A stretch of 42,987 nt of DNA, from contig JAPPGM010000150.1 in NCBI GenBank assembly GCA_028874995.1, positions 1 through 42,987 on the forward strand, written 5' to 3'. A model generated the notes under the pieces. That model was given only the letters and a program-made list of their open reading frames with translations, searched no databases and had not been told where the DNA came from. Source of the stretch: Gemmatimonadota bacterium. Its GTDB lineage: Bacteria > Gemmatimonadota > Gemmatimonadetes > Longimicrobiales > Gaopeijiaceae. Below are positions 1 to 42,987 of the stretch, one piece after another. The translations under genes were made by a program, and so were the position numbers. Every line of letters begins with the position of its first letter. Position 1 is the first letter of the stretch.

Positions 1-53
1 CCCCGACCGTCGGATTATGAGTCCGCTGCTCTAACCGCCTGAGCTATGGGCCC
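1..53 (-). tRNA. tRNA with CAT anticodon, 5' part only (probably tRNA-Ile2, otherwise elongator tRNA-Met)
   Basis: Read on the minus strand from base 53, the sequence begins GGGCCCATAGCTCAG, which gives the acceptor 5' strand and D-arm start. The D loop GGCGGTTAGAGC follows, then an anticodon stem-loop with loop CTCATAA, so the anticodon is CAT. The window edge cuts the gene in the variable/T-arm region, so about 24 bases of the 3' side are missing. The ACTCATAAT loop context is shared by lysidine-modified Ile2 and elongator Met tRNAs. The GGGCCC acceptor favours Ile2, but the discriminator region cannot be seen. Confidence 0.85.
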
Positions 54-193
54 GCGTAAGGATAACGCTTCCGGCAACCCGGCGCCTCGCCGTTCCCGGT
101 TTTCGGACCGCTTTGTCCACGGGTTTCCCGGGATGCGGGGGAGCCCTGGACCAGCAGGGATCCGACCCTCGCGCCGGGTCCTCCCTCGAACGC

Positions 194-829
194 TCAGCGC
201 GTCCCGAAGATCCGGTCTCCCGCATCCCCCAGGCCTGGCACGATGTATCCGACATCGTTGAGCCTGCGGTCGAGAGCAGCGGTGCAGATGGGCACGTCAG
301 GGTGTACCTCGGCCATTCGGGCCGCGCCTTCCGGCGCCGCGACCAGGCACATCAGACGGATGTCGCGCGCGCCCCGCTCCTTGAGTTCACTCGCCGCGGC
401 CGTGGCGGTGCCTCCCGTGCCCAACATGGGATCGACCATCAGGAAGTCATGGTCCTCCGGCCGCGGCGGCAGCTTCCCGTAGTAGCGCACGGGCTGCAGG
501 GTCTCCTCGTTGCGGTAGAATCCGAGGTGGCCCACGCGCGCGCCCGGGATCAGCCGCAGCACCCCTTCGACCATCCCGAGGCCCGCCCTCAGGATCGGGA
601 CCACGACCAGCCGGTCCTCGCGGATCCGCCGCGCCCGCATGGTCTCGAGCGGTGTATCGAAGGTCACCTCCTCGCCCTCCAGGTGACGGGTGGCGTGGAA
701 GGCCAGCAGCAGCGTGACCTCTTCCAGCAGTGTCCTGAACTGCCTGCTCCCGGTGCGTTTGTCCCTCAGCAGCGAGAGCTTGTGCTCGATGAGCGGATGA
801 CGGACAACCTCCAGCGTCGGCCGGGTCAT
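194..829 (-). CDS. upp: Uracil phosphoribosyltransferase
   Basis: A 211-residue protein that salvages uracil to UMP with PRPP in the cytoplasm. The PRPP loop is clear at about residues 133-141 (DPMLGTGGT), as is the uracil-binding C-terminal stretch YIVPGLGDAGDR at about 195-206. PILRAGLGM at 78-86 is also typical. The reading frame is open further upstream, but the family N-terminus (MTRPTLEVVRHPLI) places the start at 829. That start lies one base after the stop of the pseudouridine synthase gene, so upp is the last gene of the M50-scpA-scpB-rluB-upp chain. It complements the pyr operon further along the window: salvage here, de novo synthesis there. Confidence 0.95.
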   Translation of the reverse strand: MTRPTLEVVRHPLIEHKLSLLRDKRTGSRQFRTLLEEVTLLLAFHATRHLEGEEVTFDTPLETMRARRIREDRLVVVPILRAGLGMVEGVLRLIPGARVGHLGFYRNEETLQPVRYYGKLPPRPEDHDFLMVDPMLGTGGTATAAASELKERGARDIRLMCLVAAPEGAARMAEVHPDVPICTAALDRRLNDVGYIVPGLGDAGDRIFGTR

Positions 830-830
830 T

Positions 831-1649
831 TCAGCTCGCCCCCCGGTTGGAGCCATGTCTTCGCTTGACGTTCCTTCGGGTTGCCGATCCTCTCCTCCGG
901 CCAACCCGCCGCGAGGGGTTCGCCGCGGCCCGGGCTGCGTCCAGTTCGGACGGGTGTGCGGGCCGCCAGCCACCGGGCTTCAGGCTTCCCAGCCGGAACG
1001 GGCCGAAGCGCGTGCGTACAAGCGTCCGCACCGGGTGTCCCACAGCCTTGAGCATCCTCCGCACCTCGCGTTTTCGGCCCTCCGTGATGACCAGCGTCAC
1101 GCCCCACTCGTTCTCGCCCAACTCGACTCGCCGAACCCGGTTCGGACGCGCCGGGCCGTCCTCGAGGTCCACCCCGCGCCTGAGGCGACGGAGTGCACGT
1201 GCGGTGATCTTCCCCGCTACGCCGGCCTGGTACTCGCGCTCGACCCGCCCGCTCGGATGCGCCAGCGCGGCCGCCAGGTCCCCTTCGTTGGTGAGGATCA
1301 GGAGGCCGGAGGTGTCGCGGTCCAGCCGGCCCACATAGCGCAGTCCACCGGCCCACTCCGGGAGAAGGTGGTAGATCGTCTTGCCACCGTGTGGATCGGC
1401 ACGGGTGCAGAGAACGCCGGCCGGCTTGTGAAAGACCACCCAGCGGAGGGGCGCCGGCCGCACAATCCGGCCATCGAGCGAGACGGTATCGGTGCCGGGG
1501 ACAACCCGCGCCCCGGGGCTGGTCACCCGCTCCCCGTTGATCGCGATCCGGCCCTGGCCGAGCATCACCTCCGCCTGGCGGCGCGATGCCAGTCCCGCCT
1601 GCGAGATGTACTTCTGCACGCGCACCGGAGTACGGTCGGCGGCACTCAC
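831..1649 (-). CDS. rluB: Pseudouridine synthase, RluB/RsuA family
   Basis: A 272-residue rRNA pseudouridine synthase. An S4 RNA-binding domain occupies about residues 9-57 (VQKYISQAGLASRR). The RsuA/RluB catalytic domain follows, with GRLDRDTSGLL at 107-117, where D110 is the expected catalytic aspartate. The conserved GRKREVRRML motif lies further on. The tail (last ~30 residues) is very rich in Arg, a common RNA-contacting extension. Its ATG overlaps the scpB stop by four bases (ATGA). The scpA-scpB-rluB order is widespread in bacteria and usually marks RluB, which modifies 23S rRNA. The exact target (RluB or RsuA) is inferred from context. Confidence 0.9.
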   Translation of the reverse strand: MSAADRTPVRVQKYISQAGLASRRQAEVMLGQGRIAINGERVTSPGARVVPGTDTVSLDGRIVRPAPLRWVVFHKPAGVLCTRADPHGGKTIYHLLPEWAGGLRYVGRLDRDTSGLLILTNEGDLAAALAHPSGRVEREYQAGVAGKITARALRRLRRGVDLEDGPARPNRVRRVELGENEWGVTLVITEGRKREVRRMLKAVGHPVRTLVRTRFGPFRLGSLKPGGWRPAHPSELDAARAAANPSRRVGRRRGSATRRNVKRRHGSNRGAS

Positions 1650-2302
1650 TCGGGGGATTCCGGCCGCTGGTCGGCGTGCGCCAGAACCGCCGCCAGAGCC
1701 GCCTCGTCGTCCAGGGCGGGCGTTTCGTCCCCCTGCCCTTCCTCGTCCGGAGCCTCCGGACGGGCGGCGAGCGGCGCGCGTTCGCGCAGAATGACCGGCA
1801 ACTCCTCCGGCCGGGGCAGGTGTTCCATCGATGGGAAGCCGAAGTGCTCCATGAACTTCAGAGTCGTGCCGTAGAGGACCGGCCGGCCCACCCCCTCCCC
1901 GCGCCCCACCCCCGCGATCAGCTCGCGCTCGACGAGCGTGCGGATCACGCCCGTGGAGTTGACCCCGCGGACATACTCGACCTCGATGCGGCTGATCGGC
2001 TGCCGGTACGCCACGATCGCGAGGGCCTCGAGCGCCGGTCCCGACAGGCGCGACGACCGGGGCACCGTGTCGAAGCGCTCCAGGTAGGGCGCGAACTCGG
2101 GCCGGGTCATGAGCTGCACGCCGTCGGCGACCTCGCGCAACTCGAAGGCGTGGCCGGCATCGTCGTATTCCGCCTTGAGCGAGGCCAGCGCCGCCTCCAC
2201 GCGGTCCTCGTCCAGTGACTCGTCGGCGCGCGCGATCTCGCCGGGCGAAAGCGGTGCGTCACTGGCGAAGAGGATCGCCTCGACGATCCGGGCGTCGTTC
2301 AC
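1646..2302 (-). CDS. scpB: Segregation and condensation protein B
   Basis: A 218-residue ScpB, a winged-helix kleisin-associated subunit of the SMC-ScpA-ScpB condensin that organises and segregates the chromosome. Typical features are the N-terminal ARIVEAILFASDAPLS, the central LSGPALEALAIVAYRQPISRIEVE stretch and the second winged helix with RTLVERELI and GRPVLYGTT. The C-terminal ~45 residues are acidic and probably disordered. It overlaps scpA by four bases upstream and the pseudouridine synthase gene by four bases downstream, so the three are probably translationally coupled. No smc gene lies in this window. Confidence 0.95.
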   Translation of the reverse strand: MNDARIVEAILFASDAPLSPGEIARADESLDEDRVEAALASLKAEYDDAGHAFELREVADGVQLMTRPEFAPYLERFDTVPRSSRLSGPALEALAIVAYRQPISRIEVEYVRGVNSTGVIRTLVERELIAGVGRGEGVGRPVLYGTTLKFMEHFGFPSMEHLPRPEELPVILRERAPLAARPEAPDEEGQGDETPALDDEAALAAVLAHADQRPESPE

Positions 2303-3138
2303 GGTGCACCCTCATCGACGCCCAGGGTATCCGTTTGCGCGCCGGACGCGGACACGCCTCTCCCCACCACCTCATCCGCCCCGGGCGCGACGCCAGGCAC
2401 CATCTCCCCGAACCCGTCGTCCAGGTTCCGGCCGCCGTAGAACCAGAGCGGCGAAAAGTGTTCCCTCTGCCGGAGCGACACGACGCGCCGCCGCCCCAGT
2501 TCGAGCCCGGCCAGCAGCGTCATGACCCCGTGAATGCGTTCCCGCCAGGGGGCCACCAGACTCGCGAAATCGATCCGGCGCGTCCTGCGCACCGTTTCCA
2601 CGATCAGGCCGACCTTCTCGCGAAGCGCCACCCGCCGTGCGGCCACCCGGTGATCGAGGTTGCGATCCACCGGCGCTTCCACCCTCAGCGCCGCGGCCCA
2701 CAGATCCTCCCAGGTGACCTCCAGGGGCACCTCGGCCGCACCGGGCCGCGGCCGCGGCTGCACGAAGCCCTTTTCGAACCGCCGTCCACGGTCGTCCTCG
2801 GCGGCGCGCAGACGGGCGGCGACCTCGCGAATCATTTCGTACTCCAGGAGCCGGTGTACCAGGTCGGCGCGGGGGTCGTGATCCTCCTCGCCCGCCGGGG
2901 CCGGCAGGAGCATTCTGGCCTTGATGCGCACCAGAACGGCCGCCATCTCCAGAAACTCTCCCGCCTCGTCCACGCTGGTGTCGGCCAGCACCTCGATCGC
3001 CTCCAGGAACTGGCGCGTGATCCTCGCGATCGGAATGTCGAAGATGTCGATGTCCTGAGTCCGGATCAGATGCAGCAGCAGGTCAAGCGGTCCGTGGAAC
3101 CGGTCCGTTTCGACCACCAGGAGGCCGTCGCCCGTCAT
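2299..3138 (-). CDS. scpA: Segregation and condensation protein A (kleisin)
   Basis: A 279-residue ScpA, the kleisin that bridges the SMC heads and binds ScpB. The family N-terminus FHGPLDLLLHLIRTQDIDIFDIPIARIT is at about residues 13-41, followed by the helical EFLEMAAVLVRIKARMLLP segment. The C-terminal winged-helix region is recognisable (VMTLLAGLELGRRRVV). The frame stays open far upstream, but the ATG at 3138 overlaps the preceding protease stop as ATGA and fits the family start. A tail of about 45 residues past the winged helix has no recognised function. Confidence 0.95.
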   Translation of the reverse strand: MTGDGLLVVETDRFHGPLDLLLHLIRTQDIDIFDIPIARITRQFLEAIEVLADTSVDEAGEFLEMAAVLVRIKARMLLPAPAGEEDHDPRADLVHRLLEYEMIREVAARLRAAEDDRGRRFEKGFVQPRPRPGAAEVPLEVTWEDLWAAALRVEAPVDRNLDHRVAARRVALREKVGLIVETVRRTRRIDFASLVAPWRERIHGVMTLLAGLELGRRRVVSLRQREHFSPLWFYGGRNLDDGFGEMVPGVAPGADEVVGRGVSASGAQTDTLGVDEGAP

Positions 3139-3782
3139 CCGGTCACCATCCGCATGATCCACGAGAAGGAGGCGAACACCGGCGACAGAACCGCGCTGAA
3201 AGCGCCGGGAAACAGCACCACGGTCAGAAACAGCAGGGTGATGCCGTAGCGCCCCATCTCCCGGTAGCGGGCGCCGACCGCCGGGGGCAACAGGTGATAG
3301 AGGACGTGCGAACCGTCCAGCGGAGGGATCGGGATAAGGTTGAAGTATGCTAGAATAAGGTTTATGAAAACACCATAAGTCGCCATTGAAGCAATGTTTG
3401 TACCCACTGCTCCGCTGAAGAATGGGATCCCTTGCAGGGCCGCCAGCATGGCTAGTAGTCCGGCGCACAGAGCCACCAGGCACAGGTTCGCAACGATCCC
3501 GGCCAGTGAGACCCGGATGTCGCCCGCCCGGTAGTTGCGATAGTTGCGGGGATTGACCGGCACGGGTTTCGCCCATCCGAAGAGGAAGTTGCCCGGCAGG
3601 AAGTAGAGCAGCACCGGGACGATCAGCGACCCCACCGGATCGAGGTGCGGGATCGGATTGAGCGTGATGCGTCCCAGGTCGCGGGCCGTGGTATCTCCTT
3701 CCCTGAGTGCCTGCCAGGCGTGGGCCACCTCGTGAACCACGACCGAAAACAGCAGAACGGGAACGATGAGCAGTAGTTCCAT
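3135..3782 (-). CDS. Site-2 protease-like zinc metalloprotease (M50 family, membrane)
   Basis: A 215-residue polytopic membrane protein. The zinc motif HEVAH sits at residues 17-21 in the first membrane segment, and the third-ligand motif NLIPIPPLDG is at 148-157 (D156). This is the compact M50 subgroup without a PDZ domain, often found beside scpA and a tryptophanyl-tRNA synthetase gene. Members are intramembrane proteases, and the substrate here is unknown. It appears to be the first gene of the scp chain. No good ribosome-binding site precedes the ATG at 3782. The part encoding residues ~121-147 is clearly AT-richer than its surroundings (see findings). Confidence 0.92.
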   Translation of the reverse strand: MELLLIVPVLLFSVVVHEVAHAWQALREGDTTARDLGRITLNPIPHLDPVGSLIVPVLLYFLPGNFLFGWAKPVPVNPRNYRNYRAGDIRVSLAGIVANLCLVALCAGLLAMLAALQGIPFFSGAVGTNIASMATYGVFINLILAYFNLIPIPPLDGSHVLYHLLPPAVGARYREMGRYGITLLFLTVVLFPGAFSAVLSPVFASFSWIMRMVTG

Positions 3783-3794
3783 GAACGAAGTCTA

Positions 3795-3825
3795 GCAGTC
3801 CGCGGATAAAGCCGCACGAGCACCG
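3795..3825 (+). repeat. 31-base direct repeat, copy A
   Basis: The segment starting GCAGTCCGCGGATAAAGCC recurs at 3969-3999 with one difference in 31 bases. The last 15 bases (GCCGCACGAGCACCG) occur a third time at 4002-4016. It contains the palindrome TCCGCGGA. Confidence 0.9.
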
Positions 3826-3866
3826 AGAGCGGTGAGGCGCCGGGCTGGCAAGGCGCGACGAGAGGG

Positions 3867-3883
3867 GAATAGCAGCGCTATTC
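3867..3883. repeat. Small perfect hairpin in the spacer
   Basis: GAATAGC and GCTATTC form a perfect 7-base inverted repeat with a 3-base loop. It sits midway between the two 31-base direct repeats, in a segment whose base composition (GGCGCGACGA...GAGGAGCAACGC) looks like a structured intergenic repeat unit, not a coding sequence. Confidence 0.7.
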
Positions 3884-3938
3884 ACCCGAGGAGCAACGCA
3901 GAGCGAAGCGATTCAGCCCGGATGCATCGCCGATCGAA

Positions 3939-3964
3939 TGCCGGGAGGGTTTTGTCCGCGGGCT
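3939..3964 (+). repeat. 26-base dispersed repeat, copy 1
   Basis: TGCCGGGAGGG followed by TTTTGTCCGCGGGCT matches 10124-10149 at 23 of 26 positions. The shared core GTCC(G/A)CGGGCT also resembles the GTCCACGGG beside the tRNA at 116-124. It is probably part of a repetitive extragenic palindrome family. Confidence 0.7.
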
Positions 3965-3968
3965 GCCC

Positions 3969-3999
3969 GCAGTCCGCGGATAAAGCCGCACGGGCACCG
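3969..3999 (+). repeat. 31-base direct repeat, copy B
   Basis: Second copy of the repeat at 3795-3825, 30 of 31 bases identical (GAGCACCG becomes GGGCACCG). It is followed at 4002-4016 by an extra partial copy. The two full copies are 174 bases apart. Confidence 0.9.
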
Positions 4000-4161
4000 G
4001 AGCCGCACGAGCACCGGGATTGATCCGATGCACCCTCCCTTCTACCTTTCGTGCCGGCCGTGGTCAGAGAAAGGGCCGCGGCAGCCAGCGCCGGGCGTCG
4101 GCCGGTTTGCGTCGCGGGCGCCGGCCACTGCCACACCAACACCCTGAGAAGTCAGTCCGAG

Positions 4162-4416
4162 ATGCCGAACATCAAGAGCGCCAGGAAGCGGATGCAGTCG
4201 AGCCGCGAGGCGCGCAGCCGAAACCGTGTCACCCGCTCGCGCATTCGCACCGCGATCCGCCGGGTCCGCGAAGCCGGGTCGCGGGAGCAGGCGGATGAAC
4301 ACCGGCGCGCCGCCGTGGCGCTGATCGACCGGGCCGCCACGCGCCGGATCATGCACCCGAACAAGGCCGGCCGGATCAAGTCCCAGCTGGATCGAATGGT
4401 CCGCGAACACGCCTGA
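4162..4416 (+). CDS. rpsT: 30S ribosomal protein S20
   Basis: An 84-residue, strongly basic protein that binds 16S rRNA in the small subunit. The start MPNIKSARKRMQSS is the classic S20 N-terminus. The C-terminal IMHPNKAGRIKSQLDRMV matches the conserved H(P/K)N(K/R)A(A/G)R(x)KS(x)L segment. The frame is open upstream to 4051, but homology fixes the ATG at 4162. The gene is monocistronic: divergent from the M50-scp operon and convergent with pyrC. The pyrimidine operon therefore ends about 96 bases from the rpsT stop. Confidence 0.95.
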   Translation: MPNIKSARKRMQSSREARSRNRVTRSRIRTAIRRVREAGSREQADEHRRAAVALIDRAATRRIMHPNKAGRIKSQLDRMVREHA

Positions 4417-4437
4417 CCGGGTCGACAACGCCAACGA

Positions 4438-4454
4438 CCGGGCTCCGGGCCCGG
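4438..4454. terminator. Candidate bidirectional hairpin between rpsT and pyrC
   Basis: CCGGGC, a 5-base loop (TCCGG) and GCCCGG make a 6-base-pair GC stem between two convergent genes. There is no T-run on either side, so it is at best a weak intrinsic terminator. The call rests on position and symmetry. Confidence 0.35.
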
Positions 4455-4512
4455 CCGACTCCTTTCGGTCAACCTTCGCCGGCGTGCGACAGCCGACCCT
4501 GAACAACGGGCC

Positions 4513-5811
4513 TCAGGACCCGTCGCCCAACCGCCACACGGTCTCGCCTCCCACCAGCGTGCGGACGACCCTGCCCACCACGCCCACCTCGTCGAACGGC
4601 GTGTTCCGCCCCTTGGAGACGAACCGCGCGCTGTCGATGGTCCACTCCATACCGGGATCGATCAGGACCAGGTCCGCCGGCTGACCCGGTGCCATCGTGC
4701 CCCCGGCCAGCCCTAGCGCCCGAGCGGGCCCGGTGGACAGCCGTTCCAGGAGGAGGGGCAGCGCCAGCGTGCCTTCTGCAACGAGCCGCGTGTGCAGGAC
4801 GGCGAAGGTCGTCTCCAGGCCCACCGCACCGAAGGGCGCATCCTCGAATGCCTGTTCCTTCTCGTCGTAGTGCCGGGGCGCGTGGTCGGTGGCGATGCAG
4901 TCGATCGTGCCGTCGGCAAGCGCCCTGCCCAGCGCCTCGACGTCGGACGCGGTTCTCAGGGGCGGGTCCACCTTGTACTCGGTGCCGTAGCTCGCAAGGA
5001 CATCGTGGGTGAGCAGCAGATGATGCGCGGTGACCTCGGCCGTGACGCGCACGCCGCGCTCGCGGGCGCGCCGGATGAGGGTGGCCGCCGTACCCGTGGA
5101 GACACGCTGAATGTGCAGGCGGCCTCCGGTCGCCTCCGCCAGCGCCAGGTCGCGGGCCACGCCGATTTCCTCGGCGACAGCCGGCTTGGCGCGCAACCCC
5201 AGCCGCGTGGAAACCACCCCTTCGTGCATGACGCCGCCCCGGGCGAGGCCGGCGTCCTCGCAGTGCGCGAGCACGGGGATGTCGAAGGACTGGGCATACT
5301 GGAGCGCGAGGCGCATCAGGATCGAGGACCCGATGGCCCGTCCGGCATCGGTGACCGCGACCGCTCCCGCGTCCACCACCTCCCCGAACTCGGTTAGATG
5401 TTCACCCTTGCGCCCGGCCGACACCGCAGCCGAGGGAAAGACGCGCGCGCCCCCCGCCCGCAGCCCCTCCGCGACGATGAAGCCCACCGAGGCGGGATCG
5501 TCCACGACCGGATCCGTATCCGGCATGCAACACACGGCGGTGTAACCGCCCGCGGCCGCCGCCATCGCGCCGGTGCGAATGGTCTCGCGATGCTCCCACC
5601 CGGGTTCGCACAGGTGCACGTGCGGATCCACGAATCCGGGGGCCACCACCATTCCCTCCGCATCGAGCACATCGGCGCCATCGGCATCCAGTCCCGCCCC
5701 CACCGCCCCGATCCGCCCCCCCCTGACCAGGACATCGCCCTCCAGGTCCGTTCCCGCGGCCGGGTCGATCACCCGCCCCCCACGGATCAGCAGCGTGCTC
5801 ACAGCGGCCAC
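4513..5811 (-). CDS. pyrC: Dihydroorotase
   Basis: A 432-residue amidohydrolase that closes N-carbamoyl-aspartate to dihydroorotate, the third step of UMP synthesis. The metal motif DPHVHLCEPG is at about residues 62-71. HCED (about 180) and the ATDHAPR motif (about 300) supply further ligands and the catalytic Asp. Class I length and motifs make it an active-type PyrC and not a PyrC-like scaffold. Two in-frame GTG codons compete as starts, 5811 and 5802. I chose 5811 because AGGG lies five bases ahead of it. An upstream start at 5919 would overlap pyrB by 50 bases. It is the last gene of pyrR-pyrB-pyrC. Confidence 0.93.
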   Translation of the reverse strand: MAAVSTLLIRGGRVIDPAAGTDLEGDVLVRGGRIGAVGAGLDADGADVLDAEGMVVAPGFVDPHVHLCEPGWEHRETIRTGAMAAAAGGYTAVCCMPDTDPVVDDPASVGFIVAEGLRAGGARVFPSAAVSAGRKGEHLTEFGEVVDAGAVAVTDAGRAIGSSILMRLALQYAQSFDIPVLAHCEDAGLARGGVMHEGVVSTRLGLRAKPAVAEEIGVARDLALAEATGGRLHIQRVSTGTAATLIRRARERGVRVTAEVTAHHLLLTHDVLASYGTEYKVDPPLRTASDVEALGRALADGTIDCIATDHAPRHYDEKEQAFEDAPFGAVGLETTFAVLHTRLVAEGTLALPLLLERLSTGPARALGLAGGTMAPGQPADLVLIDPGMEWTIDSARFVSKGRNTPFDEVGVVGRVVRTLVGGETVWRLGDGS

Positions 5812-5869
5812 CCGCGCCCTGCTGCACCTGCGCCGCCGGAGCCGGCAACGGCCATCGACCCCACCCCGG

Positions 5870-6841
5870 TCACGAGCCGGCCCAGTCGCGGGCAGCCTCG
5901 GCCAGGTGCGGCGCCCCACCCGCCAGCAGGTACAGCACGGCCATCCGCACCGCCACTCCGTTGGTCACCTGTTGCAGGATCACCGAGTGGGGCCCGTCGG
6001 CCACATCCGAGTCGATCTCCACGCCCCGGTTCATCGGTCCCGGATGCAGGATCAGGAGCCGCCGGGGTGCGCGCTCCAGGCGCTCACGGGTGATGCCGAA
6101 GACGCGGTTGTACTCGCGCAGCGACGGCACGAAGCCGTCCTGCATGCGTTCCAGCTGCAATCGCAGCACATTGATGGCGTCCGCCCACTCCACCGCCTCG
6201 TCCACGCTGCCGAAGACGGTGACGCCCATCTCCTCGACCGCGGCGGGCAGCAGCGTGCGTGGCCCGCAGACCCCCACCTTCGCACCCAGCTTCACGAGGC
6301 CGTAGATGTTCGATCTGGCCACCCGCGAGTGCAGCACGTCCCCCACGATGCACACCCGGAGACCCTCCAGAGCACCGAAGTGGTCGCGCAGCGTGAGGAT
6401 GTCGAGCAGGCCCTGAGTGGGATGCTCGTGGGCGCCGTCGCCGGCGTTGATGACGTTCGACGGGATGCGCGCGGCCAGGAACGACGCCGCCCCCGCGGAC
6501 CAGTGCCGGATCACCACCATGTCGATGCTCATCGCCTCGAGGTTGCGCGCGGTGTCGACCAGCGTCTCGCCCTTCGAGACGGAGGACCCCACCGCACCGA
6601 TGTTCACGGTGTCGGCCGACAGCCGCTTCTCGGCGAACTCGAAGGAGATGCGCGTCCGCGTGGAGGCCTCGAAGAAGAGGTTGACGATCGTCTTCCCCCT
6701 GAGCACGGGAACCTTCTTGACGCGCCGCTCGGTGATCTCCTTGAAGGGTTCGGCGGTGTCGAGGATCACGCGGATCTGATCGGCCGACAGGGGCTCGAGG
6801 CCGGTGAGGTCCTTGCCCAGCGGCGGCGTGGTCAGGGTCAC
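5870..6841 (-). CDS. pyrB: Aspartate carbamoyltransferase catalytic chain
   Basis: A 323-residue transferase joining carbamoyl phosphate and aspartate. The carbamoyl-phosphate motif STRTR is at residues 60-64, the SSVSKGE loop at about 86-92, HPTQ at 140-143, and HPGPMNRG near 270 for aspartate binding. The ATG overlaps the pyrR stop by four bases, and pyrC follows after 58 bases. No pyrI regulatory chain is present, so control probably rests on PyrR. Confidence 0.96.
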
Positions 6842-7392
6842 CGGCGCTCCAGTCCGCTCAGAACGACGGCCAGCTCTTCATCCAGCCGCGGAACCAGCAC
6901 GTCGATCCTCTGGTTGGGCAGGACGGGGAACTCGCGCCCCACGATGTCGGGCTGAATGGGCAGTTCGCGGTCCCCGCGGTCCACCAGAACGCAGAGCACG
7001 ATGCGCGCCGGGCGCCCCCAGTCCATGAGCTCGTTGAGGGCCGCCCGCGCGGTCCGGCCGGTGTAGAGGACGTCGTCCACCAGTACGACCGCCCGGTCGT
7101 CGACACCGCCGGGCGGCAGCTTGGTCTCGCCCACGAGCGGGCGCGGCCCCAGCGCCATGAGATCGTCGCGGTAGAAGGTGATGTCGAGCGTGCCGGTCGG
7201 GACCTGTGTCCCTTCGGCGGCCCGGATCGACTCGCCGATCATGTCGGCCAGGTCGACCCCCCTGCGCTGCACTCCGATGAGAACGAGGCGCCCCGTACCG
7301 CCGAGCTTCTCCAGCACTTCGTGGGCCATGCGGTCGATCGCGCGGCGGACATCCGCGCCGTCCATCAGCACCGTGGGCTCTGCCGGGGTCAC
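6838..7392 (-). CDS. pyrR: PyrR bifunctional regulator / uracil phosphoribosyltransferase
   Basis: A 184-residue type I phosphoribosyltransferase fold protein. In the family it binds pyr mRNA in response to UMP and has weak UPRTase activity. The PRPP loop [18 protein letters not shown] lies at about residues 102-119, and the QRRGVDLA and TFYRDD segments are typical. The start is a GTG at 7392 with only a weak upstream ribosome-binding site. It heads the pyrRBC operon. The leader on the minus strand (7393-7500) shows no clean match to the known PyrR-binding loop, so the mechanism here is open. Confidence 0.94.
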
Positions 7393-7575
7393 CTTTTCGA
7401 TCCGCGCTCCTGTCCGGGGTCTCTTGCGTTTCCTTACGAGGCGGCCGTCACCTGTCGATCCGCGTGCGGGCGGCTGAAAGGTAATTGCCCCGGGAGCGCC
7501 CGGCCAACATCATCATGGAACGGCGGTCCGGCGGATCCGGTCCGCACCCAAGCCTTCCCCAGACCTGGAGCCCCC

Positions 7576-9594
7576 ATGTTCCGTCACGCCTCCCGCGGAA
7601 AGAGTCCTTCCGGGATTCGAGTGGCCCCGGCCGCCGGCCGAGTCCGTCAAGCCGCCCGGACGCTGTGCGCCTGCCTCGTCCTCGCCGCGGCGGTTTCCTC
7701 CGCCGCACATGCACAGGAAGCGGTCGACGGCCCCAAGGTCATCCTGTCCTCGGTTCCGTTCCCGCTGACGGTCCAAGGGGATGCGGGGCTGTCCGCGCTG
7801 GTCGAGGTTCGCGACGCCGGCGGGACGCTCCTTGCATCCGGAACCGTTGCCCCGGGCGAGGAACTCGAACTGCGCGACATCTCCGTCGCCACGCGCGACG
7901 CCCTTCCCCTCCAAGTGCGCATCGGCGAGACGGTACACGAGGTGACCGCCCCGTACGCCCCCGCGTGGTTCTCGATCCTCCCGCCGCTCATCGCGATCGC
8001 GCTCGCGCTCATCTTCAAGGAGGTCATCACCGCGCTGCTGGCGGGGATCTGGCTGGGCGCCCTCGCGGTGGCGGGGTACAACCCGCTCCAGGCCACCTGG
8101 CGGCTCGTCGACGGGTATATCGTGCCCGCGATCGGCGACACCGGCGGCGGCCACACCCAGATCGTGGTCTTCAGCCTCCTGCTGGGCGGCATGGTCGGGC
8201 TGATCAGCAGGAACGGAGGCACCATGGGAGTGGTGCGGGCGGTGGCGCCACTGGCCCGCAACCGGCGCCGGGGCAAGATCGCCACCATGCTGGCCGGCCT
8301 GGCGATCTTCTTCGACGACTACGCGAACACGCTGGTGGTCGGCAACACCATGCGCCCGATCACCGACAGGCTGAAGGTGTCGCGCGAAAAGCTGGCGTAC
8401 CTGGTCGACTCCACGGCCGCGCCGGTGGCAGCGCTCGTCCCGATCTCGACCTGGGTCGGCTACGAGGTGTCGCTCATCGGGGACGGCCTGGGCAACGCGG
8501 TCGGCGAAGCCGCGGGCGCCGAGGCCACCTTTCTGGCGGGACTCAGCCCCTACACCGTCTTCATCCAGACCATCCCCTACCTCTTCTATCCCCTGCTGGC
8601 CCTCGCCTTCGTGTTTCTGACGTCGGCCATGAACCGCGACTTCGGCGCGATGGCCCGGGCCGAGGCGAGGGCGGCTGCGGGCAGGGGGCTGCACCGCGAG
8701 GGCGCCATGCTCGCAACCGACACCGGCAAGGGGTTCGTGGAGGCGAAGGAGGGGACGCCGCACCGGTGGTGGAACGCGGCGGTTCCAGTGCTGACCGTGG
8801 TACTCGTGGTGTTGGGTGGACTTTACACCTCCGGCCGGGCCGCGGTGGGTCCCGACGCGGATCTCAAGGATGTGTTCGGGGCGGCCGACCCCTTCGCGAC
8901 GCTGCTGTGGGGTTCGCTCGCGGGGTGCCTGGTCGCCGCAGCCCTGTCTCTCGGCCAGCGACTCCTCACCGTCCACGAGTGCATCGACGCGTGGGTGGGC
9001 GGGGTGAAGGCGATGATGATCGCGATGGTCATCCTGACGCTGGCCTGGTCGCTGGGCGCGGTGACCACGGACGTGGGCACGGCCGACTACCTGTCACAGC
9101 TGCTGAGCGGGAATCTCCCTATCGTCCTCCTCCCGGCGGTGGTCTTCGTCACGTCGGGTGCGATGGCATTCGCCACCGGCACCTCATGGACCACCATGGC
9201 CATTCTCATCCCCCTGGTGATTCCGCTCACCGTTTCCCTGGCGGGGGGCACCGGATTCGCGGACGGTTCCCTGTACGGGATCCTGCTCGCCACGACCAGC
9301 TCCGTACTGGCGGGGGCGATCTGGGGCGACCACTGCTCCCCCATCTCCGACACCACGGTGCTCTCGTCGACGGCGGCGGCCTGCGATCACGTCGACCACG
9401 TTCAGACCCAGCTGCCCTACGCGGTGCTGGTGGGCGTGACGGGTCTGGTGCTTGGAAGCCTGGGGACCTCGCTGGGAATCCCGCACTGGGTCGCGCTGCT
9501 GGCGGGCGTTGCCGTGCTGGTGATCTTCCTGCGCGTGTTCGGCGCGCCCGTTCCGGAGATCGGTGAGGAGCTGGTCGAGGGACAGCAACCCTGA
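7576..9594 (+). CDS. NhaC-type Na+/H+ antiporter with secreted N-terminal domain
   Basis: A 672-residue membrane transporter of the NhaC/Na+-H+ antiporter family. Family signatures include FFDDYANTLVVGNTMRPITD, the discontinuous-helix type ATGTSWTTM, and GDHCSPISDTTVLSS. The start at 7576 gives a basic N-region and a hydrophobic signal sequence ending AAHAQ at about residue 47. About 75 residues of predicted beta-type, Ig-like sequence (VILSSVPFPLTV to VHEVTAP) follow before the first transport helix (WFSILPPLIAIALAL). This secreted domain is not part of the basic NhaC fold. The gene stands alone, divergent from pyrR. Substrate specificity (Na+/H+ or an organic anion) cannot be decided. Confidence 0.88.
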   Translation: MFRHASRGKSPSGIRVAPAAGRVRQAARTLCACLVLAAAVSSAAHAQEAVDGPKVILSSVPFPLTVQGDAGLSALVEVRDAGGTLLASGTVAPGEELELRDISVATRDALPLQVRIGETVHEVTAPYAPAWFSILPPLIAIALALIFKEVITALLAGIWLGALAVAGYNPLQATWRLVDGYIVPAIGDTGGGHTQIVVFSLLLGGMVGLISRNGGTMGVVRAVAPLARNRRRGKIATMLAGLAIFFDDYANTLVVGNTMRPITDRLKVSREKLAYLVDSTAAPVAALVPISTWVGYEVSLIGDGLGNAVGEAAGAEATFLAGLSPYTVFIQTIPYLFYPLLALAFVFLTSAMNRDFGAMARAEARAAAGRGLHREGAMLATDTGKGFVEAKEGTPHRWWNAAVPVLTVVLVVLGGLYTSGRAAVGPDADLKDVFGAADPFATLLWGSLAGCLVAAALSLGQRLLTVHECIDAWVGGVKAMMIAMVILTLAWSLGAVTTDVGTADYLSQLLSGNLPIVLLPAVVFVTSGAMAFATGTSWTTMAILIPLVIPLTVSLAGGTGFADGSLYGILLATTSSVLAGAIWGDHCSPISDTTVLSSTAAACDHVDHVQTQLPYAVLVGVTGLVLGSLGTSLGIPHWVALLAGVAVLVIFLRVFGAPVPEIGEELVEGQQP

Positions 9595-9601
9595 CGTAAC
9601 G

Positions 9602-10144
9602 TTAGGGTTGGCCGCCCTTCCCCCGGCGCGCCCGGAAGAACCTGCGCAGCAGCCGGGACGATTCGCCGGCGAGCACCCCGCCGAGGACGTCCACGCGGTG
9701 ATTCAGGCGCTCATCCTGCACGAGGTTGCCGAGGCTTCCCGCCATTCCGGCCTTGGGATCGTGGGCACCGAAGACGAGACGCGGAATGCGCGCCAGAACG
9801 ATCGCTCCCGCACACTGCGCGCAGGGTTCCAGCGTGGTGTACAGGGTGCAGCCGGTGAGCCGCCAGTCCCCGAGGCGACGGGCCGCGGCACGGATGGCGA
9901 CGAGTTCGGCGTGGGCGGTCGGGTCGCTCAGCTCCACCGTGCGGTTGTGGGACTCGGCGAGCACCACACCATCCCGCACGATCGCGGCGCCGACGGGAAC
10001 TTCACCCCGCAGCCCCCCCGTGCGGGCCAACTCCAGCGCACGGGCCATCCAGGCGAAGTCGGGGCCGGGTGCCGTGGAGGCCGGCGGGGGCGTGGCGGCA
10101 GCCCGCGGATGAACCCGTGCGATTGCCGGGAGGGCCTTGTCCAC
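9602..10144 (-). CDS. tadA: tRNA-specific adenosine deaminase
   Basis: A CDA-fold deaminase that makes inosine-34 in tRNA-Arg(ACG). The zinc and proton-shuttle motif HAE is at residues 78-80 and PCAQC at 107-111 in the 180-residue version. The family segments EVPVGAAIV, SHNRTVELSDPTAHAE, FGAHDPKAGMAGSL and NHRV are all present. The GTG at 10144 adds about 25 residues compared with typical TadA. The segment lies in a dispersed repeat (10124-10149), so these residues may be accidental. The first ATG in frame (10048) would lose the conserved residues just ahead of WMARALELA. The stop is seven bases from the convergent antiporter stop. Confidence 0.9.
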   Translation of the reverse strand: MDKALPAIARVHPRAAATPPPASTAPGPDFAWMARALELARTGGLRGEVPVGAAIVRDGVVLAESHNRTVELSDPTAHAELVAIRAAARRLGDWRLTGCTLYTTLEPCAQCAGAIVLARIPRLVFGAHDPKAGMAGSLGNLVQDERLNHRVDVLGGVLAGESSRLLRRFFRARRGKGGQP

Positions 10145-10149
10145 GGGCT
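10124..10149 (+). repeat. 26-base dispersed repeat, copy 2 (between lexA-like gene and tadA)
   Basis: Matches 3939-3964 at 23 of 26 positions (TGCCGGGAGGG then CCTTGTCCACGGGCT). Together with AGCCCGCGGAT at 10099-10110 it forms an imperfect inverted repeat, AGCCCG(C/T)GGA(T/C). This could fold in the lexA-tadA transcript and overlaps the annotated GTG start of tadA. Confidence 0.65.
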
Positions 10150-10849
10150 AATGTGCGGTCGTGGGCCCCGTGAAGGAAAGCGGCGTTACATGACGGTACA
10201 GGCCCGCCACCCTTCCCAGGATCACCTGCTGCCCGGTGCCGTCGACCACCCTTCGATCGCCCCCGACCGTGCGAAGACGCACGCCCGTGCCACGCTTCTC
10301 CACCTGATAGTAGTCGGTGACGCCCCTTACCCGGGCCACGACGATCTCCCCGTCCGCGAACTCCTCCGCCCGCACGGGCTGGATGACCAGCAGGTCCCCT
10401 TCGCTGATTCCGGCCGCGGCCAGCCGGGCACCGGGCGCGCGCACCGCGAATCCCCCCCCGCGGTTCGCCAGCTTGCGGTCCAGGCACACGCGCTGCTCGG
10501 CCCTGCCACCACGAAGACCGGCGACGGCCTCGGCAAGGTCGCGATAGCAGGGCATGGAAACCGTGCGCGCGTTGAGGTCCAGGCCCAGAATGCGAATGCC
10601 CCGGGAACGGGAAGGGTCACGCTCGACGACTCCCTTGTCGGCCAGCGACTGCAGGAGTTCCGACACAGTCTTCGTGCTCCTGATCCCGAAGTGATGACCG
10701 ATCTCCCTGATCGAGGGCTGGTAGGTATGGGTGCGCAGGTAGGCCACCATGTAGTCCAGGATGCGCTGCTCCAGATCGGTCAGCGCCGGAGCGGTTCGAG
10801 GGGCGGGCGGGCGGTGGCCCGTGATGACGGATTCGGAGCCGCTGGGCAT
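10148..10849 (-). CDS. LexA-like repressor lacking the self-cleavage dyad
   Basis: A 233-residue protein with the LexA layout. The winged HTH is at about residues 22-88 (LTDLEQRILDYMVAYLR, YQPSIREIG, RSTKTVSELLQSLADKGVVER, RGIRIL). The S24/LexA C-terminal fold is at about 97-225. The usual catalytic GxSM becomes G140-A-R142-L, so the serine is Arg. The TVK lysine aligns with Y181 (VTDYY). An Ala-Gly pair remains at 110-111. Surrounding fold residues (FAVR, GISEGDLLVI, DGEIVVARV) are well kept, so this is not simple decay. I infer a DNA-binding repressor that cannot be removed by RecA-stimulated autolysis. It is four bases from tadA and divergent from the permease. Confidence 0.88.
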   Translation of the reverse strand: MPSGSESVITGHRPPAPRTAPALTDLEQRILDYMVAYLRTHTYQPSIREIGHHFGIRSTKTVSELLQSLADKGVVERDPSRSRGIRILGLDLNARTVSMPCYRDLAEAVAGLRGGRAEQRVCLDRKLANRGGGFAVRAPGARLAAAGISEGDLLVIQPVRAEEFADGEIVVARVRGVTDYYQVEKRGTGVRLRTVGGDRRVVDGTGQQVILGRVAGLYRHVTPLSFTGPTTAH

Positions 10850-11080
10850 GCGCTTGGGGTAGTGGGGAGAAGGCCGGGGCGGACAGGATGCGGGCGAACG
10901 ATAGACGCCCCGTCACCGGGTCGCAACCCCTCCCCGCGGAAATCCCGCCCGTGACCGTCCGGCGAACCGCGCCCTCCTGAACCTCGACGGCCCGCACCGG
11001 CCCGGCCGCCGCTTGTTTGACAGGTGCGCGGGTCCCACATTGGCGCATTCGTCACGCACTCCGGCCTGGAAACAGGACTC

Positions 11081-12817
11081 ATGGCCCTCTCCAATCCACA
11101 CGCCGCCACCGTTCGCTACGAGCCCGACGAACACCCCCCTCACGGCTTGGCGCTGGCTCTGGCTCTTCAGCTCATGATGCTCGAGCTGGGCGAAATCATC
11201 CTCATCCCCGTCGTTGTCGTGCGCGCGGCGGGCGGGGCCGACACCTACCTGGCATGGGCCGCCTTCGCCGCGCTTGCGATCTCCGGCATCACGACGATGC
11301 TGCAGGCGCGGCGGGTGGGGAGGATCGGTTCGGGATACATCCTCCTCATGGTCACCTCCGGGGCGTTCATCGCGGTGTGCGTCACCGCGCTCACCGAGGG
11401 CGGGCCCGGTCTCCTGATGACGCTGCTCATCGCGTCGTCCCTCTTCCAGTTCCTGCTGGCGTGGCGGCTGTCGCTGCTCCGGAGGATCATCACGCCCACC
11501 GTGGCCGGAACCGTGCTGATGCTCATCGCGGTCACGATCATGCCGGTCGTCGCCGAGCTCCTCGAGGAGGTGCCCGAGGGGGCGAGCGAGGGCGGCATCT
11601 ACCTCTGTGCCGCCGCGACCCTTCTCGTCACCCTGGTCATGATGCTGCGCGGTTCCAGCGCGGTGCGCAGGTGGGCCCCCATCAGCGGGGTCGTCCTGGG
11701 TTGTGTGGTCGCGTCCTTCTTCGGGCTCTACGAAGTCGACCGGGTGGCCGAGGCCGCCTGGTTCGGGTTGCCGCAGGGTGGGTGGCCCGGCTTCGATTTC
11801 ACCCTGGGACCGGCGTTCTGGGCGCTGCTGCCGGCGTTCGTGTTCGTGACGCTGGTCGGGGCGATCGAGACCGTCGGCGACGTGGTGGGCATCCAGAAGG
11901 TCTCCTGGCGCAAGCCGCGCGCGACCGATTTCCGCTCCGTGCAGGGAGCCGTAGCCGCCGACGGTGTCGGCAACCTTCTCTCGGGGTTGGCGGGAACGGT
12001 CCCGAATACCACCTGTGCCTCCGGCGTCGCGACCGTGGAGGTCACGGGCGTGGCCTCGCGCCGGGTGGGCATCTACATCGGCCTCTTCTTCCTGGCCCTC
12101 ACGCTCCTGCCCAAGGCGCTGGCGCTCTTCCTGGCCATCCCGGGACCGGTGGCGGCGTCCTACCTTCTCGTGATGATCGCGATCCTGTTCTCGCTGGGCA
12201 TGCGGATCGTCGTGCAGGACGGAATGGACTTCCGCAAGGCCGCGATCGTAGGGGTAGCCTTCTGGATCGGAACCGGGTTCCAGCACAACATCTTCTTCCC
12301 CGGCGGGCTCGAGGGGTGGGCCGGCGAACTGCTCGGCAACGGGATGGCCGCGGGGGGGCTCGCCGCGCTGGTCATGACCGCCTTCCTCGAGCTGACCTCG
12401 CCGCGCCGCACGCGCATCGAGACGGAGCTGAACACGGGGGCCCTGCGGAAGATCGACGAGGTCCTGGGCAGAATGTCATCAAAGAGGGGCTGGGGCGAAG
12501 AGATGGTCCGCCGTTTGCGGCTTGTGGCCGAAGAGACCATCGAGACCCTTTCGTCCCGTGAGGTCGAGGGCGCGGACGGCGACAAGCCGCGGCGACTCCG
12601 CCTGGTGATCCGTCCGGGTCGCGCCGGTGCCGAGATGGAGTTCGTGGCTTCCCTGGGAGAGGGCAATCTCGAGGACCGGCTCGCGCTCATCGGCGAACGG
12701 CCGGCCGAGGGGCCCGTGGAACACGAGATCTCGCTCCGGCTCCTGCGCCACTTCGCCTCCTCGGTCCGCCATCAGCAATACCTGGACACCGACATCGTAA
12801 CGGTGAAGATCGCGTAG
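11081..12817 (+). CDS. NCS2-family nucleobase (xanthine/uracil-type) permease with C-terminal HATPase-like domain
   Basis: A 578-residue protein. Residues ~20-440 are a polytopic NCS2 permease, with family signatures GNLLSGLAGTVPNTTCASGV and VTGVASRRVGIYIG. Such proteins import uracil, xanthine or urate with cations. From about residue 450 a soluble cytoplasmic tail of ~125 residues follows. It has the look of a GHKL/anti-sigma ATPase: RRLRLVAEETIETLSS resembles the N-box helix, but the key Asn is missing, and it ends HEISLRLLRHFASSVRHQQYLDTDIVTV. The start at 11081 (MALSNPH) has AGGA three bases upstream. An upstream in-frame start at 11024 lacks support. The gene is divergent from the LexA-like gene. 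Confidence 0.87.
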   Translation: MALSNPHAATVRYEPDEHPPHGLALALALQLMMLELGEIILIPVVVVRAAGGADTYLAWAAFAALAISGITTMLQARRVGRIGSGYILLMVTSGAFIAVCVTALTEGGPGLLMTLLIASSLFQFLLAWRLSLLRRIITPTVAGTVLMLIAVTIMPVVAELLEEVPEGASEGGIYLCAAATLLVTLVMMLRGSSAVRRWAPISGVVLGCVVASFFGLYEVDRVAEAAWFGLPQGGWPGFDFTLGPAFWALLPAFVFVTLVGAIETVGDVVGIQKVSWRKPRATDFRSVQGAVAADGVGNLLSGLAGTVPNTTCASGVATVEVTGVASRRVGIYIGLFFLALTLLPKALALFLAIPGPVAASYLLVMIAILFSLGMRIVVQDGMDFRKAAIVGVAFWIGTGFQHNIFFPGGLEGWAGELLGNGMAAGGLAALVMTAFLELTSPRRTRIETELNTGALRKIDEVLGRMSSKRGWGEEMVRRLRLVAEETIETLSSREVEGADGDKPRRLRLVIRPGRAGAEMEFVASLGEGNLEDRLALIGERPAEGPVEHEISLRLLRHFASSVRHQQYLDTDIVTVKIA

Positions 12818-12845
12818 GTGGTCCGATCGGCGGCCGCCCCGGGGG

Positions 12846-12871
12846 GCAACCGATCGGTTCCGCACATCGTT
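12846..12871 (+). promoter_or_regulatory. Candidate ECF-sigma-type promoter ahead of the anti-sigma-like gene
   Basis: GCAACC (12846-12851), exactly 16 bases, then CGTT (12868-12871). This matches the AAC...CGT pattern typical of ECF sigma factors. The spacer contains part of the 12-base palindrome AACCGATCGGTT (12848-12859). It lies about 107 bases before the ATG of a gene resembling an anti-sigma factor, a place where autoregulated ECF promoters are common. Inferred from pattern only. Confidence 0.4.
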
Positions 12872-12977
12872 AGAATTGATCGGGGCTCCCGCGAACGGCC
12901 CATGACGCGTGCGCGTGAAACCGTGCCGCGTGTCGGACCGTAGTGGGGCCAGTAACCAAGGGAGGAGCGACAACTCG

Positions 12978-13961
12978 ATGCGAACCGACCGGAAAAACCC
13001 GGCGAACGACCCACGTACGGAGCGCATGTTCGCGTATCTGGACGGCAAGCTGAGCGCCGTCGAGCGGGATGCCTTCGAGGCGGAACTGGCCGCCGACCCG
13101 CCGCGCGCGAGGGAAGTCGAGGGCCACCGGGCCCTGTTGGCCACGCTGGACGAAATGGCCGCCCATGCTCCGTCGAGCGATTTCCGGGTCCGTGTGCTGG
13201 CCGCCCTCAATACACCGGAATCCTGGTGGGGACGAATTCGACGCCGGCTTCTCGGTTCCCCCGTGCCGATGTCCAACGTGTTCACCGCCTTCCTGGACGA
13301 GGGGCTCACGGTGCGGCAGGCGCGCGCGCTCACCGCGTTCGTGGCCAGGGATCCCGAAGCGGCTGCCGCGCTGGCCGGGTGGAAGCGCCTCTTTGCGGAA
13401 CTGCGGTCTCTTCCCGGATTCGCGCCGTCCGAAGGCTTTGCCGATCGGGTGATGGCGCGCCTGCACGTCGTGGCGCAGCAGCGAGGTGTCCGGTCGGCAC
13501 CCGCTCCCGCCGACGGCCGGCGCCTGGCCTGGATTCCGGGCCTGCCCGCTGCCGCCCGGTATTGGGAGCTCGCAACCGCCCGGATCGATGCGCGCTGGCC
13601 GACTCCCCGCGACCGCTTCGCGGTGACGTCCGGCATGGCCGTCGGCCCGGTCGCGGTGTTCGTCGTCACCCTTCACATGCTCTCCGGCAATCCGCTTCTC
13701 ACCACCTCCAATGTGGCCAGTTTCGTGCGGATCCGAGTCGGCGGCGCCGTCACCCAGCTGACGGACGCGGTCTCCGGCAACGCCACGGCCAACGCCACGT
13801 TGGGACGGGTTTCCGCTTTTCTGGACACCTGGGCTCTCGACGGTCCCACCGTCGCGGCCGGGGTGATTCTCTTCGGCGCGCTCACTCTCCTCTCTTCATG
13901 GATCCTCTACAGGAACGTCATCAAGGTCTCACCACTGGAGAATCGTCATGTATCGGTGTAG
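12978..13961 (+). CDS. Anti-sigma-factor-like membrane protein with two tandem anti-sigma-type modules
   Basis: A 327-residue protein. Residues ~14-60 (RMFAYLDGKLSAVERDAFEAELAAD) match the helical N-terminal domain of ECF anti-sigma factors. Residues ~100-160 (NVFTAFLDEGLTVRQARALTAFVARDP) look like a second copy of the same design. Two hydrophobic segments follow, at about 214-236 and 292-311, with a Ser/Asn/Thr-rich loop between them. The zinc-binding HxxxCxxC is absent. No sigma factor gene is adjacent in the window. GGAGGA lies 11 bases before the ATG at 12978. Its stop overlaps the next gene by 14 bases. The anti-sigma role is inferred. Confidence 0.6.
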   Translation: MRTDRKNPANDPRTERMFAYLDGKLSAVERDAFEAELAADPPRAREVEGHRALLATLDEMAAHAPSSDFRVRVLAALNTPESWWGRIRRRLLGSPVPMSNVFTAFLDEGLTVRQARALTAFVARDPEAAAALAGWKRLFAELRSLPGFAPSEGFADRVMARLHVVAQQRGVRSAPAPADGRRLAWIPGLPAAARYWELATARIDARWPTPRDRFAVTSGMAVGPVAVFVVTLHMLSGNPLLTTSNVASFVRIRVGGAVTQLTDAVSGNATANATLGRVSAFLDTWALDGPTVAAGVILFGALTLLSSWILYRNVIKVSPLENRHVSV

Positions 13962-15546
13962 CGATCCGGACCGGCCAACTCGCGGTCCACGGTCGAAACC
14001 CCGGCTCGCCACCCTGGCGGCCCGCGGGAGACATCCTTCCGGCACCCAGGCGGCGATGCATCCGCGCCTGATCGCCGTGCTCTGCGCGGCCGCCGTGGTC
14101 TGCGCGGCTTTCCTGGCCATGCCGGCGGGAGGCCAGGAGCGCGCAATCGTCTCCAACCAGATCGAGGTGTCCCAGCGCGAGGCTTCGCTGGGTCTGGAGT
14201 TCTCGGACGGCGAACGCCTTTCGGTCACCTTCTCCGGCGGCCGCGCCCGGGTGAACGGCGAGTCCCTGGGATCGTATGAGCCCGACGGACCTGCCGACCG
14301 CGAGTGGCGGGGTCTGCTGAGCAGGGTTCTTTCGCTGTCCGATGGACCCCTCGCGGAAGCGCTGAGACGGTGGCAGCCGGACCCGGGCGTGACCGGGGCC
14401 GAGCGAGACCTCCTCGCGGCGCTCAGCGGCTACTTCGCCAGCGCGCTCCCGGAGTCGCAAACGGATGTACGGGCCCAGGACGAGGCGAACGGCCAATCGC
14501 TCCTGCAGGCGATGGCCCTGAGCGAAGACAAGGAGGCGTTCGCCCAGGCGCTGGAAGGTATCGATGTCGAATCGCTGATGGTGATTGTCGGCCGGGATCA
14601 TGTCGTGCAGGCCGGCACGCCGGTCGACGGCGGGATCCTGCTCGTGGACGGGGAGCTGGTCGTACGGGGCCGGGTGCACGGCGACGTGATCGTCGTCGAC
14701 GGGACCCTCACCCTCGCGTCGGGACGGATCGAGGGCGACGCCCGGCTCGTGGATTCCAGCATGCAGGGGACGGAGGGCGGGGTTGTGGGTGATGTCGCCG
14801 ATATCTCGGAGAGGCTGCGGCGTGCGGAGCGCGACATCGCGGAACGGATCCGGGCCGAAATCCAGCGTGAATTGCTTCAATCCGTGCAACGCTCCCCGCC
14901 CAGCGGCCGATTCCAGAACAGAGTCCGCCGGGCGTCGCAGTTTACCTTCGATACCCTGATCGCCTTCGTGATGATCGGCCTGCTGGCCTGGCTCGCCACG
15001 GGGCTGGCGGGTCGGCGGGTGGGGGTCGTCGTCCGGGCGATCTCGCACCAGCCCGCGCGGAGTGCCGTGGTCGGACTTGCCGGTGGCTTCGCGGCCGCTC
15101 CGGCCTACCTGATCGGGATCGCCGTGCTGGTGGCCACCATGCTCGGGATACCCCTTCTGATCGTGTGGGTGCCGCTCTTCCCGCTCGTGGTGTTGGCGGC
15201 AGCGCTCGTCGGGCTCGTGGGTGTGAGCGAACATGTGGGCCGATGGGTGCTCCGGCGGGGCTACCGTTGGCTCAATCGCGGGGATCCGGGCCAGCCCTCC
15301 TACACGCGGCTCCTGGGCCTGGGCACCATGTTCATCCCCTGGGTGGCGGGATACTGGCTGCAGGTCCTTCCCCTGACCGGGTGGCTGGGCGGTGTGCTCC
15401 AGGCCGCCGGCACCATGGGGTTCCTTCTGGCGGTGGCAACGGGCTTCGGGGCGGTGATCCTGACCCGGGGAGGCGTACGGCCGACCGGCTGGGCCGTACC
15501 CTACGATGACTTCGCGGACAACGACAACGGGGGGGACCGATGGTGA
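13948..15546 (+). CDS. Exported bactofilin-like protein with C-terminal membrane helices
   Basis: A 532-residue protein. A signal sequence lies at about 37-63 (HPRLIAVLCAAAVVCAAFLAM). An uncharacterised globular region follows. Short beta-rung repeats at about 221-283 (GGILLVDGELVVRGRVHGDVIVVDGTLTLASGRIEGD) are like bactofilin/polymer-forming domains. A coiled-coil-like helix sits at ~285-315, and four membrane segments run from ~331 to the end. GGAG seven bases before the ATG at 13948 supports that start, giving a long N-region. An internal ATG at 14056 would start directly at the signal sequence. It overlaps genes on both sides, so it belongs to one operon with the anti-sigma-like and toast-rack genes. 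It probably acts in the envelope; function unknown. Confidence 0.7.
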   Translation: MYRCSDPDRPTRGPRSKPRLATLAARGRHPSGTQAAMHPRLIAVLCAAAVVCAAFLAMPAGGQERAIVSNQIEVSQREASLGLEFSDGERLSVTFSGGRARVNGESLGSYEPDGPADREWRGLLSRVLSLSDGPLAEALRRWQPDPGVTGAERDLLAALSGYFASALPESQTDVRAQDEANGQSLLQAMALSEDKEAFAQALEGIDVESLMVIVGRDHVVQAGTPVDGGILLVDGELVVRGRVHGDVIVVDGTLTLASGRIEGDARLVDSSMQGTEGGVVGDVADISERLRRAERDIAERIRAEIQRELLQSVQRSPPSGRFQNRVRRASQFTFDTLIAFVMIGLLAWLATGLAGRRVGVVVRAISHQPARSAVVGLAGGFAAAPAYLIGIAVLVATMLGIPLLIVWVPLFPLVVLAAALVGLVGVSEHVGRWVLRRGYRWLNRGDPGQPSYTRLLGLGTMFIPWVAGYWLQVLPLTGWLGGVLQAAGTMGFLLAVATGFGAVILTRGGVRPTGWAVPYDDFADNDNGGDRW

Positions 15547-16460
15547 TCCGGAACGGACGAATGATCCCCTGGACGCCGGGAGGAATGCGTTCGCGGGCCG
15601 CCTGCGCGGTCATGCGGGGCGTGCTCGCCGGAGGTGTGCCGGCCGTTGCATGCCTGGCGGGCCCGGCAGATCTCGACGCACAGCGCTGGAAGACCGTAAC
15701 CGCGACCCGGCAGGTCACGAATGAAAGGGACCTGCGCGTGGAGGTGGAGTACGGGGCGGGCATCCTGACCGTCCGACGCGGAGCGCGGGGCGAACTCTAC
15801 AACGCGCTCTTCCACTTCGACGAGGACTGGGCGGTTCCCAGGACCGAATACTCGCGCGGTCGGCTCGAGGTGGGGCTTTCGGCGAACGAGACGGGCAACT
15901 CCGACTTCAGGGACTGGCCCGACGAAGCGTCGCTGGAGCTGGGACTCGCCCCCGGGGTTCCTCTGGACCTGGAGCTGGATTTCGGGGCCGGGCGGGCCGA
16001 CCTGGATCTGACCGGGCTGGCCATGCGCAGACTGGTGGTCAACACCGGGGCGTCGGCATCGGTGATACGGGTCGGCGAAGTGAACCGGGAGCGAATGGAA
16101 TCCGCGGACATCAACGTGGGAGCCGCGGACCTTGACGTGCACGGGGTGGGCAACCTGAACGCGGAACAGGTCACCGTGAAGTCTGGTCTGGGTTCGGTGA
16201 CGCTGCGGTTGGACGGGGAATGGCCCCGTGACGGCTACCTCGTCGTGCGAATGGGTCTGGGCGCTCTCGAGCTTCAGGTGCCCAGATCGCTCGGCGTCAG
16301 GCTGCGGCGCCCGGACAGCCTTCTGGCCTCCATCGAAACCGAGGGGCTCGAGAGGCGGGGGAAAGTCTACCAGTCGGCCAACTGGGAGAACGCCGAGCGG
16401 AGGATCGAAATCGAGATCACCGCGGTATTGGGCAGCGTGGACCTGGAGTGGATTCCCTGA
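15540..16460 (+). CDS. Secreted toast-rack (LiaF/DUF2154-like) protein
   Basis: A 306-residue protein with a twin-Arg-free signal region (RSRAACAVMRGVLAGGVPAVACLAG, cleavage near residue 45). The rest is beta-rich: DLRVEVEYGAGILTVRRGARGELYNALFHFDED, then repeating strands LELDFGAGRADLDLTGL, INVGAADLDVHG and VKSGLGSVTLRLDG. GAG/GAADLDL rungs of this kind are typical of toast-rack domains found in LiaF and related cell-envelope stress proteins. It overlaps the preceding gene by seven bases, with a G-rich run just before the ATG. The likely role is periplasmic sensing or scaffolding; this is an inference. Confidence 0.7.
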   Translation: MVIRNGRMIPWTPGGMRSRAACAVMRGVLAGGVPAVACLAGPADLDAQRWKTVTATRQVTNERDLRVEVEYGAGILTVRRGARGELYNALFHFDEDWAVPRTEYSRGRLEVGLSANETGNSDFRDWPDEASLELGLAPGVPLDLELDFGAGRADLDLTGLAMRRLVVNTGASASVIRVGEVNRERMESADINVGAADLDVHGVGNLNAEQVTVKSGLGSVTLRLDGEWPRDGYLVVRMGLGALELQVPRSLGVRLRRPDSLLASIETEGLERRGKVYQSANWENAERRIEIEITAVLGSVDLEWIP

Positions 16461-16511
16461 CGGACCGTCCCCTTCGGCCCTGTCGCTCCGGTGCTCGCGG
16501 TACTCGCGGCA

Positions 16512-16542
16512 TTGATCCGCGGACCGCAAGAGTTGTTATTAT
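16512..16542 (+). promoter_or_regulatory. Weak candidate promoter of the small membrane protein gene
   Basis: TTGATC (16512-16517) and TATTAT (16537-16542) flank a 19-base spacer in a short AT-rich island (TTGTTATTATAGAC) inside otherwise GC-rich sequence. The gene start follows 74 bases later. The spacer is longer than ideal, so confidence is low. Confidence 0.35.
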
Positions 16543-16616
16543 AGACAAGTGACCAGACGCAGCGCCCCGGCCGGAATCTCCGGACCGGCGCGGTGCCGGG
16601 CCAATCGGGAGGAAGC

Positions 16617-16856
16617 ATGATCGGAACCCTGTTGACATTCCTGGCGGTGGGGATCGTGAGCATCGTGGCTGTCTGGATCGTGCTCTCGGTGGTGGGTTCG
16701 TTGCTCGGACTCACGCTGGGCATCGCAGGATTCCTCCTGTTCAAGGTCGCCCCCGTGATGCTCATCGGATGGGCCGCCCTGAAGCTGTGGGCGTGGGCAC
16801 GGGGCAACCGGGGATATCTCTCGGCGAAGGATCGCCGCTGGCTGGAGCGGGAATAG
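16617..16856 (+). CDS. Small membrane protein of unknown function
   Basis: A 79-residue protein with two hydrophobic segments: residues ~2-36 (IGTLLTFLAVGIVSIVAVWIVLSVVGSLLGL) and ~38-63. A short basic, charged tail follows (RGNRGYLSAKDRRWLERE). GGGAGGA just upstream of the ATG at 16617 is a strong ribosome-binding site and decides this start over the upstream one at 16593. It follows the toast-rack gene by 156 bases with its own possible promoter. Small two-helix proteins of this kind accompany PspC/LiaF-type envelope stress clusters, but no family is recognised with confidence. Confidence 0.65.
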   Translation: MIGTLLTFLAVGIVSIVAVWIVLSVVGSLLGLTLGIAGFLLFKVAPVMLIGWAALKLWAWARGNRGYLSAKDRRWLERE

Positions 16857-16911
16857 CTCACCGCTGATCCGACGAGGCGCCCCGCTGGCTGGACGGGTGG
16901 ATTCGCCGGTC

Positions 16912-18117
16912 CTACCGTCGGGGCGGAAGCCCATCGAGATTGGCCAGCAGTTCGTCGCCGATCTTCGCCAACGCCAATCCCGCGTCTGATCCGGGTGCCG
17001 ACAGTACGGTCGGCCGTCCCTGGTCGCCCGCCTCCCTGACCGCCATGTCGAGGGGAATCCGGCCGAGGAACGGCACCGACAGCTCGCGGGCCAGGTCCTC
17101 TCCGCCGCCGCGCCCGAACAGGTCCAGGACCTCCCCCGTGCCGGGAATCCGAAAGCCGCACATGTTTTCGACGATCCCCATCACCCGCGTATTGACCCGT
17201 TCGAACATCTTGACCCCCCGCCGCACGTCGCCCGTCGCAACCCTCTGGGGCGTCGTCACCATGAGGGCACCGTCCAGTTCGACGGTCTGAACCAGCGAGA
17301 GCTGCGCGTCACCGGTGCCCGGGGGCATGTCGACGACCATCAGGTCGAGCCGACCCCACGAAACCTGCTCGATGAACTGCCTGAGGATGCCCGCGATGAG
17401 GGGTCCCCGCATGATCGCGGGCTGCTCGCGCTCGAGGAGGAACCCCAGACTCATCAGGCGGACGCCGTGCGACTCGAGCGGGACGATCATTTCGGCACCC
17501 TTCGCACCGGTCACCGCCGGCCGGCGCTCCTCGCCGAACATTACGGGGATGTTGGGACCGTAGATGTCCGCGTCCATCAGTCCGACGGTTGCGCCCCGGG
17601 ACGCCGCGTAGGCCGCCAGGTTGGTCGCCACCATCGATTTGCCGACCCCGCCCTTGCCCGAGCTGATCGCAACGATGCGCTTGACTCCGGCCAGAACGCC
17701 GGGCTTGGGGGTCGGCGCGGGAACGGACCCCGGCTGCAGCCCTCGCTTCGGAGGCTGACTGGAAAGGGGTCTGCGCGAGGCCCCGGGGACTCCGGAACCC
17801 CCGCCCGTGGGAGACGCCGGCACCCCGGTCGCGCCGGCCGGGTTGTTTCGCTGCTCCGCTGCTGCGGGGCTCTGGGGAAGCCGCACGTCCACCTTGACGG
17901 CGCTGATGCCCTCGACCGCCTCGGCCGCGGCGCGAGCCTGTCGCACCAGGGTCCCGGGGTCGCCCCGCCGGAGGGAGAACGCGAAACGGGCATTGCCGCG
18001 TTCGTCGACGGTCACGTCTGCGACCTGGCCGCCCGCGATCACATCCCGGTTCGTGACCGGGTTGATCACCCGGCTGAGCGCACGGGTCACCGCGTCCACA
18101 AGATCGCCATTGCTCAT
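16912..18117 (-). CDS. apbC: Mrp/ApbC-type iron-sulfur cluster carrier P-loop ATPase
   Basis: A 401-residue protein. The N-terminal MIP18/DUF59 domain is at about residues 4-80. A Pro/Gly/Ser-rich linker of ~60 residues follows, then the deviant Walker A GKGGVGKS at 154-161, MDADIYGPN at ~181-189 and VVDMPPGTGD at ~261-270. It is a cytosolic scaffold/carrier for Fe-S clusters in the family. The usual CxxC after the ENM motif is replaced: ENMC320-GFRIPGTGEV has one Cys only. Other Mrp groups also lack it, so the protein may still be functional. The AT-rich element at 18185-18225 lies 68 bases upstream of the ATG. Confidence 0.92.
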   Translation of the reverse strand: MSNGDLVDAVTRALSRVINPVTNRDVIAGGQVADVTVDERGNARFAFSLRRGDPGTLVRQARAAAEAVEGISAVKVDVRLPQSPAAAEQRNNPAGATGVPASPTGGGSGVPGASRRPLSSQPPKRGLQPGSVPAPTPKPGVLAGVKRIVAISSGKGGVGKSMVATNLAAYAASRGATVGLMDADIYGPNIPVMFGEERRPAVTGAKGAEMIVPLESHGVRLMSLGFLLEREQPAIMRGPLIAGILRQFIEQVSWGRLDLMVVDMPPGTGDAQLSLVQTVELDGALMVTTPQRVATGDVRRGVKMFERVNTRVMGIVENMCGFRIPGTGEVLDLFGRGGGEDLARELSVPFLGRIPLDMAVREAGDQGRPTVLSAPGSDAGLALAKIGDELLANLDGLPPRR

Positions 18118-18586
18118 GCGCGACTCTCCGGGCGTGCGGGAACCGGTGCGTGGGGGCTGCGCCGGTTTCGCCCGAACTGCTCAAGATGTAATGACAACAT
18201 TACATTTTGTCATGTATGGTATACCAATGATCCCTGGACCGTGGAGTGATGCTATAGCCTGCGGATTGTAGCGGAGAGTCCGCCGGAAAGCCGGAAGGGA
18301 AGGTACCGTGGGTACTTCCGGCAGGTCAACGGCGAGGTGTGCTGGCCGAGTGGCACGCCCGGTTGCCGAAGGGCATGTTTCCGGAAACCGCCCCCGTTGC
18401 GTAAAGTGGCCGGCCGCGTGAGATTGCGTGCGATTCCGGACTGTCCGACAGCCGGAAGCCCCCTCCCGAACCGGACCCTTCCCGTGCCGTGCTCCGCCAC
18501 AGTCGTGAAGCGGCGGAGGCGACCGCGAATCGCGTCGCCGAAGCGGGTTCGGGCGCGCCCGCCAACCCAGGAATCCGAAAGAGCCG
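18118..18586. other. Non-coding gap between apbC and pruA, with possible gene remnant
   Basis: These 469 bases lie between divergent genes. They hold the AT-rich element at 18185-18225 and then ordinary GC-rich sequence. At 18301-18360 the plus strand can be read as YFRQVNGEVCWPSGT, which weakly recalls the C-terminal part of DUF2442-type small proteins. It then needs a frame change to continue (ARLPKGMFPETAPVA and a stop at about 18402). No intact start or ribosome-binding site was found. I regard it as a possible remnant and not a gene. Confidence 0.4.
18185..18225 (+). repeat. AT-rich palindromic element, copy 1
   Basis: The 41-base element begins GATGTAATG and ends GTATACC. It contains the exact inverted repeat TGTAATG-N4-CATTACA and a second, near-exact one, CATTACA-N3-TGTCATG. 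It is very similar to the minus strand of 22953-22993 and to 30435-30471. It points toward pruA. It may be an operator/promoter region or a small repeat; its AT content is far above its surroundings. Confidence 0.75.
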
Positions 18587-20215
18587 ATGTCCGGAACCAT
18601 CCGTGTGCCGCCCGCCGTCAACGAACCCGTCCACTCCTACGCACCCGGCACACCCGAGCGGGCCGAGCTGAAGGCCGCGCTGCGCGCGATCGCCGACCAG
18701 GACGCGGACATCCCCGTCATCATCGGGGGCGAGGAGATCCGTACCGGCAGGACGCACCCGATCCGCGCCCCGCACGATCACGGGCTGCGCCTGGGAGTCT
18801 GGCACGAAGCGGGGGCCGAAGAGGCGCGGAGAGCCATCGCGAACACGCTGGAGGCGCGGCGGGAATGGGCGTCGTGGCCGTGGGAGGACCGCGCCGCCGT
18901 CTTCCTCAGGGCGGCGGAGCTGCTCTCGACCTCGTGGCGTTCCACCCTGAACGCGGCCACCATGCTCAACCAGAGCAAGAACGCCTTTCAGGCCGAGATC
19001 GATTCGGCGTGCGAGATCATCGATTTCTTCCGCTTCGGCGTGCAGTTCGCACAGGGCATCTTCGACCACCAGCCGGTTTCGGAGAAGGGCGTGTGGAACC
19101 GCATCGAGTACCGGCCCCTGGAAGGCTTCGTGTACGCGGTCAGCCCCTTCAACTTCACGGCGATCGGGGCCAACCTGGCCGGGACGCCCGCCATGGTGGG
19201 TTGCGGCGTGCTGTGGAAGCCGTCCAAGCACGCGGTCCTGTCGGGATACTACACCTACAGGCTTCTCGAAGAGGCGGGGCTGCCCCCGGGGGTGATCAAC
19301 TTCGTGCCGGGCGACCCGGTCGCGATCACCGCCGCGGCCATGGACCACCCCGACTTCGCCGGCCTCCACTTCACCGGCTCGACCTCGGTGTTCCAGTCGC
19401 TGTGGACGACGGTGGGCAGGAACATCGCCCGCTACCGCACGTATCCGCGGCTGGTTGGAGAGACCGGGGGCAAGGATTTCATCGTGGCGCACCCGAGCGC
19501 GGATCCGGCGGCGCTCCGCACGGCCATCGTGAGGGGTTCCTTCGAGTACCAGGGGCAGAAGTGCTCGGCGGCGTCGCGGGCCTACATTCCGGCCTCCGTG
19601 TGGAGGGAGATCGGCGACGACCTGGTGGACGAGACCGACGCGCTGGCGATGGGCGACCCGATGGACTTCCGCAATTTCGTCAACGCGGTCATCGACGAGG
19701 GGGGATTCGACTCGATCACCGGGTATATCGACCGGGCGGCGGCCAGTCCCGACGCCGAGGTGATCGCCGGTGGCCGGTACTCGGCGGCGGACGGGTTCTT
19801 CATCCGCCCGACACTCGTTCGCGCGAAGAGGCCCGACCACGAGACCATGTGCGACGAGATCTTCGGCCCCGTCATGTCGGTTCATGTGTATCCCGACAAC
19901 GCCTGGTCCGAGACGCTGGACGTCGTCGACTCGACATCGCCGTACGCGCTGACCGGAGCGGTGTTCTCGCAGGAGCGGGCGGGGCTGCGCGAAGCGCTCG
20001 ATAGGCTGCGGAATGCGGCGGGGAACTTCTATGTGAACGACAAGCCCACGGGAGCCGTGGTGGGACAGCAGCCCTTCGGAGGCGCGCGCGCGTCGGGGAC
20101 GAACGACAAGGCCGGTTCGGCGTACAACATCATGCGCTGGCTGTCGCCCAGGACGATCAAGGAGAACCTGGTTCCACCCAGGAGCGTGGCGTATCCGTTC
20201 ATGGGGGAGGAGTAG
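18587..20215 (+). CDS. pruA: L-glutamate gamma-semialdehyde (1-pyrroline-5-carboxylate) dehydrogenase
   Basis: A 542-residue NAD+-dependent aldehyde dehydrogenase of the P5C dehydrogenase group. It oxidises glutamate semialdehyde to glutamate in proline and arginine breakdown. Catalytic C326 lies in YQGQKCSAASRAY and general base E292 in LVGETGGKDFIV. AVSPFNFTAIGANL (~184-197) and FTGSTSVFQSLW are typical of this subgroup, as is the C-terminal PFGGARASGTNDKAGS. No proline dehydrogenase (putA/prodh) lies in the window. The gene is single on the plus strand, convergent with the PLP enzyme gene 13 bases away, and is preceded by the AT-rich element 362 bases upstream. Confidence 0.94.
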   Translation: MSGTIRVPPAVNEPVHSYAPGTPERAELKAALRAIADQDADIPVIIGGEEIRTGRTHPIRAPHDHGLRLGVWHEAGAEEARRAIANTLEARREWASWPWEDRAAVFLRAAELLSTSWRSTLNAATMLNQSKNAFQAEIDSACEIIDFFRFGVQFAQGIFDHQPVSEKGVWNRIEYRPLEGFVYAVSPFNFTAIGANLAGTPAMVGCGVLWKPSKHAVLSGYYTYRLLEEAGLPPGVINFVPGDPVAITAAAMDHPDFAGLHFTGSTSVFQSLWTTVGRNIARYRTYPRLVGETGGKDFIVAHPSADPAALRTAIVRGSFEYQGQKCSAASRAYIPASVWREIGDDLVDETDALAMGDPMDFRNFVNAVIDEGGFDSITGYIDRAAASPDAEVIAGGRYSAADGFFIRPTLVRAKRPDHETMCDEIFGPVMSVHVYPDNAWSETLDVVDSTSPYALTGAVFSQERAGLREALDRLRNAAGNFYVNDKPTGAVVGQQPFGGARASGTNDKAGSAYNIMRWLSPRTIKENLVPPRSVAYPFMGEE

Positions 20216-20228
20216 GCGGGCCGCCCGG

Positions 20229-21422
20229 TCAGACGGCGGCGCCCAACGCCGCGGCGACCGCCCCCGAGAAATCCGCCTTGAGGTCCTCGAGATCCTCGAG
20301 GCCGACCGAGATTCGCACGAAGCCGTCGCGGATTCCGAGCGTGTTCCTTTCTGCAGGGGACAGATCCACGTGGGAGGTATGGCGTGGCTGGGAGACGAGG
20401 GTTTCGACGCCTCCCAGCGACGGGGCCGCGGCCGCCAGCGCCAGGTTGTTGCAGAAGCGGTCCGCGGCTTCTCCCCCTCCGTCGAGCACGATTGACAGCA
20501 TTCCGCCGTAGCCATCGAGCATTCGGGCGGCACATTCGTGATCGGGGTGGCTCGTGAGACCCGGGTGGATCACCTGGCGGACGCCCTCGATCGACATGAA
20601 CCACCTCGCCAGGGCCAGCGCCGTCCGGTTGTGCCGCTCCATCCTGGCGGGAAGGGTGCGCATGCCGCGTTCGAGGAGCCACGCGGCCTGCGGGTCGATG
20701 GACCCGCCGTACAGTTTCATCACCTTCGTGACGGCGCGGATGAGTTCGGCGCTCCCCGCAACCGCTCCCGCAATCAGGTCGGAATGGCCCCCCAGGTACT
20801 TGGTGGCCGAGTGGATCACCGCATCGACGCCATGCTCGGCCGCGCGGATGTTGACCGGGGTCGCGAAGGTCATGTCGGCGGCGAGGATGGCGCCGGCTGA
20901 GCGAGCGGCTTGGCGGGCCGGGCCGATATCGAAGACGCGCAGGGTGGGGTTGGTGGGGAGTTCGATGAGCACGACCCGCGTGGCGGGCGTCGTGGCGGCG
21001 CGCCAGGCGGTTGGGTCGCCGGGGTCCACGAATGTGGTGGTGATCCCGCGCCTGGGCAGCTCGTGCGAGAGCAGCGCGTGGGTGGCGCCGTAGAGGTGGC
21101 GGCTGGCCACGATGTGGTCGCCCGCGCGGGTGGTCGCCAGCAGGGTCATGGAGATCGCGGCCATGCCGCTGGCCAGCGCCAGCGCCGACTCCGTGCCCTC
21201 CAGCGCGGCGATCTTGGCGGCGACGGAGCGCTGGTTCGGGTTGTTGCCGTACCGGCTGTAGAGCAGGTCGATGCCGTCGCCGGGGCCGGACCAGTGGAAG
21301 GTGGAACTCCGCACGATCGGAGCCACGACCGGTCCTCCCGGCCGCGCCGGGGGCTGTCCGGCGTGGACCGCGTGGGTGGCCAGGCCGCGTTTGCCGTTCA
21401 GATTCGGGTCAGTGTCCATCAT
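20229..21422 (-). CDS. Cys/Met-metabolism PLP-dependent enzyme (cystathionine gamma-synthase/lyase family)
   Basis: A 397-residue fold-type I PLP enzyme of the trans-sulfuration family. The PLP lysine is K208 in SATKYLGGHSD. YSRYGNNPNQ (~55-64), ALASGMAAI (~82-90) and LPTNPTLRV are present. The PLP-ring aspartate is D183, although the usual DNTFA(S/T)P reads ADMTFATP. The family includes cystathionine gamma-synthase, gamma-lyase, beta-lyase and methionine gamma-lyase; the sequence alone does not decide which. Two adjacent ATGs (21422 and 21419) follow GGAG. The start overlaps the STAS-like gene by 14 bases, so they are probably translated together. Confidence 0.9.
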   Translation of the reverse strand: MMDTDPNLNGKRGLATHAVHAGQPPARPGGPVVAPIVRSSTFHWSGPGDGIDLLYSRYGNNPNQRSVAAKIAALEGTESALALASGMAAISMTLLATTRAGDHIVASRHLYGATHALLSHELPRRGITTTFVDPGDPTAWRAATTPATRVVLIELPTNPTLRVFDIGPARQAARSAGAILAADMTFATPVNIRAAEHGVDAVIHSATKYLGGHSDLIAGAVAGSAELIRAVTKVMKLYGGSIDPQAAWLLERGMRTLPARMERHNRTALALARWFMSIEGVRQVIHPGLTSHPDHECAARMLDGYGGMLSIVLDGGGEAADRFCNNLALAAAAPSLGGVETLVSQPRHTSHVDLSPAERNTLGIRDGFVRISVGLEDLEDLKADFSGAVAAALGAAV

Positions 21423-22041
21423 CTTCTCCGTGGCGTTTCAATCGGGTTTCGTCAGGCAGGTGGCGGGCGAGCGCGCTCAGTGAACACGCGGTTCCCCCGG
21501 AATCGCGCAAGATCAGCCGCCGCTCGGAGAGCCGCAGCAGGAGCGCCTCGCCGCGGGCACCCAGAAGCGGCGCCGACGCGCTCGCCCCGATCCGCTCTCT
21601 CCGCTCCAGAGTGGACCAGGCGGCACGCTCCTCCGTGGTCGCGGGCCCCAGGAGGCTGCAACCGCCCTCTCCGAAGTCGCAGACCGCAGCGAGACCGTGC
21701 CTGGCGAGAACCTCGTCCACCGCGTGGCCATGCACCTCCCTGACCGCGCGGAAGAGGAAGAAGATGTCGCCGGGACGCTCGGCCGGAAGGTACCGGAGCA
21801 GCAGCTTGGCGACGACCTCGTCGGCGCAGCTGAAGTCCAGAACGCCGACCCCCGTGAGGTCGATCACCGACACGGACAGGTGTCCGGCCCCGGAGAGCTC
21901 GCCCTCGATCGCTTCTCGAACCGCCCTGCCGGTCGGGCGGGTCACGAGGTTGGCGTTCGGCGACGCCGGGAGGTCCCTCATGAGCGCCCCGACATCGATG
22001 GCGAATCCGTTGCATCCGCGTTGCCGCAGGCGATCAGTCAC
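21409..22041 (-). CDS. STAS-like (DUF4325-type) protein, putative partner-switch component
   Basis: A 210-residue protein. The middle part (VSVIDLTGVGVLDFSCADEVVAKLLLRYL, about residues 57-85 from the GTG) has the strand-loop-helix of STAS and STAS-like DUF4325 domains. A conserved Ser sits in the LDFSCADE loop, where anti-anti-sigma factors are phosphorylated. The remaining ~120 residues (to TRLKRHGEDDGH) have no family I recognise. The GTG at 22041 overlaps the stop of the STAS-HATPase gene by eight bases. The first ATG would be 21981. Gene coupling to a HATPase protein suggests the two interact; this is inference. Confidence 0.6.
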   Translation of the reverse strand: MTDRLRQRGCNGFAIDVGALMRDLPASPNANLVTRPTGRAVREAIEGELSGAGHLSVSVIDLTGVGVLDFSCADEVVAKLLLRYLPAERPGDIFFLFRAVREVHGHAVDEVLARHGLAAVCDFGEGGCSLLGPATTEERAAWSTLERRERIGASASAPLLGARGEALLLRLSERRLILRDSGGTACSLSALARHLPDETRLKRHGEDDGH

Positions 22042-22921
22042 CGGAGTTCTCGGGCAGGATGATGTTGATCTGGGCGCCCGGAAAGTGGCGGAGTCCCTCC
22101 TGGAGCGGAGGATGGCGGCTCCACGCGGGCGTGTCGGCAATGCGGGCGGTCCCGCTCCGTATCGAGAGCAGGCCGTTCCAGCGGCCGACCTGCTTGCGGA
22201 TCTGCTGGATTCCCTGCCCCCGGCCGATATCGGGGAACCGCGTAAGTCCAAGGAGGAACGCGGCTTCGAGAGCCGTCACATCGCCCCAGCGGTCCCCGAA
22301 GCGTTTGGCGTGCTCGTCCGCGAGCGACGCGCGAAACCCCTGGCCCAGATCCGACACGGCGATCACCGCCACGTGTCGTCCGAGCCGCCGGGTCCAGTTG
22401 TAGGATTGGGCCGCGACCCAGCCGGGGCCTTCCGCATGTTCGACGATGTTCTGGCACACCTCGGAGAGGATGACCGAGAACTGGACCACCGCGGCGGGGG
22501 GATACCGCAGCGTGTGGGACAGGATCGCCCCCGCCCGCGATTGTACCGTGTCGACGACCTCGTGGACGTCGGAGTTGGTGGTGATCGGGGTGATTTCGAG
22601 GAGCACATCGGAGGTGCGGGTGCGGCGGCGGCGGACGCGGCGCGGCGGCGGCTGGAAGATCTCCGCCGCGGCACGCGAGAAACCCATCCGCTCGAGGTAT
22701 CCGGCGACCTCCGTGTCAACGGGCAGGGAGATTCGCGGCCTTGCCCCGCCCCGGCCGGCCACCTTTCCCGCGCCCAGGAGGGCGAGCATCCCGTTGGGGT
22801 CGATCCAGCGCAACCGCCGTGCGTCAAAGAGGACGGGGTCCGTCTCGACGGCCCCGATACGGGCATGCAGCGTCTCGATGTTCCGATCGTCGAGCGAAGA
22901 GGGGATTTCGATCACGCGCAT
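22034..22921 (-). CDS. STAS-HATPase fusion protein (anti-sigma-factor-type ATPase)
   Basis: A 295-residue protein. Residues ~1-90 look like a STAS domain (LFDARRLRWIDPNGMLALLGAGK, FSRAAAEIF). After an Arg-rich linker (RRVRRRRTRT), residues ~110-290 form a GHKL/HATPase domain. The N-box helix ILSEVCQNIVEHAEG is at 151-165 (E154, N158, H162). The G1 box is VSDLGQGF at 189-196 and the lid glycines GRGQGI near 235. RsbW/SpoIIAB-type kinases have the same ATP site, but STAS and kinase are normally separate proteins. The ATG at 22921 has no Shine-Dalgarno sequence. The AT-rich element at 22953-22993 ends 31 bases before it. Confidence 0.75.
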   Translation of the reverse strand: MRVIEIPSSLDDRNIETLHARIGAVETDPVLFDARRLRWIDPNGMLALLGAGKVAGRGGARPRISLPVDTEVAGYLERMGFSRAAAEIFQPPPRRVRRRRTRTSDVLLEITPITTNSDVHEVVDTVQSRAGAILSHTLRYPPAAVVQFSVILSEVCQNIVEHAEGPGWVAAQSYNWTRRLGRHVAVIAVSDLGQGFRASLADEHAKRFGDRWGDVTALEAAFLLGLTRFPDIGRGQGIQQIRKQVGRWNGLLSIRSGTARIADTPAWSRHPPLQEGLRHFPGAQINIILPENSGD

Positions 22922-22952
22922 GTCGGAAACCCATCGATGACCTGCGTACAAT

Positions 22953-22993
22953 GTATACTGTACATGACATAATGTAATGTCTTCATTACATCG
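22953..22993 (-). repeat. AT-rich palindromic element, copy 2 (inverted relative to copy 1)
   Basis: On the minus strand it begins CGATGTAATG and ends GTATAC. It contains TGTAATG-N4-CATTACA exactly and CATTACA-N3-TGTCATG, as in 18185-18225. It covers the stop codon of the PfkB kinase gene and lies 31 bases upstream of the STAS-HATPase ATG, toward which it points. TATACA at its end could act as a -10 box. Confidence 0.75.
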
Positions 22994-23957
22994 TGCGAGG
23001 GGAGGCGGAAGAGCCGGCGGTCGCGAGGGTAGTGCGAAACGCCTCTGCGCCGCTCGACAGCAGTTTGCTGCGCGCCAAGCGGCTGGCTTTCGTGGCGGCG
23101 ACGGGGAGGTCGTCCCCGCCGAGCGTGTGGGCGAAGAAGGTGGCTCCCCAGATGTCACCGCAACCGGTGGGATCGCCGGGGGCGGGGCCGTTCGGGACTG
23201 GGAAACGATGGCGCTCGGGCGGGCCGGTCGCGGTGGTGCTGGTCATGAGTTCCACTCCGGCGGCTCCATGGGTGACGACAATCGTCCCGGCGCGCCCGGC
23301 CAGGGCCCACAGGACGGTCGCCCAGGGTTCCCCGGCGTCCCCCACGAAGAGGGCGAATTCGTCGCGGTTCATCTGGACGGTTTCAAAACACCGGGCCCAT
23401 TCTTCGGCGGTGGCCAGGGGGCGGGGGCGCCGGCGCCCATCGGCGTCGATGTCCATGAACAGCGAGTGCAGGTCGGCGTACGTGGGGCCGCAGAAGCCGC
23501 GGCGCACGCGGTGCGCGGCCTCGAGATCCAGCTCCCAGCCGGCGATGAAGTTCACGTACAGCGCGTCCAGGGTGGGCAGGACCTCATCCAGCTCGGCTGC
23601 GGTCCATCCGGGCACCCCTCCGGTGAGAAACTCCGTACGGTCCGAGGGGGTGGAATAGACCAGCTCCACACGGTTGTTGGCTTCGGTCACCGGTCGCACG
23701 AACGAAGGATCTCCGACCCGCGACAATGAGCCGAGCCAGGCGGCGGCTTCGCCGTACAGATCGCTGCCGACCTTGACCAGCGGCACCAGGGTCCAGCCCG
23801 GCGGGAGGACTGCGTCCAGGGCCGCGAGGGCGTAGGCGATGCCGCCCCACGCCTCCACGGGGCTCCGCGCGCCGGAGTGACGAATCGTGTCCCGCACCAG
23901 CGTGCCCAGCACCCCGAGGCGCCTGGGGCCGGTTCCGCGCCGGGGCTCACGCACCAC
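22986..23957 (-). CDS. PfkB/ribokinase-family carbohydrate or nucleoside kinase
   Basis: A 323-residue kinase. The PfkB C-terminal signature is GDPTGCGDIWGATF at 261-274, with catalytic base D268 and the anion hole G265-C-G. N-terminal GVLGTLVRDTI and AWGGIAYALAALDAV (~36-50) replace the usual GG substrate motif closely. VTHGAAGVELM (~228-238) is the typical ATP-site strand. The substrate is unknown. The start is a GTG at 23957, 11 bases inside the end of the ROK kinase gene, so the two are coupled. The TAA stop lies within the AT-rich element. Confidence 0.85.
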   Translation of the reverse strand: MVREPRRGTGPRRLGVLGTLVRDTIRHSGARSPVEAWGGIAYALAALDAVLPPGWTLVPLVKVGSDLYGEAAAWLGSLSRVGDPSFVRPVTEANNRVELVYSTPSDRTEFLTGGVPGWTAAELDEVLPTLDALYVNFIAGWELDLEAAHRVRRGFCGPTYADLHSLFMDIDADGRRRPRPLATAEEWARCFETVQMNRDEFALFVGDAGEPWATVLWALAGRAGTIVVTHGAAGVELMTSTTATGPPERHRFPVPNGPAPGDPTGCGDIWGATFFAHTLGGDDLPVAATKASRLARSKLLSSGAEAFRTTLATAGSSASPRTM

Positions 23958-24987
23958 CGTACACGGTGCGCTTGAAGACCCCCGCCGCGCCGATCATCCC
24001 GGCGGTGTCGGGGATTTCGGAGGGAACGATGCGGCATGCCGCAACGGCCGAGGGAAAGGCCCGGCGGCGCACTTCTTCGCCGAGCGGCCCGAACAGGTAC
24101 TCGCCCGCCGCGGTCACGCCCCCCGCAACCACGATGACGTCCGGGCTCAGGAGGTTGACCAGGTTGGCCACCGCCACCGCCAGGATCCGCGCGGTCTCGG
24201 TGAGGATCCCGCGGGAGTACGCGTCGCCCCTCAGCGCCGCTTCGCACACCGCCCGGGCGGTGACGCGGCCGCTGCCGTTCAGCGCGATCTCGGCGAGGCG
24301 GGAGTCCCCCGCTTCGGTCAGCCCCTCGACTGCCCGGGCGGCGATTCCCGGCCCGGACGCGTACGCCTCCACACACCCCCTGGAACCGCACGCGCACAGC
24401 CGCCCCGCGAAGTCCACGGACATGTGTCCCACCTCCCCGGCGGCGTCGGACGCGCCGCGGTAGATCTCGCCCCCGATGACGATTCCACCCCCGATCCCTG
24501 TCCCCAGGGTCAGCCCGATGAGCCGGTCCGCCCCCTTCCCCGCCCCCTGCCACCATTCACCGTAGGCCGCGCAGTTGGCGTCGTTGTCCACCGTCACCGG
24601 CAGGCCCGTCGCCTCGGCGACCAGATCCCGCAGCGGGACGTTCCGCCACCCCAGGTTCGGGGTCTCCAGGACCACGCCCGCCTTTCGGTCCAGCGGCCCC
24701 GGGCACCCCACGCCGATCCCCGCCACCTCCCCCCGCCCGACCTCCCCGGCCGCGCTTCGAAGCATGTCGGCCACCCTTGCCACCACGTCAGCGGGACCTC
24801 TCTCGGGTCGGGTGCGCTCCCGCCTGACCACGCCCGGAACCCCTCCCTCGAACGGAATCAGCCCCGCCCGCAGGTTGGTCCCGCCGATGTCCACCCCGGC
24901 GATCCAGCGCGGGGCCGCGGCACTCTCCCTCCCGGTGCCCCGGCTCCCCGTGCCGCCCCCGGCCGCATCACGCCCGGGCCCCCTCAC
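23947..24987 (-). CDS. ROK-family sugar kinase (glucokinase-type)
   Basis: A 346-residue kinase. The phosphate-1 motif is [12 protein letters not shown] (~31-42), then [23 protein letters not shown], the ROK HExGH-like GEVGHMSVD and the zinc motif [21 protein letters not shown] supplies the catalytic Asp. The likely substrate is glucose or another hexose. The long open frame upstream belongs to lepA shadow sequence. The GTG at 24987 overlaps the lepA stop (GTGA) and has GGAG seven bases upstream, which decides the start. It is followed by the PfkB kinase gene, giving a lepA-ROK-PfkB transcription unit. Confidence 0.92.
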
Positions 24988-26792
24988 GAGCGGTCTCCGT
25001 CCAGCTGCAACACCGCCATGAACGCCTCCTGGGGAATCTCCACCGACCCCACCTGCTTCATCCGCTTCTTGCCCTCCTTCTGGCGCTCCAGGAGCTTGCG
25101 CTTCCGCGTGATGTCGCCGCCGTAGCACTTCGCGGTCACGTTCTTGCGCAGGGCCTTGACGTTCGAACGCGCGATGACCTGGCCACCGATGGCTGCCTGC
25201 AGCGCCACCTGGAACTGCTGCCTGGGTATCAGCTCCTTCAGCTTGCGTACGAGCGCCCTCCCGTGTTGGTAGGCGCCCTTGCGGTGGAGGATGACCGAGA
25301 AGGCGTCGACCGGCTCCTGGTTCACCAGGATGTCGAGCTTCACCAGGTCGCCCGCACGGTACTCGTGGAACTCGTAGTCGAGCGCTGCGTATCCCCGCGT
25401 TCCGCCCTTGAGCCGGCCGTAGAAGTCCAGCACGATTTCCGCGAGGGGGAGCTCGTAGTCCATCTCGACCCGGCGCGGATCCAGGTAGGTCATGCCGCGG
25501 AAGACGCCGCGACGTTCGTGGCATAGCTTCTGCACGTTCCCGATGTAGTCGGCGGGCGTCATGATGCGGGCCCGCACCACAGGTTCGGCCACCGCGTCGA
25601 CCAGGGCGCGATCGGGCAGCTCGGCCGGGTTCTCGACCGAGAGGATGTCACCCTCCGACATCGTCACCCGGTACTTCACGTTGGGCACGGTCGTGACCAG
25701 CTTGACCCCGAACTCGCGGTCCAGCCGCTCCTGCACGATCTCGAGGTGGAGCAGGCCCAGGAAGCCGCAGCGAAACCCGAACCCGAGGGCCCGGGAGGTT
25801 TCGGGTTCGAACCTCAGCGAGGCGTCGTTGAGCCGGAGGCGGTGGAGCGCGTCGCGGAGCTCCTCGTAGTCGTCGGCATCCGAGGGGTAGAGACCCGCGA
25901 AGACCATGGGCTTGGCTTCCTGATACCCGGGCAACAGCTCGTCCGAACGGTTCGCGGCGTCCAGAACGGTGTCGCCCACGCGCGTGTCGGTGACGGCCTT
26001 GATCGCCGCCACGAGGTATCCCACCTCACCGGGCCCGAGCGCCTGCGCGGGAACGCGGCCCAGCCTGAGATGGCCCACCTCGGTCACCTCGTAGCCGGCC
26101 GTCACCGCGCCGAAGGTGATCGTCATACCGGCCCTGAGCGTGCCGTCCACGACGCGGACGGTGGGCACCGCGCCCAGGTACTGGTCGTAGTACGAATCGA
26201 AGATCAGCGCCCTGAGCGGAGCGGTTGCATCGCCCGAGGGAGGCGGGATGCGCTCGACCACGGCCTCCAGCACCGCCTCGATCCCCGTCCCCTCCTTGGC
26301 CGACACCTGCACCACCTGGTCGGGTTCGATCCCCATCAGGTCGGCCACCTCGTGGCGGCGGCGTTCGGGCTCCGCCCCCGGCAGGTCGATCTTGTTGAGG
26401 ACAGGTATGATCTCGAGGTCCGCCTCCAGGGCCAGAAAGAGGTTGGAGAGCGTCTGTGCCTGCACACCCTGGGTGGCGTCGACGACCAGGATCGCGCCTT
26501 CGCACGCCGCGAGCGAACGGGAAACCTCGTAGGTGAAATCGACGTGGCCGGGGGTGTCGATGAGGTTGAAGTCGAAGTTGCGGCCGTCCCGGGCGGTGTA
26601 CGCCATGCGCACGGCGTGCAGCTTGATGGTGATGCCCCGCTCGCGCTCCAGTTCGTTGGAGTCGAGCACCTGGTCCCTCATCTGGCGGCGGTCCAGGGTG
26701 GCGGTGGCCTCGAGGAGCCGGTCGGCCAGCGTGGACTTGCCGTGGTCGATGTGGGCGATGATGCAGAAGTTGCGAATGAGGTCGGTCCGCAC
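24984..26792 (-). CDS. lepA: Elongation factor 4 (LepA), ribosome back-translocating GTPase
   Basis: A 602-residue translational GTPase. The G1 loop AHIDHGKST is at 13-21, the switch region RERGITIKL at ~51-59, [12 protein letters not shown] (~79-90) and the NKID-type motif [13 protein letters not shown] (~133-145). The LepA-specific C-terminal domain is clear ([29 protein letters not shown]). The start is a GTG at 26792 ([19 protein letters not shown]); no Shine-Dalgarno is visible. It is essentially full length. Downstream it overlaps the ROK kinase by four bases. Confidence 0.96.
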
Positions 26793-27132
26793 GGAAGACC
26801 CGGTTGGTGGGGGTGGAGGGGCGCAGCCGGTTTCGCGCTCATGACCTGACGGGCCCTCAGCCGGTTACTCGAAGGTAACCGGGCCGATTTTGGGCGGTCA
26901 ATCGGGCCCGCCAACCGCCCGCCAGGGGTCGTTCACCGTCCCGGGAGGTAGAGCCGCGCCACCGAATCCCGTCCGGGCGGGTCCGCCGGCAGGCGTAAGG
27001 TGCGTATTGACTTTGCTATCCGCCTGCCGTCATTTTCACCGACAGGCGCTACATCGTGGGTGTGGACCGCGCCGGGCGCCCCATGCCCACCTGTCCGCCC
27101 ATGCACCCCACTTTGACGGAAGGTTGATTTCA
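26793..27132. other. Divergent intergenic region between lepA and the TonB-dependent receptor
   Basis: A 340-base gap with no gene seen. It holds the perfect hairpin at 26861-26882. A TTGACT at 27007-27012 could be a -35 for the receptor, but the -10 position (TCATTT) is poor. GGAAGG occurs 12 bases before the receptor ATG as a possible ribosome-binding site. The rest is ordinary GC-rich sequence. Confidence 0.6.
26861..26882. repeat. Perfect 8-bp inverted repeat upstream of lepA
   Basis: CCGGTTAC-N6-GTAACCGG, followed on the plus strand by GCCGATTTTGGG. It is 68 bases upstream of the lepA GTG. On the minus strand it would lie in the lepA leader; on the plus strand it is upstream of the receptor. 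It could be an operator or a weak terminator for incoming transcription. The symmetry is certain and the role unknown. Confidence 0.6.
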
Positions 27133-30100
27133 ATGCGACGATGGCAGTCGCGGTTTCCCGTCCCGTTTCTCGTTTTCGGCTTCCTGGTTTGTACTTCAGT
27201 TCCAAGTGGTCTCGGTGCGCAGCAGACCGGCACCATCACCGGTACGGTACTGGACGCCGCAACGGCCCACCCGATCCCGGGAGCGCGCATCGAAATCGTG
27301 GCGCTGGGCAGGGCGGTGGTGTCGCAGGAGGGGGGTCGCTTCGTCATGGGCGGCGTTCCCGTCGGCACGCATGAGATCCGTGTGGAGATGCTCGGACATG
27401 TGGATCTCACGCAGACGGTTACCGTGACCGCCGGTGGAACCGTGGAGGTGGAACTGCGGATGGAACCCGATGCGTTCCACCTGCACGAGCTCGTGGTGAC
27501 CGGCACGGCCTTCGAGGAATCTCCTGTCGAACTCCCCTACGCGGTCTCGATTTCGGGCCGCAGGACGCTGGCCGAACTGGGATCGCCGCAGGCCTTCGAC
27601 TTCTTCCGGAATCTCCCCGCCAGCCAGGGGATTCTCGGCGCCCGCCAGGGGTGGTACACCACGCGGCCACCCGGACTCGTATCGGAGACCGTGGCGTCGG
27701 TCAATCTCCGGGGCCTCGGGGCCTCGCGCACTCTCGTGCTCCTGAACGGCCGCCGCCAGGTATACATCCCGATCCGCCTTGCCGGGGGCCGCTTCGTCGA
27801 CGTCAACGCGTTCCCGTCGATCGCCCTGGACCGGATCGAGACGGTGAAGGAGGGGGCATCCGCGGTCTACGGTTCCGACGCGGTGACCGGAGTGGTGAAC
27901 TTTCTGACCCGCAGTCATTTCGAGGGCCTCGAGGTCTCCGGCTCCCACGAGTACTTCTCCGGCGCGGGTGAAAGCAATGTCGGCGCCATCTGGGGCTCCG
28001 AACTGGGCGAGCGGGCGCACGCGGTCGTTTCGGCGGAGGCGTTCTTCACCCAGGAACTCGCGGTGGAGGAGCGGGACTGGACGCTGGGCGGTTTCGTTCC
28101 AGGCGGTGGCGGCTGGTCGTACACCGGCAATCCGGGCGCATTCCTTTTCCCAAGACTGACGGGGGACGAATCACCGGACGAGTTCGTTTCGGCCCTGCTC
28201 GACGCGCACTACGGCGGCTGGGGGGGCGTGTTCGTCGATCCGCAGTGCGAGGGGTTCGGGGGCTTCCTCGAGCCGGACGAGACCTGCCGCTTCGACTACG
28301 GCCCCTTCGACAACCTGGCCGAGGCCTCACGTCAGATCCGGGCCTTCGCCGAACTCAACGGGAGTTTCGGCGACGCATCGAGCTACCGTCTGGAGGCCCT
28401 GTGGGCGGAGGCCAGCACGCCCAACTGGGTTACAACACCCTCATACCCGCCCATCTCGCCCTACAACGGGTCCCAGTTGATCGAACCCACACATCCGGGA
28501 CGGCAGGTATTCTGCAACAGCTATGGGCAAGCCGCCGGGTTCGCCGACACCGACGCGTGCCTGGAGAACGACTGGTATTTCTTCGGCCGCATGGTCGGAA
28601 ACTCCGGCCCCCCGCGGACGCTGCGCCGGGACTCCCGCACGCAGCGCTTCGCCGCCTCTCTTGAACATGCATTCGAAGGCTTCGGGGGACGGGAGGCGGC
28701 ATTCGAGCTGGCCGCCGGCTTCTCGCGGTCGACAGGCAACGCCAACCTCCCCGGCGAGTACCTCTATCGCAAGTTCCTGGCGTTTCGGGGATTCGGGGGG
28801 CCGAACTGCGGCGTCGGCGTCGTAAGCGACCCGTCGAGCCCGTCCGGCATGGCACTGGGACCCCTGAACGGCCAGGTGGCCGGGCAGGGCAGCTGCATGT
28901 ACTACAACCCGTTCAGCAGCGCCCATAAGAACTCGGTGCAGCCGGATGCGCCCTATCGCGACCGGGACAACCCCGACTACGTCCCGGGGCTCGACAACAC
29001 TCAGGAGCTGATCGACTGGATCAACGGCGAAAGCAATCTGGATAACGAAGCCAATCTCCTTGTCGTGGACGCGCTCCTGAAGGGCGCCCTGGCGGAGGAG
29101 GCGGAATACGCGGTCGGCTACCAGTTCCGCAGGCTGAGCGTGGGGGCCCAGCCCAACGATCCCGGGAATCTCGACGTGACACCGTGCGCCATCCCGGGGG
29201 ACCGGAGTTGCCCCGACCCGTTCGGGCCCTTCCACTTCACCGGGAGCTTCTTCCCCTACGACGACGCCCAGACCGTGCACCGTTTCTTCGCGGAATCCCG
29301 CCTTGAACTCGGACACCGGATACACGGGCAGGTCGCCGCGAACTACGAATTCCACGGTTCGGTCCGGAGCTTCGACCCCAAGGTCGCGGTGCGCGTCGAG
29401 CTGGCGGAACCGTTCGCCCTTCGCGGGTCGATCCAGACCACCTTCCGAACGCCCTCCGTCGACGACCTCAACGAGGGCGTGAACACGGCGCTGGAGTATG
29501 TGAGCGCGGCCGGAATCTACAAGGGGATCGACACCTACGGCGACGAGGATCTGGTTCCCGAGCGGGCCTTCACCTACAACGTGGGCGCCACCTTCCAGCT
29601 GCCGCGCTTGCGCGCCTCGATCGACTACTGGGACTACGACTTCAAGAATGTCATCGATGTCCTGCCCTATGAAGGCATCGCCAGCCTGTATGCGGCCGGC
29701 GGAAGCCAGCGGGAGGCGGTGAAGAATCTCGTGACCTGTCCCGGGAACAGGCAGGACGGCTCATGTGACATTCAGTCGGTGGAGCGGATCGAGGTGCGTT
29801 TCGTCAACTGGCCGGGTGTCAGGATGTCGGGCATCGACTTTCACGCCAGCGCCCGTATTCCTCGCGGGGAGGGGATCGTGTCGCTGGAGCTGGACGGCAC
29901 CTACGGCAGGGAGTTCACCGTCCGGGCGCTGGATGTGGCGGGCGTCGAGGTGCTCGGGGAGCACGACGCAACCGGGAAGCTGAACTGGGCCAATCCCATC
30001 GCCCCTCCCCTGCCCCAGTGGAAATCGAGCGTATCGGCCGGGTATCACGTGGGCGATTACAGCGTGGTCAACTATCTCAATACGGTCTCGGGATACACGA

Positions 30101-30327
30101 ACGAAGCCTTTGTGGGCACCCAGTACGAACACATCGACCGGTTTCTGACGTGGGACGTCAGCCTGCTCAGGCGCGCGTCCGACCAGTTCGACATGGGCCT
30201 GTCGGTGCTGAATGTTCTGGACGCCCCACCACCTCTGGTGAGGTGGGAGGCATCCTACGACGGCTTCACCCACAGCCCCAAGGGCCGGCGGATCAAGCTC
30301 TCACTGACGTACCGGATGGGGAACTGA
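27133..30327 (+). CDS. TonB-dependent outer-membrane receptor with N-terminal carboxypeptidase-regulatory-like domain
   Basis: A 1064-residue outer-membrane protein. The signal peptide ends near residue 29 (GLGAQQ). A CarboxypepD_reg-like beta-sandwich is at ~32-110 (TITGTVLDAATAHPIPGARIEIV). The plug domain is at ~115-255 (SVNLRGLGASRTLVLLNGRR, IETVKEGASAVYGSDAVTGVVNFLT). A long 22-strand-type barrel runs to the end and finishes in a typical aromatic/hydrophobic strand (IKLSLTYRMGN). Paired cysteines occur in several putative extracellular loops. No SusD-like gene follows, so it is probably not a SusCD system. The substrate (siderophore, glycan, cobalamin, peptide) is not decidable. The start at 27133 is chosen because the signal peptide begins there. 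Confidence 0.92.
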   Translation: MRRWQSRFPVPFLVFGFLVCTSVPSGLGAQQTGTITGTVLDAATAHPIPGARIEIVALGRAVVSQEGGRFVMGGVPVGTHEIRVEMLGHVDLTQTVTVTAGGTVEVELRMEPDAFHLHELVVTGTAFEESPVELPYAVSISGRRTLAELGSPQAFDFFRNLPASQGILGARQGWYTTRPPGLVSETVASVNLRGLGASRTLVLLNGRRQVYIPIRLAGGRFVDVNAFPSIALDRIETVKEGASAVYGSDAVTGVVNFLTRSHFEGLEVSGSHEYFSGAGESNVGAIWGSELGERAHAVVSAEAFFTQELAVEERDWTLGGFVPGGGGWSYTGNPGAFLFPRLTGDESPDEFVSALLDAHYGGWGGVFVDPQCEGFGGFLEPDETCRFDYGPFDNLAEASRQIRAFAELNGSFGDASSYRLEALWAEASTPNWVTTPSYPPISPYNGSQLIEPTHPGRQVFCNSYGQAAGFADTDACLENDWYFFGRMVGNSGPPRTLRRDSRTQRFAASLEHAFEGFGGREAAFELAAGFSRSTGNANLPGEYLYRKFLAFRGFGGPNCGVGVVSDPSSPSGMALGPLNGQVAGQGSCMYYNPFSSAHKNSVQPDAPYRDRDNPDYVPGLDNTQELIDWINGESNLDNEANLLVVDALLKGALAEEAEYAVGYQFRRLSVGAQPNDPGNLDVTPCAIPGDRSCPDPFGPFHFTGSFFPYDDAQTVHRFFAESRLELGHRIHGQVAANYEFHGSVRSFDPKVAVRVELAEPFALRGSIQTTFRTPSVDDLNEGVNTALEYVSAAGIYKGIDTYGDEDLVPERAFTYNVGATFQLPRLRASIDYWDYDFKNVIDVLPYEGIASLYAAGGSQREAVKNLVTCPGNRQDGSCDIQSVERIEVRFVNWPGVRMSGIDFHASARIPRGEGIVSLELDGTYGREFTVRALDVAGVEVLGEHDATGKLNWANPIAPPLPQWKSSVSAGYHVGDYSVVNYLNTVSGYTNEAFVGTQYEHIDRFLTWDVSLLRRASDQFDMGLSVLNVLDAPPPLVRWEASYDGFTHSPKGRRIKLSLTYRMGN

Positions 30328-30434
30328 GGGGGGGCAGGAGGGGGACAGGGGAGGGCGAGTAGCTGGGACCAGTTGCTCCCTTCGGGGGTGAGCCACGGCG
30401 GCAAGCGGCGGCTGTGGCTTCAGGGCCGGATAGT

Positions 30435-30471
30435 GTAAACTGCACATTACAATTTGTAATGTACAGTTTAC
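30435..30471. repeat. 37-base near-perfect AT-rich palindrome, copy 3 of the element
   Basis: GTAAACTG at the left end pairs with CAGTTTAC at the right, and CATTACA-N3-TGTAATG sits at the centre. Only one base pair plus the middle base break the symmetry of the 18-base arms. It matches the elements at 18185-18225 and 22953-22993 over most of its length. It lies between the convergent receptor and relE-like genes, where a bidirectional terminator or a resting site of a small repeat would be expected. Confidence 0.8.
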
Positions 30472-30484
30472 CACTTGCCGAGTC

Positions 30485-30760
30485 TCAACCCCCGGTCGAC
30501 TTCCTGTATATGTCCTTGCGATGCCCGATCTTGAGGATGATGATGACCAGTCTGCGCCGACTCACACTGTAGAGGACCCGGTATCGGCCGACGCGAGCGC
30601 GGTAGACATCCTCGTAGCCGGTGAGCTTTCTGGCACCGGGCGGGAAAGGGTCGTCCGCTAGTGCCAGCATTCTGCGCGCTACCCGTTCCTGATCCGGCCG
30701 CGGCAGTCTTCGCAACTGCCTCTCCGCAGTTCGGGAGACCTCGATCTCATACCGAGGCAT
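30485..30760 (-). CDS. RelE/ParE-superfamily toxin (mRNA interferase-type)
   Basis: A 91-residue toxin of the RelE/ParE fold. Signatures are YEIEVSRTAERQLRRLP at the N-terminus, PFPPGARKLTGYEDVYRARVGRYRVLYSV in the centre and the C-terminal GHRKDIYR. RelE toxins cut mRNA on the ribosome; GHRKDIY with the Arg-rich core favours this over the gyrase-poisoning ParE group. The start overlaps the antitoxin gene by 14 bases, the normal antitoxin-first arrangement. Confidence 0.88.
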   Translation of the reverse strand: MPRYEIEVSRTAERQLRRLPRPDQERVARRMLALADDPFPPGARKLTGYEDVYRARVGRYRVLYSVSRRRLVIIILKIGHRKDIYRKSTGG

Positions 30761-30971
30761 CGAGCCCCAGGTCGGTCAGGACATCCCGCAGTGGCCTTGT
30801 CGGCTCGTGGCGGATCCTCTTCAGGTCCTCGATGTCTTCCAGTTCCTCCAGGCGGTCGAGCAGCGCCTCCTGGACGAAGTGACTCAGGATCACACCTCTC
30901 GATCGACAATGGCGGACGACCGCGTTCCGTAGAGCCTCATCCACTCTGACGTTGATCTGCACCTTGGCCAT
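30747..30971 (-). CDS. Antitoxin, ribbon-helix-helix (CopG-like) DNA-binding protein
   Basis: A 74-residue protein. KVQINVRVDEALRNAVVRHCRSRGVILSHFVQEALLDRLEEL (~3-44) fits a ribbon-helix-helix dimeric DNA-binding domain. The acidic C-terminal tail (EDIEDLKRIRHEPTRPLRDVLTDLG) would wrap the toxin. The ATG at 30971 (MAKVQINV) is chosen over the upstream start at 31016. The palindromic site at 31007-31023 lies 36 bases upstream and probably gives autoregulation. Confidence 0.85.
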   Translation of the reverse strand: MAKVQINVRVDEALRNAVVRHCRSRGVILSHFVQEALLDRLEELEDIEDLKRIRHEPTRPLRDVLTDLGLDASV

Positions 30972-31006
30972 ACGTGTCTCCCCGGTCAGGTCAGTATCGG
31001 TTCTGA

Positions 31007-31023
31007 ATGCTAGCATCTGCTAG
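31007..31023. promoter_or_regulatory. Overlapping palindromes, probable toxin-antitoxin operator
   Basis: ATGCTAGCAT (31007-31016) and CTAGCA-TC-TGCTAG (31010-31023) are both exact palindromes and overlap. Read on the minus strand they lie directly upstream of the antitoxin gene. A GATACT (30993-30998) could be its -10 box. Paired short palindromes are usual for ribbon-helix-helix antitoxins. Confidence 0.6.
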
Positions 31024-31118
31024 ATCGCGGTGCAATGCGGCACCCGGCGCGAACCCCTGAATGGCAGGGGACCGTCCCCCTTCCCCACACCCCCACCCGC
31101 GTCCACATTCAATGGACC

Positions 31119-32048
31119 ATGGCCACCAACGAAACCGTCACCCCACACCGCGACCGCCGCGGCGACCTCCTCGATCCCGCCACCCTGGCACAGCTCGGCG
31201 GAATCGACATCATCGCGCGGCAGGTGGTGCACGGGTTCCTGCTGGGACTCCACCGGTCTCCCAACCGTGGATTCTCCGCCGAGTTCGCCGAGAATCGCGC
31301 CTATCAGCCCGGCGACGATCTCCGCACCCTCGACTGGCGCCTGTTCGCGCGTTCGGACCGCTTCTTCGTGAAGCAGTACGAGGAGGAGACGAACCTGCGC
31401 GCGTACATGCTGATCGACATCAGCGAGTCGATGGCGTGGACGTCGCGGCCGCGCCTGCCTTCCAAGCTGTGGTACGCCAAGCACCTGGCGGCCGCCGTCT
31501 CCCTGATCCTCATCCGGCAGGGTGACATCGTCGGACTCATGGCGTTCCACGAGAGGATCGTGAGGCAGACCCGGGCCCGGGGAGGCAAGGTGCACTGGCG
31601 AATGCTCCTGCAGCACCTGCACGCCCTCCAAGGCGGTGGCCGCACCGACTCGGAGTCGGCGATCAAGGACGTGGCCATGCGGCTCAAGCGGAAGGGGCTG
31701 GTGATCCTGATCTCGGATCTGCTGGTCAACTCGGCCGCTACGGCCAAGGCTCTGATCTACCTGCAGCATACCGGGCACGAGGTACTCGTCTTCCACCTCA
31801 TCGACCCCGGCGAGCGTGACCTCCCCACCACCGGCGAAACCCGGTTCGTGGACCCCGAGACGGGGGACTCGCTGCAGGTGTCGGTGGCGGACATGCGGCG
31901 CCAGTACCGGGACGCCGTCGAGAACGCGGTCGCCGACTGGACCACGACCCTGACGAGCCGGGGGATCGCCTACTCGACGATCGGCACCGACGAGCCACTG
32001 TCGCGGGCGCTGCGCTTCTACCTGTGGAAGCGGCAGCGGCTTCCCTAG
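31119..32048 (+). CDS. DUF58-family protein (VWA-like fold)
   Basis: A 309-residue cytoplasmic DUF58 protein. The core motif GFSAEFAENRAYQPGDDLRTLDWRLFAR (~51-78) and the degenerate MIDAS-like DISES at 100-104 are typical. Such proteins usually work with a MoxR AAA+ ATPase and Bat-type VWA membrane proteins in protein maturation or aerotolerance. It is followed after ten bases by the BatA-like gene, but no moxR is seen nearby. The ATG at 31119 (MATNETVTPH) is chosen because the frame upstream has no family similarity. Confidence 0.9.
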   Translation: MATNETVTPHRDRRGDLLDPATLAQLGGIDIIARQVVHGFLLGLHRSPNRGFSAEFAENRAYQPGDDLRTLDWRLFARSDRFFVKQYEEETNLRAYMLIDISESMAWTSRPRLPSKLWYAKHLAAAVSLILIRQGDIVGLMAFHERIVRQTRARGGKVHWRMLLQHLHALQGGGRTDSESAIKDVAMRLKRKGLVILISDLLVNSAATAKALIYLQHTGHEVLVFHLIDPGERDLPTTGETRFVDPETGDSLQVSVADMRRQYRDAVENAVADWTTTLTSRGIAYSTIGTDEPLSRALRFYLWKRQRLP

Positions 32049-32058
32049 CGGACCGCCG

Positions 32059-34038
32059 ATGGGCTTTCTCACCCCCCTCTTCCTGCTCGCCGGACTGGTC
32101 GTGCTGGTGCCGATCATCCTGCACCTCTTCTATCGGCAGGAGAGCAAGACCTTCACCTTCCCGGCGATCCTCTACCTGCTGCGCACGGAGCGGGACCACG
32201 CGCGCCAGATCCGCACCCAGCAGCTCCTCCTGCTCCTTGTGCGCGCCGCGATCGTGGTCCTGCTCGTCCTGCTCGGCGCACGCTTGCACTTTCCGGGTCC
32301 CGGGGGCAGCCATGATCCGACCGCACTCGCGCTCGTACTGGACAACTCCCTGAGCACCACCATCATCGAGGATGGACGGCGGCGGCTCGACACCCTCAAG
32401 GCGGTGGCCCGGCAAAGCGTGGCCGGCGCCAGTCACGAGGACGTGATCTGGGTGCTGCGGGCGGGAACACCCTGGGAGCCGGCGGTTCCCGGTGGAATCG
32501 CCCAGGCCATGGCCGCCATTGACGCAACCGATCCCGGACACACGCACGGAAATCTGGGCAGCGCCGTAGCCCGCGCCAGCGCGCTGGTGGGCCAGAGCGA
32601 GCTGCCGAACCGGGAGGTCCATGTCTTCACGGACGTCCAGGCAACCGCCTTCGCCGAACCGCCCGCTCCAGCGGACGACATTCCCGTGGTCGTCTTCGGG
32701 GCGCCGGCCGGGGATCGAGACAACCGGGGCATCACGGACATCTCCTTCGGGGATGGACTGCCCCCGCTGGCGGGACGCCGCACCGAGGCGGCGGTCTCGA
32801 TCGCAGGTGGGCAGCCGGGCGATACGGTGGGGGTTCGCCTCTACGTCGGGGGGCAGCTCCGGGCCGCGGCCAACGCCCCGGTCGGCACCACCGTGCGCCT
32901 TCCGGCCGGTCCCTTTCCGGCGGGCGGCGTCGAGGGATACGCGGAGATCGACCCCGACCCCCTGACCGCGGACGACCGCCGCTACTTCTCCTTCAGCGTC
33001 CGGGATCCAACGCCGGTCGCCGTCCTCGGCCCCGCCCCCTTCTTCCTCTCCGAGGCGCTGGCGGTACTGGAGGAGAGCGGTCGGATCTCCATCGGGGGCG
33101 CGGCGAGGGCGGCCACCCTGATCACCGTGGGTGGTGAGGGTCTGGATCGGCGCGGCCTCGCACAGAGCGCGTTCGTGATCCCCCATGGCGATCCGGCGCG
33201 CCTGCCGGCACTGAACCGCCGGCTGGCCGGAGCGGGGATCCCCTACCGTTACGGCTCCGGCGTGGTCGAGGGCGCTCGTGTCGCGGCCGGTGAATTCGGT
33301 ATCGATCTCACGGAAGTGGAGATCCGCCGGTATTTCCCAGTCGTTTCGACCGCGGTCGGCAACCCGGACGAGGACCCGGACGCCGACAACGGTCGCGCGC
33401 CGCCGAACCCGGCTGCATCGTCGCGCGCGGGCGCCCTGGTCACATTGGCCAACGGAGATCCCTGGCTCCTCGCGGGTGGCGGCGCGGCCGACCCGTACAT
33501 CCTGCTCGCGTCGCCACTGGACGAGCAGGCGACCAGCCTCCCGGTCTCCGCGGCCATGATTCCGCTGCTGGAATGGGCGATCGAGCACGGCGCCAGGGCT
33601 GGCGCGGCACCCCGTGAGGTCATCGCCGGCGCCAACTTCCGCCCACCGCCCACGACCACGACGGTCCACACCCCGGACGGATCCGCACACGCCGTCGACG
33701 GGGACCAGCCGTTCCTGGCCACCGCCACCTCCGGGCTCTACCGCGCGTTCGCCGACGACAGCGTCCTGCAGACGGTCTCCGTCAACCCGCCGGCCGCTGA
33801 GATCGACCTGGAGCCGGCGTCGATCTCCGAAGTCCGGCGTGCCATCCCGGGGGTCTCCACGGTCGTCGACGATGCAGGTGCGTGGTCACGCCACATCTTC
33901 CGCTCGGGACGAGGACCCGAACCGTGGCGGGTGCTTGCCCTGCTGGTCCTGGCGCTCCTGGTGGCGGAGACCGTGGTGGCTGCTTCCCGCGCCCTGCGCG
34001 CCCGCCGTACCCCGGCGGATAGGATCCTGCCGCAGTGA
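32059..34038 (+). CDS. BatA-like (aerotolerance regulator N-terminal domain) membrane protein
   Basis: A 659-residue protein. Two N-terminal hydrophobic segments (~5-25, ~55-76) around the BatA motif FYRQESKTFTFPAILYLLRTE mark the BatA N-terminal domain. A VWA-type region follows (LALVLDNSLSTT, D95-N-S97-L-S99; VHVFTDVQATAF). Then come beta-rich segments and a last transmembrane helix (~622-645, VLALLVLALLVAETVVAASRAL). The VWA MIDAS set seems incomplete. It is the second gene of a DUF58-BatA pair. Its stop overlaps the mfd start as GTGA, so Mfd is probably coupled to this operon. Confidence 0.88.
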   Translation: MGFLTPLFLLAGLVVLVPIILHLFYRQESKTFTFPAILYLLRTERDHARQIRTQQLLLLLVRAAIVVLLVLLGARLHFPGPGGSHDPTALALVLDNSLSTTIIEDGRRRLDTLKAVARQSVAGASHEDVIWVLRAGTPWEPAVPGGIAQAMAAIDATDPGHTHGNLGSAVARASALVGQSELPNREVHVFTDVQATAFAEPPAPADDIPVVVFGAPAGDRDNRGITDISFGDGLPPLAGRRTEAAVSIAGGQPGDTVGVRLYVGGQLRAAANAPVGTTVRLPAGPFPAGGVEGYAEIDPDPLTADDRRYFSFSVRDPTPVAVLGPAPFFLSEALAVLEESGRISIGGAARAATLITVGGEGLDRRGLAQSAFVIPHGDPARLPALNRRLAGAGIPYRYGSGVVEGARVAAGEFGIDLTEVEIRRYFPVVSTAVGNPDEDPDADNGRAPPNPAASSRAGALVTLANGDPWLLAGGGAADPYILLASPLDEQATSLPVSAAMIPLLEWAIEHGARAGAAPREVIAGANFRPPPTTTTVHTPDGSAHAVDGDQPFLATATSGLYRAFADDSVLQTVSVNPPAAEIDLEPASISEVRRAIPGVSTVVDDAGAWSRHIFRSGRGPEPWRVLALLVLALLVAETVVAASRALRARRTPADRILPQ

Positions 34039-37000
34039 GGTCCGGCGACGGGCGCGAGAGTCTCCACGATTCACCGCGGGCTCCCGACCCCCACCCGGCC
34101 AGCACCGCGATCGCCGGGACTCCCGCCTACCGGGCGCTTCGCCGCGCCCTGCCCGGACCCGGTGAATCGCTGACCGTCGGCGGGGCCGCGGGTTCCCTGC
34201 CGCTGGCGGCGCTCGCGGCCCTCGTCGCGCAGTTCCCGAACCGCGTCTGGTCGCTCGTCACGGCCTCGCCCGCCGAAACGGGACAACACCTGGCCGACCT
34301 GGAAACGCTCCTCGGCCCCGACCTGGCAGTGCACTTCCCCCAGGAGGAGGATCCCGCTCCCGGGAACGACGAAGATCACGTCGAGATCGCCGGCGCGCGC
34401 GTGGAAGCGGTGGAATCCATCGTGTCCGGGCGGGCTCGGATCATGGTGGCCACCCGGCGTGCGCTTCAGGAACTGGCCCCGATTCCGGACGATCTCGCCG
34501 ACCTTCGTTTCACCGTGGCCAATGGACAGGAGCTCCGGCGTGACGCCCTCATCGCCGCCCTCGACGAACGTGGTTTCGAGCGCGCCCCCATGGTGGAAGA
34601 GACCGGATGCTACGCCGTGCGCGGAGGTCTCGTCGACCTCTTCTCCTTCGGTGCCGCCGGGCCCGCGCGGGTCGAGTTCTGGGGGGACGAGGTCGAATCC
34701 GTCCGCCTCTTCGACATCCTCGACCAGCGCTCCACCGAGACCGTACCGCGAATCGACATCCTGCCGGTCCGCTTCGGCGGCACTGCCGAAGGGACGGCGT
34801 GGACCCCCTGCTCCATTCTGGACCGGTTGCCCCTGGACACGACTCTGGTCCGCGTGGGAACCGAGCCCTGGGCCGAAGGCGCCCGCGACCTGTGGCGCCG
34901 GGCGGAGACCCGCTACCGGGAAGCGCTCCGCGACGACAACCCGGCCAACCACCCGGGCACCCTCCTCCTGGCACCCGAGGCGCTTGTGGAGCGCGTGGCG
35001 GGGCATCCGCGCCTCTCCTTTGTGGAGGAACACGTCGGGAAGCCCGTCTTCCAGGCCCGCCGCCCCCCCGCCTTCGAGCGGAAGATGAACCGCCTGCGCT
35101 CGTTCCTGAAAGGCGCGGCCGAGAGGGGCGCCCAGACCTGCATTCTCTGCGACAACGAGGGTCAGGCGAGGCGCCTCGACGATCTCCTGGCGGACCGTCG
35201 CGGCCAGCCTCTGCCCGGGTGCCACCTGGTGGTCGGGTCGCTCGCCGGCGGCTTCCGCCTGGAAGACTGTCGACCCCCGGTCAACATCCTCACCGATCAC
35301 GAGATCTTCCGGCGCGACCGGAAGCTGCGCCGCGTCCGGCGGTTTCGGGGAGCGGCCGCGCTCGAGAGTCTGGCCCAGCTTTCGCCGGGCGACCACATCG
35401 TGCACATGGAGCACGGGATTGGTCGGTTCCGTGGGCTGGAGCGGGTCGTGATCGGTGATGAATCGATCGAGGCGCTGGTGATCGAGTACGACGCCGACGA
35501 AGTCCTGCGCGTCCCGGTTCACCGCCTGGACCAGGTGGAGCGCTGGGTGGGCGCGCACCCCGGCGACCGCCCCGCCCGGCTGCACCGGATCGGCGGCAGG
35601 CGCTGGAAGACCCTGAAGCGGAAGACCGAGTCGGCCATCCGGCAGATGACCGCCGAACTGCTCGAACTCTACGCGGCCCGCAGGTCCCGGCCCGGCCACG
35701 CCTTCCCCACCGACACCCGCTGGCAGCACGCCATGGAGTCCGCGTTCCTCTACGAGGACACGCCCGACCAGCGCTCCGCGGTAGAGGACGTCAAGCGGGA
35801 CATGGAGTCGCCCCGCATAATGGACCGGCTCGTCTGTGGGGACGCCGGCTACGGCAAGACCGAGGTCGCGATCCGCGCCGCCTTCAAGGCCGTGCAGGAC
35901 GGCAAGCAGGTGGCGGTGCTGGCCCCCACGACGGTCCTGGTTGCGCAGCATCTGAAGACCTTCGGCGACCGCCTCGCCGACTATCCCGTGACCGTGGCCT
36001 CGCTCTCCCGCTTCGACCCGCCGGCGGCCCAGCGCGAGGTGCTGGCGGGACTGCGCCGAGGGACTGTCGACATCGTGATCGGCACCCACCGCCTGCTCTC
36101 CGGCGACGTGGTCTTCCACGACCTGGGGCTGGTGGTCATCGACGAGGAGCAGCGTCTGGGTGTCCGCCAGAAGGAGCGGCTGAAGCGCCTGCGAACCACC
36201 GTCGACGTGCTGACCCTGTCCGCGACGCCCATCCCACGCACCTTGTACCTGTCGCTCACCGGGATCCGCGACCTGTCGCTCATCCGCACCCCGCCCCGCG
36301 ACCGGATGGCGGTCATGACTCACGTGATCGAGTGGAGCGACCACCTGATCGCCGAGGCCTGCCGGCGCGAACTCGACCGGGGCGGGCAGGTCTTCTTCCT
36401 TCACAACCGGGTGGAGACGATCGACACGGCGGCCGCGCACGTGCGCCGGCTCCTTGCGGACGCGAAAGTCGATGTCGCCCACGGCCAGATGGCGGCCATG
36501 CCTCTCGACCGGGCCATGACACGGTTCGTGGAGGGGCGCACCGACGTGCTCGTCTGCTCCTCCATCATTGAGAACGGGCTGGACGTGGCCAACGCGAACA
36601 CCCTGATCGTGACCCGGGCCGACCGGTTCGGGCTGTCGCAGCTGTACCAGATCCGGGGACGGGTGGGGCGGTGGGACCGCCGCGCCTACTGCTACCTTGT
36701 CGTCCCCGACGCGATCACCCCCGATGCCGAGAAGCGGCTGCGGGTGCTGGAGCACTACACCGAGCTGGGGAGCGGCTACCAGATCGCCATGCGTGACCTG
36801 GAGGTGCGGGGCGCGGGCAATCTACTGGGCGAGGACCAGTCGGGATTCGCCCACGCGGTGGGGCTCGACACCTACATGCGCATGATGGAGGAGGCCGTGA
36901 AGCGGATGCGCGAAGCGCCGGGCAGGGAGCCGTTTCCCCTCCCCGAAGTCGTGATGGAGGCGGGCGCGTACCTCCCTGACGCCTTCGTGGCCGACCCGCA

Positions 37001-37394
37001 CCAGAAGCTCCACCTGTACCGGCGCCTGTCCGGGGTTTCGAATCGGCGGGAGGTCGAGAAGCTCGCCGCGGAGATCGCCGACCGTTTCGGAAGGCCTCCG
37101 GCCGAAGCCCGGCGTCTGCTCGACAAGGCTCTGCTGGGGCTCGCGGGACGGGATGCGGGTGTGGACCGTATCATGGTGCGAGGGGGTAATGCACGGGTGA
37201 GTTTCCGTCCCGATGTCGTCCCGCGCATGTCAGCGCTGGAGGATGCGCTGGAGGGCGAAGGCGTGACAATCGATGTGCGCCGCGTCGCTCCCCTGTCGCT
37301 GATTCTGCGCTTCGCGGGCGAGGACCGGCTGGCGGGCGTTCTGGCGCGGGCCATGGACGCGCTGGGCGGACAGGTGGGCACCGCCGGCGTATAA
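34035..37394 (+). CDS. mfd: Transcription-repair coupling factor Mfd
   Basis: A 1119-residue DNA translocase that removes stalled RNA polymerase and recruits UvrA. The UvrB-homology module is at the N-terminus (GCYAVRGGLVDLFSFGAAGPARVEFWGDEVESVRLFD). The RNA-polymerase-interacting domain is at ~450-510 (LSPGDHIVHMEHGIGRFRGLE). Helicase motif I is GDAGYGKTEVA near 602, motif II VVIDEEQRLGVRQKERLK near 700, motif III LSATPIPRTLYLSL, and the TRG motif region is RADRFGLSQLYQIRGRVGR. The D7 UvrA-binding-like C-terminus is present. The start is a GTG at 34035 that overlaps the BatA-like stop. Confidence 0.96.
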   Translation: MRSGDGRESLHDSPRAPDPHPASTAIAGTPAYRALRRALPGPGESLTVGGAAGSLPLAALAALVAQFPNRVWSLVTASPAETGQHLADLETLLGPDLAVHFPQEEDPAPGNDEDHVEIAGARVEAVESIVSGRARIMVATRRALQELAPIPDDLADLRFTVANGQELRRDALIAALDERGFERAPMVEETGCYAVRGGLVDLFSFGAAGPARVEFWGDEVESVRLFDILDQRSTETVPRIDILPVRFGGTAEGTAWTPCSILDRLPLDTTLVRVGTEPWAEGARDLWRRAETRYREALRDDNPANHPGTLLLAPEALVERVAGHPRLSFVEEHVGKPVFQARRPPAFERKMNRLRSFLKGAAERGAQTCILCDNEGQARRLDDLLADRRGQPLPGCHLVVGSLAGGFRLEDCRPPVNILTDHEIFRRDRKLRRVRRFRGAAALESLAQLSPGDHIVHMEHGIGRFRGLERVVIGDESIEALVIEYDADEVLRVPVHRLDQVERWVGAHPGDRPARLHRIGGRRWKTLKRKTESAIRQMTAELLELYAARRSRPGHAFPTDTRWQHAMESAFLYEDTPDQRSAVEDVKRDMESPRIMDRLVCGDAGYGKTEVAIRAAFKAVQDGKQVAVLAPTTVLVAQHLKTFGDRLADYPVTVASLSRFDPPAAQREVLAGLRRGTVDIVIGTHRLLSGDVVFHDLGLVVIDEEQRLGVRQKERLKRLRTTVDVLTLSATPIPRTLYLSLTGIRDLSLIRTPPRDRMAVMTHVIEWSDHLIAEACRRELDRGGQVFFLHNRVETIDTAAAHVRRLLADAKVDVAHGQMAAMPLDRAMTRFVEGRTDVLVCSSIIENGLDVANANTLIVTRADRFGLSQLYQIRGRVGRWDRRAYCYLVVPDAITPDAEKRLRVLEHYTELGSGYQIAMRDLEVRGAGNLLGEDQSGFAHAVGLDTYMRMMEEAVKRMREAPGREPFPLPEVVMEAGAYLPDAFVADPHQKLHLYRRLSGVSNRREVEKLAAEIADRFGRPPAEARRLLDKALLGLAGRDAGVDRIMVRGGNARVSFRPDVVPRMSALEDALEGEGVTIDVRRVAPLSLILRFAGEDRLAGVLARAMDALGGQVGTAGV

Positions 37395-37395
37395 T
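37367..37395 (+). promoter_or_regulatory. Candidate sigma-70-type promoter at the end of mfd
   Basis: CGGACA (37367-37372), exactly 17 bases, then a perfect TATAAT (37390-37395). The -10 overlaps the mfd TAA stop. It would drive the PpiC-lipoprotein, surA, pdxA, holB and moaC genes. It is the clearest housekeeping-type promoter I see in the window. Confidence 0.5.
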
Positions 37396-37458
37396 GAAGC
37401 TCGGAACGATGGCAAGTGATCCGTGAGCAACGACCTGCGGAACCGAAAGGCGAACCCG

Positions 37459-38919
37459 ATGCCGGAACGCTCCCCCAGCTCAACAGCGGGACGCGGTCAC
37501 CACCACTGCCCTGGCGGTCCGTGGCGGCGATCCCTCCTGTTGGCGGCGCTCACGCTCGCCGCCTGTGGGCCGGCACCGCTGGCCGAGGCCGGCGGGAGCC
37601 GACTGACGGTCGATGCCGCGGCCCGGCTCATCGCGGCCCACAGCACGGTTCCCGGCGACAGCCAGGTGGTGTGGGTCGTCGCCGAACTGTGGGTGGACTA
37701 CACGCTCCTCTCCACCCAACTCGAGGAGGACGGCGGGCTGGCGTCGCTGGATGTGGAACCGGCAACCGAACAGCCCCTCAACGAGCTGGTGCTGGGACGG
37801 CTGTGGGAGGCGGCGGTGCCCGTGGACACGGTCGTCACGGACGAGGAACTGACGGCGCGCTTCGCCACGGAAATGCCCGGTGCGCGCGCGACGGCCTCGC
37901 AGATCCTCCTCCTTTTCCCCCGCGGCGCCACCGTGCGACAGCGCGACAGCGTCCGCATCGTCGCGGAGGAACTCCGCGCGCAACTGGCCGGGGGCTCCGA
38001 CTTCGCCGTCCTGGCCCGACGCTACAGCGGAGATCCGGGAAGCGGATCGCGCGGGGGAAGCATGGGGACCTTCGAGCGGGGCCAGATGCTCGCCCCGGTC
38101 GACGAAGCGGTCTTCAGCCTGCGGCCCGGCCAGCTCAGCGACCCGGTCGAGACGCAGCTCGGCTACCATCTCCTGCGACTCGACGCCCTCGAAGTCCCCG
38201 ATCTCGAGGAGGTGGGTGAGGAATTCCGCCGTCGCATCCAGCAGGAGCGGATCGCCCGGGCCGAGGCCGCTTACGTCAGCAATCTCGACTCGCTGTACGG
38301 CCTGGGGCTGGCCGAAGGGGCGCTGGAGACGGCGCGGGCACTGGCCGGAGCACCGCGTTCGAGCCTTTCAAGGGGCGCGGCCCGCCGCGATCTGGTCACC
38401 TGGGACGGTGGCGCCTACTCGGTCGGAGACTTCGTGCGGATCTTCGAGAACGCCCCGGACGGCTTTGCCGAGAATGTCGTGAACGCGTCGGACGAGGAAC
38501 TCGAAGGGGCACTCCGGCAGCTGGGCCAGGAGCGGCTCATACTCGAAGAAGCACGCTCGCGCGGACTCGCGCCGACCGATCAGGAACGGGACTCGGTCGC
38601 AAACGAGGTGCGTACGGTGATCCTCGGGTGGGCGGAAGCCATCGGTCTCGTCCCCGGGACCGGGGCGGAGACGGGAGACAGCGTGGCCGACGCCGGCCTC
38701 GAAGAGGAGGACAGCGCCGCGATCGCCCCCCCGCCTCCGACTCCGGCGACCGCCGCGGAGCGGGTGGAGGCGGCATTGATCCGGGTCATCTCGGGAGAAC
38801 AGCAGATCGTCCCCCTGGGTGGCGTTACATTTCTCCTGAGAAACCAGGGCTCCTGGCGGATTCGCGAGTCCCGGATCGGAGCAACGGTCGCGCGCATCGG
38901 CGAGATCCCATCACTGTAA
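37459..38919 (+). CDS. PpiC/parvulin-type peptidyl-prolyl isomerase, lipoprotein
   Basis: A 486-residue exported chaperone-like protein. A basic N-region and hydrophobic stretch ([14 protein letters not shown]) end in a lipobox cysteine at residue 36. The parvulin domain is at ~140-240 ([64 protein letters not shown]). The rest is helical and may be a SurA-type chaperone module. An earlier GTG at 37423 is possible, but AAGG eight bases before the ATG at 37459 favours the latter. Paired with surA downstream, it probably helps outer-membrane protein folding. Confidence 0.88.
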
Positions 38920-38965
38920 TGTGCACCCGAACGTCTCTCAACCTTCACGGATACCGGCAGCAAGG

Positions 38966-40303
38966 ATGACCAGGAAACGGAACTCGTCCGGCTCACGCCG
39001 CCGGCTCGCGGCTCTCGCGCTGATGCTGCTCCTGTTCGGCGGCGCACCGGACGACGCGAGCGCGCAGGAAAACCTGGTGGACCGGATCGTGGCGATCGTC
39101 GGCGACTCCGCGGTCCTGCTCAGCGATATCATACAGCGGGAAAACGAGACAATCGCCCAGGGCGGTGCGCTCCCTCCGGAAGGCTCGCCACAGCGGGACA
39201 GCATCCGCCAACAGCTTCTGGACGGAATCATCAACGATCAGCTTCTCCTGCAGGCCGCCGCCCAGGACACCCTGCTCAAAGTGGACGAGGAACAGGTGGA
39301 GGAGTTGCTCAATGAGGCCATGGCCCAGATATTGGGCCGCTTCCCGAACCAGGCCGAACTGGAACGGGCCCTGGCGGCACAGGGCATGTCTCTGCAGTCG
39401 CTGCGGGAGACGCGCAGGGCGTACTTCACGCAGCAACAGCTCGTCCGGCTCTACGTCCAGACCAATATCGGCCAGGGGGCCGTCGAGGTTACCGAAGAAG
39501 AGATGCGGGCCTTCTTCGAGGCGAATCGCGCCAGTCTGGAGCAACGTCCTGCGACCGTCACCTTCAAGCAGATCCTGATGCGGGTCGTTCCGTCCGACTC
39601 GGCGCGGGCGGTCGCCGTCTCGCGTGCCGAGGAACTCCGGGACCGGGCGCGCGCGGGCGAGGATTTCGCCGAGATTGCGACGGCGTATTCCCAGGACCCG
39701 GGATCGGCCGCCGCGGGAGGCGACCTGGGCTGGTTCCGCAGGGGCCAGATGGCCAGGGCGTTCGAAGAAGCCGCCTTCGCCCTCCCCGAAGGTGCGGTGA
39801 GCGACGTGGTGGAGACCGAGTTCGGCCTCCACATCATCCTTGTCGAGCGAGCACGGCCAACGGAGCGCAAGGCGCGCCACATCCTGATTCAACCGGTGAC
39901 GGACTACGCCGACATCACGAGGGCGCGTGAGCTCGCCGAAGAGATCGTCCGACGCGCACAATCCGAGGAATTCCAGAACCTGATCGATCAGTACCACGAC
40001 CCCGAGACCCCCGACTCGGCCACGGTTCCGGTCAGGGAGATCGCGGAGTGGTTCCCGCCGGCGTACCTGGCCGCCCTCAGCCAGCGCCAGCCCGGCGAGA
40101 TCGTGGGCCCCGTCGAATTCAAGGACCCTCGCGGACAGGACCATTTTGTCGTAATCCGGATTGTCGGCGTCCGGGAGGCGGGAGACTACACCCTGGAGGA
40201 CCTGGAGGCGTCCATCCGGAGGACGCTCATCCAGAACAAACGGGTCGAAGCGCTGATCGAGGGTCTTCGCGCCAGGACCTACATCGAAATCAAGGGGTTC
40301 TGA
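38966..40303 (+). CDS. surA: SurA-type periplasmic chaperone / peptidyl-prolyl isomerase
   Basis: A 445-residue exported protein. The signal peptide is [32 protein letters not shown]. The SurA N-terminal domain follows ([34 protein letters not shown]). Two parvulin domains come next: the first at ~200-305 ([44 protein letters not shown]), the second at ~310-410 ([11 protein letters not shown]) and more divergent. It escorts outer-membrane proteins through the periplasm. The ATG at 38966 is chosen over an upstream GTG (38921) because the signal peptide begins there. Confidence 0.92.
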
Positions 40304-40304
40304 A

Positions 40305-41258
40305 CTGGGGACAGCCGCCGACGCGGTACGTCTGGCCGTCACGCTGGGCGATCCGAGGGGGATCGGGCCGGAGGTGGCGGCCAGGGCGTTGGGGGGGAGC
40401 ACCGAATGCCAGGCGCACAGTGTTGGAGTACGGGTCATCGGGCCGGTGGAGTGTGGTGGGGACTTCGCGGGGCCGTGCCGGTACGAGGCGGTGGGGGGCG
40501 GGGCGGCTGGGGTGGGGCCGGGGGAGGCGGCGGGGCTGGCGATCGAACGCGCGGTGGAACTGGCGCTGGCCGGCGAGGTGGATGCGATCGTGACCGCACC
40601 CGTTCACAAGCCCGCGCTGGCGGCAGCCGGATACCAACCGGGCCATACCGAAATGCTGATGGCACTCACCGGGGCGCCGCGCGTGGGGATGGTGATGTGC
40701 GACGAGGGAACGGGCGACGGACCCGCAAAACGCGTGCTGCTGGCCACCATCCATGTCCCCCTGGCGCGGGTTCCGGAGTTGGTGACGACGGACCTGCTGG
40801 TCACGCAGACACGCCTTCTCGGCTGTGCGCTGCGCTGCGACTGGGGGATCGAGGCGCCCCGGATCGCGCTGTGTGCCCTCAACCCCCACGCCTCCGACGA
40901 CGGCATGTTCGGCACCGAGGAGCTGGATGTCTACGCGCCGGCGCTTTCCGCACTTTCCGAGGAACCGTGGTCGGTTACCGGCCCCGTGCCCGCCGACACG
41001 GTCTTCAAGCGGGCCTTCGCGGGCGAGTTCGACGCCGTGGTGGCACCCTATCACGACGTGGGGATGGCCGCGTTCAAGACGGCCGCCTTCGGCAGGGGGG
41101 TGAACGTGACGATCGGGCTGCCCTTCGTGAGGACGTCGCCGGACCATGGCACCGCGTTCGATATCGCGGGGCGGGGCTTGGCCAACCCGTCGTCGATGAT
41201 TGCGGCGGTGGGATTGGCGGTCGGGTTGGCGGGGCGGCGGATGAGGGGTGCGCCATGA
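40305..41258 (+). CDS. pdxA: 4-hydroxythreonine-4-phosphate dehydrogenase, with non-standard start
   Basis: A PdxA of about 317 residues for pyridoxal-phosphate synthesis. The conserved N-terminus LAVTLGDPRGIGPEVAARAL is encoded at 40332-40391. VTAPVHKPAL, PGHTEMLM, the metal-binding APYHDVGMAAFK and TSPDHGTAFDIAG follow. No ATG, GTG or TTG occurs in frame ahead of the GDPRGIGPE codons; the first is the GTG at 40374, inside the conserved segment. CTG at 40305, with AAGGGG seven bases upstream, is the best start. A sequence error is the alternative. It begins two bases after the surA stop and overlaps holB by four bases. Confidence 0.85.
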   Translation: MGTAADAVRLAVTLGDPRGIGPEVAARALGGSTECQAHSVGVRVIGPVECGGDFAGPCRYEAVGGGAAGVGPGEAAGLAIERAVELALAGEVDAIVTAPVHKPALAAAGYQPGHTEMLMALTGAPRVGMVMCDEGTGDGPAKRVLLATIHVPLARVPELVTTDLLVTQTRLLGCALRCDWGIEAPRIALCALNPHASDDGMFGTEELDVYAPALSALSEEPWSVTGPVPADTVFKRAFAGEFDAVVAPYHDVGMAAFKTAAFGRGVNVTIGLPFVRTSPDHGTAFDIAGRGLANPSSMIAAVGLAVGLAGRRMRGAP

Positions 41259-42403
41259 CGCGCCCCCCTCCCCCACCCCCCGCCTTCCGCGGCCACGGCG
41301 ACCTTCGCGCGTCCCTCCACCGGGCCCTTTCGCGCGGCACGCTCCCCGCGACCGTCCTCATTCACGGCATGCCCGGCTGCGGCAAGCAGTCCCTCGCCCT
41401 CTGGATGGCACGCACCGCCCTCTGCACCGGCGATCCCCGTCCCTGCGGCCAATGCAACAGCTGCCGCCTCGCGCGGCGCCTGGAGCACCCCGACGTCCAC
41501 TGGTTCTTTCCCCTCCCCCGCCCCAAACGCGCCTCGAGCCCGGGCAAGCTGGCGGAAGCCCTGGAGGAGGCCCGTCATGACAGGCTCGCCGACTACCGCC
41601 GGCAACCCCTTCGCCCGGAGGGAGACACGGAGGTCAAGGGTATCTACCTGGCCGCGGTACTCTCGATCCGTGGCCGGGCCCACAAGCGCCCCGCCATGGG
41701 CAGCCAGCAGTTCTTCATCATCGGCGACGCCGAGTACCTGGTTCCCCAGGAGGCGAGTCCCGAGGCCGCCAACGCCCTCCTCAAACTGCTGGAGGAGCCT
41801 CCCGACGGCAGCCGGTTCATCCTCACCTCGGGCCGGCCGGGCAGCCTCCTCGAAACCGTCCGTTCCCGGGCCCTGCCGGTGCACCTTCCGCCGCTGCGGG
41901 CCGCCGAGGTGGCGGCCTTCCTTGAAGAGGAGTGCGGGGCCGACCCCGCGGCGGCCATGGTGGCCGCGAGCCGGTCGCAGGGATCCATCGGCGCGGCGCT
42001 CGGCCACCTTGACGACGACGGCGTGCAGGCCAACGAGAGGGCCCGGTCGCTGGAGCTGTTGCGGGCCGCGGTGGAGGGGCGGCGGGGGGATGCCTACAAG
42101 GCCGCGCTCGCCTTCGGGGCCGGGGGCGCACGGGGTCTGCTGGGTCTGCTGGCCGCGCTTCAGCTGTGGATTCGCGACCTGGGCGCCGCAGCTCTCGGGC
42201 GCGACGACCGCGTCGTGAACACCGACGAGCTCCCCGTCCTGAGGGAGACGGCCCGCCGCCTGGAGCTGACCCCCGACCGCGTGGCGGCTGCCGTGGACCG
42301 GGTCGAATCGGCGCGCATGCTGGCGCTCGGCAACGTAAACCCCCAGCTATTGATCTCCGGAGTTCTGCTGGAACTGGAGGAAACCCTTACCCCGGCAGCC
42401 TGA
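41255..42403 (+). CDS. holB: DNA polymerase III clamp-loader subunit delta'-like protein
   Basis: A 382-residue AAA+ clamp-loader protein. The phosphate loop reads GMPGCGKQS at 38-46. A zinc-binding set C57, C64, C67, C70 (CTGDPRPCGQCNSC) follows. The clamp-loader segments QQFFIIGDAEYLVPQEASPEAANALLKLLEEPP and FILTSGRPGSLLETVRSRALPVHLPPL are typical. The gamma/tau subunit is usually longer, so delta' (HolB) is preferred. There is an insert of ~60 residues (about 85-145) before the sensor strand. The ATG overlaps the pdxA stop as ATGA, and its TGA overlaps the moaC start. Confidence 0.87.
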   Translation: MTRPPPPPPAFRGHGDLRASLHRALSRGTLPATVLIHGMPGCGKQSLALWMARTALCTGDPRPCGQCNSCRLARRLEHPDVHWFFPLPRPKRASSPGKLAEALEEARHDRLADYRRQPLRPEGDTEVKGIYLAAVLSIRGRAHKRPAMGSQQFFIIGDAEYLVPQEASPEAANALLKLLEEPPDGSRFILTSGRPGSLLETVRSRALPVHLPPLRAAEVAAFLEEECGADPAAAMVAASRSQGSIGAALGHLDDDGVQANERARSLELLRAAVEGRRGDAYKAALAFGAGGARGLLGLLAALQLWIRDLGAAALGRDDRVVNTDELPVLRETARRLELTPDRVAAAVDRVESARMLALGNVNPQLLISGVLLELEETLTPAA

Positions 42404-42906
42404 TGGCGGAGAAACCGAAACGGCCCGGCGAGGCCGAGCTCACCCACCTGGACAGGGAAGGCAGCGCCGCGATGGTGGATGTGACGGCCAAGGCGTCCAC
42501 CCGTCGGCGCGCGGTCGCCGAGGGCATTCTCCGCTGCTCGCCCGACGCCTACCGCCTCCTCGCCGAGGGCGGCAACCCCAAGGGGGACGTGGAGCAGGTC
42601 GCGCGCGTCGCCGGAATCATGGGCGGCAAGCGCGCCGGTGAACTCATCCCCCTCTGCCACGTCCTTCCGGCAGCCAGCGTGAGCGTTGACATCCAGCCCG
42701 ACGCGGCGCTTCCCGGGCTCAGGGTGACGGCCACGGCCAGCATCGCCGGGCAGACCGGCGTGGAGATGGAGGCGCTCACGGCAGTGGCGGTGGCGCTGCT
42801 CGCCGCCTACGACATGCTCAAGGCCGTCGACCGCGGCATGACGATCGAGTCGGTCCGGCTGATGGAAAAGTCGGGGGGGCGGAGCGGGATTTGGCGGCGG
42901 GAGTGA
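42403..42906 (+). CDS. moaC: Cyclic pyranopterin monophosphate synthase
   Basis: A 167-residue MoaC of molybdenum-cofactor synthesis, converting the MoaA product to cPMP. The family segments are LTHLDREGSAAMVDVTAK at the N-terminus, GKRAGELIPLCHVLP at ~75-89, QTGVEMEALTAVAVALLAAYDMLKAVD and the end VRLMEKSGGRSGIW. The catalytic His, Glu and Lys positions are all present. The ATG at 42403 overlaps the holB TGA by one base. No other moa gene is in the window. The open frame upstream to 42166 is a shadow of holB. Confidence 0.95.
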   Translation: MAEKPKRPGEAELTHLDREGSAAMVDVTAKASTRRRAVAEGILRCSPDAYRLLAEGGNPKGDVEQVARVAGIMGGKRAGELIPLCHVLPAASVSVDIQPDAALPGLRVTATASIAGQTGVEMEALTAVAVALLAAYDMLKAVDRGMTIESVRLMEKSGGRSGIWRRE

Positions 42907-42987
42907 ACGGGCGGCGGCAGTCGCGGCTTGCGCGCTAGCCCGGATTTCTCACACCCACAAGAGAGCACCGGCCTCCGGGGGGTGTTA

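Follow-up and report, generated by a model that had tools for sequence, protein, structure and literature searches.

We analysed three overlapping genes, here termed A, B and C, on the minus strand of a 42,987-nt stretch of gemmatimonadote DNA (the window, a word that always denotes this whole stretch), and found that A and B form a unit, the pairing being strongly supported. Gene A (22034-22921, ATG start, 295 aa) fuses an N-terminal STAS domain to an RsbW/SpoIIAB-type kinase, and gene B (21409-22041, GTG start, 210 aa) joins a DUF4325-related STAS-like domain to a predicted winged helix. Our overall reading, which we regard as evenly balanced between right and wrong, is that of a partner-switch-like pair in which the winged helix takes the place of a sigma factor as output. 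The pair is probably a widespread regulatory switch that has gone unstudied so far. If B is indeed the direct output, partner switching would reach transcription with no sigma factor involved, and the phosphosites missing from both proteins would turn the chemistry of the switch into a testable question.

Domain architecture of A and B

Re-reading of the coordinates on the minus strand gave an overlap of 8 nt between A and B and of 14 nt between B and C (20229-21422, ATG start, 397 aa), the start of C lying inside B, as the original prediction had it. Agreement extends to the immediate neighbours of the three genes, among which neither a sigma factor gene nor a PP2C gene was seen. The proposed fusion of a STAS domain to a HATPase in A is backed by structure prediction for both halves. 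In an AlphaFold2 model built from an alignment of 38 relatives (mean pLDDT 89), the kinase domain, residues 103-294 (22040..22615), matches SpoIIAB with Z 14.4 (rmsd 2.6 over 135 residues) and RsbW with Z 11.6, while histidine kinases, at Z of about 9, remain well under the SpoIIAB match. The N box (about 22436-22462; E154-V-C-Q-N158..H162), the G1 box (about 22337-22351; D191-L-G-Q-G195) and the G2 box (about 22211-22225; G233-R-G-Q-G237) are intact, as had been claimed, and essentially invariant: E154, N158 and H162, D191, G193 and G195, as well as G233, G235 and G237 do not vary in the alignment of the 38 relatives, and the E..QN..EH pattern of the N box is retained in 105 of 107 distinct relatives. 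The STAS fold, expected within residues 1-90, is present in residues 1-94 (22640..22921), which match TM1442 with Z 10.4 over 88 residues; Foldseek additionally returned RsbV in an RsbV/RsbW entry (prob 1.00), and STAS_2 was detected in 11 of the 38 relatives.

In a Pfam search with the window's own A, all HATPase matches stayed below threshold, HATPase_c_2 reaching 20.7 bits at a curated cut-off of 27.4. The sequence of A is divergent, and its kinship to the RsbW/SpoIIAB family therefore stands on the fold and the boxes. Since B of the window has no Pfam match either, including none to DUF4325 or to HTH families, the domain assignments of both proteins were taken from relatives and models. 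We assign A to the GHKL kinases of the RsbW/SpoIIAB type, and as such it would be expected to phosphorylate a serine of a STAS protein.

For B, the model (mean pLDDT 88.5) places the STAS-like domain at residues of about 9-131 (21649..22017). Its fold matches are moderate, with an RsbR-type protein of the stressosome of Listeria leading at Z 8.0 and RsbS following at Z 7.6, yet the top rows are all STAS proteins, and DUF4325 (PF14213) is matched above its cut-off by one relative (26.8 vs 23 bits) and just below it by others. Profile-profile comparison of the STAS domains of A and B with each other gave no significant match. B relatives share the signature LVTRPTG..VR..IE, with the conserved LVTRPTG motif at 21928-21948 in the window, followed by D-[FY]-S-C-A-D-E.

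The second STAS-like protein with a serine that had been predicted is thus found in B, which has a STAS-like fold and Ser71 (21829-21831, within D69-F70-S71-C72-A73-D74-E75), a residue kept in nearly all of 108 distinct B sequences and replaced by Ala in one relative (DYACADE, L094). Its role as a switch site, however, is less certain than was implied, as Ser71 is located at D+2, one residue past the canonical D+1 phosphosite, where Phe, Tyr or Leu was met in B instead of Ser or Thr; this register was derived from the model and from a profile alignment that did not reach significance. In SypA, Ser56 is phosphorylated and the adjacent Ser57 assists (PMC10120452); if the register with Ser56 as acceptor is applied to B, the canonical acceptor becomes Phe or Tyr. 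Ser71 being conserved but at D+2, B was hence not regarded as a demonstrated phosphoserine STAS protein of the usual sort. In the STAS domain of A the usual phosphoserine position is occupied by Pro42, with D-P-x-G or S-P-x-G in nearly every relative and Pro, never Ser or Thr, at D+1 in all readable sequences. With Pro in A and Phe or Tyr in B at this position, a standard Ser-phosphorylation switch is consequently not assured.

The C-terminal part of B had been overlooked in the original prediction. At residues of about 136-187 (21481..21636) the model displays, at high pLDDT, helices 136-148, 153-160 and 164-173 and strands 177-179 and 185-187, which we read as a winged helix. HTH_24 and MarR_2 match the C-terminus of several relatives weakly and below cut-off, and winged-helix PDB chains match it in relatives by profile, again weakly. 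The sequence of this part is poorly conserved in the alignment of relatives, and, as the window's own B has no Pfam match here, the assignment rests on the model and on the relatives. The predicted winged helix would provide B with a direct output that does not require a sigma factor.

Distribution of the pair and a repeated upstream element

Among 99 genomes of the window's order, strong relatives of A were found in 94 and of B in 95, nearly always as a single strong match per genome, which excludes chance for both genes. In 64 gemmatimonadote loci, collected separately from these 99 genomes, B directly follows A in 62, and the two reading frames overlap in 51, mostly by 4 or 8 nt, so that the gene order turned out to be conserved for A and B. 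Neither of the two outcomes named in the original prediction as refuting it, a missing STAS fold in A or a gene order lost even in close relatives, was thus observed. A gemmatimonadote A-B pair, at 60% identity, was also observed in three sequences titled Gammaproteobacteria (L062, L063 and L064), with lepA and kinase genes likewise upstream of it in L062 and L064; these titles, or the binning, are probably wrong.

Outside Gemmatimonadota, B is present in 14 of the 16 genomes of A loci. In a first outside sample of 100 genomes, all belonging to the same phylum as a Nitrospirae genome, 19 genomes carried A and 18 carried B, with 16 carrying both (Fisher p 1e-13, uncorrected for kinship). Of these 16 genomes, 11 have B on the strand of A and downstream of it, within about 6 kb and sometimes directly adjacent, and the neighbours of the pair differ widely, for example pgpA-cinA-thpR-recA after B (names read from sequences). 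A second sample, 118 genomes sharing their phylum with a 'Deltaproteobacteria' genome, contained five A-carriers, all of them with B, and two genomes with B alone. A pair that is present in single copy in about 95% of the order's genomes and is common also to Nitrospirota, anammox-type Planctomycetota and 'Deltaproteobacteria' likely governs something basic in groups with little genetics. In two Nitrospirae-type genomes we additionally observed a gene for a Cys-rich protein after A (L109 6830-7228; L114 6699-7283) and a His_Phos_1 (phosphohistidine-phosphatase-like) gene downstream of B (L109 8608-9069; L114 12130-12591).

Upstream of A, the window contains a 41-bp promoter/operator-like element in the form of an asymmetric palindrome (22951..22991, minus strand), of which a second copy is located on the plus strand between an Mrp-type gene and an ALDH gene (18186-18226). 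Its pattern, ATGTAATG-NNN-ACATTACATT-N-TGTCATGTA-N-AGTATACAT, has 25 to 29 copies in the window's genome, in which the reversed control pattern has none. The element was found in 9 of the 99 genomes, all belonging to one genus, and is absent from the other genera having A and B. Since it stands upstream of A only in few members of that genus and is repeated across the genome, it is not tied to the pair and was rejected as a conserved autoregulatory site of B; it looks like a promoter/operator or an expanded intergenic repeat. In about half of the copies the similarity continues upstream for another 20 bp, of the gcttcgctcacctgttcaca type, and several are followed downstream by a cttcgctctgcgttgctcctcggg sequence, a pattern resembling that of a repeat family (L164-L192). 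BlaI-type repressors, of which the window's genome encodes 12, were considered as readers of the element; most of these 12 genes have no copy close by, and one copy shares its locus with a BlaI gene (L213).

Proposed mechanism and alternative readings

Whereas the fold assignments, the conservation and the pairing and co-occurrence of A and B are results of computation, we infer physical A-B binding, kinase activity, DNA binding and the direction and targets of control along the following lines. A would act as a GHKL protein kinase of the RsbW/SpoIIAB type or as an ATP-dependent binding protein, with its own STAS domain supplying regulation by sensing or binding something. B would dock via its STAS-like domain onto the kinase domain of A, and the nucleotide state, together with the input to the STAS domain of A, would decide whether A holds or releases B, which A may perhaps also phosphorylate, most plausibly on Ser71. 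Free B would then act via its C-terminal winged helix, most likely on DNA. Without a canonical acceptor in either STAS domain, Ser71 might take over, or the switch might consist of nucleotide state and binding alone. As the core of a cross-phylum class, a STAS-fused RsbW-type kinase would directly control a STAS-winged-helix transcription factor, with neither a sigma factor nor a canonical phosphoserine, a generalization that we put forward tentatively and at less than even probability.

The fold of the kinase domain is nearest to SpoIIAB and RsbW, both of which are anti-sigma factors, and the window's genome encodes two SpoIIE/PP2C-type phosphatases elsewhere (G000 contigs C154, C165), candidate antagonists of kinase A. 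Both observations would fit a classical switch, in which A, as an anti-sigma kinase, controls a sigma factor whose gene lies elsewhere and B is the anti-anti-sigma factor, its winged helix being only a structural add-on. We consider this arrangement unlikely, given that no sigma gene is found beside A-B in the neighbourhoods examined, that the canonical phosphosite is present in neither STAS domain and that B itself already has a predicted output domain. That domain could also be a protein-protein module, so that the pair would regulate an enzyme, the ribosome or a membrane complex and act below transcription, like SypE-SypA. Such a role, which we rate as fairly unlikely, would be in line with the poorly conserved C-terminal sequence of B and with the lack of a shared target gene near A-B across phyla, but the matches of the relatives are to DNA-binding winged helices.

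The original prediction furthermore saw in gene C a tie between the switch and sulfur amino-acid metabolism. The product of C is indeed a Cys/Met-metabolism PLP enzyme of the cystathionine gamma-synthase / methionine gamma-lyase type (Pfam Cys_Met_Meta_PP, E 2.6e-116), with methionine gamma-lyase and cystathionine gamma-synthase as the best NCBIfam matches, below cut-off. The 14-nt overlap would speak for a dedicated tie, as would the position of C after B, which was recorded for about 47 of the 61 gemmatimonadote loci that offer room for it (an automatic count of 45/61, corrected for two frameshifted loci). In Gemmatimonadota, however, this position is part of a syntenic block, lepA - ROK kinase - PfkB kinase - A - B - C, in which PfkB ahead of A (49/54 loci) and LepA (38/41 loci) are at least as conserved as C, and C is gone from the site in several lineages where A-B remains. 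Of C, PfkB, ROK kinase and LepA, not one occurs close to A in any of the 16 loci that lie outside Gemmatimonadota. With C absent outside the phylum and less conserved than the upstream PfkB and LepA, a dedicated sulfur link is not supported, and we regard it as highly improbable; C was likewise ruled out, on conservation, as a defining part of the A-B module. C probably shares a transcript with A-B here and is probably a mere syntenic neighbour of the pair.

Comparison with known systems

Kinase and STAS domain had been said always to reside in separate proteins in known partner switches. This does not hold, as Rv1364c from M. tuberculosis (PMC10950880) combines a kinase and a STAS domain with PAS and PP2C domains. 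It resembles A in having kinase and STAS in a single chain, and differs from it in domain order, in its PAS and phosphatase domains and in a STAS domain that is phosphorylated on Ser600. The SypE-SypA system from Vibrio fischeri consists of an RsbW-like kinase and a STAS partner, the STAS protein representing the downstream output side (PMC10120452), as is proposed here for B. Unlike A and B, SypE carries REC and PP2C domains and SypA consists solely of a STAS domain, in which the canonical Ser56 is present. Fusion of an RsbW-like kinase to STAS (Rv1364c) and a STAS protein as output (SypE-SypA) are thus already known.

For the STAS-winged-helix partner we found no earlier report in the open-licence literature, where likewise nothing was found on DUF4325 together with a kinase, and no paper that brings together partner-switching, STAS and winged helix. 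DUF4325 itself is related to B through matches in relatives, one of them above the curated cut-off; B differs by adding a predicted C-terminal winged helix, and B of the window itself has no match to the family. The RsbW-RsbV and SpoIIAB-SpoIIAA systems share with A the kinase fold and the N and G boxes, and with B a STAS-like partner. A and B depart from them in having no Ser/Thr at the canonical site of either STAS domain and no sigma factor nearby, and in what they carry in addition, an extra fused STAS domain in A and a predicted winged helix in B.
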